Shown here piece by piece: positions 1-64,000 of a stretch of DNA of 64,000 nt. The stretch lies in assembly GCF_014202215.1 (NCBI RefSeq), contig NZ_JACHGB010000008.1:62001-126000 (forward strand), read 5' to 3'. A program made the position numbers and the translations under genes. The notes beneath the pieces were generated by a model, which was given only the letters and a program-made list of their open reading frames with translations, did no database searches and was not told the origin of the DNA. This DNA is from Quisquiliibacterium transsilvanicum. Lineage in GTDB: Bacteria; Pseudomonadota; Gammaproteobacteria; Burkholderiales; Burkholderiaceae_E. How positions within the stretch are numbered: position 1 is the stretch's first letter; each line of letters opens with the position of its first letter.

Positions 1-261
1 CAGCGTCTCAGGGAAGCCCGCGCGCGGCGCCAGCCGGACCAGCTCGGCGTCGTAGTCGCCGAAGCTGTCCTCGGGCTCCAGGTACAGAACGGTCTCGTAG
101 CCGACCTCGTGGCCGGCCAGCGCCTCCTCGACCCGGGCAAAGACAGCGCCATAGCCGCCCTGCAGGTAGGTGAGCTCGCGCTCCGAAGGCTCGAGCGCCT
201 CGCCCTGGGAATCGTAGAGCCGGTATTCCACCGTCACCCAGACGCCGTCTTCGATCATCAT
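1..261 (-). CDS. FKBP-type peptidyl-prolyl isomerase, SlyD-like (3' end cut off by window edge)
   Basis: Only the first 87 residues lie in the window; the gene runs off the left edge. The product begins MMIEDG and continues with an FKBP-like strand pattern, then a P-E-D-S-F-G-D-Y-D segment near residues 62-70, which matches the proline-isomerase loop of SlyD-type FKBPs. These are cytoplasmic folding helpers that isomerise prolyl bonds; some carry a His-rich metal-binding tail, which cannot be checked here. A good ribosome site (GGAGGTG) sits just before the first of two adjacent ATG codons. The family assignment is fairly secure; whether it is SlyD proper or a FkpB-like protein is open. Confidence 0.82.
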   Translation of the reverse strand, partial: MMIEDGVWVTVEYRLYDSQGEALEPSERELTYLQGGYGAVFARVEEALAGHEVGYETVLYLEPEDSFGDYDAELVRLAPRAGFPETL

Positions 262-450
262 GTTCACCTCCGTCACAAGGCCGCGGCCGGCGCCGCGGGC
301 GGCTCTGAGTTTAGACGAGATCGCCTGGGCGTCGCTGGCCTGCCGTCCGGCGCGCCCTGGCACACGGCCGTCGCGCGCCGCTTGCGCAGCCCGTTTCGCC
401 GGCATTGGATATGAGCGACAGCTGCTCCAACAGTCACGAGGATCGCCCTC

Positions 451-933
451 ATGAGGCAAGCCGAACACATCCTGCTCGAGGGTCGCGAGGCCTTCGGGGA
501 CGCGCTGCTGAAGGTCCTCGCCTGCTGCCGCCGGGAGATCATGCTGGTCGACCGGGATCTGCAGGCCTGGCCCTTCGAGACGCCCGAGAACGACCGCGCG
601 CTGGTCGCCGCCCTGCGGCGCGGTGCGCGGCTGCGCGTGCTGGTGGCCGATGCAGCGTGGCTCGAACGGCACGGTACCCGCTTCATGCGCACCCGCAGGG
701 TGTTCGACGGGCGGATCGAGTGCCGCAGGCTCTCCCCTGCGCTGCGCGTGGACGAGAGCGCGCTGCTCGGCGACCGCCAGCATCTGCTGCGCCGCCTGCC
801 CGGTGAGCGGCTGCGCGGCCGCTGCGCGATCGCGAGCCCGACCGAGGCGGAGCCGCTGGCCGCCAGGCTCGACGCCGCCTGGGAGGAGTGTGACCCCTGC
901 CTGCCGTCAACCGTCCTGGGCCTGATGCGTTGA
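451..933 (+). CDS. DUF7931 domain protein (PLD-like, hypothetical)
   Basis: A 160-residue soluble protein without signal peptide or membrane segment. It resembles the small betaproteobacterial DUF7931 proteins, whose fold is thought to be related to the phospholipase D superfamily: an N-terminal helix, a strand reading IMLVDRDL, an RVLVAD strand near residues 63-68, and a conserved C-terminal helix. No HKD catalytic motif is visible, so enzymatic activity is doubtful. It stands alone, followed by the lipoprotein gene 186 bases downstream. The family name is from memory, the function is unknown, and the start has only a weak AGGA upstream. Confidence 0.6.
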   Translation: MRQAEHILLEGREAFGDALLKVLACCRREIMLVDRDLQAWPFETPENDRALVAALRRGARLRVLVADAAWLERHGTRFMRTRRVFDGRIECRRLSPALRVDESALLGDRQHLLRRLPGERLRGRCAIASPTEAEPLAARLDAAWEECDPCLPSTVLGLMR

Positions 934-1119
934 AATGAACGTCCGTAGTGGCAGCGCAGCAACCCTGCTCCGCGGGGCGCTGCACGGCACGAACGGCACT
1001 GGTATTATCACGGATTGCGTGCCTCGCATTTTTCGTGCATTGCCCGACGCCGCACGTCACAGGCACAACGGTTTCAGCAGATTGTTCTTCCACCCCTGTT
1101 TTCATCTGAAGGAAAAAGC

Positions 1120-1458
1120 ATGAAGAAATCCCTCCTGGTCGCCTCCCTCCTGGCCCTGACCCTGACCGCTTGCGGCAAGAAGGAAGAGGCCCCCGCACCG
1201 GCTCCGGCCCCGACCGCTGCACCGGTCGAAGCGCCCAAGACCGAGCAGGCCGTCGAAGCCGCCAAGGACGCTGCCGGCACCGCCGTCGAAGCCGCCAAGG
1301 ACGCCGCCGCTGCCACGGGTGACGCTGCTGCCGCCACCGGTACCGCAGTGACCGAAGCCGCCAAGGACGCCGCCGGCGCCGCCGTCGACGCCGCCGAGAA
1401 GGCCAAGGATGCCGCCGGCGCCGCCGTCGAGGCAGCGAAGGAAGAGCTCAAGAAGTAA
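1120..1458 (+). CDS. alanine-rich repeat lipoprotein (LEA-like)
   Basis: A 112-residue predicted lipoprotein. Residues 1-17 form a lipoprotein signal peptide with an LTAC lipobox, so C18 would be acylated after signal peptidase II cleavage. A short A/P linker follows, then almost pure amphipathic repeat: three copies of an E-A-A-K-D-A-A core (consensus EAAKDAAGxAV, about 11 residues per unit) separated by A/T/G spacers, ending EELKK. Such 11-mers recall LEA group 3 and apolipoprotein-like helices, which suggests an envelope-anchored helical rod or stress protectant; this is inference. The ATG at 1120 follows GAAGGA and is the only start giving a signal peptide. A strong terminator begins 17 bases after the stop. 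Confidence 0.8.
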   Translation: MKKSLLVASLLALTLTACGKKEEAPAPAPAPTAAPVEAPKTEQAVEAAKDAAGTAVEAAKDAAAATGDAAAATGTAVTEAAKDAAGAAVDAAEKAKDAAGAAVEAAKEELKK

Positions 1459-1475
1459 TCGGCTCGTCCGATGCG

Positions 1476-1504
1476 AAGGCCGGCTTCATGCCGGCCTTTT
1501 TTTT
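1476..1504 (+). terminator. Rho-independent terminator after the lipoprotein gene
   Basis: A perfect 9-bp stem (AAGGCCGGC, loop TTCAT, GCCGGCCTT) is followed by a run of T. It sits 17 bases after the stop of the lipoprotein gene and 11 bases before the end of the convergent hydrolase gene, so it probably ends transcription of the plus-strand gene. Confidence 0.9.
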
Positions 1505-1515
1505 CGCCTGCCGGA

Positions 1516-2292
1516 TCAGACCGCGACCCAGTCGATGCCGTCGTCCTGGTCCGCCACCATCACCGCCTCCGGCGCCTGCCCCCAGGCAGCGGCCAGCGCG
1601 GCGCGCGCAAGCTCCGGCCGGTTGTTCGATCGGCTCAGATGCGCCGCGACCACGGTGCGCAGCCGCGAGTGGTCGATCGCTGCGAGCAGTCCGGCCGCCG
1701 CCGCGTTGGCGAGATGGCCGTAGTCGCCGGCGATGCGCCGCTTGAGCGCAGCCGGGTAGTCGCTCGCCTCCAGCATCGCAGGGTCGTGGTTGCACTCGAG
1801 CATGATCGCGTCGAGCCGCTGCATCGCCCGGATCACGTGCGGCGTCGAATGCCCCAGGTCGGTCAGCACGCCGAGCCGGGAGACGCCATCGTCGATCACG
1901 AACTGGACGGGCTCGCGCGCATCGTGCGGCACGGCCACCGGCTCGATCACCACGCCCTCGATCTCGAACGGGCGATGCGGGTCGATGAAGCGCACCTGCG
2001 CCTGTGCGCGCATCGCGGCCTGACCGCCACGCGCCGTTCCTTGCGTCAGGAAGAGCGGCACGCCGAGCGCGGCCGCGAGCCGGGGCGCACCGCCGATGTG
2101 GTCGCCGTGCTCGTGCGTGACGAGCACCGCATGGAGGGCGCCGTCGCCGAGGCCCAGGCGATCCAGCCGCCGCCTCGCCTCGCGCACCCCGAACCCGCAG
2201 TCGATGAGCAGACGCACCGGGGCTTCCGGGCTGCCGCATTCCACCAGCAGCGCGTTGCCCTCGCTCCCGCTACCCAGGCTGTTGAATCGCAT
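1516..2292 (-). CDS. MBL-fold metallohydrolase (YycJ/WalJ-like)
   Basis: A 258-residue metallo-beta-lactamase-fold protein, with the di-metal signature HEHGDH at residues 60-65 and further His/Asp ligands later in the chain. The opening MRFNSLGSGSEGN is typical of the YycJ/WalJ branch, which are small phosphodiesterase or nuclease-like cytoplasmic enzymes (inference for this copy). It lies 78 bases downstream of bamC, last in the methyltransferase-dapA-bamC-hydrolase unit, an order I recall from many betaproteobacteria. The start at 2292 is set by homology; a longer reading back to 2352 would add an Arg-rich tail without support. Confidence 0.85.
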   Translation of the reverse strand: MRFNSLGSGSEGNALLVECGSPEAPVRLLIDCGFGVREARRRLDRLGLGDGALHAVLVTHEHGDHIGGAPRLAAALGVPLFLTQGTARGGQAAMRAQAQVRFIDPHRPFEIEGVVIEPVAVPHDAREPVQFVIDDGVSRLGVLTDLGHSTPHVIRAMQRLDAIMLECNHDPAMLEASDYPAALKRRIAGDYGHLANAAAAGLLAAIDHSRLRTVVAAHLSRSNNRPELARAALAAAWGQAPEAVMVADQDDGIDWVAV

Positions 2293-2370
2293 GCGTCCCG
2301 CTTCGGCGGCCGCGCACCGGATCGGCGGCCGCCTCGGCCGGCGGCCCCGCAATCCGGTGCGAGCCCGGCG

Positions 2371-3531
2371 CTATTGCGCCATCTGCTCGCGCAGCAGCGA
2401 GACGATCTTCGCGCCGGTCTTGCGATCGGCTTCGGCGGCCAGCGGCCCGCCGTCCTTGCCCAGCACGGTGACCCGCGACACGGACTCGCTGCCCTCCACG
2501 CGGATCCGGTACTGCTGGGCCGACGAGGGCTTGGACGGGGAACGCGAGAAGATCCGCGACAGCAGGCCCTTCTTGCCGGTACCCGCTTCGACTTCGGGGT
2601 CGATGTAGCGGACGAAATAGACCCCCTGCGTGCGATCGCGGTCCTCGACGGTGAACCCGCCCCGGTCGAGCGCAAGGCCGATGCGCCGCCAGGCACGATC
2701 GAAGCCCTCTCGGACCTCGAGGACATCCGCGACGCCGGCGGAGGAAATCACGCGCGCCAGCTCTTCGCGCGGTGCTTGCGCCGGCGCGGCCCCTGCCTTC
2801 GCCGCGGACTCCGAACTCGCGCCGAGCCGGACCATCAGGCGGCGCAGGAACTCGGCCTCGAGCTCCGGGTCGCTGTCGCGAGGCTGCCACATCGTGCGTT
2901 CGCGGTCCTGGGAGGTGAAGACCTCCTCCATGCCGCGATGACTGATGTAGATCTCGGTGGCGGCGCCGCTGCGCTCGAAGCGGGTGCGGAACTTGTCGCG
3001 CTCAGAGGTGGAGTAGACGGACTCGAAGAGACGGCCGATGGTACGGCGAACGATGTCCTGCGGAATCTTCGCCCGGTTCTCGGCCCACTCGGTCTCCATG
3101 ATCCCGGTGGCGGGCGACTCGCTCTCCAGGATGAAACCGGATTCCTGCCAGAAGTCCTTCACCGCCGGCCATAGCCTGTCGGCCGGCTGGTCGACCACCA
3201 GCCAGCGCTGGCTGCCCGCGCGCTCGATGCGCATGCCTTCCACCGCGGGCAGCACCTTCGTCTCCTGCTGCGGGCGCTCGACCGACCGGGCGCTCTGGTA
3301 GCCGGAGAAGGTGCGCTCGGCCCGGTCGGGAATCGCGAAGCGCTCGTCGCCCTTGGGATTGACCAGGTCGGGCGGAACGTCCAGCGGCGGCAGTTTTCCT
3401 GCCGACTTGTAGTCGATCCGGGTGCGCTCGCCGATCTCGTCGGTGATGGAACAGGCGGACAGGGCGAACGGGACGGCGAGCAGCAGCAGAAAGCGCTGCG
3501 CGCTGCGCGCCGTCGAAGGATTGGATTTCAT
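2371..3531 (-). CDS. bamC: outer membrane protein assembly factor BamC
   Basis: A 386-residue lipoprotein. A signal peptide ends in an LSAC lipobox with the acylated cysteine at C27. The mature part holds an unstructured N-terminal stretch containing [17 protein letters not shown], the conserved segment that in E. coli BamC contacts BamD, followed by two helix-grip domains. BamC is an accessory lipoprotein of the BAM complex that inserts beta-barrel proteins into the outer membrane. The start codon overlaps the dapA stop (ATGA), so the two are translationally coupled. Length is close to other betaproteobacterial BamC proteins. Confidence 0.93.
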
Positions 3532-4409
3532 CGAACGATGACTCCTGAGGCTCGCAGCGCGGCCAGGACGGTGGCGTGGTGCGGCTCGGAAAGCGGCGTG
3601 AGCGGCAGGCGGATGCCACTGGGAATCCGCCCCATCCGGGCCAGCGCCCACTTGACGGGGATGGGGTTGGCTTCGACGTAGAGCTTCAGGCTCAGCGGCA
3701 GCAGCAGGCGATGGATCGCGAGCGCGGCAGGCCAGTCCCCGGAGAACGCGGCCTGGCACATGCGCGCCACCTGGGCCGGCACCAGGTTGGCGTTGACCGA
3801 GATGACTCCGTGCCCTCCCATGGCCATCAGCGCCAGCGCGGAGTCGTCGTTGCCGCTGTAGACCGCGAAGTGCTCGGGCAACTGGGCGATCAGGTTGGAG
3901 CCGCGCGGGATGTCGCCGGTGGAGTCCTTCAGGCCGACGATGCCGGGCACCTGCGCCAGGCGCAGCACCGTTTCGTCGGCAAGATCGGCCACCGTGCGCG
4001 AGGGCACGTTGTAGAGGATGACCGGCAGGCCCACTTCCTCGGCCACCGCACGGAAATGGCGGTACATGCCTTCCTGCGTGGGCTTGTTGTAGTAGGGCAC
4101 CACCTGCAGCGTGGCCGCCGCTCCGACCTTCTTCGCGTTGGCCGTGAGCTCGACTGCCTCGCGGGTGGAGTTCCCCCCGGTGCCCGCGATGACCGGGATG
4201 CGGCCGGCGGCCTGCTCGACAGTGACGCGCACGATCTCGTTGTGCTCATGCATGTCGACCGTGGGCGACTCGCCCGTGGTGCCCACCGCGACGATGGCTG
4301 CGGTGCCCTGCTCGACGTGCCAGTCGATGAGACTCCGGTAGCTGTCGTAGTCGATGCTGCCGTCGTCGTGCATCGGCGTCACGATCGCAACGATGCTGCC
4401 TTTGATCAT
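3528..4409 (-). CDS. dapA: 4-hydroxy-tetrahydrodipicolinate synthase
   Basis: A 293-residue class I aldolase condensing pyruvate with aspartate-semialdehyde, the first committed step to lysine and meso-diaminopimelate. All catalytic residues sit at the E. coli positions: the triad residues T44, Y107 and Y133, R138 for substrate binding, and the Schiff-base K161 in GLKDSTGD. An in-frame ATG at 4418 (MTNMIKG) is the alternative start; 4409 is chosen because it matches the family N-terminus. It follows the methyltransferase gene by 26 bases and overlaps bamC by 4 bases, a conserved pairing of a cell-wall precursor gene with outer-membrane assembly. Confidence 0.96.
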
Positions 4410-4435
4410 GTTCGTCATCCCGCGAAAACCGAATT

Positions 4436-5008
4436 CTATCCGACCCGCCGCCGCTCTTCCGGCCCCGCGGGCGGACGGACCGCGCAGACCCGCTGGATCA
4501 CCGCCGGCCGGGGGCTGCCCACGTAACCGTCCTCGAAGCCAAGCACCTCCAGCCCGCCGCGCAGCGCCGCCTCGAAGAGCTCGCCGCGGCGCAGCAGGAA
4601 GTCCGGCCTCGCCGGACGTCCGTGACGCTCGTTGCCCTGCGCGAACGTCTCGTACAGCAGCAGGCCGCCGGGCGCGACCAGCGCGATCAGCAGGTCCAGC
4701 CGTGGCCGGTGCAGGTAGTTGCAGCACACCACGGCATCGAAACGCCGCCCCCTGAAGGGCCAGGGCCCGGACTCCAGGTCTGCGCAGAGCCGCTCGACCG
4801 CAGCCGGCGCTGCCTCGAGGGCCGCCGAGTCCCGGTCCGCCAGCGTGACCCGGTCGCTGCGCGCCATCAGCGGCGCGAGGTTGCGCCCGGCTCCGCCGGC
4901 GAAGTCGAGCACCCGTGCGCCCGGGGCAATGCAGGGGGCCCAGCGCTCCACCCAGGCTGAAGCGCCCGTGGCAGGGCGTGTCCCCGGATCCGGATCGCAG
5001 GCTGACAT
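4436..5008 (-). CDS. class I SAM-dependent methyltransferase
   Basis: A 190-residue protein with the SAM-binding motif [11 protein letters not shown] at residues 33-43, an acidic residue at the end of strand 2 (LADRD), and a motif IV-like segment [12 protein letters not shown]. The layout resembles small TehB-like methyltransferases; the substrate is unknown. The ATG at 5008 is preferred over the in-frame GTG at 5017 because GGAGGG lies 8 bases before it, whereas the GTG overlaps that site. It is probably the first gene of the unit leading to dapA, bamC and the MBL hydrolase. Cysteine-pair CC replaces the usual aromatic spot beside motif IV. Confidence 0.8.
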
Positions 5009-5082
5009 AAGTCGCACCCTCCATGCCGATCAAACGCTAGAGTGTAGCGGCCCGCGCCACCGCGTCGGCACAACCCCGGACC

Positions 5083-7923
5083 ATGCCGACAAAGACCCAC
5101 GAGGCTCCCCGCTCACGCCCCGCCGCGCAGGCCCTGCTCCCTGCGGGCGCAGCGCTGCTCGCGACGGCGCTGCTCGGCGCAGCCGCAGCAGCCGGGCTGC
5201 TTGGCTGGCGGCCCGTGCTGCTGCTGTCGGCGCTCGCCTGGGCCGGCGCGGCCGGGGCGCTCGCCGTGCGCGCGCGTGCGCGTGAACGGCAGCTCGGCCT
5301 GGACCGGGAGCGCATCCACGCCCTCGACGAACTCCAGGCCCAGCACGGCATCGCCGAGCAGCTCGGCGGCTTCGGCACCTGGGTCATCGACCGCGGCCGC
5401 AACCGCTTCGTCTGGAGCCCCGGCGCGTTCCGGCTGTTCGGAATCGACCCGCAGGACGGCGAGCCCAGCCTGCGCAGGTTCTCCTCCGCCATCCACGAAG
5501 ACGACCGGCAGCGCTGGATCGACGCCCACCGCCGCGCGATGCACCGGGGCGGCGAGGCGCGCATCGAGTACCGCTACCAGCGCGGCGGCCACGAGACCAT
5601 CTGGGTGCGCAGCATCGCGCGCGCCGAACGCGACGAACAGGGGCAGGTCGACCGCCTCGGCGGCGTGGCGCAGGACATCACCGGCATCCGCGCCATGCAG
5701 CAGCAGCTGGCCACGAGCGAGGCCAAGTTCCGCGACCTCACCCAGATGAGCTCGGACTGGGTCTGGGAGACCGACGAGCATCATCGCTGGTCGTATTTCT
5801 CCGACAGCGTGGACGCGGTGCTCGGGCGCTGGGTTCGAGAGCTGGTCGGCCGCCATCTATGGGACCTCCCGCAGGACCGCCTCGCCTTCGAGCCGCCCGA
5901 CTGGAAGGGTCAGCAGGTGCTGATGGACGCGCACGCCCCGTTCGAGGATTTCGAGTATGCGGTGATCGACCCGCAGGGAGTGGCGCGCTGCGTGTCGATC
6001 AGCGGCCGCGCGGTGTTCGATAGCAGCGGCACCTTCGCCGGCTACCGAGGGGTCGGCAAGGCCATCACGCGTGAGAAGCAGCAGCGGATGCTGCTCAAGA
6101 TCGAGAGCGAGATCGCCTCGATCATGCGCGACCAGTGCGATCCGGAGCGCGTGACCGCAGCGGTCATCATCACGCTCTGCGGCGTGCTCGGCTGGACCGG
6201 CGGGGCCAATCTGGTGATGCTGGAGGGCCGCAAGGGATTCGCGCCGCATGAGCGCTGGGGTCATCCAGGCTTCACGCGGATGGTCGCCGAGCTGCCCGCC
6301 GAAATCCCCCTGCTTCGTGGCAGTAGCGAGGCGCGCGCCTGGCAGGAGGGCAGCCCGGTCTGGATCGAAGACCTGGAGGCGCATCCGCAGCTCGCCCATC
6401 GCTACCAGACCACGCGCCTTGGCGTGCACGCAGCGTTCCTGGCGCCGATCGCCGACGAAGGCGGCAAGGCGCTGAGCGTGCTGCTGTTCCTCAGCCCGGC
6501 AAGCTACCGCGGCGAGCCCTTCCTGTTCCAGGTCGCCGAGATCGTCTCCCGCAACCTCGCCCTCTACCTGCAGCGGATCGCGGCGGAGCGCCGGCTCACC
6601 CACCAGTCCCAGCACGACGCCCTCACCGACCTCCCCAACCGCGTCTTCCTCACGCGCAAGCTGGAGTCTCGGCTGGCGCGTGCCGAAGCTGCGGCGGTGC
6701 TCTACATCGACCTGGACCGCTACAAGCTGATCAACGACACCCTGGGACACTCGGCGGGCGACCAGGTGCTGATCGAGGTCGCCAAGCGGCTGCGCGACGC
6801 GATCCGGCCGCAGGACGTGGCCGGCAGGATCGGCGGCGACGAGTTCATCCTGCTGCTGACCGGCCTGTCGGACCGCGACGAGATCGAGCGGATCGCGCGC
6901 CGGGTGCTCGCATCCATCGAGAAGCCCTTCGTGCTGATGAACCGCGCCTACTTCCTGTCGGCGAGCATCGGCGTCGCGATCGCCCCGGACGACGGCACCG
7001 ACGCGGGCCTGCTGATCAAGCGGGCAGACGGCGCGATGTACCGGGTGAAGTCGGAGGGGCGCAACGACGTGCGCTTCTGCACCGGCGAGGCCTCGGACGC
7101 GCGCACCGACCAGCTCCAGCTGGCGGCCGAGCTTCCGCTGGCGCTGCAGCGCGGCGACATCGACCTGCACTACCAGCCCATCCTGGACGTGGCCGACCGG
7201 CGCGTGGTCGGGTTCGAGGCGCTGCTGCGCTGGCGCCATCCGGTGCGCGGGCTGCTGGCGGCGGACAGCTTCCTGCCGGTGGTCGAGCAGAACAACCTGA
7301 TCCACGAGCTCGACCTGTGGTCGCTGCGGCGCGCGCTCGACGACCGGGTCGCCCTCGGCCTCGACAGGCACGAGGACGCCGCGGTGTCGGTCAACATCTC
7401 GGCGCGCCACTTCGCGGAAGGCGATTTCCTCGCAACGGTCAACGGCCTGCTCGCCGAACGCGCCTTCCCCGCACGCCTGCTGCGGCTGGAGCTCACCGAG
7501 AGCGCCTTCATCGAGCATCCGGAGCGCGCCGCGGCGCTGATCGCGGAGCTGCGCCGGATCGGCGTGCAGGTGATCATCGACAACTTCGGCACCGGCTACG
7601 CCGCGCTGTCCTACCTGAAGGATCTTCCGGTGGACGGCCTGAAGATCGACCAGACCTTCGTGCGCAACCTCCCGGCGGATCGGGGCAATGCGGCGATCGT
7701 CGAGGCGATCACCACGCTGGCCGCGCGGCTTGGGGTGCAGGCGCTGGCAGAGGGAGTGGAGACCGCCGCCGAGCTGCGCACGCTGCGCAAGCTCGACTGC
7801 CAGCAGATGCAGGGCACGCTGATCTCGGAGCCCCTGCCGCTGGCACAGCTGCAGGACTTCATGGAGTCGCTGCCGGAAATCCGGCGGATGCACCTGGTGC
7901 GCGAGGCCGGCGCCGCCGGCTGA
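5083..7923 (+). CDS. membrane PAS-GAF-GGDEF-EAL c-di-GMP protein
   Basis: A 946-residue signalling protein. Residues 17-63 form two hydrophobic segments. Two PAS-like domains follow (about 90-215 and 220-345), then a GAF-like region (about 355-510), GGDEF and EAL. The diguanylate cyclase motif GGDEF is intact at 584-588 with an inhibitory I-site RPQD at 575-578. The EAL domain keeps EALLRW at 712-717, LTES, LKID and EGVET, but the metal-binding DDFG motif reads D833-N834-F-G and the QGYLFSRP motif reads QGTLISEP. Cyclase activity is therefore likely; phosphodiesterase activity is questionable. The gene is transcribed alone, divergent from the dapA unit. No clear ribosome site is seen. Confidence 0.9.
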   Translation: MPTKTHEAPRSRPAAQALLPAGAALLATALLGAAAAAGLLGWRPVLLLSALAWAGAAGALAVRARARERQLGLDRERIHALDELQAQHGIAEQLGGFGTWVIDRGRNRFVWSPGAFRLFGIDPQDGEPSLRRFSSAIHEDDRQRWIDAHRRAMHRGGEARIEYRYQRGGHETIWVRSIARAERDEQGQVDRLGGVAQDITGIRAMQQQLATSEAKFRDLTQMSSDWVWETDEHHRWSYFSDSVDAVLGRWVRELVGRHLWDLPQDRLAFEPPDWKGQQVLMDAHAPFEDFEYAVIDPQGVARCVSISGRAVFDSSGTFAGYRGVGKAITREKQQRMLLKIESEIASIMRDQCDPERVTAAVIITLCGVLGWTGGANLVMLEGRKGFAPHERWGHPGFTRMVAELPAEIPLLRGSSEARAWQEGSPVWIEDLEAHPQLAHRYQTTRLGVHAAFLAPIADEGGKALSVLLFLSPASYRGEPFLFQVAEIVSRNLALYLQRIAAERRLTHQSQHDALTDLPNRVFLTRKLESRLARAEAAAVLYIDLDRYKLINDTLGHSAGDQVLIEVAKRLRDAIRPQDVAGRIGGDEFILLLTGLSDRDEIERIARRVLASIEKPFVLMNRAYFLSASIGVAIAPDDGTDAGLLIKRADGAMYRVKSEGRNDVRFCTGEASDARTDQLQLAAELPLALQRGDIDLHYQPILDVADRRVVGFEALLRWRHPVRGLLAADSFLPVVEQNNLIHELDLWSLRRALDDRVALGLDRHEDAAVSVNISARHFAEGDFLATVNGLLAERAFPARLLRLELTESAFIEHPERAAALIAELRRIGVQVIIDNFGTGYAALSYLKDLPVDGLKIDQTFVRNLPADRGNAAIVEAITTLAARLGVQALAEGVETAAELRTLRKLDCQQMQGTLISEPLPLAQLQDFMESLPEIRRMHLVREAGAAG

Positions 7924-7983
7924 GAGCGCCGCAGGGGCACCGCATGGGCGCCGCTTGAGCGACGCGTGGGCGCCCGCCAGGGC

Positions 7984-9186
7984 TCAGCCGTGCGACAGCC
8001 CCATCACCTCGCGCACTTCGCGCATGGTTTCGATGGCGAACTTGCGTGCCTGGTCGCAGCCGTCGGCGACGATGTTGCGCAGCAGGCCGGGATCGTCGAG
8101 GTAGGGCTGGGCGCGCTCGTGGAACTGCTGCTGCTCGGCGATCACCGCGTCGATCACCGGCTGCTTGCAGTCCAGGCAGCCGATTCCCGCGCTGCGGCAG
8201 CCCTTGACCACCCACTCGCGGGTGGCGTCGTCCGAATACACCTGGTGCAGCTGCCACACCGGGCAGCGCTCGGGCTCGCCGGGATCGGTGCGGCGCACCC
8301 GCGCCGGGTCGGTCGGCATCGTGCGGATCTTCTTCGTGACCGAGGCAGGATCTTCGCGCATCGCAATCGAGTTGCCGTAGCTCTTGCTCATCTTCTGCCC
8401 GTCGATGCCGGGCATGCGCGAGGCTTCGGTGAGCAGCGCCTGCGGCTCGGAAAGAATGATCCTGCGGCTGCCTTCCAGCCATCCGAACAGGCGTTCGCGG
8501 TCGCCCTGCCCGATGTTCTGCGAGTCCTCGAGCAGCGCCCTGCCCTGCTGCAGCGCCTCGTCGTCGCCCTGCTCCTGGTAGCGGGTGCGCAGCTCCGAGT
8601 ACAGCCTGGCGCGCTTGCTGCCGAGCTTCTTCACCGCCTCGCGCGCCTTGTCCTCGAAGCCGGCCTCGCGGCCGAACAGGTGATTGAAGCGGCGGGCCAC
8701 CTCGCGTGTGAACTCGATGTGCGGCACCTGGTCCTCGCCCACCGGCACCCACGCGGCGCGGTACAGCAGAATGTCGGCCGCCTGCAGCAGCGGGTAGCCG
8801 AGGAAGCCATAGGTGGAGAGATCGCGCTCGGTGAGCTTTTCCTGCTGGTCCTTGTAGGTGGGCACCCGCTCGAGCCATCCGAGCGGCGTGCACATCGACA
8901 GCAGCAGGTGGAGCTCGGCGTGCTCGGGCACCCTGGACTGGATGAACAGCACCGACTGCTGCGGATCGATGCCCGCCGCGAGCCAGTCGACCAGCATCTC
9001 CCAGGTGTTGGGTTCGATGACCTCGACCGAATCGTAGTGCGTGGTCAGCGCGTGCCAGTCGGCCACGAAGAACAGGCACGGATACTCGTTCTGGAGCCTG
9101 ACCCAGTTCTTCAGGGCACCGTGATAGTGGCCGAGATGCAGCGCACCCGTGGGGCGCATGCCGGAGACGACGCGTTCGGGAAACAT
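7984..9186 (-). CDS. trpS: tryptophanyl-tRNA synthetase
   Basis: A 400-residue class I aminoacyl-tRNA synthetase charging tRNA-Trp. The HIGH-type motif reads HLGH (17-20) and the KMSKS motif is exact at 265-269. It is longer than the compact 330-residue type because of an insert around residues 190-255. A four-cysteine motif C308-x21-C330-x6-C337-x2-C340 lies after KMSKS; this is almost the C-x22-C-x6-C-x2-C pattern that binds a [4Fe-4S] cluster near the anticodon site in Thermotoga maritima TrpRS. It ends the unit alpha/beta hydrolase-PHP-yciO-trpS. GGAGG lies a few bases before the start. Confidence 0.97.
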   Translation of the reverse strand: MFPERVVSGMRPTGALHLGHYHGALKNWVRLQNEYPCLFFVADWHALTTHYDSVEVIEPNTWEMLVDWLAAGIDPQQSVLFIQSRVPEHAELHLLLSMCTPLGWLERVPTYKDQQEKLTERDLSTYGFLGYPLLQAADILLYRAAWVPVGEDQVPHIEFTREVARRFNHLFGREAGFEDKAREAVKKLGSKRARLYSELRTRYQEQGDDEALQQGRALLEDSQNIGQGDRERLFGWLEGSRRIILSEPQALLTEASRMPGIDGQKMSKSYGNSIAMREDPASVTKKIRTMPTDPARVRRTDPGEPERCPVWQLHQVYSDDATREWVVKGCRSAGIGCLDCKQPVIDAVIAEQQQFHERAQPYLDDPGLLRNIVADGCDQARKFAIETMREVREVMGLSHG

Positions 9187-9244
9187 GAGGGGAGGACCGG
9201 ACGAAGGAGTTGGCGGATTCTAGCAAGCGGGCCCGGCCGGGCGG

Positions 9245-9886
9245 TCAGTCGTCCGGCGTCGCGATCGCGATGCGCCCGTCCACCGGGCCGCAGCCGAGCC
9301 GGATCACCGCGGGCTCCGGACCGGTGAGGTCGACCACCGTGGTGGCGTCGAAGGGCTGGCCGCCGGCGTCGACGACCGCCTCGATGCGGCGCGCGAGCCG
9401 CTCGAGGATCTCGTCGGCCTCGTGCAGCGGATCCTCGTCGCCGGGCAGGATCAGGCTCGAGCAGATCAGCGGTGCGCCATGGGCCTCGAGCAGGCCGTCG
9501 ATCACCGGCGAGGCCGGCACCCGCAGGCCGATCGTCTTGCGCGACGGATGCCAGAGCCTGCGCGGCACCTCTTTGGTGGCCGGCAGCACGAAGGTGTAGG
9601 GCCCGGGGGTCCACTCGCGCAGGAAGCGGAACTGGCGGTTGTCCACCTGAGCATAGGTGGACAGCTCGGAGAGGTCGCGGCACATCAGCGTCAGCAGGTG
9701 CTTGTCGCCGATGCCGCGCACCGCGCGCAGCCGCTCCACCGCCGCCTTGTCATCGAGCTGGCATGCGATCACGTAGCAGGCGTCGGTGGGCAGGGCGAGG
9801 AGGCCGCCGCCGCGCAGGATCTCGGCGGCCTGGCGCAGCAGGCGCGGCTGCGGATGCGTGGGATGGACGATGAAACGTTGTGTCAT
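9245..9886 (-). CDS. YciO/Sua5/YrdC-type threonylcarbamoyl-AMP synthase-like protein
   Basis: A 213-residue single-domain YrdC-fold protein of the YciO branch. The conserved opening GGLLALPTDACYVIACQL and later WTPGPYTFVLPATKEVPRR and TIGLRVP are family hallmarks. TsaC/Sua5 enzymes make threonylcarbamoyl-adenylate for the t6A modification of tRNA; YciO paralogues bind similar ligands but their role is less settled. It follows the PHP gene by 29 bases and precedes trpS by 58 bases, and this neighbourhood is common in betaproteobacteria. A GGGAGGTG ribosome site is visible before the start. Confidence 0.9.
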   Translation of the reverse strand: MTQRFIVHPTHPQPRLLRQAAEILRGGGLLALPTDACYVIACQLDDKAAVERLRAVRGIGDKHLLTLMCRDLSELSTYAQVDNRQFRFLREWTPGPYTFVLPATKEVPRRLWHPSRKTIGLRVPASPVIDGLLEAHGAPLICSSLILPGDEDPLHEADEILERLARRIEAVVDAGGQPFDATTVVDLTGPEPAVIRLGCGPVDGRIAIATPDD

Positions 9887-9915
9887 GGGAGGTGTCTAGT
9901 TACGGTTGCGCGCGC

Positions 9916-10767
9916 TCAGTTCCAGGCGCTCCACACCGGAACGAGGTCGCCCGGCAGCGGCGGCAGCCCGCCGAGGTCGACGCGGCCTTCCTGCGGACCG
10001 TGGAAATCGGAGCCGCGGGATGCCTTCAGGGAGAACTCGCGGGCGTGGCGCGCGAACACCTCGTACTGCCAGGGTTCATGACTGCCGCACACCACCTCGA
10101 TGCCTTCGCCGCCCAGCGCGCTGAACTCCTCGATCATCGACCGCAGCGCGGTGTGTCCGAGCCGGTAGCGTCCGGGGTGGGCGAGCACAGCGACGCCGCC
10201 GGCCGCGCGGATCCAGCCCACGGCCTCCGGCAGGCTCGCCCAGCGATGGGGAACGAAGCCGGGCCGGCCCTCCGACAGGTACCTTGAGAAGACCTCACCG
10301 ATGTCCCTGCAGTGGCCGCGCTCGACGAGGAATCGCGCGAAGTGGGTGCGCGAGATGAGCTCGGGGTTGCCGACGAACCTGGCGGCCCCCTCGTAGGCGC
10401 CTGCAATGCCGACCGCGGCGAGCTGCGCCGCCATCTCGCGCGCGCGTCCGTCACGCCCTGACCGGGTGCGCGCCAGGCCCTCGATCAGATCGGTGCAGGC
10501 CGGATCGATGCCCAGACCCAGCACGTGGACCGTCTCCCCGGCCCAGCTGACGGAGATCTCGACCCCCGGCACGAAACGCATCCCGAGTCGGTGCGCCTCC
10601 GCCGCCGCCTCGTCCAGACCGGTCAGCTCGTCGTGGTCGGTGAGCGCGAGCATCTCGACCCCGTTCGCGTGCGCGCGGCGCACCACCTCCGCCGGCGCGA
10701 GGGTCCCGTCGGACCGGTCCGAGTGGCAGTGGAGGTCGGCGTTCAGCGCCCGGGCCGCAGGCTTCAA
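9916..10767 (-). CDS. PHP-domain phosphoesterase (RNase AM / YciV-like)
   Basis: A 283-residue PHP-fold phosphoesterase. Metal ligands are visible in DLHCHSDRSDG (11-21), the LTDHDELTGL segment near residue 42, the later PGVEIS and the C-terminal SRGSDFHG. Relatives include E. coli YciV/RnaAM, a 5'-3' exoribonuclease trimming rRNA and acting on 3',5'-bisphosphonucleotides. The start is a TTG at 10767 whose TTGA overlaps the stop of the upstream hydrolase by 4 bases, implying translational coupling. Length and motif spacing fit YciV well. Confidence 0.88.
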   Translation of the reverse strand: MKPAARALNADLHCHSDRSDGTLAPAEVVRRAHANGVEMLALTDHDELTGLDEAAAEAHRLGMRFVPGVEISVSWAGETVHVLGLGIDPACTDLIEGLARTRSGRDGRAREMAAQLAAVGIAGAYEGAARFVGNPELISRTHFARFLVERGHCRDIGEVFSRYLSEGRPGFVPHRWASLPEAVGWIRAAGGVAVLAHPGRYRLGHTALRSMIEEFSALGGEGIEVVCGSHEPWQYEVFARHAREFSLKASRGSDFHGPQEGRVDLGGLPPLPGDLVPVWSAWN

Positions 10768-11657
10768 GCGATGAACTCTTCGATCAGCCGGGCCACCGCC
10801 TCGGGCTGGTCGTGGTGGAGCATATGGCCCGCATCGTCGACGATCTCGGTGCGCAGCGAACGCAGCGCCAGCTTGCGCAGCCGGAACTCCTCGGTGTTGA
10901 GGAAGGCGTGCCAGCGCTCGGAATGGTTGGCCACCACCAGCATCACGTCCGCGCGAACCTCCCGCCAGCAGGCAAGCACCTCCTCGACACGATAGAGCTG
11001 CGCGTTGACGATCTTGTGGGCGGGGTCGCCGGCCAGCACGAAGCGGCCGTCCGGACCGGGCAGCGACCAGTGCTCGGCCAGGAAGCCGGCCTTCGCGGGG
11101 CTCAGTCGCGGGTTGTTCTGCGCCAGTCGCTCGGCCACCTCGGCGCGCGAACCGTAGTCGCGCAGCCGGGCGCCATGCCTGACTTCGTCGATCCAGCGCG
11201 CATACCGGGCCGGCGCCTGCTCGGGGCGGGTCGACTGCATCCCGAGGCCCTCGAGGTTGACCAGCCTGCGCACACGGTGCGGCCGCACCCCCGAGTAGAG
11301 CGTGGCGATGTTGCCGCCCATGCTGTGCGCCACCAGGTCGACCGGCTGGTCGGGCAGCAGCGTGTCGAGCAGGATGTCGAGGTCCGCGAGGTAGTCCGGG
11401 AACCAGTAGCTGTCCGCCCCCGGCCGGTCGGTCAGGCCGAAGCCCCGCCAGTCCGGCGAGATGATCCGCCAGTTCCGCTCGAAGGCATCCACGAGGAACT
11501 GGTACGAGGCCGAGACGTCCATCCAGCCATGCAGCAGCACCAGCGTGCCCTCCGCCGGGCGATCGGGTACGGGATCCCAGATGCGGACGTGATAGCGCAG
11601 TCCACGCACGGGATGGAACTCGGAACGGCTGTGACGACGAGGCAGGTAGCTGGGCAA
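10764..11657 (-). CDS. alpha/beta hydrolase
   Basis: A 297-residue alpha/beta hydrolase. The oxyanion-hole segment LLHGWMD lies at 41-47, the nucleophile elbow HSMGG has serine S112, and the catalytic histidine is in DDAGHMLHHDQP near the C-terminus. The substrate is not evident; haloalkane dehalogenase, epoxide hydrolase and esterase relatives share this layout. No ATG fits; a TTG at 11657 preceded by GCGGAG and a 6-base spacer is the best start. A perfect TATAAT lies 22 bases upstream. It is the first gene of the unit ending in trpS. Confidence 0.82.
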   Translation of the reverse strand: MPSYLPRRHSRSEFHPVRGLRYHVRIWDPVPDRPAEGTLVLLHGWMDVSASYQFLVDAFERNWRIISPDWRGFGLTDRPGADSYWFPDYLADLDILLDTLLPDQPVDLVAHSMGGNIATLYSGVRPHRVRRLVNLEGLGMQSTRPEQAPARYARWIDEVRHGARLRDYGSRAEVAERLAQNNPRLSPAKAGFLAEHWSLPGPDGRFVLAGDPAHKIVNAQLYRVEEVLACWREVRADVMLVVANHSERWHAFLNTEEFRLRKLALRSLRTEIVDDAGHMLHHDQPEAVARLIEEFIA

Positions 11658-11678
11658 GTGTGACTCCGCAAGCCTTGC

Positions 11679-11684
11679 ATTATA
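11679..11684 (-). promoter_or_regulatory. sigma70-like -10 element before the hydrolase-PHP-yciO-trpS unit
   Basis: TATAAT on the minus strand, about 15 bases before the ribosome site of the alpha/beta hydrolase gene. No convincing -35 hexamer is seen at 16-18 bases, so only the -10 match supports this. Confidence 0.45.
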
Positions 11685-11868
11685 AGAAGCACCGCCGACG
11701 CCTGCAGCAGCGCCCGTTCCGGTCCGGAAACCTTCCCGCCGCCGTTGGGGCGTCCGTGGCCTCGGGCTAGCATGCCAGCAGACCGGACGCGGATCGCTTA
11801 GACTTGCGCCCCTTTTCCGGAAGTCGGCGCCTTGTGCGCCCTCCGGGCCAATGACGACGGAACCCGCG

Positions 11869-12393
11869 ATGGCAATTTTCCAGCTCGACGACAGGATCCC
11901 CGAGATCGACCCCAGCGCCTGGGTGGCCGAAGCGGCCCAGGTGATCGGACGCGTGCGCCTGCGCGCCAACTCCAGCATCTGGTTCAACGCCACACTGCGC
12001 GGCGACAACGAACTCATCGACATCGGCGAAGGCAGCAACGTCCAGGAGTCCGCCGTGCTGCACACCGACCCGGGCGCGCCGCTGACCGTCGGCTCGGACG
12101 TGGTGATCGGCCACCAGGCCATGCTGCACGGCTGCACGATCGGCGACGGAACGCTGGTCGGGATCCAGGCGGTGATCCTGAATCGCGCGAAGATCGGACG
12201 CGGCTGCCTGATCGGCGCCGGCGCGCTGATCGCCGAGGACAAGGAGATCCCCGACGGCAGCGTGGTGCTGGGCGCCCCGGGCAGGATCGTGCGCCAGGTG
12301 AGCCCCGAGGAGGCCGAGCGCTTCCGCCAGAACGCCCGCAACTACGCGCAGCGCGCCGCCTACTTCAGGCAGCAGCTCAAACGCATCGCATGA
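11869..12393 (+). CDS. gamma-carbonic anhydrase family protein (YrdA-like)
   Basis: A 174-residue left-handed beta-helix protein built on hexapeptide repeats. The three zinc-binding histidines of the gamma class are present at H65 (LHTD), H82 (GHQ) and H87 (LHGC). Family members are trimeric; some hydrate CO2, while many bacterial YrdA-like proteins have little measured activity. The ATG at 11869 gives the usual MAIFQLDDRIP start; an in-frame ATG at 11851 would add six residues. Its stop overlaps the hslO start (ATGA). It is divergent from the alpha/beta hydrolase gene. Confidence 0.9.
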   Translation: MAIFQLDDRIPEIDPSAWVAEAAQVIGRVRLRANSSIWFNATLRGDNELIDIGEGSNVQESAVLHTDPGAPLTVGSDVVIGHQAMLHGCTIGDGTLVGIQAVILNRAKIGRGCLIGAGALIAEDKEIPDGSVVLGAPGRIVRQVSPEEAERFRQNARNYAQRAAYFRQQLKRIA

Positions 12394-13328
12394 GCGACTC
12401 GCTTCGACGTTTCCTGCTGCAGGGCGCACCGGTGCGCGGCGAGATCGTCTCGCTGGACGACGCCTGGCTCGAGGTGGTGAACCGCCACGAGCTGCCCGAC
12501 AGCGTGCGCGACCGCCTCGGCGAGCTGTCTGCGGCAGCGCTGCTGCTGGCCGCGACGCTGAAGTTCGACGGTTCGCTGGTGCTGCAGATCCATGGCGACG
12601 GACCGGTGGCGCTGTTCGTCGTCGAATGCGATGCCGACGGCGACTATCGGGCCACCGTGAAGCTGCGCGAAGAGGCGCCGACCCCGGCTGACGATGCGAG
12701 CCTGCGCGAGCTGGTCGACGTCGAGGGCAAGGGCCGCTTCGTCGTGACGCTGGTGCCAGGGTCGCCCGCGCCCGGGCGCCAGCCATACCAGGGCATCGTG
12801 CCCTTCGAGGGTAACAGCGTCTCGATGGTGCTCGAGCACTACATGGCGCGCTCGGAGCAGCTGCCCACCCGGATGTGGCTGGCGGCCGATGGCCGGCGCG
12901 CGGTCGGGCTGCTGCTCCAGCGAATGCCCTCGACGGGCGGCACCGCGACGGTGGCCCCGCCGGCCGCCGAGACGCCGATCGACGACGACGACGCCTGGAA
13001 CCGGATGCAGCAGCTGGCAGACACGATCACCCGCGGCGAACTGCTCAGGCTCGCGCCCGAGCACGTGATCCGCCGGCTGTTCTGGCAGGAGCCGCTGCAC
13101 GCCTTCGACGAGCGGCAGTGCCGCTTCGCATGCACCTGCACGCGCGACAAGGTCGCGTCGATGCTTCGCATGCTGGGCGAGGAGGAAGTGGAGGGAATCG
13201 TTGCCGAGCGGGGCGCGGTGGAGGTCCGCTGCGAGTTCTGCAACCTGCCCTATCTGTTCGACCGGGTCGATTGCGCCGAGCTGTTCGTCCCGGGCGTCAG
13301 CGGCCCGGGCCCCTCGCTACTTCAGTGA
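12390..13328 (+). CDS. hslO: redox-regulated chaperone Hsp33
   Basis: A 312-residue cytoplasmic holdase activated by oxidative unfolding. The zinc-binding redox switch is intact: CTC at C248/C250 and CEFC at C281/C284, with an additional C244 just upstream. The N-terminal chaperone core is complete and the length is near the usual 290-310. The ATGA overlap with the carbonic-anhydrase-like gene indicates coupling. The 3' end overlaps the convergent ftsB gene by 32 bases. Confidence 0.96.
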
Positions 13329-13668
13329 CCGGAGGGGTGCGCGCGACGCGCACCTCTTCCCCCGCGGCCGGATCCGCAGTGGGCATGCGCCGGGCGCCGG
13401 CGTCGGTGAACTGGATGAAGACCTCGTCGGCCCGCACCATGCCGAGCTCGTAGCGCGCCCGCTCCTCCACCGCCAGCAGGCCCTGCCGAAGATCGCCCAC
13501 TTCGCCCTCGAGCGAAGCGTTGCGCTCCGTCAGCCGGCGGTTGTTGCCCTGCTGCGACTGCAGCTGCCGATCGAGCTCCCACACGCGCAGCCAGCCGCCC
13601 TTGCCAAGCCAGAGCGGATACTGGATCAGCGCGAGCAGGCCTACGAGCGCGAGTGCGAGCAGCTTCAT
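13297..13668 (-). CDS. ftsB: cell division protein FtsB
   Basis: A 123-residue bitopic membrane protein: a short cytoplasmic tip, one transmembrane helix (about 3-20), then a periplasmic coiled coil (about 30-70) and the conserved [16 protein letters not shown] motif. FtsB joins FtsL and FtsQ in the divisome complex that controls septal wall synthesis. It sits 54 bases after eno, the same order as in E. coli and many betaproteobacteria. The low-complexity tail is coded by DNA that also codes, antisense, for the last ten residues of Hsp33. Confidence 0.93.
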
Positions 13669-13722
13669 GCGCGCATCATAAGGGATTCGGGCGCCACCGC
13701 GTCCGCAAGCTGCGCCCGGCCG

Positions 13723-15048
<1,326 letters not shown>

Positions 15049-15906
15049 TCAGCCGGTGATCGTGGCCTCGGGGAAGCCGGCGCGCTTGACCGCCGCGTCC
15101 AGCTCCTTGAGGGTGAAGAGCAATTCCTGCATGCGGTCCATGGGCCAGGCGTTGGGGCCGTCGGAAAGCGCCCTGGCCGGATCCGGATGACTCTCCATGA
15201 ACACGCCTGCGACGCCGGCGGCCACCGCCGCGCGCGCGAGCACCGGCACGAACTCGCGCTGGCCGCCCGAGGAACTGCCCTGCCCGCCGGGCAGCTGCAC
15301 CGAGTGCGTGGCATCGAAGACCACCGGGCAGCGGGTCTCGCGCATGATCGCTAGCGAGCGCATGTCGGACACGAGGTTGTTGTAGCCGAAGGAGACGCCG
15401 CGCTCGCAGACCATGATGGTGTCGCCGCTGCCGCCGGCTTCGACGGCTGCCTCGCGCGCCTTGTCGACGACGTTCTTCATGTCGTGCGGCGCGAGGAACT
15501 GGCCCTTCTTGATGTTGACCGCCTTGCCGCTGGCGGCGACCGCGCGGATGAAATCGGTCTGCCGGCACAGGAAGGCGGGCGTCTGCAGCACGTCCACCGC
15601 GGCTGACACTGCGTCGACCTGGTACGCCTCGTGGATGTCGGTGAGCACGGGCACACCGATGGCGGAACGCACGTCGGAGAGGATCTTCAGTCCCTCGTCC
15701 ATGCCGGGGCCGCGGAAGGATTTCCCGGAACTGCGGTTGGCCTTGTCGAAGGAGGACTTGTAGATGAAGGGCACGCCGACGGCGGCGGCGATCTCCTTCA
15801 GGCGCCCGGCAGTCTCCATCGCCGACTCCCGCGACTCGATCACGCAGGGGCCCGCGATCAGGAAGAACGGCCGGTCAAGGCCGACCTCGAATCCACACAG
15901 CTGCAT
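15049..15906 (-). CDS. kdsA: 3-deoxy-8-phosphooctulonate (KDO-8P) synthase, metal-dependent class
   Basis: A 285-residue TIM-barrel enzyme condensing arabinose-5-phosphate with phosphoenolpyruvate to give KDO-8-phosphate for lipopolysaccharide inner core. The KANRSS and GPG motifs are present. The N-terminal IAGPCVIES has cysteine where the E. coli enzyme has asparagine, and the other three ligands (H in DATHS, E in MESHPDP, D in SDGPNA) are also present, so it belongs to the metal-dependent class. It starts 12 bases after the pyrG stop. Confidence 0.97.
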
Positions 15907-15918
15907 GCGCTGCTCCTG

Positions 15919-17630
<1,712 letters not shown>

Positions 17631-17693
17631 CCTGCCCGCGCCGGCCGATAGCCGGGCCGGGCGGGGCGAAAGACTGCAAAGCCGTGAAGAAAT

Positions 17694-18587
17694 TCAGTTG
17701 GACGGCATCGACGCGGTGCCGCCCGGCCAAGGAAGGCAGGCGAGCACTTCCACGCCGCCCGACTCCCCGTTGGCCACCGTGACACTGCCCCCGCAGGCCA
17801 GCGCGCGCTCGCGCATCGCACGCAGGCCCGCACCCTCGGTGCGGCGTGCAGCGAGGCCTGGCCCGTCGTCGCTGACCTGCAGCGTGAGCATGCCCGCCTC
17901 TCTGCGCACCGACACCACCACCGTGCCGGCGCAGCCGTGCTCCACCGCATTCTCGACGGCCTCGGCCACGATCCGCCAGGCGGCCGCCTCGACGAACACC
18001 GCACCGAGACCGAACGCCACGTCGCCGGCGGGTTCGACGAGCAGCTCGAAGCGGACCGCCTGCCGGCGCGAACCCCACTCGGCCAGCAATGAGCGCAGGC
18101 CCTCCAGCAGCCCGCCATGCTCGAGCGGCTCGGGCCGGATCCGGTGGATCGCCGCCCGGACCGAGGCCGACAGCGCGTCGGCGCTGCGCACCATCATCAG
18201 GGCCAGTTGCGCGAGCGAGGGCTCGCGCCCGGCCAGCCGGCTCTCGAGCGTGGCGGCGATGGTGCGGATCGCCACCGCGTGCTGACCGAGCTCGTCCTGG
18301 ATCGACTGGGCCAGCGCGCGGCGCTCGTCCTCGAACTCGCGCTCGAAGCGCAACGCCAGTTCCTGGCCGAGGTCGCGCTGCCGCTCCACTTCGAGCGAAT
18401 GGCGCAGCGCGTCGTCGCGCTCGCCACGGGTGCGCTCGAGCGCGCGATCCAGCGATGCGGAAGTGGATTGGTGCGCCAGCTGCTGCGATGCCGGCACGGC
18501 GTGCTGCGCGTGCTCCGGCGCTGCGGACGCGGGCTTGCACTCGGGGCGGGGCGCGGAGGCTCCGGACTGTTCGCGGGCGGAAGTCAT
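17694..18587 (-). CDS. NarL-family histidine-kinase-like protein lacking the phosphoacceptor His
   Basis: A 297-residue soluble protein with no membrane segment. Residues 1-45 are disordered, 45-90 form a charged coiled coil, then a HisKA_3-like dimerisation helix and a C-terminal HATPase_c domain. The ATPase boxes are present (N-box EAVENAVEHG, G-box DDGPGLAAR, then GAGLRAMRERA). In HisKA_3 proteins the helix reads ELHDELGQ with the phosphorylated histidine; here it reads SIQDELGQ, with Q97 replacing that histidine. It may act as an ATP-dependent regulator, a phosphatase or a degenerate kinase. No response regulator gene is adjacent. It is divergent from scoA. Confidence 0.78.
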   Translation of the reverse strand: MTSAREQSGASAPRPECKPASAAPEHAQHAVPASQQLAHQSTSASLDRALERTRGERDDALRHSLEVERQRDLGQELALRFEREFEDERRALAQSIQDELGQHAVAIRTIAATLESRLAGREPSLAQLALMMVRSADALSASVRAAIHRIRPEPLEHGGLLEGLRSLLAEWGSRRQAVRFELLVEPAGDVAFGLGAVFVEAAAWRIVAEAVENAVEHGCAGTVVVSVRREAGMLTLQVSDDGPGLAARRTEGAGLRAMRERALACGGSVTVANGESGGVEVLACLPWPGGTASMPSN

Positions 18588-18645
18588 CGGCTGACGGTCC
18601 GGAGAAGGAGACTGCCGGCATTCTAGGCCAGCAGACGCCGGTGGC

Positions 18646-18651
18646 TATAAT
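18646..18651 (+). promoter_or_regulatory. -10 element before scoAB
   Basis: TATAAT lies 33 bases upstream of the scoA start, followed by a GAGGTG ribosome site. The -35 region is poor. The element sits in the 97-base divergent gap between the kinase-like gene and scoA. Confidence 0.45.
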
Positions 18652-18684
18652 TCATCGCGAACGATCACTCCCCCGAGGTGCCTG

Positions 18685-19383
18685 ATGAGCAAGGTGTATC
18701 CGAACGCCCACGCAGCGCTCGCCGGCGTCGCCCAGGATGGCCAGACCATCGCGGTCGGCGGCTTCGGCCTGTGCGGCATCCCCGAGGCGCTGATCGCGGC
18801 GCTGCGCGATTCAGGTGTAAAGGACCTGACCTGCATTTCCAACAACGCGGGCGTCGATGGCTTCGGCCTGGGCCAGCTGCTGGCCACGCGGCAGATCCGC
18901 AAGATGATCGCCAGCTACGTTGGCGAGAACAAGGAGTTCGAGCGCCAGTACCTGTCGGGCGAGCTCGAGCTCGAGTTCACCCCGCAGGGCACGCTGGCCG
19001 AGAAGCTGCGCGCCGGCGGCGCCGGCATCCCGGCCTTCTTCACCCGCACCGGCGTGGGCACCATCGTCGCCGACGGCAAGGAGGTGCGTGAGTTCGACGG
19101 CCACCAGTACGTGATGGAGCGCGCGCTGACGCCCGACGTGTCCCTGGTCAAAGCCTGGATGGCCGACCGCGCCGGCAACCTCGTGTTCCGCCGCACCGCG
19201 CGCAACTTCAACCCGAACGTGGCGATGGCCGGCAAGCTCACCGTGGTCGAGGCCGAGGTCATCGTCGCCACCGGCGAGCTCGATCCCGACCAGATCCACC
19301 TGCCGGGCATCTTCGTGCACCGCATCGTGCACAACCCGAATCCCGAGAAGCGCATCGAGCAGCGCACCACCCGCCCCCGCTGA
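18685..19383 (+). CDS. scoA: 3-oxoacid CoA-transferase, subunit A
   Basis: A 232-residue alpha subunit of succinyl-CoA:3-ketoacid CoA-transferase. The glycine-rich [11 protein letters not shown] motif (about 24-34) that binds CoA is present, as are [13 protein letters not shown] and the [13 protein letters not shown] segment. With subunit B, encoded 17 bases downstream, it moves CoA from succinyl-CoA to acetoacetate and related acids for ketone-body or branched-chain catabolism. Ribosome site GAGGTG. Subunits are separate, as usual in proteobacteria. Confidence 0.95.
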
Positions 19384-19400
19384 GCCCAGGAGACACCGAC

Positions 19401-20054
19401 ATGGCATGGACCCGCGACCAGATGGCGGCGCGCGCAGCACAGGAGCTGCGCGACGGCTTCTACGTGAACCTCGGCATCGGCCTGCCGACGCTCGTGGCCA
19501 ACCACGTGCCCAAGGGCATGGAGGTCTGGCTGCAGTCGGAGAACGGACTGCTGGGCATCGGCCCCTTCCCCACCGACGACGAGGTCGACCCCGACCTGAT
19601 CAACGCCGGCAAGCAGACGGTCACCACCCTGCCCGGTTCCTCGATCTTCTCCAGCGCCGACTCCTTCGCGATGATCCGCGCGGGCAAGATCAACCTGGCG
19701 GTGCTCGGCGCGATGCAGGTCAGCGAGTCGGGCGATCTCGCCAACTGGATGATCCCCGGCAAGATGGTCAAGGGCATGGGCGGCGCAATGGACCTGGTCG
19801 CCGGCGTCGGCCGCGTCATCGTGCTGATGGAGCACACCGCCAAGAAGAAGGACGGCACCGAGGATCTCAAGATCCTGCCGAAGTGCGAGCTTCCGCTGAC
19901 CGGCGTCGGCGTGGTCGACATGATCATCTCCGACCTCTGCGTGCTCGACGTCACGCCCTCCGGCCTGAAGCTGCTCGAACTCGCCCCCGGCGTCACTGCC
20001 GCCGAAGTCAGCGCGAAGACCGGCTGCCCGGTGGACACCTCCGGGTTCGCCTGA
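19401..20054 (+). CDS. scoB: 3-oxoacid CoA-transferase, subunit B
   Basis: A 217-residue beta subunit. The catalytic glutamate that forms the CoA thioester is E47 in SENGLLG, followed by [14 protein letters not shown] and [11 protein letters not shown] further down are typical. It is co-transcribed with scoA, with a GGAG site before its ATG. A strong hairpin follows in the convergent gap. Confidence 0.95.
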
Positions 20055-20109
20055 GCGCGGTGGCGCGGGAGCGGCCGCCGCGGGCCAGCCGCGTTTCTTC
20101 GGCGAATTC

Positions 20110-20137
20110 GGGACGCGGGCGACTGACCCCGCGTCCC
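20110..20137. terminator. hairpin between convergent scoB and thioesterase gene
   Basis: A 10-bp perfect stem (GGGACGCGGG / CCCGCGTCCC) with an 8-base loop, between two convergent genes. There is no T-run on either side, so termination by this element alone is uncertain. Confidence 0.55.
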
Positions 20138-20147
20138 GCCGCGGGGC

Positions 20148-20582
20148 TCATCCCAGCCGCGGCGTGAGGATCGCCTCCCGGACCTGCGGCGGCAGCGGCC
20201 GGGACTTCTGCTGCGCGTAGTCCACCCAGACGCCCTTGGCCCCGCCGTAGGCGCAGACCGTGTCGGGATCGTCGGTGCGGCTCATCTCCACGTAGGTCTC
20301 GAAGCTCGAGGTGCCGAGCCTGCCCACGTAGTGACGGCACAGCACCGTGCCCGGATACTCGAACTGCCGCGCGAAGGTGCAGTAGGCGTTGACGACCACC
20401 ATCCCCTCGCCCGCCTCCGGCCGCGAGTCCAGGCCCATGGCTTCGAACCAGCTGATCCTGGTCTGCTCCATGTACCGGAAGTAGACGGTGTTGTTGACGT
20501 GGCCCATCGCATCCATGTCGCCCCAGCGGATGGGCACCTCGAGCTGGAAGACCAGCAGGCTGTCGGCGGAACGCTCGAACAT
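20148..20582 (-). CDS. acyl-CoA thioesterase, 4HBT / YbgC-type hot-dog
   Basis: A 144-residue single hot-dog domain. The signature RWGDMDAMGHVNN at about 20-31 contains the catalytic aspartate position of 4-hydroxybenzoyl-CoA-type thioesterases (D24, with H28 and N30). It hydrolyses acyl- or aroyl-CoA to free acid and CoA; the exact substrate is unknown. It starts 8 bases after the stop of the upstream SDR gene, so the two are likely co-transcribed. Confidence 0.88.
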   Translation of the reverse strand: MFERSADSLLVFQLEVPIRWGDMDAMGHVNNTVYFRYMEQTRISWFEAMGLDSRPEAGEGMVVVNAYCTFARQFEYPGTVLCRHYVGRLGTSSFETYVEMSRTDDPDTVCAYGGAKGVWVDYAQQKSRPLPPQVREAILTPRLG

Positions 20583-20590
20583 CTGCGCGC

Positions 20591-21376
20591 TCAGATGCCG
20601 AAGCCGTCGTCCGCGGCGATCACCGCGCCGTTGATGAAGCGCGACTTGTCGTCCGCGAGCAGCAGCAGCAGTCCATCGAGATCCTCGGGCATGCCCAGCC
20701 GCTGGCGCGGCAGCATCTGCACCAGCTTGCGCCCGCCCTCGGTCTCCCAGTGATGCTCGTTGAGCTCGGTCACGATGTAGCCGGGGCAGATCGCGTTGAC
20801 GTTGATGTTGTAGCGCCCCCACTCGAGCGCCATCGACTTGGTCATGTGAACGACGGCGGCCTTGCTCATGCAGTAGACGCCGATCTGCGAGAGCACCTTC
20901 AGCGCCGCCATCGAGGCGATGTTGATGATGCGCGCCTGGCGAGGCGCCGCCTCGCCGCTGGCCGCCTTGGCGCGCGAGATCATCCGCTTGGCAACCTCCT
21001 GGGCAACGAAGAAGGAGCCGCGCGTGTTGGTGTCGAAGACGAAGTCATAGTCTTCGGGCGTGACGTCGGCCAGCCGCTGCGTGGTGCTGACGCCGGAATT
21101 GTTCACCAGGATGTCGATCGGGCCGGCCTCGGTCTCGGCGTAGGCCACGGCCGCGCGGATGCTGTCGACGTCGGTGACGTCCATCGCGACGACGTGCGCC
21201 GCGCCGCCCGCGGCCTCGATCTCTGCGCGCAGTTCCTTCAGCCGCTCCACGCGCCGCGATGCGAGCACCACCTGCGCGCCGTTGGCGGCGAGCACGCGGG
21301 CGAACCGGGTGCCCAGGCCGCTCGAGGCGCCTGTCACGAGGGCGATCTTGCCGTTGAGTTCGAAGGTGGTAGGCAC
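20591..21376 (-). CDS. short-chain dehydrogenase/reductase
   Basis: A 261-residue classical SDR. The NAD(P)-binding TGASSGLG is at 15-22, NNSG in the middle, and the active site Y-x3-K appears as YCMSK with the catalytic serine in NIASMAAL. The C-terminal LADDKSRFINGAVIAADDGFGI is typical. The substrate is unknown; the neighbours suggest a hydroxyacyl-CoA or alcohol. The start is a GTG at 21376 with GGAG 5 bases before it. Confidence 0.88.
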   Translation of the reverse strand: MPTTFELNGKIALVTGASSGLGTRFARVLAANGAQVVLASRRVERLKELRAEIEAAGGAAHVVAMDVTDVDSIRAAVAYAETEAGPIDILVNNSGVSTTQRLADVTPEDYDFVFDTNTRGSFFVAQEVAKRMISRAKAASGEAAPRQARIINIASMAALKVLSQIGVYCMSKAAVVHMTKSMALEWGRYNINVNAICPGYIVTELNEHHWETEGGRKLVQMLPRQRLGMPEDLDGLLLLLADDKSRFINGAVIAADDGFGI

Positions 21377-21524
21377 GCTGGCTCCTTGTCTGTTCTTGAG
21401 GGTTCCGGATGGCGCCGATGATCGCACAGCGCGCGCATCCGGCCGCGGTTTGCGCCGAATGACCGATTGCTGGGAAAATCCCCCAGTTACGGCTCACGAC
21501 AGAACTGCGAAGGACAAGAACAGC

Positions 21525-23174
21525 ATGGACATTCAGCGCGATGCGATGGAATACGACGTCGTGATCGTCGGCGGCGGGCCTGCCGGGCTCTCCGCGGCGA
21601 TCCGCCTCAAGCAGCTTGCAGCCGAACAGGGCCGCGAAGTGGGCGTCTGCGTGCTCGAGAAGGGCTCCGAGGTCGGCGCCCACATCCTGTCCGGCGCGGT
21701 GATGGATCCGCGCGCGATCAACGAACTCTTCCCCGACTGGAAGGCGATGGGCGCGCCGCTGAACACGCCCGTGGTCGAGGACCGCTTCATGTTCCTCTCG
21801 GAGAACGGCGCGCGCAGCGTTCCCGGATGGATGCTGCCCGGCTGCTTCCAGAACCACGGCAACTACGTGGTCAGCCTGGCCAACGTGGTGCGCTGGCTGG
21901 GCCAGCAGGCCGAGGCGCTCGGCGTCGAGATCTACCCCGGCTTCGCAGCATCCGAAGTGCTGTTCAACGAGGACGGCTCGATCAAGGGCGTGGCGACCGG
22001 AAACATGGGGGTCGGCCGCGACGGCCAGCCGACCGACAACTTCCAGCCTGGCATGGAACTGCACGCGAAGTACACGCTGTTCTCAGAGGGCGCGCGCGGA
22101 CACCTCGGCAAGCAGCTGATCGCGCGCTTCGGGCTCGACAAGGGCCGCGACCCGCAGAGCTACGGCATCGGCCTCAAGGAACTCTGGGAGATCGACCCGT
22201 CGAAACACGTCCCCGGACTGGTGATCCACACCGCCGGCTGGCCGCTGGCCAACGACACCTACGGCGGGTCCTTCCTCTATCACTTCGACGACAACAAGGT
22301 GGCGGTCGGTTTCGTGGTCGGCCTGGCCTACCAGAACCCGTACCTGTCGCCGTACGAGGAGTTCCAGCGCTACAAGACGCATCCCGAGATCCGCAAGTTC
22401 CTCGAGGGCGGCAAGCGCCTGGCCTACGGTGCGCGCGCCATCACTGCCGGCGGCATCAACTCGCTGCCCGACCTGGTGTTCCCGGGCGGCGCGCTGGTGG
22501 GCTGCGATGCGGGCTTCCTGAACGCCTCGCGGATCAAGGGCAGCCACGCCGCGATCAAGACCGGCATGCTCGCCGCCGAGGCCGCCTTCGAAGCGCTGGG
22601 CGCCGGCCGCAGCTCGGACAGGCTCGACGCCTACCCGGAGTCCTTCAAGGCATCCTGGCTCCACGACGAGCTGCACCGCGCCCGCAACTTCAAGCCCGCG
22701 ATGGCCAAGGGCCTGTGGCTGGGCACCCTGCTGGTCGGCATCGACCAGGTGGTGTTCAAGGGCAAGGCTCCGTGGACGCTGCACAACACTCATGCCGACC
22801 ACGAGATGCTGCGCCCCGCCTCGGAGTTCCAGCCGATCCAGTACCCGAAGCCCGATGGCAAGCTCAGCTTCGACAAGCTCTCGTCGGTGTTCATCTCGAA
22901 CACCAACCATGAGGAGAACCAGCCGATCCACCTGACGCTGAAGGATGCGTCGGTGCCGGTGAACGTGAACCTGGCCAAGTACGCGGGCCCGGAGCAGCGC
23001 TACTGCCCTGCCGGCGTATACGAGTTCGTGCGCGACGACGACGGCACCGACCGCCTGCAGATCAACGCGCAAAACTGCGTGCACTGCAAGACCTGCGACA
23101 TCAAGGACCCGACGCAGAACATCGTCTGGGTAGTGCCCGAGGGCGGCGGCGGCCCGAACTACACCTCGATGTGA
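21525..23174 (+). CDS. electron-transfer flavoprotein:ubiquinone oxidoreductase
   Basis: A 549-residue membrane-associated flavoprotein passing electrons from reduced ETF to ubiquinone, the exit route for acyl-CoA dehydrogenases. The FAD-binding GGGPAGLSAA lies near the N-terminus, and the C-terminal ferredoxin-like part has four cysteines (YCPAG and CVHCKTC) for the [4Fe-4S] cluster, ending in the typical NIVWVVPEGGGGPNY. The ATG at 21525 is preceded by AAGGA. No etfAB genes are seen nearby. It is divergent from the SDR gene. Confidence 0.96.
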   Translation: MDIQRDAMEYDVVIVGGGPAGLSAAIRLKQLAAEQGREVGVCVLEKGSEVGAHILSGAVMDPRAINELFPDWKAMGAPLNTPVVEDRFMFLSENGARSVPGWMLPGCFQNHGNYVVSLANVVRWLGQQAEALGVEIYPGFAASEVLFNEDGSIKGVATGNMGVGRDGQPTDNFQPGMELHAKYTLFSEGARGHLGKQLIARFGLDKGRDPQSYGIGLKELWEIDPSKHVPGLVIHTAGWPLANDTYGGSFLYHFDDNKVAVGFVVGLAYQNPYLSPYEEFQRYKTHPEIRKFLEGGKRLAYGARAITAGGINSLPDLVFPGGALVGCDAGFLNASRIKGSHAAIKTGMLAAEAAFEALGAGRSSDRLDAYPESFKASWLHDELHRARNFKPAMAKGLWLGTLLVGIDQVVFKGKAPWTLHNTHADHEMLRPASEFQPIQYPKPDGKLSFDKLSSVFISNTNHEENQPIHLTLKDASVPVNVNLAKYAGPEQRYCPAGVYEFVRDDDGTDRLQINAQNCVHCKTCDIKDPTQNIVWVVPEGGGGPNYTSM

Positions 23175-23227
23175 CCGCCCCGGCGCGGGGTGCCCGCCCG
23201 TGCGGGCGCCCCTGATGTGCGCAGGAC

Positions 23228-23264
23228 AATGAAAAATGCCGGCCCAGAGCCGGCATTTTTCATT
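23228..23264. terminator. bidirectional Rho-independent terminator
   Basis: A 16-bp perfect stem (AATGAAAAATGCCGGC, loop CCAGA, then the complement) with an A-run on the left arm and a T-run on the right arm, so it can act on both strands. It separates the convergent ETF-QO and RRM-protein genes. Confidence 0.93.
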
Positions 23265-23305
23265 CTGAGCATCGCGCGGGGACGGGCCCCGCGCTACGCA
23301 TTTCC

Positions 23306-23902
23306 TTACTGGCGAGGACGGCGCGGACCGCCATAGCCGCCACCGCCGTCGCCGCGATCTCCGCCGCCAAAACCGCCGCGACCGCCGCCCCCACCGCCGC
23401 CACGATCTCCGTAGCCGCCACCACCGCCGCGATCGCCGCCGTAGCCACCGCCACCGCCGCCGCGATCACCGCCGCCGCCACCATAGCCGCCGCCGCCGCG
23501 ATCACCGCCGCCGCCATAGCCGCCGCCGCCGCCGCCACCGCCATAACCGCCGCCGCCGCCACCACGATCGCCACCACCGCCATAGCCACCACCACCACCG
23601 CCACGGCGGAAGCCACCGCCACCGCCACCGCCACCGCCACCGCCACCGCCACCCTGTTGCTCGCGCGCCTCATTGACAACGAGGCTGCGCCCTTCGATGG
23701 AATGGCCGTTCAGAGCGCGAATTGCGTTCTGGGCCTCGTCGGCGTTCGCCATGGTGACGAAACCGAAGCCACGCGAGCGGCCGGTTTCGCGGTCGGTCAC
23801 GATACGGGCATCGGTGACTTCACCGTGGGCGCCGAACAACTGCGTGAGTTGGGCGTCGGTGGCCTTCCAGGGCAGGTTGCCGACGTAGATCTTGGTAGAC
23901 AT
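23306..23902 (-). CDS. glycine-rich RRM RNA-binding protein
   Basis: A 198-residue protein. Residues 1-82 form one RNA-recognition motif with RNP2 IYVGNL (5-10) and RNP1 RGFGFVTM (44-51). The remainder is an extreme Gly-rich tail, starting with an unbroken run of glycines and continuing as RGG/GYGG/GDRGG repeats to the end. Such single-RRM proteins bind RNA broadly and are often induced by cold; the tail is long for bacterial members and may promote condensation (inference). The start follows a GAGG site. A 9-bp stem could form in its 5' leader. Confidence 0.92.
   Translation of the reverse strand: MSTKIYVGNLPWKATDAQLTQLFGAHGEVTDARIVTDRETGRSRGFGFVTMANADEAQNAIRALNGHSIEGRSLVVNEAREQQGGGGGGGGGGGGGGFRRGGGGGGYGGGGDRGGGGGGYGGGGGGGGYGGGGDRGGGGYGGGGGDRGGGGGGYGGDRGGGGGYGDRGGGGGGGRGGFGGGDRGDGGGGYGGPRRPRQ
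23315..23653 (-). repeat. low-complexity Gly/Arg codon repeat in the RRM gene
   Basis: About 340 bases of GGN/CGN codon repeats coding the glycine-rich tail. The repeats are irregular triplets and hexamers that invite slippage. They give spurious long readings in other frames (for example an Ala/Val-rich one). Confidence 0.9.
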
Positions 23903-23938
23903 CGAATCATCCTCGAAACGGAACACGGAACACGTTCA

Positions 23939-23982
23939 TTGCATTTCGAGGCGAACCGGAACCAGCGAACCGAGAAATGCAA
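23939..23982 (-). promoter_or_regulatory. possible 5'-UTR stem-loop of the RRM gene
   Basis: Perfect 9-bp inverted repeat TTGCATTTC / GAAATGCAA with a 26-base loop, lying 37-80 bases upstream of the start codon. If transcribed it would form a moderately stable stem just before the ribosome site. A role in temperature or autoregulation is inference. Confidence 0.4.
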
Positions 23983-24093
23983 CCCAGACAAGAGCCTGCG
24001 CAATGACGCAAGACGCAAGCGTGGGCCTTGCGTGCGCAAACTGTGCCATAAAGTTCCCGATCTTGCATATCCCCCCATCCGGCCGAACGGCAC

Positions 24094-24127
24094 TTGAAAA
24101 AGAACCGGAAACTGTATAAAAATACAG
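24094..24127 (+). promoter_or_regulatory. lexA promoter with LexA (SOS) box
   Basis: CTGTATAAAAATACAG at 24112-24127 is a perfect palindromic CTGT-N8-ACAG LexA operator, 59 bases before the lexA start. A TTGAAA (-35) at 24094-24099 and a TAAAAA (-10) 17 bases further place the operator over the -10 region, so LexA would repress its own gene and the imuA-imuB genes behind it. Confidence 0.92.
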
Positions 24128-24186
24128 TTGTTTTCCGGACCCCCAAGCGCCCGATTCCAGGCGCACCCGCACGGACAAGGTGGAGC

Positions 24187-24834
24187 ATGCGCGATCTCAC
24201 CCCTCGGCAGCAGGAAATCCTGTCGCTGCTCAAAAAGCATATCGCCGATACCGGCTTCCCGCCCACCCGCGCGGAAATCGCCGCCACGCTCGGGTTCCGC
24301 TCGCCCAACGCGGCGGAGGAGCACCTCAAGGCCCTGGCGCGCAAAGGCGTCATCGAGCTCACCTCCGGGGCCTCGCGCGGCATCCGCCTGAAGCTGCTCC
24401 CGGACTCCGATGGCATCGACATGCCCAGTGCAGTCCAGATCGCGCTCACCCTGCCCCTGGTCGGCCGGGTGGCCGCCGGCAGCCCCATCCTCGCCCAGGA
24501 GCACATCGAGGCCAGCTACGCCATCGACCCCAACCTGTTCGACCAGCGCCCGGACTACCTCCTCAAGGTGCGCGGAATGAGCATGCGAGACGCCGGCATC
24601 CTCGACGGCGACCTGCTCGCGGTCAGGCGGACGCACGAGGCCCGCAACGGACAGATCGTGGTCGCCCGCGTTGGCGACGACGTCACGGTCAAGCGCCTGC
24701 GCAGGCGGGGCGGCACCATCGAACTGCTGCCCGAAAACCCCGACTACGCCCCCATCGTGATCGACACGCGCAGCGGCGACTTCACGCTGGAAGGCATCGG
24801 CGTGGGCCTGCTGCGCGGCGGCAAGACCCTCTGA
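24187..24834 (+). CDS. lexA: SOS repressor LexA
   Basis: A 215-residue repressor. The N-terminal winged helix (1-70) includes [27 protein letters not shown], the recognition helix region. The self-cleavage site is A97-G98, and the catalytic dyad is S132 (GMSM) and K169 (VTVKR). RecA-stimulated autocleavage relieves repression of DNA repair and mutagenesis genes. A GGTGGAG ribosome site precedes the ATG, and a perfect SOS box lies upstream. It is the first gene of lexA-imuA-imuB. Confidence 0.98.
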
Positions 24835-24851
24835 CCCCCGCCACCATCGCC

Positions 24852-25622
24852 ATGGCACACCCATCCGATCCAGCCCACCTTCCGCCCGACGTCTGGCGGG
24901 CCGACGTCTGGCGGGCCGACGTCTGGCGGGCCGACAGCCTCGGGCGCGTCGCCACGCCGGCGCTGTCCAGCGGTTTCGCCGCGCTCGACGCCGAACTCCC
25001 CGGTGACGGCTGGCCGCTCGGCATGCTCACCGAGCTCATCTCCCGGGAGCCCGGCATCGGCGAGCTGCGCCTGCTGGTCCCGCTGCTGCGCCAGCTCACG
25101 CGGGAACGCAAGCTGGCCATCCTGCTCGGGCCGCCCCACATTCCGTACGCGCCTGCGCTGGCAGGCTTCGGCATCGACCTCGACTACCTCCTGGTGGTGC
25201 ATGCGGCAAACGCCGCCGACCGTCTCTGGGCAGTCGAGCAGGCGCTCCGGAGCACCAGCTTCGGCGCCCTGCTCGCCTGGCTGCCCCAGGACCGCACCCG
25301 GCCCGAGCATCTCAGGCGCATGCAGCTGGCCGCCCAGGGAGCGCAGGGGCCGGCCTTCCTGTTCCGTCCATTGGCGGCACAGTTCGAGCCGTCGCCCGCG
25401 CCCCTGCGGCTGCTGCTCACGCCGCGGCCCGACCAGAAGCTGTCCGTGCAGCTGCTCAAGCGGCGCGGTCCGGTCCTGGCCTCGCCGCTATTGCTCGGAT
25501 TGCCGCAGCCCGTGGCTGCGATCGGCTTGCGCCCCCGGCAGGCGCCGCAGGCAGCCGTCGAGCATTCGCTCGCCACGGCGCACGCCGGCCCTCGTCCCGG
25601 CCGCCCCATGACGCTCAACTGA
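24852..25622 (+). CDS. imuA: ImuA, SOS mutagenesis accessory protein
   Basis: A 256-residue RecA/SulA-like protein of the ImuA family, which works with ImuB and the error-prone polymerase DnaE2 in damage-induced mutagenesis. The family features LSSGFAALDAELPGDGWPLGMLTEL and LLLTPRPDQKLSVQLLKRRG are present. Near the N-terminus the motif DVWRA, normally single (VWR-A/G), occurs three times in a row through a 15-base tandem repeat. It starts 17 bases after lexA and shares its SOS promoter. Confidence 0.9.
   Translation: MAHPSDPAHLPPDVWRADVWRADVWRADSLGRVATPALSSGFAALDAELPGDGWPLGMLTELISREPGIGELRLLVPLLRQLTRERKLAILLGPPHIPYAPALAGFGIDLDYLLVVHAANAADRLWAVEQALRSTSFGALLAWLPQDRTRPEHLRRMQLAAQGAQGPAFLFRPLAAQFEPSPAPLRLLLTPRPDQKLSVQLLKRRGPVLASPLLLGLPQPVAAIGLRPRQAPQAAVEHSLATAHAGPRPGRPMTLN
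24888..24932 (+). repeat. three exact tandem copies of a 15-bp unit in imuA
   Basis: Unit GACGTCTGGCGGGCC repeated three times without mismatch, keeping frame and coding DVWRA x3. A fourth GAC follows. It looks like a recent slippage or duplication of a conserved motif. Confidence 0.97.
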
Positions 25623-25701
25623 CTGTGAGCTGCCGCACGGAGTCTCCGCGTGGGCGGCGCCAACAGGCCGACCCAGGCCGCCCCGCCCGAAGGCCTTCCG
25701 G

Positions 25702-27207
25702 ATGCTGTGGTTCGCCATCTACCTGCCTTGCCTCTCCAGCGAGGCAATGCGCTGTCCCGAGGCCGACCGTGAGCCGGTCGCGGTCTGCGGCCGGCTCACG
25801 GTGCTGCAGGCCAACGCGCAGGCCCGGGCGCTGGGCGTCGAGCCGGGCCTCCGGCGCGCCACTGCCCTGGCGCTCGCGCCCGGCCTGCTGCTGATCGAGC
25901 GCGACGAAGTCCGGGAACACGAAGCGCTCCGGCAGGTCGCCTGCTGGGCGCTGCAGTTCACGCCCTCGGTCTGCCTGCAGGCCGGCACGCCGGACATCCA
26001 TGATTCCGGCAAACAGGCCTCGGCAACCCCGCTGGGCCTGCTGCTCGAGGTGGAGCCCAGCCTGCGGCTCTTCGGGGGGCAGGAGGCACTGCTCGCGCGC
26101 ATCCGCAACGGACTCTCGGAGCAGGGCCTCACTGCGCAGATCGCCAGCGCTCCGGTGGCTGCCGGAGCCTGGCTGCTGGCCCGTCACCGGGACGGCCTGG
26201 ACGCCGGCACCGACGCGCGGCTGCGCACCCAGCTGGCGGCCCTGCCCGCCGTCCTGCTCGAACAGGCGCGGCCGCACCTGGGCGCGCTGGAATCGATCGG
26301 CGCCCGCACCGTCGGAGACCTCTGCACGCTGCCGCGCGCAGGGCTGGCCCGCCGCTTCGGCAGCGCCCTGCTGTCGGAACTGGATCGCGCCTTCGGCCGC
26401 GAGCCCGAGGCGCACCGGTGGTTCGAGGCGCCCAGGGTCTTCCACGCCCGGCTCGAGCTGCTGGCGGAGGTCGCCGGCGCCGAGGCCCTGCTCTACGCGG
26501 CCCGCAGGCTGGTCGCCCAGCTGGCCGGATGGCTGGCCGCCCGCCACGCTGCGGTCAGCGCGTTCGAGCTGCACGGCGAGCACGACGACCTGCCCGCCAG
26601 CGTGTTCTCCGTCCGCCTTTCCGAAGCCAGCCGGGATGCCTCACGCCTGCTCGGCGTGCTGCGCGAAACCCTGGGGGCCAGGCGTCTGCCCGCGCCGGTG
26701 CACACACTGGTCTTGCGCTGCGATGAGGTGGTGCCGCTGGCCCCGCCCGATGGATCCCTGTTCCCGATGCCCGCGGCGGTCCGCGAGGAGCTCGGGCGGC
26801 TGATCGAACGACTGCAGGCACGGCTGGGCCGCGAGCAGGTCCAGCGCATCAGGGTGGCAGCCGACCACCGCCCCGAGATGGCGCACCGCTTCGAGACCGT
26901 GGATGAGTTCCCCGGCACACGCGGGCACGGCGCGACGCTCCGCGACGGCGGACTCCCGCGCCCGCTCTGGCTGCTCTCGCGACCCCAGGCGCTGCCGGAG
27001 CGGCAGGGACGCCCCTGGTCGGAAGGACCCCTGGCGCTGCTGGCGGGTCCCGAACGGATCGAGAGCGGCTGGTGGGACGGCGGGCTGGTGCAGCGCGACT
27101 ACTTCATCGCCGCCGACGAAACCGGACGGATGCTCTGGATCTATCGCCAGCGCCTTGCCGACCTCGACGGCCGGCAGGGCTGGTTCGTGCACGGAAGCTT
27201 CGGTTGA
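25702..27207 (+). CDS. imuB: ImuB, Y-family polymerase-like protein
   Basis: A 501-residue inactive Y-family polymerase homologue that bridges the beta clamp, ImuA and DnaE2. The start MLWFAIYLPCLSSEAM lacks the metal-binding aspartate of active polymerases, and the second motif reads LLLEVEPSLRLFGG, as in other ImuB proteins. The C-terminal part holds GLPRPLWLLSRPQAL and the WWDGGLVQRDYF-type end. It follows imuA by 79 bases. No dnaE2 gene follows; the next gene is a convergent DksA-like gene 7 bases away. Confidence 0.93.
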   Translation: MLWFAIYLPCLSSEAMRCPEADREPVAVCGRLTVLQANAQARALGVEPGLRRATALALAPGLLLIERDEVREHEALRQVACWALQFTPSVCLQAGTPDIHDSGKQASATPLGLLLEVEPSLRLFGGQEALLARIRNGLSEQGLTAQIASAPVAAGAWLLARHRDGLDAGTDARLRTQLAALPAVLLEQARPHLGALESIGARTVGDLCTLPRAGLARRFGSALLSELDRAFGREPEAHRWFEAPRVFHARLELLAEVAGAEALLYAARRLVAQLAGWLAARHAAVSAFELHGEHDDLPASVFSVRLSEASRDASRLLGVLRETLGARRLPAPVHTLVLRCDEVVPLAPPDGSLFPMPAAVREELGRLIERLQARLGREQVQRIRVAADHRPEMAHRFETVDEFPGTRGHGATLRDGGLPRPLWLLSRPQALPERQGRPWSEGPLALLAGPERIESGWWDGGLVQRDYFIAADETGRMLWIYRQRLADLDGRQGWFVHGSFG

Positions 27208-27214
27208 AGCCCGC

Positions 27215-27598
27215 TCAGATCGACGACGACTGCTGCCCGCCCTGGCGCTCGAAACGCTCCTGGCAGGGAACGCAGCGCAGCGCGAGCGGCTGCGCGCGCA
27301 GCCGCTCCTCCGGGATCTCCTCGCCGCAGCTGGCGCACATCCCATAGCTGCCTTCGCCGATCGCGACCAGCGCCGCGTCGATCGCGCGCAGCTCGGCGAT
27401 GTCGCGCCCGGCCTCCGCCAGGTCGAGGCTGCTCTCACCGGATGCGAACGCCTGGTCGCCGTAGTCGCCGCCGGCGTTCATGCCGCCCGCATCGTCGGCC
27501 GCGTCGCCCAGCTTCTCCGACACCTCGCCCCGCAGCCTGCGCGCCCTCGATGCCAGCGCGCGTTCCAGTGCCTTGAGTTCTTCCTGCGCCAATGCCAT
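27215..27598 (-). CDS. DksA/TraR-family zinc-finger protein
   Basis: A 127-residue protein: an N-terminal helical hairpin region and a C-terminal four-cysteine zinc finger, C88-x2-C91 and C109-x2-C112 (MCASCGEE and RCVPCQ). DksA-family proteins enter the RNA polymerase secondary channel; short members like this are usually of unknown role. The acidic DD in DAADDAG could correspond to the DksA tip, but the alignment is loose. It is convergent with imuB and divergent from glpK. Confidence 0.85.
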   Translation of the reverse strand: MALAQEELKALERALASRARRLRGEVSEKLGDAADDAGGMNAGGDYGDQAFASGESSLDLAEAGRDIAELRAIDAALVAIGEGSYGMCASCGEEIPEERLRAQPLALRCVPCQERFERQGGQQSSSI

Positions 27599-27723
27599 TA
27601 CGTTCCCTCGAGAATGGATGTGCCTGCCTCATGCAATGATAGCCCCAAGGGACGCAGCGACAGCGAGCGGAAGCTGCCCCGCTGACCGCCCGACGCCGCC
27701 GCTCCCAGACCAGGACCGCACAG

Positions 27724-29241
27724 ATGCCCGGCTACATCCTCGCCATCGACCAGGGGACCACCAGTTCACGCACCATCCTGTTCGATGCGCAGGGCAATGC
27801 GGTGGCCACCGCGCAACGGGAGTTCGCCCAGCACTTTCCGCAGCCCGGCTGGGTCGAGCATGACGCCAACGAGATCTGGGCCACCCAGCAGGCGACCATG
27901 TACGAGGCGCTCGCCCGGGCGCGCGTGCGCCCCGCGGAGATCGCTGCGATCGGCATCACCAACCAGCGCGAGACCACGCTGCTGTGGGACCGCAAGACCG
28001 GCGAGCCGGTCGGCCGCGCCATCGTCTGGCAGGACCGCCGCACCGCGCCCATGTGCGAACGCCTGAAGGCGCAGGGGCGCGAAGCGGAGGTGTCGCGTCG
28101 AACCGGCCTGCTGCTCGATCCGTATTTCTCCGGCACCAAGCTCGCCTGGCTGCTCGACGAAGTGCCCGGCGCCCGTGAGCGCGCCACAGCCGGCGAGCTA
28201 GCCTTCGGCACCATCGACAGCTGGCTCGCCTGGAAGCTGACCGACGGCGCCGTCCACGTCACCGACGTCTCCAACGCCAGCCGCACGCTGCTCGCCAACC
28301 TCGAGACCGGCGACTGGGACGACGCGATGCTCGAGATGCTCGACGTTCCGCGCGCCTGCCTGCCCGCCATCCGGGACTCCAGCGTGGTGCTCGCCGAAGT
28401 GCGCATCGGCGACGCGCAGGTGCCGCTGGCGGGGATGGCCGGCGATCAGCAGGCGGCGCTGTTCGGCCAGGGCTGCTTCCGGCCGGGCATGGCGAAGAAC
28501 ACCTATGGCACCGGCTGCTTCATGCTGATGAACACCGGCAGCGAGCCCCTGCACTCGCGGCACCGCCTGCTGACGACGGTCGCCTGGCGCGGCCGCGCCG
28601 CCAGCGGCGACGACCGCCTGCGCTATGCGCTCGAGGGCAGCGTGTTCGTCGCGGGCGCAGCGGTGCAGTGGTTGGGCGACGGACTCGGGCTGATCCAGCG
28701 CTCGGCCGACGTCGAGGCCCTCGCGGCCAGCGTTCCGCACACCGACGGCGTCTATTTCGTGCCTGCCTTCGCCGGTCTCGGCGCGCCGCACTGGGACGCG
28801 CATGCGCGCGGCACCATGGTGGGACTGACGCGCGGCTCGACCCGGGCGCACATCGCCCGCGCAGTGCTCGAATCGATCGCCTACCAGAGCGCGGATGTGC
28901 TCGATGCGATGCAGAAGGACAGCGGCCAGCCGTTGCTCGAGCTGCGCGTCGACGGAGGCGCGACCGCCAACGACCTGCTGATGCAGTTCCAGGCGGACCT
29001 GCTGCGGGTGCCTGTGGTGCGCCCGAAAATGACCGAGACGACGGCGCTGGGCGCCGCCTCGCTGGCGGGGCTCGCGGTGGGGTTCTGGAGCTCCGCCGAA
29101 GAGGTTGCCGCCAACTGGAAGGCAGACCGCGTCTTCGAGCCTGCGATGGACCCGGGCCGCGCCCAGGAGCTGCAGCACCATTGGCGCCGCGCGGTCGAGC
29201 GTTCCAGGAACTGGGCGGACGAGGAACCCGTTGGCGGCTGA
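27724..29241 (+). CDS. glpK: glycerol kinase
   Basis: A 505-residue FGGY kinase making sn-glycerol-3-phosphate from glycerol and ATP. The ATP-binding [10 protein letters not shown] near the N-terminus, the glycerol-binding NQRETT and WQDRR, the catalytic aspartate in [11 protein letters not shown] and [12 protein letters not shown] are all in place. No glpF or glpD lies next to it. The adjacent convergent unit ends with a glycerophosphodiesterase that could feed glycerol-phosphate. Confidence 0.97.
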
Positions 29242-29274
29242 GCGAGGACTGCCGCTGTCCAGCGGGCCGCCGCT

Positions 29275-30024
29275 TCAGCCCGGGGAGATCCGCTCCACCG
29301 CGTCGGTGATCAGCCCGTCGATTCCCCAGGCGTCGAGCGCGGCGGCGCGCGCCGGATCGTTCACCGTGTAGGCGAGCACTTTCAGGCTCTCGGCATGCGC
29401 CCGCGAAATCGTCGCTTCGTCCAGCGCGCTTTCCTGGACCACCAGCGCCGCGCAGCCCAGCTCGCGGCAGCGCGCGGCCCAGTCGTGCGGCACATCCTGG
29501 AGCAGCAGCGCGCGCGGCAGCCGGGGCGCTGCGCGCCGCGCCGCCTCCAGCGCCTCCACCGAGAACGAGGACAGCAGCGGCGGCACCGAGGCAGCGTCCC
29601 AGAGACGCTCGGCCTCGATCGCCACTGCGGCGCCGGTCTCCCGCTCGCGCCCAGGGCAGGGCTTGATCTCGAGGTTGGCGTGCAGTCCGTTGGCCCGCAG
29701 CCAGGCCGCGGCGCGCGCCAGCGTGGGGACGCCCTCGCCTGCGTATCGCGCCGAATGCCAGGAGCCGGCATCGAGCCGCATCAGGTCTGCCAGCGAACTC
29801 GCCGCCACCCGTCCGCGGCCGTCGGTGGTCCGCTCCAGGGTCTCGTCATGCATCAGCACCAGCACGCCGTCGCCGGAGAGCTTCGCGTCCAGCTCGAACA
29901 TCAGATAGCCGAACGCCGCGCCTTCCCGCAGTGCCGCCAGCGTGTTCTCCGGCGCGCGCAGCCCGGCGCCACGATGCGCGATGCGCGCCGGATAGGGCCA
30001 CGCAGCCGGCGCGGCCGGGCTCAT
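29275..30024 (-). CDS. glycerophosphodiester phosphodiesterase (UgpQ-like)
   Basis: A 249-residue TIM-barrel phosphodiesterase cleaving glycerophosphodiesters to glycerol-3-phosphate and an alcohol. The first motif AHRGAGLRAPENT includes H17, R18, E26 and N27, followed by ELDAKLSGDGVLVLMHDETLERTTDG with the second catalytic histidine. No signal peptide, so cytoplasmic, like UgpQ. The start overlaps the stop of the NTF2-like gene (TGATG). It is the last gene of a five-gene unit. Confidence 0.92.
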   Translation of the reverse strand: MSPAAPAAWPYPARIAHRGAGLRAPENTLAALREGAAFGYLMFELDAKLSGDGVLVLMHDETLERTTDGRGRVAASSLADLMRLDAGSWHSARYAGEGVPTLARAAAWLRANGLHANLEIKPCPGRERETGAAVAIEAERLWDAASVPPLLSSFSVEALEAARRAAPRLPRALLLQDVPHDWAARCRELGCAALVVQESALDEATISRAHAESLKVLAYTVNDPARAAALDAWGIDGLITDAVERISPG

Positions 30025-30425
30025 CAGGCGAGCTTCTGGAGCATTGCGCCCATCGCCCTGTGCACCGCGTCGATGGCCTTCAGCGGGCGCACCATCACCT
30101 TGAAGTCGACGATGCGGCCCTCGTCGTTCCAGCGCACGATGTCCACCCCGTTGACCTGCACGCCGTCGAGCTCGGTCGAGAACTCGAGCATCGCATCGCG
30201 TCCGCCGACGATCTCGCGCAGGTAGGTGAAGCTGTCGTTGTTCAGCACCCCCAGCGCGGCCTCGAGGTACTTCGCGGTGATCGCCTTGCCCCGCTGCGGC
30301 GTGTGCACGACCGGCGAGTGGAACACCACCTCGTCGTCGAGCAATGCGCGCATGCCCGCCATGTCCCGCTCGCGCACCACGCGGTGCCATTCGCCGATGA
30401 TCCCGTTGCCGGTCGTGCCCGCCAT
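30024..30425 (-). CDS. NTF2-like (SnoaL-like) protein
   Basis: A 133-residue cone-shaped alpha+beta fold protein with the pattern WHRVVRERDMAGMRALLDDEVVFHSPVV typical of SnoaL-like domains. The family includes isomerases, hydrolases and ligand-binding proteins; no role can be assigned. The ATG at 30425 is preferred to the GTG at 30431 because GGGGAGA lies 6 bases upstream. It lies between the flavoprotein gene and the phosphodiesterase gene. Confidence 0.8.
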   Translation of the reverse strand: MAGTTGNGIIGEWHRVVRERDMAGMRALLDDEVVFHSPVVHTPQRGKAITAKYLEAALGVLNNDSFTYLREIVGGRDAMLEFSTELDGVQVNGVDIVRWNDEGRIVDFKVMVRPLKAIDAVHRAMGAMLQKLA

Positions 30426-30427
30426 CT

Positions 30428-31756
30428 TCACTCTCCCCGTCGTGAGGCACCTGAAGTGCCCGGTTGTTCGATTTCAGGCGCGAGCCCGAGCCATGCTGCG
30501 GCTCCCCTGCCCGCCGCCAAGCCACTCGCGAAGACGGCTGTGATGAGGTAGCCGCCAGTGGGCGCCTCCCAGTCGAGCATCTCGCCGGCGCAGAATACGC
30601 CGGGCAGCCGCCGCAGCATCAGCCCCGCGTCGAGCTCGGCGAAGGGCACGCCCCCGGCGCTGCTGATCGCCTCCGCGACCGGGCGCGCGGCGACCAGTCG
30701 CAGCGGCAGCCGCTTGATGGCGGGCGCCAGCCGATCCGGGTCGCCAAGCGTTCCCTCGTCGAGCAGTTCGCGCAGCAGCGCGGCCTTGACGCCCTCGAGC
30801 CCGGCGCGCACCCGCAGGTGATTCGACAGCGATCGTCCGCCGCGCGGCCGCGACAGCGCCTCCCGCAGGCGCTCCTCGCTGCGATCCGGCGCCAGGTCGA
30901 GATGCAGCACCGCGGACCCGGAGGCCTCGATGCGGTCGCGCAGCATCGCCGAGAAGGCGTACACGAGACTGCCTTCGATTCCGGTGGAAGTGACGATGAA
31001 CTCGCCCCGCCGGCGCTGCGCCTGCCCAGCGGGGTCCGGACACGCGAGTTCCACCGACTTCAACGGATGGCCGGCAAAGCGGCCGGCAAAATGGGCGCTC
31101 CAGCCGACGTCGAAGCCGCAGTTCGATGGCCGCAGCGGCGCCGAATGGACGCCGCGCGCCTCCAGCAGTGGCACCCAGGCGCCGTCGGAACCGAGCCGCG
31201 GCCAGCTCGCGCCGCCCAGCGCGAGAACGACGGCATCCGCGCTCACCAGCGCCTCCCCATCCGGCGCATCGAAGACCAGCTCTTCGTCCGACCAGCCGCG
31301 CCAGCGATGGCGCATGTGGAAACGCACGCCGGCCGCGCGCAGCCGGTGGAGCCAGGCGCGCAACAGCGGCGCGGCCTTCATTCCCGCGGGGAACACCCGG
31401 CCCGAGCTTCCCACGAAGGTCTCGATTCCCAGCGCGTGGACCCAATCGACCAGCGCCGAGGAGCCCATGGCCCGCAGCATCGGCTCGACGTGGACCGCGG
31501 CCTCGCCGTAGCGGGCGAGGAAGGCCTGCTCAGGCTCCGAGTGGGTGATGTTGAGCCCGCCTTTGCCTGCGAGCAGGAATTTCCGCCCCACCGAAGGCAT
31601 CGCATCGTAGACATCCACCGCCGCGCCGGCCTGCGCGAGCGTCTCCGCAGCCATCAGACCGGCCGGCCCGCCCCCGACGATCGCGACCCGTGCGGGCGCC
31701 GCGCCCGACCCCGGCACGGCCTCCTGCCCCGCCGCCTGGCCTCCAGCCGACCTCAT
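30428..31756 (-). CDS. NAD(P)/FAD-dependent oxidoreductase, HI0933/BaiN-like family
   Basis: A 442-residue flavoprotein. The dinucleotide-binding VAIVGGGPAGLMAAETLA is at 24-41, then the family signature GRKFLLAGKGGLNITHSE, a middle domain of unknown function, and the C-terminal PGVFCAGEMLDWEAPTGGYLITAVFASG. HI0933-type proteins reduce unknown substrates; the related BaiN acts on bile acids, which is not implied here. Its start overlaps the arfB stop (ATGA). Confidence 0.9.
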   Translation of the reverse strand: MRSAGGQAAGQEAVPGSGAAPARVAIVGGGPAGLMAAETLAQAGAAVDVYDAMPSVGRKFLLAGKGGLNITHSEPEQAFLARYGEAAVHVEPMLRAMGSSALVDWVHALGIETFVGSSGRVFPAGMKAAPLLRAWLHRLRAAGVRFHMRHRWRGWSDEELVFDAPDGEALVSADAVVLALGGASWPRLGSDGAWVPLLEARGVHSAPLRPSNCGFDVGWSAHFAGRFAGHPLKSVELACPDPAGQAQRRRGEFIVTSTGIEGSLVYAFSAMLRDRIEASGSAVLHLDLAPDRSEERLREALSRPRGGRSLSNHLRVRAGLEGVKAALLRELLDEGTLGDPDRLAPAIKRLPLRLVAARPVAEAISSAGGVPFAELDAGLMLRRLPGVFCAGEMLDWEAPTGGYLITAVFASGLAAGRGAAAWLGLAPEIEQPGTSGASRRGE

Positions 31757-32163
31757 TCGACCACGCGCCCGCGCATCGCCTTGACCTGTCCCCGCTTGAC
31801 CTTTCCTTCCACCCGCCGCACCTGCGAGCTGCGCGTCGGCCGCGTCGGGCGGCGTTCCGGGGCCACATAGGCCGCCAGGGCCACCATTTCGCGCAGGCGT
31901 GCCAGGCCATCCTCGCGGTTGCGCTCCAGGCTGCGGAAACGCTGCGCCTTGATGACGACCACCCCGTCGGCGGTGATGCGCTGATCGCTGAGCTCCAGCA
32001 TCCGCGCCTTCAGCTCCTCTGGCAGCGAAGAGGCGCGGATGTCGAAACGCAACTGGACGGCGTTGGAGACCTTGTTGACGTTCTGCCCGCCCGCCCCCTG
32101 CGCGCGGATGGCGGAGAACTCGATCTCCTCCTCCCGGATCGCGGGAAGGAACGGGGCAGCCAT
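31753..32163 (-). CDS. arfB: alternative ribosome-rescue factor ArfB (peptidyl-tRNA hydrolase)
   Basis: A 136-residue release-factor-like hydrolase. The GGQ motif is at 25-27 in AQGAGGQNVNKV, and the tail from about residue 100 is strongly basic (PTRPTRSSQVRR, VKRGQVKAMRGR), as required to enter the empty mRNA channel of stalled ribosomes. The ATG at 32163 overlaps the stop of the upstream small gene (TGATG). Length matches E. coli YaeJ. Confidence 0.94.
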   Translation of the reverse strand: MAAPFLPAIREEEIEFSAIRAQGAGGQNVNKVSNAVQLRFDIRASSLPEELKARMLELSDQRITADGVVVIKAQRFRSLERNREDGLARLREMVALAAYVAPERRPTRPTRSSQVRRVEGKVKRGQVKAMRGRVVE

Positions 32164-32405
32164 CACTGTCCGGATCGGCCGGTGTCGGTGGCGGACTGCC
32201 CGCCGTCGGCGCCCTGGCCCTCGGCTGCGCCGCCCTCGGCGCTATCGCCGGGCTGGTCTGCGGCTTCGCCTTCGAGCGGCTGCTCGCCGGCGTCGTCCGG
32301 ACCGATGCCGGATGCGCGGTCCTGCTTGCGCTTGAGCTTGTCCTCCTTCTTGCGCTTCTTCTCCAGCTCGAGTTGCCGCTTGCGATACGAGAAATTGGTG
32401 GCCAA
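32163..32405 (-). CDS. small charged protein, hypothetical
   Basis: An 80-residue protein with a very basic Lys/Arg-rich N-terminal helix (SYRKRQLELEKKRKKEDKLKRK) followed by an acidic, Gly/Ala-rich disordered tail. The start is a TTG at 32405 with GGAGGA 8 bases upstream; the resulting MATNFSYRKRQLELEKK start resembles short conserved betaproteobacterial hypotheticals. It is coupled to arfB, so a role around ribosomes or nucleic acid is possible but unproven. Confidence 0.68.
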   Translation of the reverse strand: MATNFSYRKRQLELEKKRKKEDKLKRKQDRASGIGPDDAGEQPLEGEAADQPGDSAEGGAAEGQGADGGQSATDTGRSGQ

Positions 32406-32571
32406 GTTCCGGTCCTCCCGAAAAGGGTGCTGCGATGGCGGGACGCCGGTCGGCGAACCCGGTCCCCCGGGAAGCGCACGGGCGGACATTCCTTCATTAT
32501 CGACGATGCCGGGTCATCGGAACGAGCGACCGTGCGTTATAGGCTTAGGCCACATTCGATCGGAGTCCCGC

Positions 32572-33189
32572 ATGACCGTTACAAGACGTTTCGTCCTCGC
32601 CGCCGCGCTCGCCCTTGCGGCCGCCGCCCCCGTGCATGCCGCCGACGTCGGGGTCTCGGTCAGCGTCGGGCAGCCCGGCTTCTACGGTCGCATCGATATC
32701 GGCAACTACCCCCAGCCCCGCCTGATCTACCTGGAGCCGCGGATCGTGTCGCCGGCGCCCCAGGCCGCCTCGCGGCGCCCGATCTACCTGCACGTTCCTC
32801 CCGGCCATGCGAAGGACTGGGGCAAACATTGCGGCAAGTACGCCGCCTGCGGCCAGCCGGTCTACTTCGTGGATGATCGCTGGTATCAGGAGGTGTACTC
32901 GCCGGAGTACCGAAAGCGGCATCAGAGCGGCAAGCGCGAGGCCTATCGCAGCGACGACGGTCGGCGTCATGACGGCCGGAGAGACGATGACCGGCAATAT
33001 GACGGCCGACGTGACGAGCGCCGGATGGACCGTCGCGACGACGGCCAGCGTTACGAGGAACGTCGGCGCGAGCAGCGCCTGGACCGCGGCGACCAGCGCC
33101 GGGACGAGCGGCGCGGCGCCCAGGGGCGGCAGGACGACGGCAAGGGCAAAGGCAACGGCGGCGGCAAGGGCAAGGGCCGCGACGACTAG
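32572..33189 (+). CDS. secreted Arg/Asp-rich hypothetical protein
   Basis: A 205-residue protein with a clear Sec signal peptide (cleavage near VHA-AD, residue 23). The mature N-terminal part (24-115) is folded-looking, with YGRIDIGNYPQPRLIY and a short segment WGKHCGKYAACG holding two cysteines. From about 130 to the end it is a highly charged R/D/G/Q repeat (DGRRDDDRQYDGRRDER) ending in a GKGKGNGGGKGKG tail. Similar periplasmic proteins of unknown function exist in betaproteobacteria. GGAG lies 6 bases before the ATG. No partner gene. Confidence 0.75.
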   Translation: MTVTRRFVLAAALALAAAAPVHAADVGVSVSVGQPGFYGRIDIGNYPQPRLIYLEPRIVSPAPQAASRRPIYLHVPPGHAKDWGKHCGKYAACGQPVYFVDDRWYQEVYSPEYRKRHQSGKREAYRSDDGRRHDGRRDDDRQYDGRRDERRMDRRDDGQRYEERRREQRLDRGDQRRDERRGAQGRQDDGKGKGNGGGKGKGRDD

Positions 33190-33221
33190 ATCGATCGCAT
33201 CGGCGCATCCGTTCCACCGAG

Positions 33222-34016
33222 CTAGGAAGCGTCCGGCCTGCGCACCGGCGGCGCCGGCCGGGTACCGCCCCCGCCGGCGCTCCGCGTCAGCCACTGCACC
33301 GCCAGCGTCGTCGCCAGCGCGGTCGCGAAGGCCGCCACCAGGTCGAGCCGAGGCAAGGCCAGCGCCAGCGCGAGGCAGAAGGCCCCGAAAGACCACATGC
33401 CGGTGGCCATCGCCCGCAGCAGCGCAAGAACGAACTCCGGACCGTAGGCGCGGTGGGAGGACACCGACAGCACCAGGCTGAGCACCGGAAAGACGGAGAG
33501 CACGCCGCTCCAGGCCGGCCCGATGCCGGCCGCGAGACCGGTCACTGCGACGGTCAGCGCCGCGCCCGCCGCCATCCGAAGCCACAGATCCCAGCCCGGT
33601 GCGGCTCGCACGGCAACGACCGCGACGGCGCGTGGCAGCAGTCTCGGCGCCGCCAGCAGCGCTGCCCCGGCCAGCGCGACCGACAATGGCAGCGAGAGCG
33701 GCAGCCTGACCAGCAGTTGCGCTGCGACGAACCAGGCGCACAGCCCGATGAGGAGCGCGCCCAGCCAGCCGCGCTGCCGGCAGACGCGCCCGTAGGTGAC
33801 GCTGAACGCGAAGGCCGACAGGATCGCCGCCAGCGACGCCGTCGCTGCACGTGCGCCGAACTCGATGCCAAGCTCGAGCGACAGGAAGTACAGGATCGGC
33901 CCGGCGACCACCGGCAGTCCGGCGAGCCAGCCCGCGACCGACGGGCCCCACCGCCGGCCGGCCAGCGTCACCAGCGCCAGGAAGCCCGGTACCAGCAGCA
34001 ACTTCAGCAGCAGCAT
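33222..34016 (-). CDS. integral membrane protein, hypothetical
   Basis: A 264-residue hydrophobic protein with about eight or nine predicted membrane helices (for example LLVPGFLALVTLA, WLAGLPVVAGPILYFLSL, AALTVAVTGLAAGIG, LVAAFATALATTLAVQWL). I recognise no transporter motif. The start MLLLKLLLVPGF is the only one that keeps the first helix. The gene follows the nitronate monooxygenase gene by 37 bases on the same strand. Confidence 0.72.
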   Translation of the reverse strand: MLLLKLLLVPGFLALVTLAGRRWGPSVAGWLAGLPVVAGPILYFLSLELGIEFGARAATASLAAILSAFAFSVTYGRVCRQRGWLGALLIGLCAWFVAAQLLVRLPLSLPLSVALAGAALLAAPRLLPRAVAVVAVRAAPGWDLWLRMAAGAALTVAVTGLAAGIGPAWSGVLSVFPVLSLVLSVSSHRAYGPEFVLALLRAMATGMWSFGAFCLALALALPRLDLVAAFATALATTLAVQWLTRSAGGGGTRPAPPVRRPDAS

Positions 34017-34053
34017 CGACGCCCAAGACCGAGCAGCGATGCAGCGGCGCGCT

Positions 34054-35094
34054 TCAAGACTTGCCCGCCAGTTCGCGCAGGAGTTCGGCGGCGGCGAGCT
34101 CGCGGCAGCCGCTCGCGTTCTGCCCCGACCAGAGCGGCGAGAACTCTCCGCTGCCGCGCGCCTCCGCGGCGGCGCGCAGCGGCGCTGCCGCCGATGCAGC
34201 CAGAGGAAACTCCGGTGCGAGCGGGCTGATCGGCCCGAACTCCCGGATGAAACGATTGACGATTCCGCGCGCCGGACGGCCGGTGAACACGTTGGTAAGC
34301 GCGGTATGGCGCGCGCCTTCGCTGCGAAGCGCCGCCCGGTGCAGCGCGCTGGTGCCGGCCTCCGGGCAGAGCAGCCAGACGGTGCCGAGCTGCGCCCCCG
34401 CCGCGCCCATCGCCAGCGCCGCCGCCACCCCCGCCGCATCGGCAATCCCGCCGGCCGCGATGACGGGCACGCGAACCGCGCGCACCACCTGCCTGAGCAG
34501 CGCAATGCTGCCCATCTGCAGGCTCAGGTCGTCCGACAGGAAGTGGCCGCGGTGTCCGCCGGCCTCGAGCCCCTGCGCCACGATCGCATCGGCGCCATGG
34601 GCCTCGAGCCAGCGCGCCTCCTCCACCGTGGTGGCCGAGGAGAGCACTTTCGAGCCCCAGGACTTGATGCGCGCCACCAGTTCCGGCGACGGCAGGCCGA
34701 AGTGGAAACTCACCACCGGCGGCCTGAAGGGCTCGAGCAGATCGGCTGCGTCCGTGTCGAACGGCCGTCGGCCGGGCCCGGCCGGAATACCCCCGGGGTC
34801 GATGCCGAACTCCGCGTAGCAGCTGGCGAGGGCATTCCGCCAGGCGAGTTCGCGCGCCGCATCGGGCCGGGGCGCCGCGTGGCAGAAGAAGTTCACGTTC
34901 CAGGGGCCGCGCGCCCGCGCTGCGAGCGCCTCGAGCTCCGCGCGCATCGCCTCCGGCGACAGCATCGCGCAGGGCAGCGAACCGAGCCCGCCCGCGTTCG
35001 ATACCGCGAGGGCGAGCGCGCTGCCCTGGACGCCTGCCATCGGCGCCTGCACGATGGGCAGCGCCACTCCGATCAGCTCCCGCAGGCTCGACAT
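34054..35094 (-). CDS. nitronate monooxygenase family flavoprotein
   Basis: A 346-residue FMN-dependent TIM-barrel protein of the NMO / 2-nitropropane dioxygenase family. Seen are QAPMAGVQGSALALAVSNAGGLGSLP, ADAIVAQGLEAGGHRG with the catalytic histidine position, and the FMN phosphate-binding VIAAGGIADAAGVAAALAMGAAGAQLGT. These enzymes oxidise alkyl nitronates such as propionate-3-nitronate; related FabK-type reductases are distinguishable and less likely. The start at 35094 is preceded by GAGGAGGGAG. Confidence 0.9.
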   Translation of the reverse strand: MSSLRELIGVALPIVQAPMAGVQGSALALAVSNAGGLGSLPCAMLSPEAMRAELEALAARARGPWNVNFFCHAAPRPDAARELAWRNALASCYAEFGIDPGGIPAGPGRRPFDTDAADLLEPFRPPVVSFHFGLPSPELVARIKSWGSKVLSSATTVEEARWLEAHGADAIVAQGLEAGGHRGHFLSDDLSLQMGSIALLRQVVRAVRVPVIAAGGIADAAGVAAALAMGAAGAQLGTVWLLCPEAGTSALHRAALRSEGARHTALTNVFTGRPARGIVNRFIREFGPISPLAPEFPLAASAAAPLRAAAEARGSGEFSPLWSGQNASGCRELAAAELLRELAGKS

Positions 35095-35401
35095 CGCGCT
35101 CCCTCCTCGCTGGCGCGGCGTGCCGCGACGCGGACTCACACCGCTGCTGGCGAAACGATACACCCGCTCGCCGAAGGGCCGGCCCTCGACGGCGCGTTAA
35201 AATCGCAGCCTGCCCCGCACGTCCCGCGCGGACGCGTCCGTGACGCCCCGCCAGCCTCGTGCAGGGTTCTCGCCCGCCCGGCACCGGCGCGTACGCGCCG
35301 TCGTCCCGCCCTCGATCCGGGCTGCGGGCGCCGGGCGATCAACCTGCGTCCCGGAGCGGACCGCCGCGCGCGCCCGCTCCAGCCTGCCCCGAGGACTCCC
35401 G

Positions 35402-35866
35402 ATGACCCTGTCGCGTTCCCTGTCGCGTTCCCTGTCCGGACTCTTCCTGTCCGCCTTCCTGATCCTCTCCGCCTCTGCGGCCGATGCCCGCCAGATGATC
35501 AGCATCGACCGCCCCGAGGTGAACATGCGCACTGGCGCAAGCACCCGCGACGCCCCCCTCTGGACCCTGAGCGCCGGATACCCGCTGCTGGTGATCGGCC
35601 AGCAGGGGCAGTGGTACAAAGTGCGGGACTTCGAGAACGATGAAGGCTGGGTGTACCGCCCGCTCACGGCGAAGAAGCCGCATCATGTGGTGAAGTCGAA
35701 GATCGTCAACCTTCGCAGCGGCCCGGGAACGAAGCACACGGTGGTCGGAAAGGCGGAGTACGGCGAGGTGCTGCGCACCCTGGGCCGGCGCGCAGACTGG
35801 GTGCGGGTCCGGACTTCCGGAGGCCAGATCGGCTGGATCTCCGGTCGGCTTCTCTGGGGCTGGTAG
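35402..35866 (+). CDS. exported protein with two SH3b domains
   Basis: A 154-residue protein with a signal peptide (cleavage near ADA-RQ) and two bacterial SH3-like domains: the first around VNMRTGASTRDAPLWTL and GQWYKVRD, the second around VNLRSGPGTKHTVVGKA and ADWVRVRTSGGQIGWI. Such periplasmic SH3b proteins bind cell wall or partner proteins. The coding start contains a repeated 12-base unit (SRSL SRSL). It is divergent from the monooxygenase gene. Confidence 0.85.
   Translation: MTLSRSLSRSLSGLFLSAFLILSASAADARQMISIDRPEVNMRTGASTRDAPLWTLSAGYPLLVIGQQGQWYKVRDFENDEGWVYRPLTAKKPHHVVKSKIVNLRSGPGTKHTVVGKAEYGEVLRTLGRRADWVRVRTSGGQIGWISGRLLWGW
35408..35434 (+). repeat. short tandem repeat in the SH3b signal peptide
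   Basis: Two exact copies of CTGTCGCGTTCC followed by a third partial copy CTGTCC, coding LSRS repeats ahead of the hydrophobic core of the signal peptide. Confidence 0.85.
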
Positions 35867-35933
35867 AAAGTCACGCGCCCCGGCTGCGGCCCGCGCAACG
35901 CGAAAGAGCGAGGCCGCTGCGGCCTTCGTCCGC

Positions 35934-36167
35934 TCAGCGCGGCAGCGCCACACCCGCGCAGCGTGGGCAGAGGCAGGCCTCTCCGCGCAACGCCTGAGGA
36001 ACGCGCTCGAGCGCAGCCGGGTCGATGACCACCGCCGAACACCAGCAGTCGACGTCGAAGCTGCCGCAGGCGGCGGGCGCGCAGCCGTTGGGCCCGCCGC
36101 ACACCGGGCACCGTCCGTTCGGCTTCGGGCTCAGGCCCGGCGACGCGCGGTCGGCAGGCGCAGTCAT
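35934..36167 (-). CDS. cysteine-rich CWC family protein
   Basis: A 77-residue protein with eight cysteines, including CPVCGG, CAPAACG, the eponymous DCWC and CLCPRC. The PF14375 CWC proteins are small, probably zinc-binding, and of unknown function. Its start overlaps the murI stop (ATGA), so it is translated with murI. An in-frame upstream start at 36212 lies inside murI and is not preferred. Confidence 0.82.
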   Translation of the reverse strand: MTAPADRASPGLSPKPNGRCPVCGGPNGCAPAACGSFDVDCWCSAVVIDPAALERVPQALRGEACLCPRCAGVALPR

Positions 36168-36985
36168 GCGCGCACCAGCGGCAGCGCCGAGAGTTCGATT
36201 TCCCGCCCCCACAGCGCGCCCATCAGCTCGCGCGCGGCAGGCAGCGGCCCGCTGGTGAAGAAGCGCTCAGTGCCGGTGCGCCAGGGCGCCGGCGGGACAT
36301 CCCGCAAGTCGGCCAGCGGGGCATCGCGCGCGACCGCCTCACCCAGGCGCCTGCTCAGCTCGCGCGCCACGGCCCCGGACGGATCGACGATCGACACGTC
36401 CGGGCCGGCGAGCTCGCGGATCATCGGCGCGAGGAAGGGATAGTGGGTGCAGCCCAGCACCAGCGTGTCCGCGCCGGCGGACAGCAGCGGATCGAGATAG
36501 GACTGCAGGAGACCCCGGGTGACCGCGCCCTGCAGGTCACCGCCTTCCACCCGGTCGACCAGGCCCGGACAGGGCTGCAGCAGGATCCGTGCCTCGTGCC
36601 CGTGCAGGTCGCAGAGCCTCGACACGCTCGGACTCTCCAGCGTGCGGCGGGTGGCAAGCACCCCGACCACCCCGCTGCGGGTCAGCGCGACCGCCGGCTT
36701 GATGGCCGGCTCCATTGCAATGATGGGCACCGGGCACCAGGAGCGCAGCGATTTCGCTGCGACCACGGTCGCGGTGTTGCAGGCGATCACGATGGCACGC
36801 GCGCCGGCCCCGACCAGGAACTCGACGATCGCGGTGGCGCGGGCCTCGATGTACCGGGTCGAGCGGTCGCCATAGGGAGCGTGTCCGGAGTCGGCGACGT
36901 ACAGCAGGGGCTCGCCCGGCAGGTGCATCCGGACCTCGCGCAGCACCGACAGGCCGCCGACCCCTGAATCGAAGACGCCGATCAC
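36164..36985 (-). CDS. murI: glutamate racemase
   Basis: A 273-residue enzyme supplying D-glutamate for peptidoglycan. The two catalytic cysteines are C69 (IACNTA) and C179 (LGCTHYP); the DSGVGG opening and GHAPYG are also seen. The start is a GTG at 36985 giving MIGVFDSGVGG, 7 bases after the stop of the DUF488 gene; no better start is available. Length is normal for the family. Confidence 0.95.
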   Translation of the reverse strand: MIGVFDSGVGGLSVLREVRMHLPGEPLLYVADSGHAPYGDRSTRYIEARATAIVEFLVGAGARAIVIACNTATVVAAKSLRSWCPVPIIAMEPAIKPAVALTRSGVVGVLATRRTLESPSVSRLCDLHGHEARILLQPCPGLVDRVEGGDLQGAVTRGLLQSYLDPLLSAGADTLVLGCTHYPFLAPMIRELAGPDVSIVDPSGAVARELSRRLGEAVARDAPLADLRDVPPAPWRTGTERFFTSGPLPAARELMGALWGREIELSALPLVRA

Positions 36986-36992
36986 CGACGGC

Positions 36993-37379
36993 TCACGCCA
37001 GCTTCGCCCCGTGCTGCGCGAGCAGTTCGCGGAGCACGGAACGGTGGCACTGCGACTCGTCCTCGCAATAGCAGCCCACCGAAAAATCCGCATGGTGCGA
37101 CAGCGCGGCGAGCAGGTCGAGGGTGCGGCTACGATCGGGCGCGGACATCTCCGCGCGGTATTTCTTCATGAAGGCCCGCCAGTCCTCGGGCGTGCGCGCC
37201 TGCTGGGCCATCTTCACGGTCTCGGCGGCTGGCGACAGCTCCGGATACCAGACGTCGTACCAGTTGCCGGACGCGAACTCATCCCTGGGCACGCCACGCG
37301 GCGGGCGCCGCACCGTCCCGATCCGGGTGCCCTCGCCCTCGACACGCGCACTGCCGAGCCTCACGACCCGAACGACCAC
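36993..37379 (-). CDS. DUF488 family protein
   Basis: A 128-residue DUF488 protein with the features RLGS, GTRIGTVRRPPRGVP, NWYDVWYPELSP, W-R-A-F-M-K-K-Y and the C-terminal GCYCEDESQCHRSVL with clustered cysteines. Function unknown; some members have been linked to nucleic-acid or stress roles. The start is a GTG at 37379 with GGGAG 6 bases before it. It sits between the MGMT gene and murI. Confidence 0.83.
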   Translation of the reverse strand: MVVRVVRLGSARVEGEGTRIGTVRRPPRGVPRDEFASGNWYDVWYPELSPAAETVKMAQQARTPEDWRAFMKKYRAEMSAPDRSRTLDLLAALSHHADFSVGCYCEDESQCHRSVLRELLAQHGAKLA

Positions 37380-37446
37380 GACATTCTCCCTGCCCTCGAC
37401 AGGCGCAATGTTAATGCCAGCCGCCCGCGCCGTCCCGCCTGGTGGG

Positions 37447-37992
37447 TCATGCGTCGAACAGCCCGGGCTGCGCGCCGAAGCGGGCGCCCTCGATCGCGAG
37501 CATGCGCAGCTTGGTGCGCACGCCCCCCGCTGCCGAGAAGCCCCCGGAGCCGCCACCGGCCGCCAGCACCCGGTGGCAGGGCACCACCGGCGCGAAGGGG
37601 TTGTCGCCGAGCGCGCGGCCGACCGCCCGCGCGGCGCCGGGCTCGCCCAGGCGCGCCGCAAGCTCGCCGTAGGTCGTCGTGGCGCCGTAGGGCAGTTCGC
37701 GCAGCAGCGCGTAGACGCGCCGGGGAAAAGCGCCGACCCCGCTCTCGTCGAGGCGGATCGAGCGCAGGTCGTCAGCCTCGCCTGCCAGTGCCGCGGAGAT
37801 CCGCCGGACCGCCTCGAACACTTCCACCGGCGGCTCGCACTCCTCGACGCCGGCAAAGCGCGCCCGCATCCGCGCGCGCGTGGCGGCCTCGTCCGCTTCC
37901 GGCAGCTGCACGCCGGTCAGCCCGTCGACGCTCCATGCCACCGCGCATCGGCCGATCGCGGTGTCGAAGAGGCAAAGGCCCACGGTGCCCAT
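37447..37992 (-). CDS. methylated-DNA--[protein]-cysteine S-methyltransferase
   Basis: A 181-residue Ogt/AdaB-type protein that removes methyl groups from O6-methylguanine by transferring them to its own cysteine. The acceptor is C139 in PVVPCHRV; the helix-turn-helix part TTTYGELAARLG and the arginine-finger region RAVGRALGDNP are intact. Single use per molecule. It follows the TauD gene by 13 bases on the same strand. Confidence 0.94.
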   Translation of the reverse strand: MGTVGLCLFDTAIGRCAVAWSVDGLTGVQLPEADEAATRARMRARFAGVEECEPPVEVFEAVRRISAALAGEADDLRSIRLDESGVGAFPRRVYALLRELPYGATTTYGELAARLGEPGAARAVGRALGDNPFAPVVPCHRVLAAGGGSGGFSAAGGVRTKLRMLAIEGARFGAQPGLFDA

Positions 37993-38005
37993 GTCAGGCG
38001 CACGC

Positions 38006-38830
38006 TCATTCCGGCCGCGTGCCGGCCAGCGTGATGCGATGCATCTCGCGCCGGAAGCCGTGATAGTCGTTGACCGGGTTGTGCAGCGCGCAGCGGTTGT
38101 CCCACAGCGCCAGCGATCCCGGCTCCCAGGAGAAGCGGCAGGTGAACTCCGGACGCACCTGGTGCTCGTGCAGGAAGCGCAGCAGCGGCGCGCTCTCCTC
38201 CTGGCTCATGTCCCGGAAGCGCAGCGTGTGCGCGACGTTCACGTAGAGCGCGCGGCGGCCGGTTTCGGGATGGGTGCGCACCACCGGGTGTTCCGCGAGG
38301 TACTCACGAGGCGCCTCCTGCTGCCCATGGTCGCGCACCCGATCTTCGCGGGTGCGCGAGACGTCCGCCTTGGCCGAGCTGTTGACCCCGACCAAGCCGT
38401 CGAGCATCCGCCGCATGCCCGGCGACAGCGCCTCGTAGGCCAGGTACTGGTTGGCCCAGAGGGTGTCGCCGCCATAGGGCGGCACCTCGCGGGCCAGCAG
38501 CATCGAGGCCATCGGCGGCACCTCGAGGTAGGCGGTGTCCGTGTGCCAGATGCCGCCGAAATTGACCCGCTCGTGGGGCAGTTTCACCACCTCGATGATC
38601 TCCGGAAACCCGGGCATCCCCTTGACGAAGGGATACTCGACCGGCTCGCCGATCGCGCGCGCGAAGCGCATGAACTGTTCCGGGCTCAGCGGCTGATCCC
38701 GGAAGAAGACCACCAGGTGCTCCAGCCACGCCGCGCGGATCTCGCGCACGAGGGCATCGGGCAGCGGGCTGCGCAGGTCCACGCCCTCGATGACAGCGCC
38801 CAGGGCGCCGGCGATGCGGCGCAGCTTCAC
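38006..38830 (-). CDS. TauD/TfdA family Fe(II)/2-oxoglutarate dioxygenase
   Basis: A 274-residue dioxygenase. The metal triad begins with HTD (H96, D98), and the distal histidine and the 2-oxoglutarate-binding arginine lie in LHNPVNDYHGFRREMHRI at the C-terminus. Substrate unknown; homologues act on taurine, 2,4-D, sulfate esters and other acids. The start is a GTG whose GTGA overlaps the stop of the hot-dog gene upstream, with a GAGGA ribosome site. Coupling with a hydratase-like protein suggests a small catabolic pathway. Confidence 0.92.
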   Translation of the reverse strand: MKLRRIAGALGAVIEGVDLRSPLPDALVREIRAAWLEHLVVFFRDQPLSPEQFMRFARAIGEPVEYPFVKGMPGFPEIIEVVKLPHERVNFGGIWHTDTAYLEVPPMASMLLAREVPPYGGDTLWANQYLAYEALSPGMRRMLDGLVGVNSSAKADVSRTREDRVRDHGQQEAPREYLAEHPVVRTHPETGRRALYVNVAHTLRFRDMSQEESAPLLRFLHEHQVRPEFTCRFSWEPGSLALWDNRCALHNPVNDYHGFRREMHRITLAGTRPE

Positions 38831-39741
38831 GCCAGATCCTCGTAGCCGGCGTAGGAGTGCTTGAGCGTGGCGTGGTTGAGCAGCACCTCCGCGCGCAGCC
38901 GCTTGCCGTCCGGATCGAAGATGCTCGAGCGCACCCAGTAGGACTCGGTGCGCTTGCTCTCGGACAGGGCCACGATCTCGCGCCGGATCAGGTAGTCCTG
39001 TCCGACGAACAGCGGCCCGTCCACCATGCGGATCTCCTGGTCGGCGAACAGGCCCACCGCGGGCCCCTTGACGGGGAAGCGCGCGCTGCGGTTCGAGTAT
39101 TCGGCCAGCACGCTGATCATCTCCATCGGGATGATCGCCCTGCCCCACGGCGTGGACGCGGGATCCGAGTACCAGGGCGAGCTCTCGGTGATCTTGGCGA
39201 GCTTCTGGTTCAGCGAGAAGGGATAGAGATTGCCCATGTGCTGATCGGCGTCCATGCGCACCAGCTCGTCTTCGGCGCCCTTCATCCCGACCGCGAGGTC
39301 GGCCAGGATCACCAGGCGCTGCGGCGGGCGCAGCTGCGCCATCCGCTGATCCAGCAGTGTCTGCCCGTGGCCGGACCCGAGACTGGCGCTGGCCTCGAGC
39401 ACCGGCGTGCCGTCGGCCTTCTGCGCCCAGGCGCGGGTGAGCGTCGCCCCCTCCGCCGGAATCTCCACGAAGGCCCTCACCTCCTCGCCCTCGACCACCA
39501 TGTTCTGGTAGTGCGCCGACATGCAGCCGCGCTCGAACCAGGCCGGCCCCCAGAGCTTCGCCATCAGCGGCGCGAACTGGCTGAAATGGGTGGGCCCTTC
39601 GATCGGCCCCGCCCTGAAGCCCAGCTTCTCCGCCATCGAGTCGTCATGGATCGAGGCGTGGCCGCCGTACTCCTGTTCGGCGAGCATCTGGAGCGGCTTG
39701 CGCAAGGGGCCGCACAGGGCCAGCGGGGTGTCGAAGCTCAT
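38827..39741 (-). CDS. double hot-dog (MaoC-like) protein, hypothetical
   Basis: A 304-residue protein that looks like two fused hot-dog domains. The segment IHDDSMAEKLGFRAGPIEGPTHFSQF resembles the D-x4-H/overhang region of MaoC-type (R)-hydratases, though the usual HG is replaced by EG. It could hydrate an enoyl-CoA or act as a thioesterase; I cannot name a substrate. GAGGAG precedes the ATG at 39741. It leads an apparent unit with the dioxygenase, MGMT, DUF488, murI and CWC genes. Confidence 0.7.
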   Translation of the reverse strand: MSFDTPLALCGPLRKPLQMLAEQEYGGHASIHDDSMAEKLGFRAGPIEGPTHFSQFAPLMAKLWGPAWFERGCMSAHYQNMVVEGEEVRAFVEIPAEGATLTRAWAQKADGTPVLEASASLGSGHGQTLLDQRMAQLRPPQRLVILADLAVGMKGAEDELVRMDADQHMGNLYPFSLNQKLAKITESSPWYSDPASTPWGRAIIPMEMISVLAEYSNRSARFPVKGPAVGLFADQEIRMVDGPLFVGQDYLIRREIVALSESKRTESYWVRSSIFDPDGKRLRAEVLLNHATLKHSYAGYEDLA

Positions 39742-39937
39742 GGGACGTCGTCTCCTCTTGTTCCGTGTGTAGGTGCCTGGACTGCCGGGACATCTTTGCA
39801 CAGGCCGCGCCGCTTAGCATTTACTTAGCGATCCGTGAATGAAGTTTTAGGAAACGGCGCAAGCCTCCGTCCCTAGACTCCTTGAACGCGTCGGGCAGGC
39901 GCCGCGACGCACCAACGCACACCGAGGAGCTTCGACG

Positions 39938-40657
39938 ATGGACATCGTTTCACGCATGGCAGCAGCGGCCCGCGCCACCCCCAGGTACGACATGTACGCT
40001 GGCATCCACAAGGCGCTGCGCGCCTTCATGGGCGACACGCTTGCGATGGTCGGCCGATGCGACTGGCAGGACGAGATCGACGCCAGCCGCACACTGGCCC
40101 AGCTGGGCGAGCTGCTCGCCGTCTGCGAAGTGCACGTGCATGACGAGAACGTCTTCGTCCACCCGGCAATCGAGGCGCGCCGGCCCGGCGTCAGCGCCCG
40201 GGTGGCCGGAGAGCATGAGCATCACCTGGAGGAGATCCATGCGCTGCGGCAGGCCGTCGCCGAGCTCGGCCGGCTGCGGGGCGCCGCGCGCGGGCCGGCT
40301 GCCCACGCGCTCCAGCTCGAGCTTGCGCTGTTCGTCGCTGCGAACTTCGTGCACATGAACCACGAGGAGACGGTGCACAACGCGGCGCTTCGGGAGGCCT
40401 ACACGGATGCGGAGCTCGCGGCGATCGAGGCCGCGCTGGTGGCCACGATCCCGCCCGAGGCGATGGAGCTGATCGCGCCCTGGATGCTGCGCAACCTGTG
40501 CCACCAGGAGCGCGTCGCGCTGCTCTCCGGCATGCGCCAGGGCGCGCCGGCCGAGGTCTTCGAGGGCATGCTTGCGCTTGCTGCGTCGCAGCTGCCGGCG
40601 CGCGACTGGGCGAAGCTTGCGCAGGCGATCGACGTGCCGCTGGCGCGCGCGGCGTAG
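39938..40657 (+). CDS. hemerythrin-like HHE domain protein
   Basis: A 239-residue all-helical protein with a hemerythrin/HHE-like set of metal ligands: HVHDENVFVHPAIE, GEHEHHLEEIHAL and FVHMNHEETVHNAAL. Such proteins bind a di-iron centre and sense or carry O2, NO or oxidants. The C-terminal 80 residues form an extra helical part (MLRNLCHQERVALL, AASQLPARDWAKLAQA) beyond a plain hemerythrin domain. It faces the PPOX-GAF genes tail-to-tail across a 51-base gap. Confidence 0.8.
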   Translation: MDIVSRMAAAARATPRYDMYAGIHKALRAFMGDTLAMVGRCDWQDEIDASRTLAQLGELLAVCEVHVHDENVFVHPAIEARRPGVSARVAGEHEHHLEEIHALRQAVAELGRLRGAARGPAAHALQLELALFVAANFVHMNHEETVHNAALREAYTDAELAAIEAALVATIPPEAMELIAPWMLRNLCHQERVALLSGMRQGAPAEVFEGMLALAASQLPARDWAKLAQAIDVPLARAA

Positions 40658-40679
40658 GCGGCCGTAAACGGCATAGACG

Positions 40680-40704
40680 GCCCGGGCGGCACAGGCGCCC
40701 GGGC
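40680..40704. terminator. hairpin between hemerythrin-like and PPOX-GAF genes
   Basis: A 9-bp GC-only perfect stem (GCCCGGGCG / CGCCCGGGC) with a 7-base loop between two convergent genes. No T-run. Confidence 0.5.
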
Positions 40705-40708
40705 AGCC

Positions 40709-42100
40709 TCAGCGCTCCTCGACCAGTACCAGCTGCCGATCGGTGACCAGCTGGTACAGGCCACGCCCCACGCGCCGGATCTGCAGCGGACCGGCCCAGT
40801 CGGCAAGGCGGCGCTGCAGCAGCAGCAGCCGCACCGCGAGGTTGTCCTGCACGTCGGGCAGCCGCAGCCGCCTGCCCTCCAGCCGCAGCTCCCGTGAAGT
40901 GAATGCGGTGCGGCCGCTGACAACCGCATCGTTCGCCAGTTTCCAGAGGATGGCTCCGGCGACCCCCTTGATCAGGTAGGAATCGTCGATGAAGACGCTG
41001 TCGTCGCGCGCGTAGTGGCGGATCCGCAGCGGCGGGCCCGCGGCGCCGGCGCCCGCGGCAGGTACTGGCGCGAGGTCGTGCGCGCGCAGCGCGTGAACAT
41101 TCTCGCCCTCCTCGGGCTGCAGCGTGAGCAGCGCCTGGGCCAGCTGCGCGCACAGCAGCGCGAGTGCGTCCTCGTCGTCGTAGCCGAAGAACTGATCGCT
41201 CTCGCTCTCGACCAGCAGCACCCCCACGCTGCGCCCGCGCGCGCGCAGCGGCACCGCGAGCTGGCTGCACGGCGTCGCGAGGCCCGGCAGCGGAATCTCC
41301 GCGCGCATCGCCGCCTCGATGCCCAGGTCCTGGGCCTGGGCGAGCAGGGTCCTGCCGTAGCGGTACATCCGCGCCATGTGCCCGATCCGGATCGGCACGC
41401 CCTCGCGCAGCGCGACGCCGGCCAGCCCAGCGTCGTCCATCGGCAGCTCGGCGCCGGTGCCCGCCTGCGCATAGCCGCGGCTCGCGATCGCGAACAGCAT
41501 GCCGCGCCGCTCGTCGAGCAGCCACAGGATCGCGTGATCGATCCGCAAGTCCCGGCCAAGACCGTCCATCGTCGCCTGGAGCACCGAGGCAAGGTCCTCG
41601 CAGTCGGCCAGGCGCCGGGAGACGGCTCGCGCGGCGGCGGCCAGGTCGCAGCGGGCGGCCAGCACCGGCAGCGCCTTCACCTGCTGGATCCGATTCACCT
41701 CCAGCACGCGATAGATGTCCGCCCCGCGCAGCCGGAACACTTTCTCCATGCCGCTGTGCGCCGCGATTCCGGCGAGCTTGGCGCGCAGCCGCTCGAAAGT
41801 CGGGCCCTCGGTCTCGGTGCGCAGGTAGCGCAGCTGCATCTCCACCCCGGCGCCGGAGAACGGATCCTCGGCCATCAGCGCCACCCGCCCGGTGGACAGG
41901 ATGTTCTCCCTGCTGCGATTCAGGAACTGGAAGCTGAGCGCCACATGCTCGTCGTCGACGTACTCGGCATGCGACAGCAGGTTCGCATGAGGCACGCCGT
42001 CGGCGGAGACGCTGCAGATCGACGGCGGGATCATGCCGTCGAGGATGCGCCGAACGTCGCGCAGCGTCAGCCCGGATCGTTCGCCAGAGGGCGCGTTCAC
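40709..42100 (-). CDS. PPOX - GAF - winged-helix sensor protein
   Basis: A 463-residue protein with three parts. Residues 10-150 resemble an FMN-binding PNPOx-like split barrel (GMIPPSICSVSADGVPHANLLS, AEDPFSGAGVEMQLRYL). Residues 160-325 are a GAF domain (CEDLASVLQATMDGLG to SQLAVPLRARGRSVGVLLVES). Residues 360-463 look like a winged helix (DDSYLIKGVAGAILWKL, LPDVQDNLAVRLLLLQRRL). A flavin- or redox-responsive transcription regulator is a plausible reading. Its start overlaps the stop of the upstream PPOX gene by 4 bases. Confidence 0.72.
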   Translation of the reverse strand: MNAPSGERSGLTLRDVRRILDGMIPPSICSVSADGVPHANLLSHAEYVDDEHVALSFQFLNRSRENILSTGRVALMAEDPFSGAGVEMQLRYLRTETEGPTFERLRAKLAGIAAHSGMEKVFRLRGADIYRVLEVNRIQQVKALPVLAARCDLAAAARAVSRRLADCEDLASVLQATMDGLGRDLRIDHAILWLLDERRGMLFAIASRGYAQAGTGAELPMDDAGLAGVALREGVPIRIGHMARMYRYGRTLLAQAQDLGIEAAMRAEIPLPGLATPCSQLAVPLRARGRSVGVLLVESESDQFFGYDDEDALALLCAQLAQALLTLQPEEGENVHALRAHDLAPVPAAGAGAAGPPLRIRHYARDDSVFIDDSYLIKGVAGAILWKLANDAVVSGRTAFTSRELRLEGRRLRLPDVQDNLAVRLLLLQRRLADWAGPLQIRRVGRGLYQLVTDRQLVLVEER

Positions 42101-42582
42101 GGCAGCAGCTCCACGGGGGCCCCGGCCCCCGGTCCAGGCGTCTGGTTCCAGGCGCCCCAGGGAGTGAAGGTGACCGAGTACAGGTCGCCCGCGCGCGCCG
42201 CATACCAGCCCGCGATCACTGGCGAGTCCGCCGGGAATCCGTCCGCGCGCAGCGAGCTCACCAGGGCCGCGCGCCGCTCAGCGAGCAGCGCGTCGCAGCC
42301 GGCGTCGACCCGCTCGACGACCGCATCGCGCCCCTTCATGTGCAGCGTCCGGTTGGTCTCCGGCGAGACCATCAGCGCCGCCACCTGGCCGGTGGCGCGG
42401 ATGGCGTCGAGCACACGCGGCCCCGCGTCGCCGGCCATCAGGATCCGGACCCGGCCATTGGCCAGCAGCTGTGCCGCGAGGGCGCGACAGACGCTGGGCC
42501 TGCCCGCAAGGTCGCAGGCGCCCAGGCGATACGAAGTCAGCCTGGGGAAGTGCTCGATCCATTCGTCCGGGAGGGTTGGCAC
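42097..42582 (-). CDS. PPOX-type (pyridoxamine 5'-phosphate oxidase-like) protein
   Basis: A 161-residue single split-barrel protein of the PNPOx-like superfamily. Seen are PSVCRALAAQLLANGRVRILMAG, QVAALMVSPETNRTLHMKG and FTPWGAWNQTPGPG. Members bind FMN, F420 or haem. It is coupled (ATGA) to the PPOX-GAF-winged-helix gene, so the two proteins probably share a ligand or a pathway. Start at 42582 has GGAGG upstream. Confidence 0.75.
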   Translation of the reverse strand: MPTLPDEWIEHFPRLTSYRLGACDLAGRPSVCRALAAQLLANGRVRILMAGDAGPRVLDAIRATGQVAALMVSPETNRTLHMKGRDAVVERVDAGCDALLAERRAALVSSLRADGFPADSPVIAGWYAARAGDLYSVTFTPWGAWNQTPGPGAGAPVELLP

Positions 42583-42624
42583 GGCGACCTCCTGTATCGG
42601 TTCGGATCGCCCGATGATAGGCCC

Positions 42625-43548
42625 TCAGACCCCTTGATCGCTGCGCGCGCGCGCAGCTGCCCGCGTCTGCGTTCGCTGCTGCCGCAGCATGAACAGCCCG
42701 GCAGCCAGCAGCAGCCCGATGCCGGCCCAGGCCAGCCCGTTGGGCACGTCTCCCCAGACCAGGTAGCCGATGAGCAGCGCCCAGAACAGGCTCACGTAAC
42801 GGAACGGGGCCACGACGGAGATCTCGGCATGGCGGGTGGCCGAGATCACCGAGTGGTATCCGGTGGCCAGGCACACTGCGGCCAGGCCGAGCAGCGCGAC
42901 GTCGCGCCAACCCATCGGCTGCCAGCCCTCCACCGCCAGGACCGCGCCGGCCATCAACCAGACCACGCCGGCAGTGGCGAGCGTGACCAGGATGGAAGGC
43001 GTTCCCGCCGGGATCTTCCGGGTCAGCAGGTCGCGCATCGAATAGACCACCGTGGCCAGCAGGCACAGCCAGGCATAGAGGTTGAACCCGTCGGCGCGCG
43101 GCTGGATCACCAGTAGCACACCGACGAACCCGGCGCCGATCGCGAGCCAGCGGGCGCGGTCCACCCGCTCCCGGAGGAAGACCACCGCCAGCAGCGCGAT
43201 GAAGAGCGGAGACGACAGGTTGATCGCCGTGGCGTTGCCCAGCGGCAGGTGGTACAGCGCAGCCAGGTACATGAAGGTGCCGATGCCCTCGCATGCGGCG
43301 CGCAGCAGCACCCAGCCGCGCGCCACGTCCGCGATCCGCGGGAGCGCCCCCATGCGCCAGGCCACCAGCAGGATCAGCGTGATCGCCATCACCCCGCGCA
43401 CCACGATCATCTGCGCCGTGGGCAGCCGCTCGCCCAGGCTCTTGATCAGCGCGTCATTGCAGATGAAGGCGGTGACCGCCAGCAGCATCCAGAGGATGCC
43501 GACCCGGTTGGCCTGGGCCCGGCGCTCCGCGGTGATCGGGGGCGTCAT
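42625..43548 (-). CDS. DMT-superfamily transporter (EamA)
   Basis: A 307-residue membrane protein with ten predicted helices in two EamA repeats (the first starting GILWMLLAVTAFICNDALIKSL, the second at LYAWLCLLATVVYSMRDLLTR). EamA proteins export metabolites such as amino acids; substrate unknown. An upstream in-frame start at 43593 would add an Arg-rich leader and is less likely than MTPPIT at 43548. It ends 42 bases before the start region of the PPOX gene. Confidence 0.88.
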   Translation of the reverse strand: MTPPITAERRAQANRVGILWMLLAVTAFICNDALIKSLGERLPTAQMIVVRGVMAITLILLVAWRMGALPRIADVARGWVLLRAACEGIGTFMYLAALYHLPLGNATAINLSSPLFIALLAVVFLRERVDRARWLAIGAGFVGVLLVIQPRADGFNLYAWLCLLATVVYSMRDLLTRKIPAGTPSILVTLATAGVVWLMAGAVLAVEGWQPMGWRDVALLGLAAVCLATGYHSVISATRHAEISVVAPFRYVSLFWALLIGYLVWGDVPNGLAWAGIGLLLAAGLFMLRQQRTQTRAAARARSDQGV

Positions 43549-43785
43549 GCCGGCACCCGAGGGTTCGCTGCCGCGCCGGGGCCGCGCCCGCAAGGCGTCG
43601 ATGCTGCGATGGCTCCTGCCGGGATCATGGGCGCAATCGGTGACTGGGACAGCGGCATTGTCGTGGCGAATCCCCTGGCGCGGCGCCGCCTCGAGGGTCG
43701 GCGCGTTCCGGGAAACGCGGCGGCCGCAGAACGGGCCGTCAGCGGTGGCAGCGAGGCGGCCACAGCGTCGGCCCGGACGCTCTGC

Positions 43786-44139
43786 TCAAGCGTAGTGCGC
43801 CGCGGCCCGCGTCACCTGGCCGGCGGCATCGAAGAAGAACACTTCCGCGGCAGGCCCGCGCACGCCGCGGTAGTGGATGACGACGCTGTCGGCTCCGACC
43901 AGCGTGGCGATGTGCTCGAAGCGCAGATCCGGAGCGAGCTCGAGCGCCTTGCGCCAGTACGCGCCCACCGCCTGCCGGCCCCGCAGGATGCCGGAAGTCT
44001 CGCCCGCCAACACCGCGATCCGCGGCGACGCCATCACGAAATCCTCGGTGTAGTGGGAAAGTATGCGATCCAGGTCGTGGCTGTTCCAGGCCTCGATCCA
44101 TTCGTGCGCGAAGCGCTGCGCAAACTCGGGGGTCAGCAT
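43786..44139 (-). CDS. NTF2-like protein (SnoaL-like)
   Basis: A 117-residue single-domain cone-fold protein: FAQRFAHEWIEAWNSHDLDRILSHYTEDFVMASP is a textbook SnoaL/NTF2 opening. Possible isomerase or hydrolase; role unknown. It is located 49 bases after the GNAT gene on the same strand and may be co-transcribed. Confidence 0.84.
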   Translation of the reverse strand: MLTPEFAQRFAHEWIEAWNSHDLDRILSHYTEDFVMASPRIAVLAGETSGILRGRQAVGAYWRKALELAPDLRFEHIATLVGADSVVIHYRGVRGPAAEVFFFDAAGQVTRAAAHYA

Positions 44140-44188
44140 TGCCGTCTCCTTGAACGCATCGGGGTTTCCGCCGCGCACGCTGCCTCGC

Positions 44189-45040
44189 TCATCCGTCGAC
44201 CGGCTGCGCCGGCGTCTCGAGCACCCGCTGCCAGAAACCCAGGTCCAGCCAGCGGCCGAACTTGAAGCCCGCCTGCCGGATGGTCCCCACGTGCGTGAAG
44301 CCCATCCGCTCGTGCAGCGCAATGCTGCCCGCATTCTCCATGTCGATGCCGCCCACCATCACGTGGTACTCCTGCCGCCTGGCGGCCGCGATCAGCCGCC
44401 CCAGCAGCGCGCCGCCCAGCCCGGCCGCGCGATGATCCCGGTGCACGTACACGGAGTGCTCGACGGTGTACTTGTACGCGGGCCAGGCGCGGAAGCTGCC
44501 GTAGCTCGCAAAGCCGAGCAGCCGCCCCTCGGAATCGACGGCGCCGATCACCGGGTAGCGCCCGGCCGCCTTTGCCGCGAACCAGACGTCCATGCTCTCC
44601 GGCGGACGCGGGTGGTAGTCGTACAAGGCCGTGGAGCTGACGATGGCGTCGTTGAGGATCTCGAGGATGGGCGCCGCGTGCGCGGCATGGGTGCAGTCGA
44701 CGAAGCCGACGCCCGCCGGTCCACTGCCGCCGGCCGGCTGCGCCGCGCCTTCGGCCGGGCGCTCGAAGAAGTGGATGCCCGAGGGGCCGACCTCGATCCT
44801 CGCCCCCGGGCACTCGCGTGCCGCGAGTTCGGCCGCCAGCCATGCCAGGAAGGGCTCCCGCTCGAGGGTCCGGTGCGGCTCCAGCGACTGCCATTCCTGC
44901 GGGTCCGGCGCGACGACGAAAGCGATGCAGTCGCCGCCGCCGAACTCCCAGTCGAAGAGCAGCTCGCGTCCGCCAAGGTCGACGCGCACCCGGCCGCTGC
45001 GTCCCCGCCTGTCCACGGTGACCACGCCCGCGTACCCCAT
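44189..45040 (-). CDS. GNAT acetyltransferase with N-terminal extension
   Basis: A 283-residue protein. Residues 112-278 form a GNAT domain of the phosphinothricin-acetyltransferase type: ILEILNDAIVSSTALYDYHPR, the motif A segment VHRDHRAAGLGGALLGRLI and the C-terminal NAGSIALHERMGFTHVGTIRQAGFKFGRWLDLGFWQ. Residues 1-95 are a separate small domain (a beta-rich start and IEVGPSGIHFFER) that I do not recognise. Acetylation of an amino-group substrate such as a herbicide-like or methionine-sulfone compound is likely by family. Confidence 0.86.
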   Translation of the reverse strand: MGYAGVVTVDRRGRSGRVRVDLGGRELLFDWEFGGGDCIAFVVAPDPQEWQSLEPHRTLEREPFLAWLAAELAARECPGARIEVGPSGIHFFERPAEGAAQPAGGSGPAGVGFVDCTHAAHAAPILEILNDAIVSSTALYDYHPRPPESMDVWFAAKAAGRYPVIGAVDSEGRLLGFASYGSFRAWPAYKYTVEHSVYVHRDHRAAGLGGALLGRLIAAARRQEYHVMVGGIDMENAGSIALHERMGFTHVGTIRQAGFKFGRWLDLGFWQRVLETPAQPVDG

Positions 45041-45326
45041 GGTCAGCCCCGCCGGCAGGCCTTGCGGCCGGGCTCGTGCCGGGGCCGTGTGTTCGGGGCC
45101 ATGATTCCGGACCTTGCCATCTGCGTTCTCCGTCTCGCCTGTCGAACCGCCACCCTAGCGCAAGTTCCCCGGGGCTGCGCAGGGCCGCCCTCGGGGCCGA
45201 TCCGACTGGCAGCGGGCCCAATGCGACCGAGCAATGCAAGGGAGCGGGGGCTCCGTCCGTCGGCCCGCAGCCGCCGCCCATTCCCGCCTAGGCTAGGATT
45301 CCGGACGCACACCGGCGACTCCCTGC

Positions 45327-46637
45327 ATGGCGGACAGGAACTGCGAGATGCCCGATACCGGCACCACCGACGCGAATACCCACGAAGTCTCCGGCTCCAT
45401 CATCCGGCTGGTGGCCGACTCGGTGCCCGCGCTGATGGCCTACTACGAGTGGGGCAGCCTGCGCTGTCGCTTCGCGAATCGGCGCTACGCCGAGTACAAC
45501 GGCTGGACTCCGGAAACCATCCTCGGCAAGACCGTCCGCGAGGTCATCGGCGAACAGGCCTGGGCGATGATCGAGCCGCAGGTCGACGCGGTGTGCCAGG
45601 GTAACGAGGTGCGGTACGTGCGCCGGCAGACCTTGCCGGACGGCGCCGAGCGAATCGTCGAGGTGAACCTGGTGCCGCACTGCTCGGCCGAGGGATCGCA
45701 ACTCGGCGCCGTGGTCCTGATCAACGACATCACCGACCACTGGATGGCCGAGCGCACGATCCGCGACAGCGAGGAGCGGCTGCGCAAGTTCATGTACGCG
45801 AGCAGCGAGGGAATCCTGTTCCACCGCGACGGCTTGATCCTCGACGTCAATGACGCTCTGGTGCGCCTGCTCGGCTACCCGGCCAGCGATCTGATCGGCC
45901 GGAAGACCCTCGAGTTCGTCCCCGCCCGCTGGCATTCCACCGTGTACAAATACGTGCAGGCGCGCAACGAAGAACCGTTCGAGGCGGAGGCCCTCCACAG
46001 GGACGGGCGCACCATCCCGGTGGAGCTCGTGGGCAAGGCCATCGGGCGGCCCGGCGACGAGCAGCGGCTGGTGGTGGTTCGCGACATCACGGCCCGCAAG
46101 CAGGCGCAGGAGCGCATCGAGTTCCTCGCGCTGCACGACCCTCTCACGGAGCTGCCCAACCGGCTTTACCTGAACGAGTACCTGCCCCGGATCCTTGCGC
46201 AGGCGCGCCGCCAGGGCCAGGGCGTCGCGGTCATGTTCATCGACCTGGACGGCTTCAAGCCGGTCAACGACACCCTCGGCCACGACGCGGGCGACGCCTT
46301 GCTCTGCGCCGTGGCCCGTCGGCTGCGCTCCGCAGTCCGGGAGTCCGACCTGGTCGCGCGCTTTGGCGGCGACGAGTTCCTGGTGATCCTCACCGGCGTC
46401 GTTTCGGCCCATGACGTCGAGCGCGCCGCCCGGGCGCTGCTCGAAGCGGTGCGCGCCCCCATCTCCTGGCGGGACGGTTCGATCGCGCTGTCGATGTCGG
46501 TGGGCGTGAGCCTGTTCCCCAGGCACGGTGAAACCGGCGGAGAGCTGATCCGCAGCGCGGACGCGGCCATGTATCTCGCCAAGACCGAGGGCGGGAACCG
46601 CTGGCGACTGGGGGCCCGCCCGCCGGCCTTGCCCTGA
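45327..46637 (+). CDS. PAS-PAS-GGDEF diguanylate cyclase
   Basis: A 436-residue cytoplasmic protein. Two PAS domains (about 25-140 and 150-265) precede a GGDEF domain. The active motif GGDEF is intact at 347-351 and the I-site RESD is at 338-341, so product inhibition is expected. It makes c-di-GMP in response to a ligand or redox signal sensed by PAS. No EAL domain and no membrane segment. It is divergent from the GNAT gene across a 286-base gap. Confidence 0.93.
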   Translation: MADRNCEMPDTGTTDANTHEVSGSIIRLVADSVPALMAYYEWGSLRCRFANRRYAEYNGWTPETILGKTVREVIGEQAWAMIEPQVDAVCQGNEVRYVRRQTLPDGAERIVEVNLVPHCSAEGSQLGAVVLINDITDHWMAERTIRDSEERLRKFMYASSEGILFHRDGLILDVNDALVRLLGYPASDLIGRKTLEFVPARWHSTVYKYVQARNEEPFEAEALHRDGRTIPVELVGKAIGRPGDEQRLVVVRDITARKQAQERIEFLALHDPLTELPNRLYLNEYLPRILAQARRQGQGVAVMFIDLDGFKPVNDTLGHDAGDALLCAVARRLRSAVRESDLVARFGGDEFLVILTGVVSAHDVERAARALLEAVRAPISWRDGSIALSMSVGVSLFPRHGETGGELIRSADAAMYLAKTEGGNRWRLGARPPALP

Positions 46638-46639
46638 AA

Positions 46640-46665
46640 CGCCGCGGACATTGCGGTCCGTGGCG
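46640..46665. terminator. hairpin between cyclase and DsrE genes
   Basis: A 10-bp stem (CGCCGCGGAC / GTCCGTGGCG, one G-T pair) with a 6-base loop in the 44-base gap between convergent genes. No T-run. Confidence 0.45.
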
Positions 46666-46681
46666 CCCGCCCTGCTCCGCC

Positions 46682-47203
46682 CTACTGCTTGCGCGGCTGG
46701 TCGAGGTAGCGCACGTCCCGCACGGACAGAGGAAGCGGGTTCACGTACTGATAGCCTCTGCTCTGCCAGTGCACGAGTTCAGCGAACCCCGCCGGCACCA
46801 CCGTGACGAAGCCGTGCATGTCTTCGGGCTGGAAGCCAGCGGCGCGCAGCGCGTTGCTGCACATCTTGAATTCGACCCCTTCCTTGGCGAGCTCCGCCAT
46901 GCGGTCGACGACTCCCTGGTACTTCTCGTAGTTCTCCTTCGCGAACGCGCGGAGCTCGGGGCCATGGGTGACCACCACCACGTTGCCGCGGGTCTCGCGG
47001 CGCGTGTTCACGATGAAGCTGTAGAGCACGTTCAGCTGCTTCGGGTCCGCATAGTTGACGTCGAACACCACGTCGGTGCGCGCCATCGGATGCATGTCGA
47101 CGCGCGCGGTGCCGTAGGGCGCGAAGGCCTCGGCTACAGCGTCGCCCGCGTGGGCAGCGAGCGCCGCTACGACGAGGCCGAGTGCCATGGCAGTGGATCT
47201 CAT
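46682..47203 (-). CDS. exported DsrE-family protein
   Basis: A 173-residue protein with a signal peptide (MALGLVVAALAAHAGDAVA) and a DsrE/DsrF-like Rossmannoid domain: VDVVFDVNYADPKQLNVLYS-like start, NVVVVTHGPELRAFAKEN, and a conserved cysteine in FKMCSNALRAAG. Cytoplasmic DsrE proteins carry sulfur; exported ones are of unknown role. An in-frame ATG at 47188 (MALG) is an alternative start. It is divergent from the crotonase gene. Confidence 0.83.
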   Translation of the reverse strand: MRSTAMALGLVVAALAAHAGDAVAEAFAPYGTARVDMHPMARTDVVFDVNYADPKQLNVLYSFIVNTRRETRGNVVVVTHGPELRAFAKENYEKYQGVVDRMAELAKEGVEFKMCSNALRAAGFQPEDMHGFVTVVPAGFAELVHWQSRGYQYVNPLPLSVRDVRYLDQPRKQ

Positions 47204-47368
47204 GTCGGTGTGTTCCCTGTGTCGGTTTCGATCGCTGGCCGCAACGATGCCCGGCCGGCATATCCGGTGCACGCATATGGGACGCAGCGATAAGCAAATT
47301 GACGGTCCCCTCCGCCCTCCCCTAGAGTGGCCCGGCACTTGCACATGAACACACGAGGAGACGACAAG

Positions 47369-48196
47369 ATGGCATCGCGAACGATCGACACCGGAACCCA
47401 GGACCTGCTCGCCGAGCTCGACGAGGGTGTGCTGACCATCACGCTGAACCGCCCGGACGCGCGCAATGCGATGTCGCGCGCGATGAACGAGGCGCTGGCC
47501 GCGCAGCTCGCTGCCGCCGAGCTAGACCCCGAGGTCAGATGCATCGTGCTGACGGGCGCGGGCAAGGGCTTCTGCGCCGGCGGCGACGTCAAGGGCATGG
47601 CCGCCAGCGGCGACGGCACCGTCGGCAGCAACACCATCGACGCCGCCATCCACCGCCAGCGGGTGAACCAGCGCGCCACCGCGGGCAAGCTCTTCAAGAT
47701 GCCCAAGCCGACCATCGCAGCGCTGCCGGGCGCCGCGGCAGGCGCGGGCTTCTCGCTGGCGCTGGCCTGCGACCTGCGCATCATGTCGACCAGCGCGATC
47801 CTGACCACGGCCTTCGCCAAGGTCGGCTTCTCGGGCGACTACGGCGGCACCTACTTCCTCACCCAACTGGTCGGCTCCGCGAAGGCCCGCGAGCTCTACT
47901 ACCTTTCGGATCGCGTGAGCGCCGAGGAGGCGTTGCGGCTGGGCCTGGCCAACTGGATCTGCGCGCCCGAGGAGCTCGCCGCCAAGACGCGCGAGATCGC
48001 GCGCCGCCTGGCTGCCGGCCCCACCGTGGCCTACCGGTACATGAAGGAGAACCTGAACCGCGCGATGGCCGGCGACGCCGACGACTGCCTGGACCTCGAG
48101 GCCACCCACCACGTTCACTGCGGCCAGACCGAGGACCACCGCGAAGCGGCCAAGGCCTTCGTGGAGAAGCGCGAGCCGGTGTTCAAGGGACGGTAA
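47369..48196 (+). CDS. crotonase-fold (enoyl-CoA hydratase/isomerase-like) protein
   Basis: A 275-residue crotonase-fold protein with NRPDARNAM, the oxyanion loop GKGFCAGGDVKGM and GAAAGAGFSLALACD. The two glutamates of canonical hydratases (GGGCE and PE) are absent here: the positions read GAGFS and FAKVG. An aspartate occurs in FSGDYGG, where isomerase-like members often place an acid. It may be an isomerase or a hydratase of unusual type. A GAGGAG site precedes the ATG. A hairpin follows the stop. Confidence 0.88.
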   Translation: MASRTIDTGTQDLLAELDEGVLTITLNRPDARNAMSRAMNEALAAQLAAAELDPEVRCIVLTGAGKGFCAGGDVKGMAASGDGTVGSNTIDAAIHRQRVNQRATAGKLFKMPKPTIAALPGAAAGAGFSLALACDLRIMSTSAILTTAFAKVGFSGDYGGTYFLTQLVGSAKARELYYLSDRVSAEEALRLGLANWICAPEELAAKTREIARRLAAGPTVAYRYMKENLNRAMAGDADDCLDLEATHHVHCGQTEDHREAAKAFVEKREPVFKGR

Positions 48197-48208
48197 AGGC
48201 GGGTGCAG

Positions 48209-48241
48209 GGATGTTCGCGCGGCGGCAGCGCGCGAACATCC
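48209..48241. terminator. hairpin between crotonase and RidA genes
   Basis: A 12-bp perfect stem GGATGTTCGCGC / GCGCGAACATCC with a 9-base loop between convergent genes, 13 bases after the crotonase stop. No T-run, but it is the strongest of the T-less hairpins here. Confidence 0.6.
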
Positions 48242-48255
48242 GTCAGGAACGCCCC

Positions 48256-48741
48256 TCAGGGTCGCAGTTCCACCTCGGCCTCGATCTCCACCGGGATGTC
48301 GAAGGGCAGCTCGGCCATCCCCACCGCGCTGCGCGCGTGCGCGCCGACCTCGGGGCCGAACACCTCCAGGATCAGGTCGGAGAAACCGTTGATCACCGCC
48401 GGCTGCCGGTTGAAGCCCGGCGCCGAATTGACCATGCCGAACACCCGGTTCCAGGCCACGATGCGGTCCAGGTCGCCGAGCTCGCGGTGCAGGCTGCCCA
48501 GGATGGCCAGGCCGGTGAGGCGCGCGCTGCGGTAGGCCTGCTCGACGCTGAGCTCGCGCCCCACCTTGCCCAGCGGCCCGGCAAGAGACCCGTCCTGCTC
48601 CGACGGACCGTGGCCCGCGATGAATGCGCGCGCGCCGGTAACGCGGACGAAACGGAAGGGAAGCACGACGCCCGGCGGCGCCTTCAGCGGCGCCGGCAGC
48701 GCCAATCCGAGCGCGGCCAGCCGCGCCTCGACCTGGGACAT
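48256..48741 (-). CDS. RidA family protein
   Basis: A 161-residue member of the RidA/YjgF superfamily. Canonical RidA hydrolyses 2-aminoacrylate and other reactive enamines, but this sequence is longer and belongs to a divergent subgroup: GHGPSEQDG, NAPGFNRQPAVINGFSDLILEVFG, ARSAVGMAELPFDIPVEIEA at the C-terminus. The characteristic arginine and glutamate positions are partly conserved. Function here unknown. Confidence 0.82.
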   Translation of the reverse strand: MSQVEARLAALGLALPAPLKAPPGVVLPFRFVRVTGARAFIAGHGPSEQDGSLAGPLGKVGRELSVEQAYRSARLTGLAILGSLHRELGDLDRIVAWNRVFGMVNSAPGFNRQPAVINGFSDLILEVFGPEVGAHARSAVGMAELPFDIPVEIEAEVELRP

Positions 48742-48886
48742 GGGATCTCCTTGAGTGTGATCGCCGGGGCGTCCGGCGGCACCGAATCGCATTTTCGGAC
48801 GCCCGCGCGGCGGCAGCAACGTCCCGGCCCCGATCCCTGTGATTCAATCGCCGCAGCCCGGCCACCCACGCAGGAGCGCATCGCCC

Positions 48887-49762
48887 TTGACCCGCACCGA
48901 TCGATCCCCGGGCGCCGCCAGCGCCGCGACGATCCCGCCGTACGCCAGCGCCGCGGCTCATCCGCTCGACGCCGACACCGCGCTCGAACCGCTTGGCGAC
49001 GGCAGCTTCAGAGGCCGCGCCTCCAAGCGCTACTGCAACGTCGGCGGCAGCTTCGGCGGCTTCGTCTCGGCGATCGCGCTGAAGGCCGCGCTGCTGCACC
49101 CCAAGCGCCTGGGCGAGCCGATCGCGCTCACCGTCAACTTCGCCGGGCCGCTCGCGGACGGCGAGCTCACGGTGCATGCGCGCGCAGCCCGCACCAACCG
49201 CTCAACCCAGCACTGGCAGATGGAGGTCGCGCAGGGCGGCGAGGTGGTGGCCACCGCGACCGCGGTGTTCGCGGTGCGCCGGCAGACCTGGTCGTCGACC
49301 GAGTCGGAGTTTCCGCAGGCGCCCCCGTTCGACTCGGTGCAGCCGCTGGCGCCCGGGCGCGCCACGCCCTGGATGGGCAACTACGACATGCGCTTCATCC
49401 GCGGCACCGCTTCGGCCGCTGCCCGTCCCGAGGCGCCCTGGGACTCGGTGACCACGATGTGGATCCGCGACAACCCGCCGCGTCCGCTCGACTACGTGTC
49501 GCTGGCGACCATCTGCGATGCCTTCTTCCCGCGCATCTACGTGCGCCGCCCCGACATCGCGCCCTTCGGCACCACGGTGTCATTGACCACCTACTTCCAT
49601 GTCGACTCGGAAATGATGGCTGCGCATGGCGACCGCGAGCTGCTGGGCACAGCGAAAGCGCTGCAGTTCCGCAACGGCTATTGCGACCAGACCGCCGAGA
49701 TCTGGACGCCCGCCGGCGAGCTGATCGCCGCCACCCACCAGACCGCCCTGTTCCGGATATGA
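48887..49762 (+). CDS. TesB-like double hot-dog thioesterase
   Basis: A 291-residue acyl-CoA thioesterase-like protein (thioesterase family with two hot-dog domains): GGSFGGFVSAIALKAALLHP, LTVNFAGPLADGELTVHARAARTNRSTQHW and the second-domain TTYFHVDSEMMAAHGDRELLGTAKA. The start is uncertain; TTG at 48887 with AGGAG 10 bases upstream is chosen, and a GTG at 48839 is the other possibility. It is about 60% identical by eye to the protein encoded right after it, and the two overlap by 4 bases. Confidence 0.82.
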   Translation: MTRTDRSPGAASAATIPPYASAAAHPLDADTALEPLGDGSFRGRASKRYCNVGGSFGGFVSAIALKAALLHPKRLGEPIALTVNFAGPLADGELTVHARAARTNRSTQHWQMEVAQGGEVVATATAVFAVRRQTWSSTESEFPQAPPFDSVQPLAPGRATPWMGNYDMRFIRGTASAAARPEAPWDSVTTMWIRDNPPRPLDYVSLATICDAFFPRIYVRRPDIAPFGTTVSLTTYFHVDSEMMAAHGDRELLGTAKALQFRNGYCDQTAEIWTPAGELIAATHQTALFRI

Positions 49763-50574
49763 GCTCTGCACTCCATCCGCTCGACAGCGCCACCGCGCTC
49801 GAGCCGGCCGGCGAAGGCCAGTGGCGCGGCCGCACCGAACCGCGCTACGGCAACATGGTGGGCCCCTTCGGCGGCGCGATCGCCGCCAAGCTGCTCAAGG
49901 CACCGCTGCTGCATCCGGCGCGCCTGGGCCACCCGGTCGCCTTCACCGTGAACTTCGCCGGCCCGCTGGCCGACGGAGAGTTCCTGGTGGCCGCGCGCGC
50001 GGCGCGCACCAACCGGTCGACCCAGCACTGGGTGATCGAACTCACGCAGGCCGGGGAGACCGTCGCCACCGCCACCGCGGTGTTCGCGGTCCGACGCGAG
50101 TCCTGGTCATCCACCGAGGCGGTCTTCCCCCTCGTGCCGCCTGCCTCGTCGATCCCGCGCTCGCCGCCGCTCGAGCGGCACGCATGGACCGGCTGCTACG
50201 ACATGCGCTTCGTCAAGGGCGCACCCAACTTCGGGTCGAAGGTTCCCGCCGACGACTCGGAGACCATCATGTGGATGCGCGACGAGCCGCCGCGCCCCCT
50301 CGACTTCGTCTCGCTGACCGCCATCGCGGACGCGTTCATCCCGGGCCGCCTCTTTCTTCGCCGCCCGCGCTGGACGCCGTTCGCCACGGTTTCGATGACC
50401 ACCTACTTCCACGCCGACGAGGCCATGCTCGCCGCCCACGGCAGCCGCGAGCTGCTCGGGGTGGCCCGCGCCCAGCAGATCCGCAACGGCTACCACGATC
50501 AGTCCGCCGAACTCTGGACGCCGGAAGGCGCGCTGCTGGCCGCCACCTACCAGACCTGCTATTTCAAGGAATAG
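49759..50574 (+). CDS. TesB-like double hot-dog thioesterase, paralogue
   Basis: A 271-residue paralogue of the preceding gene product: GPFGGAIAAKLLKAPLLHP, FTVNFAGPLADGEFLVAARAARTNRSTQHW, TTYFHADEAMLAAHGSRELLGVARAQ. It hydrolyses acyl-CoA or acts on a related thioester by family. The ATG at 49759 overlaps the previous stop (ATGA). The pair arose by tandem duplication; the second copy lacks the extended N-terminus. Confidence 0.88.
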   Translation: MSSALHPLDSATALEPAGEGQWRGRTEPRYGNMVGPFGGAIAAKLLKAPLLHPARLGHPVAFTVNFAGPLADGEFLVAARAARTNRSTQHWVIELTQAGETVATATAVFAVRRESWSSTEAVFPLVPPASSIPRSPPLERHAWTGCYDMRFVKGAPNFGSKVPADDSETIMWMRDEPPRPLDFVSLTAIADAFIPGRLFLRRPRWTPFATVSMTTYFHADEAMLAAHGSRELLGVARAQQIRNGYHDQSAELWTPEGALLAATYQTCYFKE

Positions 50575-50625
50575 TCCAGTGATGCCGATGAGACCGCGGC
50601 CCGGTCCCGCGTAGCCGCGACGAAC

Positions 50626-52173
50626 ATGGCCCAGCCGCCCCCTGCCCCGCAGCACCCGCCGCCCCTCGAGGGTCGCAGCCGCGCCATCGGCACGCTGGTG
50701 ATATCGCTGGCCACGTTCATGAACGTGCTCGATCACTCGATCGCCAACGTCTCGCTGCCGTCGATCGCAGGGGATCTCGGCGCCAGCGTCCACCAGACCA
50801 CGCGGGTGATCACGGCATTCGGCATCGCCACCGCGATCTCGGTGCCGCTCACCGGCTGGCTGGCCGCGCGCTTCGGGCAGGTGAGGCTGTTCGTGTCCAG
50901 CGTCTTTCTCTTCGTGCTCGCCTCGCTGCTGTGCGGGCTCGCCCCCACGCTCGAATGGCTGGTCGCCTTCCGCGTGGTGCAGGGCCTGGTGGCCGGGCCG
51001 ATGCTTGCGCTTTCCCAGACACTGCTGCTGGGCACGCATCCGCCGGAGCATGCCGGCAAGGCCCTCGGAATCTGGTCGATGACCGTGCTGCTGGCGCCGG
51101 TGGTCGGGCCGCTGCTGGGTGGCTGGATCACCGACAACGTGCAGTGGCCCTGGATCTTCTACATCAACGTGCCGATCGGGCTGTTCTGCACGGCGATGAC
51201 CTGGGCGCTCTATCGCGACCGTGAGACGCCGGTGCGGCGCATGCCGGTGGACGTGGTGGGACTGGTGCTGCTGGTGATCTGGGTCGGCGCGCTGCAGACC
51301 ATGCTCGACACCGGCAAGGAACTCGACTGGTTCGAGTCCGGCGAGATCGTCGTGCTGGCGATCGTCGCGGGAATCGGCTGCGTTGCCTTCGTGATCTGGG
51401 AGCTCACCGATGAGCATCCCATCGTCGACCTGAGGCTGTTCGCCAACCGCAATTTCGCCTGCGGCGTGCTCGCGCTGTCGGGCGGCTTCGCGCTTTTCTC
51501 GGGCAACGTCGTGCTGCTGCCGCTGTGGCTGCAGCAGGCGATGGGCTACACGGCGACCTGGGCCGGCCTGGTGCTTGCGCCGGTCGGGGTCATCGGGCTG
51601 CTGTGCTCGCCGCTGGCCGGCCGCGGCATCGACCGCGGGCTGGCCCGGACGGTGGCGGTGGTCTCCTTCGTCGGCTTCGCCTGGTCGTTCTGGCTGCGCT
51701 CCAGGTTCAGCACCGACGCCGATTACATCACCATCATGATCCCGATGCTGGTGCAGGGCGTGGCGGGCTCGCTGTTCTTCATTGCGATGAGCGCGATCTC
51801 GCTGTCGCAGATTCCGCAGGCGCAGTTCCCGCTTGCCGCGGGGCTGAGCAACTTCGTGCGGATCTCGGCGGGCTCATTCGGCGTCTCGCTGGCCACCACC
51901 GCCTGGACCTCGCGCAGCCAGCAGCACCGCACCCATCTCGTGGAGGAGGCGAGCCGCGACGGCTGGGCGCTGGACAGCCCCTTCTACGAAGGTGTGCGCG
52001 CCGCAGGAATGTCGATCGAGCAGGTGCGCGCGGCGCTCGAGCGGATGATCGAGCAGCAGGCGCTGACCCTGGGCGTCAACGACATCTTCCTCGTTTCGGT
52101 CTTTTTCTACCTGGTGCTGATCCTGCCCATCCTGGTCGCCAGGCCGGTACGCCCGCGGGGAGTCCGGACATGA
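50626..52173 (+). CDS. MFS drug transporter, DHA2 (EmrB/QacA) type
   Basis: A 515-residue transporter with 14 predicted helices. The opening LVISLATFMNVLDHSIANVSLPSIAGDLG is the D1 motif of DHA2 exporters; GWLAARFGQVRLF is motif A and GPLLGGWI motif C. EmrB partners normally need an EmrA membrane fusion protein, but none is beside it. Its stop overlaps the start of the next MFS gene (ATGA). Confidence 0.92.
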   Translation: MAQPPPAPQHPPPLEGRSRAIGTLVISLATFMNVLDHSIANVSLPSIAGDLGASVHQTTRVITAFGIATAISVPLTGWLAARFGQVRLFVSSVFLFVLASLLCGLAPTLEWLVAFRVVQGLVAGPMLALSQTLLLGTHPPEHAGKALGIWSMTVLLAPVVGPLLGGWITDNVQWPWIFYINVPIGLFCTAMTWALYRDRETPVRRMPVDVVGLVLLVIWVGALQTMLDTGKELDWFESGEIVVLAIVAGIGCVAFVIWELTDEHPIVDLRLFANRNFACGVLALSGGFALFSGNVVLLPLWLQQAMGYTATWAGLVLAPVGVIGLLCSPLAGRGIDRGLARTVAVVSFVGFAWSFWLRSRFSTDADYITIMIPMLVQGVAGSLFFIAMSAISLSQIPQAQFPLAAGLSNFVRISAGSFGVSLATTAWTSRSQQHRTHLVEEASRDGWALDSPFYEGVRAAGMSIEQVRAALERMIEQQALTLGVNDIFLVSVFFYLVLILPILVARPVRPRGVRT

Positions 52174-53402
52174 TCGCGGCACTCACGCCCTTCCGCACGC
52201 GCAGCTTCCGCTTCCAGTGGCCGGCGGACCTGTGCACGGCCTGGGCGCTTGAGATGGAGACGCTGATCCTCGGCTGGTACGTACTGGTGGAGTCCGGCTC
52301 GGTGATGCTGCTGACGATCTTCGGCGCACTGCAGTTCGTCGGCACGCTCGTCGCGCCGATGCTGGGCGTGGTCGGCGACCGGATCGGCCTGCGCAACCTG
52401 CTCGCCCTGATGCGCATTTCCTACGCCGTGTTCGCGGGCGCACTGCTGTTCCTCGCACTCACCGACCGGCTGACCCCCTGGGCGGTGCTGGTCGTGTCCG
52501 GGCTGTGCGGGCTGGTGCGCCCCTCCGACATCGGCATGCGCAGCGCGCTGGTCGGGGCCACGGTGCCGGCACCGTACCTGGTCTCGGCGATGGGGATCTC
52601 GCGGATGACGATGGACTCGGCCAAGATCGGCGGCGCGCTCGCCGGCGCCGGTTTCATGGCGGCCTTCGGAATGGCGCCGGCCTACGTGATGATCGTGGCG
52701 ATCCATCTCGCAGGCGTGGCGCTCACGCTGATGATCGACGGCGGGCGCGCCGCCCCACCGACCGCGCAGGCGCGCCCCTCGCCCTGGCGCGACCTCGCCG
52801 AAGGCCTGGGCTACGTCTGGCGCACCCCGGCCGTGCTGGCGGCGATGGCGGTGGCAACGCTGGTGAACCTGACCGCCTACCCGCTGAGCATCGGGCTGCT
52901 GCCCTACATCGCCCGCGACGTGCTCGCCCTGGACCAGACGGGCCTCGGCTGGCTGGCAGCCAGCTACGCCTTCGGCGCGCTCGTCGGCTCGGTACTGATG
53001 AGCCTGTTCGGCGCCACGCTCCGGCCCGCGCGCATCATGCTCGGCGCAGCGCTGGCCTGGTATGTGCTGCTGGCCGGTTTCGTGCTGTCTGCGTCGGCGC
53101 CGATCGCGATGGCCCTGCTGGCAGCATCCGGCGCTGCGCAGAGCTTCAGCATGCTTGCCGTCGCGATCATGCTGCTGCGCTCCACCGGAGCGCAGATGCG
53201 CGGGCGGATCATGGGCGTTCGCATGCTGGCCATCTACACCTTGCCGGTGGGAATGCTGATCGCGGGCGCAGCCATCCCGCTGACCGGCTACCACGCAGCG
53301 GCGCTGGCGATGCTCGCTGCGGGAGCGCTGATGCTGGCCACGATCGCATGGCGCTGGCGGACGGTGCTGCTGCCCCGCACTGCGCCAGCCAACGGCGGCT
53401 GA
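52170..53402 (+). CDS. MFS transporter (EntS/MFS_3-like)
   Basis: A 410-residue transporter with about 12 helices, similar to the EntS branch of exporters (PFRTRSFRFQWPADLCTAWALEMETLILGWYVL, RNLLALMRISYAVFAGALLFLAL). Substrate unknown. It starts within the stop of the DHA2 gene and is therefore coupled to it; two different exporter types in one unit is unusual. Confidence 0.88.
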   Translation: MIAALTPFRTRSFRFQWPADLCTAWALEMETLILGWYVLVESGSVMLLTIFGALQFVGTLVAPMLGVVGDRIGLRNLLALMRISYAVFAGALLFLALTDRLTPWAVLVVSGLCGLVRPSDIGMRSALVGATVPAPYLVSAMGISRMTMDSAKIGGALAGAGFMAAFGMAPAYVMIVAIHLAGVALTLMIDGGRAAPPTAQARPSPWRDLAEGLGYVWRTPAVLAAMAVATLVNLTAYPLSIGLLPYIARDVLALDQTGLGWLAASYAFGALVGSVLMSLFGATLRPARIMLGAALAWYVLLAGFVLSASAPIAMALLAASGAAQSFSMLAVAIMLLRSTGAQMRGRIMGVRMLAIYTLPVGMLIAGAAIPLTGYHAAALAMLAAGALMLATIAWRWRTVLLPRTAPANGG

Positions 53403-53616
53403 GGCCGGTGCCCGGGCTTCGCGCGGCGCCTGCGCGCACTTCCGCGACGCGCGCTCGCCTTCCCCCCGGCACCCGGTGTGCTGCGCCGTCCGCGCCTGTC
53501 ACGGACCCCGCAGATTGGACTGCCCTGCCTTTACACGTTCCCGGGAATCCGCCATACATCCGGGACGGCCGGCGCAGCGCACGGTCGCCCCACGACAGGC
53601 ACAAAGGAGCCAGACG

Positions 53617-54396
53617 ATGATCAAGACCGAACTCTTCGACCTCAGCGGCAAGGTTGCGCTGCTGACCGGCGCCTCGCGAGGCATGGGCCGCGCCATGGCG
53701 CAGGCGCTCGCGGAGCACGGTGCAAGGGTCATGGTCTCGAGCCGCAAGCTCGACGCCTGCCAGGCGGTGGCCGACGAGATCAACCAGCGCTGCGGAGAAC
53801 AGCGCGCCTTCGCCTTCGCCTGCAACGCCGGCTACAAGGAGCAGCTGCAGGCACTGGTGGACGCCACCCATCAGGCGCTCGGCCCGATCGACGTGCTGGT
53901 GGGCAATGCCGGCGTGAACCCCTACTACGGCGCGCAGCTCGACATCCCGGACGAGGCCTACGACAAGACGATGGCCACCAACGTGAAGTCCAACCTGTGG
54001 CTGGCCCGCATGGTCGCACCGGACATGATCGCCAAGGGTTCGGGATCGATGATGTTTACCGCGAGCGTGGGCGCCTTCGTGCCCTCGACCAGCCTGGGCA
54101 CCTACAACATCTCGAAGATGGCGCTGATCTCGCTGGTGCGCAACCTGGCCGCCGAGCTAGGTCCCAAGGGCGTGCGCGTGAACGCGATCTGCCCCGGCCT
54201 GATCCGCACCGACTTCGCCGAGGCCCTCTGGAACAACCCGGAGGCCGAGCGCCGCGCCACCGAGGAGATCCCCCTGCGCAGGCTCGGCGAGGCCGAAGAC
54301 CTCAAGGGCCTGGCGGTGTTCCTCGCCTCCGGCGCCAGCGGCTACATCACCGGCCAGGCGCTGACCATCTGCGGTGGATCGCACATGCGGGCCTGA
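53617..54396 (+). CDS. short-chain dehydrogenase/reductase
   Basis: A 259-residue classical SDR: cofactor loop TGASRGMG, NAGVNPY in the middle, active-site serine in FTASVGAF and YNISK carrying the catalytic Y-x3-K. The closing ITGQALTICGGSHM is standard. It resembles DHRS4/FabG-type reductases; the substrate is unknown. A good AAAGGAG site precedes the ATG at 53617, and the next MFS gene follows 34 bases after its stop. Confidence 0.93.
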   Translation: MIKTELFDLSGKVALLTGASRGMGRAMAQALAEHGARVMVSSRKLDACQAVADEINQRCGEQRAFAFACNAGYKEQLQALVDATHQALGPIDVLVGNAGVNPYYGAQLDIPDEAYDKTMATNVKSNLWLARMVAPDMIAKGSGSMMFTASVGAFVPSTSLGTYNISKMALISLVRNLAAELGPKGVRVNAICPGLIRTDFAEALWNNPEAERRATEEIPLRRLGEAEDLKGLAVFLASGASGYITGQALTICGGSHMRA

Positions 54397-54430
54397 GCGC
54401 GTCGCCCGCCCAGCGCGCCGGCTGCCGCCC

Positions 54431-55660
54431 TTGAAGCTCGACGTCACTCCGAAGCAGCGCAGCATCCTGATCTGGATGTGCGTCTTCATCGGCGTCAATC
54501 AGCTGGGCTTCGGCGCGCTGATCCCGGTGCTGCCGCTCTACGCGCAGGCCTACGGCGTGCCCGCATCCGCGATCGGCACCACGATCGCGGTCTTCGGACT
54601 GTCGCGGATGCTGTCCGGCATGCCCGCCGGACAGGTCGCCGACACGCTCGGGCGCAGGCCCTCGATGGCCGTCGGCGGACTGATCTGCACCGCGGGCAAC
54701 CTCTGGTGCGCGTTCGCCGGCAGCTTTCCCGAGTTCGTCGCGGCCCGCTTCGTTGCGGGCCTGGGCGCGGGCTGGGTGCAGTCCACCGGAATGATCGTGC
54801 TCGCCGACATCAGCACTCCCGCGCAGCGCGGCCGGCTGATGTCGATCTTCATGGGCACCTTCCTGTTCACGGTGGGCATCGGCCCCCTGCCCGGCGGCCT
54901 GCTGGCGCAGCACTTCGGTCTGGCCGCCCCCTTCGCGGTCTACGCGATCGCCAGCGCCGGCGCCGGCCTGCTCGCCTGGTGGCTGGTGCCGGAGACGCGC
55001 GACTTCGCGCACGCGGATCGACCGGCGCCGTCGCCAGCCGAGAAGCCCCGCGCCGCGCCCATCCACCGCCAGATCCGCAGACTGCTGGCCGACACCGGCT
55101 ACCGGATGGTCTGCCTGGTGGGCTTGGTCAACGCCGTGGTCCGCACCGGCGGACTGTTCAACATCGTGCCGCTGCTGGCTGCCTCCAAGCTGGGTCTCGG
55201 CCCCGGCGCCATCGGCGGCTGGCTCGCGCTGGGCAGTGTGCTGGGCCTCGCCGCCAGCTACCCGGCCGGCGCGCTGGCCGACCGCTTCGGCCGCAAGCCC
55301 ATCATCGTCCCCTCGGCCTTCCTGACCGCGGGCGCCTTCCTGGTCTACTGCTGGGCGCCGTCCACGGTGTGGTTCGCGATCGCCTGCGTGCTCTGGGGCG
55401 TGGCGGCCGCAGTCAACGGCGCCGCGCCCGCCGCCTACGCCGCCGACCAGGCGCCGCCCGGAATGAACGCCGCGGCGATCTCCGGCTACCGCACGATCTC
55501 GGACGTCGGCTACGTGGTCGGCCCCGTGATGCTGGGCCTGCTGGTCGACTGGCAGGGCGCGGAAGCCAGCCTGCTGGCCGCCGCGGCCCTCGTCGGCGGC
55601 ATCGGGCTGCTCTTCTGGCGCTACGCCCCGGAGAATTGGCAGGGCGCTGCGCGGCGCTGA
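54431..55660 (+). CDS. MFS transporter
   Basis: A 409-residue transporter with about 12 helices: MCVFIGVNQLGFGALIPVLPLYAQAYGV opens helix 1 and GQVADTLGRRPSMAVG is motif A, repeated as GALADRFGRKPIIV in the second half. Many MFS exporters share these traits, and a substrate cannot be inferred. The start is unsure; a TTG at 54431 gives the usual MKLDVTPKQRS lead, while a GTG at 54374 inside the SDR gene is less likely. Confidence 0.85.
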   Translation: MKLDVTPKQRSILIWMCVFIGVNQLGFGALIPVLPLYAQAYGVPASAIGTTIAVFGLSRMLSGMPAGQVADTLGRRPSMAVGGLICTAGNLWCAFAGSFPEFVAARFVAGLGAGWVQSTGMIVLADISTPAQRGRLMSIFMGTFLFTVGIGPLPGGLLAQHFGLAAPFAVYAIASAGAGLLAWWLVPETRDFAHADRPAPSPAEKPRAAPIHRQIRRLLADTGYRMVCLVGLVNAVVRTGGLFNIVPLLAASKLGLGPGAIGGWLALGSVLGLAASYPAGALADRFGRKPIIVPSAFLTAGAFLVYCWAPSTVWFAIACVLWGVAAAVNGAAPAAYAADQAPPGMNAAAISGYRTISDVGYVVGPVMLGLLVDWQGAEASLLAAAALVGGIGLLFWRYAPENWQGAARR

Positions 55661-55721
55661 CCCCGTTGGGCGCAGTTGACCAGCGGCGCCGGCCTCGCGA
55701 GCAAGGATCGAACGCCTCGGA

Positions 55722-57440
55722 TCAGAGCACGCAGCCGTAATGCGCCGTGGACACCAGCCGCACGTACTTGTCGTGCACCGAGCCCGGCCGGATCTCCGCC
55801 AGGCGGGCCGGCGGCCGCCAGTCGGCCATCCGCCGAGCGATCTCCTCGTCCGACAGCTCCACGTTCAACGTCCTGTGCACCGGATCGATCACGATGGTGT
55901 CGCCGTCGCGGACCGCGGCGAGCGGACCGCCGCGCGCGGCCTCCGGCGAGATGTGGCCGATCAGGATGCCGTGCGAGACGCCGGAGAAACGGCCATCGGT
56001 GATCAGCGCCACGCCTTCGCCCAGGCCGCGGCCCTGCAGCTGGATGGTCAGCATCACCATCTCGGGCATGCCGGGGCCGCCCACGGGGCCCACGTTGCGC
56101 ACCACCACCACGTGCCCGGGCCGGATCTCGCCGGCCCGGATCGCCTTCATCGTGTCGGCCTCGGATTCGAAGACCTTCGCCGTGCCGCGGAACAGGCCCT
56201 TCTCCAGCGTCTTGCCCGAGAGCTTCAGCAGGCAGCTCTCGGGGGCGATGTTCCCCTTGAGGACGCTGATGTGGTTGTTCGCCGCAGCGATCGGACGGCT
56301 CACCGGGAGCACCACGTCCTGGGCGCCGAGCTCCTCGAGCGAGGGCACGGAGGCCAGGTTCTCGGCGAGGGTGCGGCCGGTCACCGTCATGACCTCGCCA
56401 TGCAGCAGGCCGTTGCGCAGCAGTTCCTTCATCACCACCGGCACGCCGCCGACCGCATGGAGTGCGGCCATCGCATAGGGCCCGTGCGGCTGCAGGTTGC
56501 AGATCAGGGGAATCCGCTCGCCGATCGCCTGGATGCGCTCTATTCCGATCGGCACCTGCGCCTCGCGGGCGATCGCCAGCAGGTGCAGGTACATGTTGGT
56601 GGAGCCGCCCATCGCGTAGGCGGTGACGATGGCGTTCTCGAAGGCCTTCGCCGTCATGATGTCGAGCGGACGGATGCCGGCCTCGATCAGCCGGTACAGC
56701 GCGTCCACCGAAGCGCTCGCCTGCGCGCGCACGTCGGCATGGATGTCGCTGCCGGCCTCGTAGTCGGCCGCATGCGAGGCGCCGCGCGGCAGCATCATGC
56801 CGATCGCCTCCGCGATGGTGCTCATCGTGTTCGCGGTGAACATCGCGCCGCAGGTGCCGCTGCCGGGCATCACGTTGCGCTCCAGCTCCAGGAAATTCTC
56901 GGTGGAGATGCGCCCGGCCTCGTGCGCGGCCCTGCCCTCGGCGTAGTCCATGATCGTCAGGTTGCTGCCCTTGGCCGCCCAGGGCTCGAAGCGAACGCTG
57001 CCCGGCGAACTGGTGCCCGGATACAGCACCAGGCCGAAGGCGTTGGTGCGCGCCAGCGGCATCAGCGCGGCCGCGCCGGTCTTGTCGCAGCCCGAGATCA
57101 CGATCATCGCGTCGCCGTGATGCGCGTAGTGGCCGATCTCGAAGCAGTCGGCAACGGTGTCGCGCGAAACCAGGCTGTAGCCGGCGGTGGGTGTGCCCTG
57201 CGTGAGCGCGTCCGACACCGCCGGCGCGCCGACCACCAGCCCCTGTCCGCCGCGCTCGCCCAGCAGTTCCACCAGCAGGTCGGCCAGCGTGCGCACCCGG
57301 TTGTTGCATCGATGCGCGTTGGTCCAGGCGGCAGCGATGGTGACCACTGCGTTGCTGCGCCCGGCGCGCTCGGGATCGAAGCCCGCCGCACGCAACTCCA
57401 CGCGCGAGCGCTTCCAGAAGATGCTGCTGTCCTGCGTCAT
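55722..57440 (-). CDS. IlvD/Edd-family dehydratase
   Basis: A 572-residue dehydratase like dihydroxyacid or sugar-acid dehydratases. Three cysteines for the iron-sulfur cluster are seen: C45 (HRCNN), C118 (SGCDK) and C197 ([13 protein letters not shown]), with K120 the expected carbamylated lysine. The C-terminal SDGRF-like [14 protein letters not shown] is intact. Full-length and apparently active. It dehydrates a dihydroxy-acid or aldonate, but the specific substrate cannot be told. It overlaps the upstream Lin0512 gene by 4 bases (ATGA). Confidence 0.92.
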
Positions 57441-57793
57441 GAGGATGTTCCTTTTCCGTCGTCTAGACTGACCAGCACGGCCGCATTGGCGATGATGATG
57501 GCGTCGCCCCCGCCCTCGGCGGGAATCTCGAGCCCGCCCTTCACCGCGGTGACCGTGACCGTGCCGTAGGGAAGCTCCGCGGCCACCGCCTTCGTGTCGA
57601 CCGCAGCGGGGTCGGGCACGCCGATGGTGACGTCGACGAACATGTCGTGCGGGGTCTTGCCGACCATGCGGAAGAAGCCGAGGCTGCTGTGGCGGATCGC
57701 GTCGGATACCGCGCGCCGCGCCGCCTTGGTGGCGTCCCGGCCGTGGACGTCGACGCCCATGCCCATCTCGGTGATGCAGCGGATGCGTGCCAT
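57437..57793 (-). CDS. Lin0512-family protein, hypothetical
   Basis: A 118-residue member of the Lin0512 family of unknown function: MARIRCITEMGMGVDVHGRDATKAARRAV, LPYGTVTVTAVKGGLEIP and GDAIIIANAAVLVSLDDG. The family is small, likely forming a compact oligomer. It is coupled to the IlvD/Edd-type dehydratase gene by an ATGA overlap, so it may bind or assist that enzyme or its substrate. No ribosome site is obvious before its ATG. Confidence 0.8.
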   Translation of the reverse strand: MARIRCITEMGMGVDVHGRDATKAARRAVSDAIRHSSLGFFRMVGKTPHDMFVDVTIGVPDPAAVDTKAVAAELPYGTVTVTAVKGGLEIPAEGGGDAIIIANAAVLVSLDDGKGTSS

Positions 57794-57981
57794 GGAGGGT
57801 GACGGGTCGAGTGGAAGGAAGGACCATCTTCCCCGATTGCGCCGTCGCGCGGAAGCGCGCGCGGTCCGGCAACCGGGCGCCAGGCAGGCTCCGAGGTCCG
57901 GCAATCCGGCAGGGCAGGACGCGGCGCCCGGCAGTCCAATGTGACGGTCGCCGCCATCCCAGGCGGATCCGTCCCGCCTGG

Positions 57982-58287
57982 TCACCCGGGCTGCGGCCCG
58001 TCGTAGCCCTCGACGATCACCAGGTCGGCAGTGGACACCGGCTCGCGAAGGCGCAGCGCGGCCTGATACTCCGCAGAGTGCCAGCACGCGACGGCAGCAT
58101 CGTAGGAGGGGAACTCGATCACGACGTTGCGCGCCCGGGTCCTTCCCTCGGGGTTCTCGTACCGCCCCCCGCGCGCGAGGAAGCGCGCGCCGTGGCTGGC
58201 GAATACGGCGGCGTTCGCCGCGACGTAAGCCTTGTAGCGCTCCGCGTCGTCGACGTCGACATGAACCATCCAGTAGCCCTTGCTCAT
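57982..58287 (-). CDS. DUF1330 family protein
   Basis: A 101-residue ferredoxin-like dimer of the DUF1330 family, related to dimeric alpha+beta barrel proteins: GYWMVHVDVDDAERYKAYVAANA, RARNVVIEFPSYDAAVACWHSAEYQAAL. Function unknown. A GGAGGAG site precedes the ATG. It is divergent from the second crotonase gene. Confidence 0.9.
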   Translation of the reverse strand: MSKGYWMVHVDVDDAERYKAYVAANAAVFASHGARFLARGGRYENPEGRTRARNVVIEFPSYDAAVACWHSAEYQAALRLREPVSTADLVIVEGYDGPQPG

Positions 58288-58488
58288 GGAAACTCCTCCC
58301 TTGCCCGCAGGCAGGCGCCGCGCTCCTGACCGAGCCCGCCACACTCCACCACAGTCCCGACGACTATAGCCCCGAGCGCACCGGCGTACGATTCCGAACG
58401 TTCCCCGCTTGACCCGCCCCCGGCCATTGCCGAGACTCGGCGTCACGATCAACCATTCTCCCGAAGCAGCCTCAAAGGAAAGCAAGAC

Positions 58489-59277
58489 ATGTTCAAGGAC
58501 CGATATGGCGACGTCGCCGCCAGCATGCAGGATCACGTGGTCACGCTGGAAATCCAGCGCCCGCCGCACAACTTCTTCGACCATGCGCTGATCCGCGACA
58601 TCGCCGACGCGCTGCGCGACATCGACGAAACCCCCGAGGCGCGGGTGACGATGCTCTGCGCCCAGGGCAAGTCCTTCTGCGCCGGCGCCAATTTCGCCCC
58701 GGGGCAGTCCTCGGTGCTCGACAGTTCGTCGCCCCGGGGCCGCAATCCGCTTTACGAGGAGGCGGTGCGGCTGTTCTCGAACAAGAAGCCGGTCATCGCG
58801 GTTGTCCAGGGCCCCGCGATCGGCGGCGGCCTGGGCCTGGCGGTGTTCGCGGACTTCCGCTTCGCGAGCCCGGAAGCGCGCTTCGCGGCCAACTTCGTCA
58901 AGCTCGGAATCCATCCCGGCTTCGGGCTGACCTACACGCTGCCGCGCCTGATGGGCGAGCAGCGCGCCGCCGAGATGTTCATGACCGGCGACCGGATCGA
59001 TGGCGAGACCGCGCACCGCTGGGGCCTGGTCGACCGGCTGGTGCCGGGGGAACAGCTGCGCGACGAGGCATTCAAGTTCGCGCGCTCGATCGCGGTCAAT
59101 GCGCCGCTGGCGGTGCAGTCCACCCGCCTGACCCTGCGCCGCGAGATGGCCGCCCGCGTCGAGGCGCAGACCGACCGCGAAGGCGCCGAGCAGTCCTGGC
59201 TGGCCCGCACCGAGGACCACAAGGAAGGCGTCCGCTCGGTCGGGGCGCGCGAGCCGGGCCGGTTCAACGCGCGCTGA
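58489..59277 (+). CDS. crotonase-fold enoyl-CoA hydratase-like protein
   Basis: A 262-residue crotonase-fold protein: RPPHNFFDHALI, oxyanion loop GKSFCAGANFAPG, GPAIGGGLGLAVFADFRFAS. The two canonical glutamates are missing: the GGGCE site reads GGGLG and the PE site is NFVKLG. It therefore belongs to the non-canonical branch, maybe a hydratase-like or isomerase protein of a side pathway. The ATG at 58489 lies 9 bases after AAAGGA. It is convergent with the membrane protein gene. Confidence 0.87.
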   Translation: MFKDRYGDVAASMQDHVVTLEIQRPPHNFFDHALIRDIADALRDIDETPEARVTMLCAQGKSFCAGANFAPGQSSVLDSSSPRGRNPLYEEAVRLFSNKKPVIAVVQGPAIGGGLGLAVFADFRFASPEARFAANFVKLGIHPGFGLTYTLPRLMGEQRAAEMFMTGDRIDGETAHRWGLVDRLVPGEQLRDEAFKFARSIAVNAPLAVQSTRLTLRREMAARVEAQTDREGAEQSWLARTEDHKEGVRSVGAREPGRFNAR

Positions 59278-59316
59278 GCGTCGGGCCTCCAGGCGCGCCG
59301 AGCGCCGGGTCTGGTC

Positions 59317-59338
59317 CGCGCCCCTCCCCTGGGGCGCG
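59317..59338. terminator. hairpin between second crotonase and membrane protein genes
   Basis: An 8-bp perfect stem CGCGCCCC / GGGGCGCG with a 6-base loop between convergent genes. No T-run. Confidence 0.45.
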
Positions 59339-59352
59339 CGCCAGGCCCACGA

Positions 59353-59868
59353 TCAGTCCCCGTCTCGGGCCGCCGCCCAGGCGCACATCAGCAGAAAGCC
59401 GATGATCAGCAGCCACTTGAGCCAGGCAGCGCCCGCCGACGCCGCATAGACCAGCGGCATGCCGAAGCGCGGCACCTCGGTGAGCCAACAGTGCAACGCG
59501 TTTTCCAGCGCGTCCAGGAGCGCGGCGGCCGGCAGCAGCCAGGTTCCGATCCTTCGATACCCTGCGCCCCGGCCGCCGAAGATCCCGGTCCGCGTCGACA
59601 GGAGGTAGCCGAAGGCCCCGTAGGCGGCCAGCAGCGCATAGTCCACCGGCAGGTGGCTGCGATAGCGGGCGAGCTCCGCGTCCGACCAGAAGTGGACGAT
59701 CTCGCCGAACGCCCGCGGAGTCCAGGCGAGTTGCAGCGCCAGCGCGCCAGGCGACAGTGGCGACAGGTGCCAGGCCAGGCCCGCGAACAACGCGAGTGCG
59801 ACCAACCCAGAAATCCAGACCGGCAGGCGCGATGCGCCAGGCGCGCAGCGGTGTCCGTAGAGGTTCAT
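59353..59868 (-). CDS. small integral membrane protein, hypothetical
   Basis: A 171-residue protein with four predicted membrane helices: LPVWISGLVALALFAGLAW, YALLAAYGAFGYLL, WLLPAAALLDALENALHCWL and AWLKWLLIIGFLLMCAWAA. I recognise no family. The start at 59868 gives MNLYGHRC before the first helix. It is divergent from the small exported protein gene. Confidence 0.72.
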   Translation of the reverse strand: MNLYGHRCAPGASRLPVWISGLVALALFAGLAWHLSPLSPGALALQLAWTPRAFGEIVHFWSDAELARYRSHLPVDYALLAAYGAFGYLLSTRTGIFGGRGAGYRRIGTWLLPAAALLDALENALHCWLTEVPRFGMPLVYAASAGAAWLKWLLIIGFLLMCAWAAARDGD

Positions 59869-60001
59869 TCCTGCCGGGTCTCCTGACCGATGTAACCGCC
59901 GCAACGATAATCCAGTGCGGCACCTCTCGGCCGCACTGCCTTGACCCGGCCTGCACCTTTCCGGAGACTCGCCGCATTCGCCACAACCGGGGGAGCGCAG
60001 G

Positions 60002-60367
60002 ATGCGCAGCTACGATCGGGTTCAAGCCGGACAGCGAGGGCCAGGCATTCTCGCAGCGCTCGCATGCGCGGCGCTGCTGTCGATGACGGCCCTGGCGGCC
60101 CGGGCCGCATCCGGCCCCGAGGCCGCCTGCAAGGCCCTGGCCGCGCGCGTCGAGCAGGCCGTCAAGCTCAAGAAGCAGGGCACGACGGCCGAAAAGGCCT
60201 TCGCAGAACTCTCCGTCCTGCCCGCTGGCGACGCCGTGCTGCCCGGCGACCAGGCCGCGTACTTCGGGAAGCAGCTGCCCGGCGCGGTGCGCTTTGCCTA
60301 CGTGGCCGGAATGAGCCCCGAGAACGCGGCGGCGTACTACCTGAAACAGTGCCGGATCGGCGCCTGA
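60002..60367 (+). CDS. small exported hypothetical protein
   Basis: A 121-residue protein with a signal peptide (ILAALACAALLSMTALAARA) and a mature helical part of about 80 residues carrying two cysteines, one near the start (EAACKAL) and one near the end (LKQCRIGA), which may form a disulfide in the periplasm. I know no homologue. Confidence 0.7.
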   Translation: MRSYDRVQAGQRGPGILAALACAALLSMTALAARAASGPEAACKALAARVEQAVKLKKQGTTAEKAFAELSVLPAGDAVLPGDQAAYFGKQLPGAVRFAYVAGMSPENAAAYYLKQCRIGA

Positions 60368-60434
60368 GCGCAGCGCGGGCTTCGCTCCACTGCGCCGTGA
60401 TGCGCCTCCCCGGCAGCGCAGCCACAGGTGCCTG

Positions 60435-61064
60435 TCACAGGTCCGGCGCGTAGCGCCGCTCCATGTCCTCGCGCGACTCATAGGGAATTTCCAGCCCCGT
60501 CTGGTCTGCGATCATCTGTCCGATCGTCGGCATCGCCGAGCGGCCCACCTTCGAGGATTCCGACCACAGCTTCGAGCGCAGGAAGGCCTTCGCGCAGTGC
60601 AGGTAGGCTTCCCGCACCGTCACCCTGATCGCGAGCTTCGGCGCGCGGCGCTCCGAGGTGCACAGCGCGATGTCCTCCGACGCGATCGAAAGCGCTGCGC
60701 TGCCGTTGACCCGCAGCGTTTCGTCGAATCCCGGGATCAGGAAGAGCAGCCCCACCTTGCCGGTACTGACGATGTTCTCCAGCGAGTCCAGGCGGTTGTT
60801 GCCCGGCGCGTCGGGGATCAGCAGCCGACCCTGCCCGTCGACCCGCACGAAACCGGGGTCGCCGCCGCGCGGCGAAGCGTCGGCATTGCAGGCGTCGTCA
60901 CAGGTGGACACGATGACAAAGGGCGACAGGCCGATGAAGCGCCTGCAGTGCGCGTCGAGGAAACCGATCTGCTTGCTGCGCACCCGCTCGCTGGGCTGGG
61001 CGTAGAGCTGTCGCAGGGCGTCGACGGTGTCGATCTGCATCGGGTGGTCCGGGCGATCAGGCAT
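60435..61064 (-). CDS. PPOX-class FMN-binding protein, MSMEG_1061-like
   Basis: A 209-residue protein of the pyridoxamine 5'-phosphate oxidase superfamily, closest by eye to the MSMEG_1061 FMN subgroup: FIGLSPFVIVSTCDDACNADASPRGGDPGFVRV, LLIPDAPGNNRLDSLENIVSTGKVGLLFLIPGFDETLRVNG and LHCAKAFLRSKLW. Probably an FMN-dependent oxidoreductase. The ATG at 61064 lies within the end of the WS/DGAT gene, an overlap of 8 bases. Confidence 0.85.
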   Translation of the reverse strand: MPDRPDHPMQIDTVDALRQLYAQPSERVRSKQIGFLDAHCRRFIGLSPFVIVSTCDDACNADASPRGGDPGFVRVDGQGRLLIPDAPGNNRLDSLENIVSTGKVGLLFLIPGFDETLRVNGSAALSIASEDIALCTSERRAPKLAIRVTVREAYLHCAKAFLRSKLWSESSKVGRSAMPTIGQMIADQTGLEIPYESREDMERRYAPDL

Positions 61065-62544
61065 CGGGATTGCGCCTCCTCGGGGCACTTGCAGCCGCTG
61101 CCGCGGGCTTGCGGGTCGCGGGCTGACCCTGGCCCTTGGCGCGGCGGGCGGCTGCGAGCATCGTCACGAACTCTTTCTGGAACCGTTGCGTGATGGTCTC
61201 GGGGTCGGGCACGAGGTGCGCGTCGGCGACGATTGCAAGCGTGGCTTTGCCGCGGTAGCTGAGGATGCTGATGCCCATGCCGAGGTGCTCGCCGGGGTGC
61301 GGTACCCAGAACATCACCCGCTCGATCGGCACGCCGGCCACGTGGAGCGTCTGCGGCGGGCCCATCACGTTGGTCATCACGACGCTCGCCTTGCTGCTCA
61401 GCATCGACGACGGGATGTCCGAAACCGCCTTCGGCGTGCGACCGAAGATGTCGAACAGCACCCGCATCGCCATCGGCTCGGGCGAGCGCTTCAAGGCGTC
61501 CATGTTCTCCTTGGTCACGCGCAGCCTCGCCATCGGTGTCCTGGCCGCGACGGCAAGCTCGAGCAGCACCAGGCCGAAGTCGTTGCCCAGTTCCAGCGCA
61601 CGCTCCGGCGGCCGCAGGTCGACCGGCACCATTGCACGCAGCGTCGTGTGCTCGACGTCGACGCCGCGCTTCTTCAGGTAGGCACGCAGCGCGCCGGTCA
61701 TGCCGGCCACCAGCACGTCGTTGACCTTCGCACCGGCCAGCGCACCGATCGCCTTCACGTCGTCGATCGCCACCGGCTCCGACCAGGCGACGCGCTTGGC
61801 GAGCGAGAAATCGCCCTTGAACGGCGATCGCGGATCGTCGCGCTTGAGCAGTTCGGTCAGCAGCATGCCCGCGCCGCCGGCGAGAAGCGCGGCGCGGTCG
61901 ATCAGCGCCTGCGGATGCCGGACCGCGTCGACGACCGTGCTCGCGGTCGAGACGGCCGCCCGTCTGGCCCCTACCAGCAGATCGAAGGCCGGGTCGAGCC
62001 AGCCGCTGTCCCGATCGCCGTCGCCGTCGCCGTCGGCGATGGGCGCCGCCGCGGCCTTGCCCCGGCGTCCCGGCGCAGCCGGCGTCATGTCATACAGGCG
62101 CATGGACAGCGCCGCCATCGAAGTGCCATCCCCCATGCAGTGATGGAAGCGCGTGACGAGAGCGCTGCCGCCGTCGACGCCGTCGATGACGTGCACCTGC
62201 CACAGCGGCTGCAGGCGGTCGAGCGGCGTGCTCACGATGTCGTTGAGCAGCTCCGTCAGGGCGCGCCTGCCCCCCGGCGGGGGCAGTGCCACATGGTGCA
62301 GGTGCTGGCCCATGTCGAAGTCCGGCATGTCCTCCCAGTGCGGCGACGGAATCGGCCAGCCATGCTCGACGACCCGCTGTCGGAAACGCGGGAACCCCGC
62401 CAGTCGTTCCGCGTACAGCGCCTTGACCGCGGCGAAGTCGAGCGGCTTGCTCGTCAGCGCCACGCTGGTGACCATCGCCAGGTTGGCGCGCCCGTCCATG
62501 TGGTACCAGGCGGCGTCCACGGGCGCCATCTTGTGCAGCGTCAT
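61057..62544 (-). CDS. wax ester synthase / diacylglycerol acyltransferase (WS/DGAT)
   Basis: A 495-residue acyltransferase esterifying acyl-CoA to alcohols or diacylglycerol. The HHxxxDG active-site motif is intact at H134-H135-x3-D139-G140, followed by GTSMAAL; further family segments are KVNDVLVAGMTGALRAYL, NDFGLVLLEL and NVMGPPQTLHVAG. Such enzymes form storage lipids (wax esters or TAG) in some bacteria. The start at 62544 gives MTLHKMAPVDAAWYHMD. A short GDGDGD run lies in a linker. Confidence 0.93.
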   Translation of the reverse strand: MTLHKMAPVDAAWYHMDGRANLAMVTSVALTSKPLDFAAVKALYAERLAGFPRFRQRVVEHGWPIPSPHWEDMPDFDMGQHLHHVALPPPGGRRALTELLNDIVSTPLDRLQPLWQVHVIDGVDGGSALVTRFHHCMGDGTSMAALSMRLYDMTPAAPGRRGKAAAAPIADGDGDGDRDSGWLDPAFDLLVGARRAAVSTASTVVDAVRHPQALIDRAALLAGGAGMLLTELLKRDDPRSPFKGDFSLAKRVAWSEPVAIDDVKAIGALAGAKVNDVLVAGMTGALRAYLKKRGVDVEHTTLRAMVPVDLRPPERALELGNDFGLVLLELAVAARTPMARLRVTKENMDALKRSPEPMAMRVLFDIFGRTPKAVSDIPSSMLSSKASVVMTNVMGPPQTLHVAGVPIERVMFWVPHPGEHLGMGISILSYRGKATLAIVADAHLVPDPETITQRFQKEFVTMLAAARRAKGQGQPATRKPAAAAASAPRRRNPDA

Positions 62545-62785
62545 CTCGCACCTCCCGGGCTGGCTTCGCGCTCTCCCCGCCGGTGCGGCCAAGGGTCTTC
62601 AGGCGATCTGCCACTCACGTTCGAAAGAAACAGTAGCTTCGGCGGCGGGCGCTGTCGACCGGTCTGCTGTGATGCGGCGCTTTCCGGGACGCCACCTCGC
62701 AAACCGGATCCCCGCCCGATCCCGCTCGGTTCACCGCAAGGACAGCTTCCGGTATCGTCGACCCACATTTCCAGGACGCCACGCC

Positions 62786-64000
62786 ATGCAGAACACAGGA
62801 CTCGACACCCCGCCGGTCTCCCCGGCACGCCCATCGGCCACGCTGGTCGTCGTTCGCGACGCTGCAGGCGGCCCCGAGGTTCTGATGCTGCGCCGCGCGG
62901 AACGCGGCGATCGAGCCAGCGGCGCCTGGGTCTTCCCGGGCGGCCTGCTCGACGCGCGCGACCGCGACTGGCACTGCCACTGCGCGGGCGTCGATGACGC
63001 CGTGGCCAGCGCGCAGCTCGGCATGGCGGCCGGCGGGCTCGACTATCATGTCGCCGCGATCCGCGAGTGCTTCGAGGAATCCGGCCTGCTGCTGGCCTGC
63101 GACGCGAACGGCCAGCTCGTGTCGACCGAGGGCGAGCTGGGCCGGCAACTGCAGGCCTGGCGCCTGCCGCTGCACCGGGGCGAGCGCACCATGGGCGAAC
63201 TCTGCGAAGCCTTCGGCCTGCGCCTCGCAGTGGAGCGCCTCGCCTATCACACCCGCTGGGTGACGCCCGGCGTCCGCCCCAAGCGCTGGGACGCGCGCTT
63301 CTTCTTCGCCGAGGCGCCGCCGTCCCAGACGTCGGCGCACGACGAGGTCGAGATCGTCGAGCAGCTCTGGCTGCGGCCCGCGGATGCGCTGGCCCGCGGC
63401 GACGACATGAAGATGCTCACACCCACCCGCACCACGCTGGAGACCATGACCCGCTTCGGCTCGGTGGCCGAGCTGCTGGACCACGTGCGCACGCCGCGCC
63501 GCACTGCGCTGCAGGTGCCGCGCGTGGCCATCGGCCGCCATGGCATGCAGCCAGTGGGTCCGGCCGACCACGCGTGGGCGGAGATCGGGCTGCTCGACCC
63601 GCTGGGCCATGGCACCGCCGCCTACGAGATCGTTCCAGAGCGGCCGGTGCGCCTGTCGCTGCGCATCATCCGCGTGACCGCGCCGAATCCAGGCGTGATG
63701 ACCGGCCCCGGCACCAACAGCTACCTGGTCGGCGCCGCCGACGGCAGCGCCTGGGCCGCGATCGATCCCGGCCCGGATGACGAAGTGCATCTGGACCGCC
63801 TGGTGGCCACGGCGCCCGGACCGATCCGCTGGATCCTGGTCACGCACACCCACATCGACCATTCACCCGGCGCCGTCAGGCTGAAGGCGAAGACCGGCGC
63901 CGAGGTCCTGGGACAGTTCGCGCGCCATCGCGCCAACCAGGACCAGAGCTTCGCGCCCGACCGCGAACTCCAGGGCGGCGACGGGCTGGAGATCGGACCG
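62786..64000 (+). CDS. NUDIX hydrolase - MBL-fold fusion (3' end cut off)
   Basis: An open reading frame of at least 405 codons, running off the right edge. Residues 15-225 form a NUDIX domain with the GGLLDARDRDW start, an insertion, and the box end RECFEESG at 93-100. From about 280 a metallo-beta-lactamase-fold domain follows, with MTGPGTNSYLV and the metal site HTHIDH at 354-359. Similar fusions are annotated in betaproteobacteria as MBL-fold hydrolases; substrate unknown, possibly CoA or nucleotide-derived pyrophosphates. It is divergent from the WS/DGAT gene. Confidence 0.88.
   Translation, partial: MQNTGLDTPPVSPARPSATLVVVRDAAGGPEVLMLRRAERGDRASGAWVFPGGLLDARDRDWHCHCAGVDDAVASAQLGMAAGGLDYHVAAIRECFEESGLLLACDANGQLVSTEGELGRQLQAWRLPLHRGERTMGELCEAFGLRLAVERLAYHTRWVTPGVRPKRWDARFFFAEAPPSQTSAHDEVEIVEQLWLRPADALARGDDMKMLTPTRTTLETMTRFGSVAELLDHVRTPRRTALQVPRVAIGRHGMQPVGPADHAWAEIGLLDPLGHGTAAYEIVPERPVRLSLRIIRVTAPNPGVMTGPGTNSYLVGAADGSAWAAIDPGPDDEVHLDRLVATAPGPIRWILVTHTHIDHSPGAVRLKAKTGAEVLGQFARHRANQDQSFAPDRELQGGDGLEIGP

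Follow-up and report, generated by a model that had tools for sequence, protein, structure and literature searches.

Di-iron hemerythrin-like proteins of the YtfE/RIC family carry their ligands in the order H, HxxxE, H, HxxxE. YtfE is described as a nitrite reductase in the available part of PMC9052748. Among transcriptional regulators, the OmpR/PhoB proteins KdpE and PhoP provide the closest described operators: KdpE binds TTTATA-N5-TTTACA (available part of PMC3264566, also the yardstick here for the order of OmpR/PhoB structural elements), and PhoP uses direct repeats in a 7+4-bp arrangement (available part of PMC4832192). No description of a system combining PPOX, GAF, and hemerythrin proteins was found in the open-licence literature. 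The window, a 64,000-nucleotide stretch of the Quisquiliibacterium transsilvanicum genome, carries such a system, with the following features.

39813 to 39851, plus strand: putative operator upstream of HHE, recognized in the sequence as YTTARS repeats with an 11-bp period; one of the four repeats is degenerate (39813 CTTAGC, 39824 CTTAGC, 39835 GTGAAT [degenerate], 39846 TTTAGG).
39874 to 39879, plus strand: putative -10 element TAGACT, recognized in the sequence, exactly 22 bp past the array.
39938 to 40657, plus strand: HHE, a hemerythrin (presumed di-iron) protein of 239 aa, FBXL5-like, with a conserved C-terminal helical extension (Pfam, profile, and AlphaFold2); proposed target gene.
40709 to 42100, minus strand: PPOX-GAF-CTD fusion, the proposed regulator, GTG start, with a predicted split-barrel PPOX domain (residues ~10 to 140), a GAF domain (~150 to 330), and a winged-helix-like C-terminal domain (CTD; ~355 to 463).
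42097 to 42582, minus strand: small stand-alone PPOX-type partner protein, GTG start, overlapping the fusion gene by 4 bp.

HHE is convergent with the PPOX/fusion pair across an intergenic gap of 51 bp. The three open reading frames named in the preliminary description were borne out at these coordinates. The PPOX-GAF-CTD protein is likely a one-component, phosphorylation-independent activator of HHE that acts via the tandem direct repeats, and the three genes most likely constitute a genuine control circuit, widespread among bacteria, with a previously uncharacterized sensor-regulator. The split barrel, the separate PPOX partner, and the GAF domain would receive the signal, most probably a small molecule or a redox change perceived via a flavin-type cofactor. 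The OmpR/PhoB-like CTD would bind the YTTARS direct repeats, which are arranged in tandem as 6+5 bp (period of 11 bp) and would end ~22 bp upstream of the HHE -10 element, beside the -35 region, an architecture suggesting that the regulator may work like a class II activator. The product would be an FBXL5/YtfE-type di-iron hemerythrin serving in the same stress response, possibly in O2, peroxide, NO, or iron handling. Within this scheme, we infer the identity of the operator binder, activation over repression, the ligand, and the chemistry of HHE.

Gene order, co-occurrence, and the operator they share indicate that the three genes belong together. The PPOX gene adjoins the fusion gene in all 47 loci fetched by the fusion, and in 25 of these, HHE falls inside the fetched flanks, in four arrangements. 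The tail-to-tail layout first described for the window recurs in 12 other loci (13 convergent in total, one of them with HHE ~6 kb away), but HHE is divergent, that is, head-to-head, in 10 loci and on the same strand in 2. In an order sample of 300 genomes, the fusion was found in 21 and HHE in 19 (both in 16, fusion only in 5, HHE only in 3), and in a phylum sample of 398 genomes, both were found in 6, fusion only in 3, and HHE only in 1; the Fisher p values are 1e-19 (order) and 1e-10 (phylum), with genomes counted regardless of phylogeny and G000, G084, and G293 belonging to both samples. The absence counts are upper bounds, because only some first-look candidates were scored in the searches, which overlooked the truncated fusion in genome G168. 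From the plasmid set, 12 of 20 matches were fetched, and HHE was looked for on the plasmid only, with the L029 record left out; in several plasmid records, members of the gene set are annotated as "GAF domain-containing" and "hypothetical." The short-form HHE of L112 has neither regulator nor operator. The preliminary description would have been undermined by genes not conserved together, and conserved together is what they are.

In the largest neighbor clusters of 36 loci, most loci show no signal-naming neighbors besides the module. The most recurrent neighbor is a c-type cytochrome, present in 12 of 54 loci at an E value of ≤1e-6, and most of these genes lack the operator (4 with an upstream operator, weak ones included, 7 without, and 1 too close to a contig end to be judged). 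None of the findings singles out NO, haem, F420, or low O2.

The YTTARS direct repeats with an 11-bp period, oriented toward HHE, are new here. The motif was spotted by eye in L012, L013, L015, L016, and the window, so that these five loci are not independent tests, and it was widened afterwards from YTTARY to YTTARS, with its last base fitted to the data. Positions 39813 to 39829 are the sole exact match to YTTAGSN5YTTAGS in the 4.26-Mb genome of the organism. When up to one mismatch was allowed, 29 of 33 HHE upstream regions (near-duplicates included) carried the repeat pair on the sense strand, versus 7 of 2,021 background windows, and 5 of 33 carried it on the antisense strand. The regions lacking the pair belong to two long HHE paralogues (L111 and L188), to L112, where the regulator was not found, and to L117, where HHE is second in an apparent operon and an array lies ~630 bp upstream. 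Among 23 HHE promoters (the 29 minus the near-duplicates L013, L016, L027, L064, and L070 and the operator-less L112), sense repeats are separated by 11 bp in 30 cases, by 22 bp in 18, and by 33 bp in 12; the average at 11 bp in 300 mononucleotide shuffles was 0.013. In 21 genomes chosen from the 32 with the system, 22 of the 35 matches to a strict pattern lie at the system's own promoters, and since the reversed pattern gave 134 matches in the same genomes, the enrichment appears in location and not in raw counts. A three-copy pattern placed 25 of 37 matches at the system's own promoters in 33 genomes, with 0 matches to three-copy patterns in G000. The repeats are kept at HHE genes that are unlinked to or far from the regulator (L107, L113, L114, L116, and L187), and the operator adjoins the fusion gene where HHE is not nearby (L021 to L025, L105, L108, and L109); L018 and L019 are among the loci without it.

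A TAnnnT hexamer follows the array at exactly 22 bp in 18 of 25 HHE promoters (raw count), namely, those whose best four-copy array has ≤4 mismatches; this spacing was noticed by eye and then counted. Upstream of PPOX, in 43 regions (47 minus L013, L016, L027, and L028), the repeat pair occurs in the sense direction in none and antisense in 18. These data bear on the possibility that the regulator is a repressor, with the array overlapping the -35 region and blocking polymerase until a ligand releases the protein. Indeed, as many as five repeats close to the -35 region could occlude it, but the fixed spacing to the -10-like hexamer, together with the orientation of the repeats, which face the target but in no case the PPOX gene (so that autorepression by the same signal is not seen), makes repression rather unlikely and favors the activator reading.

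HHE scores 23.2 against the Pfam hemerythrin family, just under the cut-off of 25.3, and its best PDB match in a profile search is the FBXL5 hemerythrin domain (6e-9), which is also the best fold match of its AlphaFold2 model (Z 18.1, rmsd 1.9 over 153 residues). The model consists of a four-helix bundle and five further short helices, which substantiates the extra C-terminal helical part reported earlier; the fold search used the whole model, and because the helical bundle dominates the matches, nothing was learned on this extension. Ligand-type residues are kept in most of the 19 homologues (H24 19/19, H66 18/19, E70 19/19, H93 17/19, H96 18/19, H139 19/19, and E143 18/19), and with its four-helix bundle and these conserved His and Glu residues, HHE fits the hemerythrin family. 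NCBIfam TIGR03652, representing the YtfE/RIC family, gave no match to the window HHE and weak matches to 3 of the 19 homologues (best E value of 4e-4).

The preliminary description saw the three proteins as one sensing module; the genes do belong together, but HHE fits a target and not a co-sensor. HHE is best understood as the product under regulation, because the operator sits at the HHE promoter and travels with HHE and because an FMO, cupin, or cytochrome c gene replaces HHE behind the same repeats at other loci. A co-sensor feeding back on PPOX-GAF-CTD in a sensing complex would agree with the tight co-occurrence and with the similarity of HHE to a known iron/O2-sensing hemerythrin, but given these exchanged targets and the lack of an HHE match in 5 of the 21 genomes with the fusion in the order sample and 3 of the 9 in the phylum sample, we think it improbable.

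In the fusion, the GAF domain is secure, as first described (Pfam, 56 bits; cut-off, 28.6). PNPOx_N scores below the Pfam cut-off of 28.1 in both flavin-type proteins of the window (20.0 and 14.0). Across homologues the assignments gain support, with PNPOx_N detected at an E value of ≤0.01 in 24 of 25 homologues of the fusion and in 8 of 18 of the small PPOX, the window small PPOX being weak (E value of 0.067). The N-terminal domain of the fusion resembles the FMN-binding protein 3in6 (TMt 0.73; Z 16.4, rmsd 4.2, 137 aligned). AlphaFold2 predicts a split barrel, a GAF domain, and a winged-helix-like CTD, the last with strands, a helix, a short strand, a helix, a recognition helix, and a hairpin in this order; the fold search used the whole fusion model and, being dominated by GAF matches, gives no information on the CTD fold. 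PNPOx_N and GAF were the only Pfam families found in the fusion, and no receiver domain was detected. Membership of the CTD in the OmpR family by sequence was dropped: nothing significant was found with HMMER, a PDB profile search, or Pfam; the CTD is absent among 18 Trans_reg_C (PF00486) matches up to an E value of 10 in its own genome, where 13 proteins exceed the cut-off; hhalign against the OmpR DNA-binding domains of these 13 gave a probability of 1.3%; and no OmpR-type family matched the CTDs of 25 fusion homologues. Outside the fusion, 250 order genomes contained one remnant-like 45-residue match (G153) and no other. The CTD is probably DNA-binding, as the preliminary description supposed, because its predicted elements follow the OmpR/PhoB order and an operator of 11-bp repeats goes with the gene.

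A different OmpR/PhoB-type response regulator might instead bind the operator; PPOX-GAF-CTD would then be inherited together with HHE as a cytoplasmic ligand protein or redox enzyme. Repeats of the KdpE kind are a typical response regulator feature, sequence searches do not tie the CTD to OmpR in a genome with 13 Trans_reg_C proteins over the cut-off, and L028 has a gene with Response_reg and Trans_reg_C domains (8484 to 9206, plus strand) directly behind an operator. Arrays also occur near cytochrome b561-like genes in G144, which has the fusion, and in G182, where it was not found. In 230 order genomes, an exact three-copy search found 17 matches, spread over 10 genomes: 6 lie at HHE promoters (G020, G249, and G102), 2 are in G168, and 9 are in six genomes with no sign of the fusion (G235, G043, G131, G182, G063, and G146), several of the 9 within plain tandem repeats; the comparison of genomes with and without the fusion gave a Fisher p value of 0.03 before G168 was recognized. 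However, none of these six genomes showed an array with TAnnnT at 22 bp. G168 was absent from the fusion search results, but upstream of a cytochrome c gene it has an array of four perfect copies, 22 bp ahead of TATTCT, and the same contig carries a PPOX gene (145 bits) at its very end and a weak match to a truncated fusion (E value of 7e-7), so the repeat search recovered a system earlier counted as absent. Since, moreover, the operator stands beside the fusion gene even without HHE nearby and a response regulator cluster occurs in at most 4 of 36 loci, binding by another regulator is quite improbable, and the fusion itself is preferred as the binder. Chance neighborhood without a functional link, favored by nothing but the varied wider neighborhood, is virtually discounted by conservation in independent arrangements, co-occurrence, and operator location and spacing. 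What the computation shows directly is the linkage and co-occurrence of the genes, the operator with its spacing and direction, and the swapping of targets.

More broadly, the fusion may represent, although this is a tentative reading, an undescribed proteobacterial family of one-component regulators that combine a split-barrel flavin fold, a GAF domain, and an OmpR-like winged helix and have an obligate PPOX partner. Such a family would respond to a flavin-type redox signal and govern exchangeable oxidoreductase targets, mainly the FBXL5-like hemerythrin; on this reading, HHE would be the bacterial equivalent of the iron/oxygen-sensing hemerythrin of eukaryotes, here connected to transcription. 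The analysis assigns a concrete operator, a target, and a regulator to genes with generic annotations in several plasmid records, and it offers a direct way into the signals perceived by bacterial PPOX/GAF proteins and the role of FBXL5-like hemerythrins in bacteria. If confirmed, the circuit would exemplify OmpR-style tandem-repeat activation without phosphorylation and with flavin-fold input.

Compared with known systems, the HHE operator resembles the KdpE site in its 6+5-bp spacing, TTTA core, and 11-bp period, and the PhoP site in its direct repeats of 11-bp period. The predicted secondary-structure order of the CTD fits the OmpR/PhoB winged helix of KdpE and PhoP, although the model has three N-terminal strands and KdpE has four. 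Unlike OmpR/PhoB response regulators, the fusion has PPOX and GAF input instead of phosphorylation, and unlike known split-barrel FMN-binding (PPOX) proteins, it carries an added GAF domain and CTD. HHE shares the ligand order of the YtfE/RIC di-iron proteins, and its ligand-type His and Glu positions align with those of the FBXL5 hemerythrin-like domain; it differs from FBXL5 in being bacterial, in having no E3 ligase partner, and in its C-terminal five-helix extension.

The window carries genes for a hemerythrin-like di-iron protein (HHE), a PPOX-GAF-CTD fusion that is the proposed regulator (CTD being its winged-helix-like C-terminal domain), and a small stand-alone split-barrel partner (PPOX), together with a candidate operator of YTTARS direct repeats that points at HHE:

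39813-39829, upstream of HHE: operator pair CTTAGC-N5-CTTAGC
39846: in-register repeat TTTAGG, the third array position being degenerate
39874: putative -10 hexamer TAGACT, 22 bp past the array end
39938-40657, plus strand: HHE, 239 aa
40709-42100, minus strand: PPOX-GAF-CTD fusion, 463 aa
42097-42582, minus strand: small PPOX, 161 aa; 4-bp overlap with the fusion gene

The GAF domain of the window fusion is a firm Pfam match, and the window proteins score under the Pfam cut-offs for PNPOx_N and hemerythrin, assignments that are backed at the family level by the homologue sets. The AlphaFold2 model of the fusion (mean pLDDT, 84) contains a split barrel, a GAF domain, and a C-terminal domain, in which strands (358-377), a helix (379-395), a strand (399-401), two helices (402-412 and 421-435), and a hairpin (440-452) are predicted in succession. 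The HHE model (pLDDT, 93.5) is a four-helix bundle followed by five more short helices. An EamA-type transporter gene (42625-43593) lies on the same strand as PPOX, 42 bp upstream, and may be cotranscribed with it. A gene for a 324-aa protein with no Pfam match (38827-39801) diverges from HHE; the operator is also just upstream of this gene but oriented away from it.

The FBXL5 hemerythrin domain is the top PDB match of the HHE profile (6e-9) and the top structural match of the HHE model (Z, 18.1; rmsd, 1.9 over 153 residues), with the best non-FBXL5 structure at 13.8. The candidate ligands H24, H66, E70, H93/H96, H139, and E143 are conserved in 17 to 19 of 19 homologues; the L071 protein has lost three. 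Mammalian FBXL5 works with iron and O2 (PMC12022348), and the bacterial HHE may have a comparable iron/O2 role. Longer HHE paralogues of 414 to 421 aa, with additional N-terminal hemerythrin-like matches, occur in L111 (G293) and L188 (G329), and no operator was found upstream of either.

Neighbouring genes, identified with profiles from alignments A1 to A3, were compared in 47 loci retrieved through fusion searches and including near-duplicates: the small PPOX adjoins the fusion gene in 39/39 loci of the first set and 8/8 of the second, and HHE lies within the fetched flanks in 21/39 and 4/8. HHE and the fusion are tail to tail in the window, L052, L053, L055, L061, L063, L064, L068 to L071, and L110 (and at ~6 kb in L107), head to head in L012, L013, L015, L016, L020, L026, L027, L054, L104, and L106, and on the same strand in L062 and L066. 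Among 300 genomes of the order, 21 have the fusion, 19 have HHE, and 16 have both (fusion without HHE: G065, G134, G144, G173, and G261; HHE without fusion: G045, G158, and G293); among 398 genomes of the phylum, sharing G000, G084, and G293 with the order sample, the numbers are 9, 7, and 6. Fisher tests, which ignore phylogeny, give p values of 1e-19 (order) and 1e-10 (phylum). The fusion gene is frame-broken in L027, L028, L110, and L115, which come from two plasmids of Rhizobium leguminosarum and from genomes G534 and G249. In G153, a genome in which the fusion was not found, 45 residues on the N-terminal side of an otherwise unrelated ORF (L156, 1078-1827) match the CTD and resemble a remnant of it.

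Aligned head-to-head intergenic regions from three Achromobacter loci and one Comamonas locus contain a block of four hexamers, with a period of exactly 11 bp, that reads toward HHE. The consensus was partly fitted to the data in which it was then counted. Sense-strand repeat distances in 23 HHE promoters peak at 11 (30), 22 (18), and 33 (12) bp, versus a mean of 0.013 at 11 bp in shuffled sequences. A repeat pair with at most one mismatch is present on the sense strand in 29/33 HHE upstream regions, on the other strand in 5/33, and in 7/2021 background windows. YTTAGSN5YTTAGS matches exactly once in the 4.26-Mb genome, at the window copy upstream of HHE; across 21 system genomes, 22/35 matches of this strict pattern fall at system promoters, with none in six of the genomes. 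A three-copy pattern allowing one mismatch places 25/37 matches at system promoters in 33 genomes. Two results speak against the operator reading: the window has no match to the three-copy pattern, and in the 21 system genomes the strict pattern is outnumbered by its reverse. TAnnnT (the putative -10 hexamer) stands exactly 22 bp past the array in 18 of the 25 HHE promoters that carry four copies with no more than 4 mismatches and is absent there in L020, L027, L054, L068 to L070, and L104. Upstream of PPOX, the operator points toward that gene in 0/43 cases and away in 18/43. In a second layout (L020, L021, L104, L105, and L108), the four repeats in 11-bp register are replaced by two 17-bp repeat pairs with starts separated by 31 to 32 bp.

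HHE genes that are unlinked to the regulator or distant from it keep the operator: five copies in G249 (L116), ~35 kb from the frame-broken fusion gene; four on another contig in G299 (L114); and one-mismatch versions in G170 (L113) and G338 (L107). Acidovorax G329 has two HHE genes on other contigs, of which L187 has the operator and the long paralogue L188 does not. The short HHE of L112 has no operator upstream, and no regulator was detected in its genome. In L117 (1-1147), a four-hexamer array with 3 mismatches precedes what looks like an operon encoding a 191-aa protein with no Pfam match and HHE; the contig stops inside HHE, and the regulator may sit in an assembly gap.

Exact three-copy arrays, sought in 230 order genomes as a test for arrays without the fusion, matched in ten, three of which are known system genomes with the arrays at HHE promoters. 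In G168, missed by the fusion search, four perfect copies followed after 22 bp by TATTCT stand ahead of a cytochrome c gene. The 12.4-kb contig has a weak match to the fusion (E, 7e-7) as well as a gene of the small-PPOX family (76-576; 145 bits) that runs off its end; a fusion gene truncated at the contig end probably explains the miss. The other six genomes show no sign of the fusion, and none combines an array with TAnnnT at 22 bp; several of their arrays are plain tandem repeats. In L205 (G144) and L223 (G182), from one family with and without the fusion, respectively, cytochrome b561-like genes have nearby arrays (~1490-1539) that can be read on either strand, with no TAnnnT at 22 bp.

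Other genes behind the operator encode FMO-like proteins (L021, L025, L029, L105, and L108), a cupin (L022 to L024, followed in L022 and L023 by arylamine N-acetyltransferase and YceI genes), c-type cytochromes (L065, L108, and G168, with a weak operator in L057 and L060), a response regulator (L028), and, in G151, an NmrA-like protein, whose remote gene has an array of four copies followed after 22 bp by TAGACT. No operator was found in L018 and L019. Since oxidoreductase targets are swapped between loci, the signal may be redox or an electrophile rather than iron or NO specifically.

Co-occurrence and position suggest that PPOX-GAF-CTD binds the operator, and the fixed distance to the -10 hexamer argues for activation. 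Because no receiver domain was found and the input domains are of the split-barrel and GAF types, the fusion would be a one-component regulator. PhoP is reported to recognize 7-bp repeats separated by 4-bp spacers (PMC4832192), and both the operator and the topology predicted for the CTD are consistent with the OmpR-type binding mode. Comparisons with Trans_reg_C (the OmpR/PhoB-type DNA-binding family), Pfam, and OmpR domains of the same genome give no sequence support for membership in the OmpR family; we therefore propose that the fusion works like, rather than is, an OmpR-family protein. No description of a PPOX-GAF-hemerythrin system was found in the open-licence literature searched, and we rate the operator logic as familiar and the regulator architecture, partner, and target as new.
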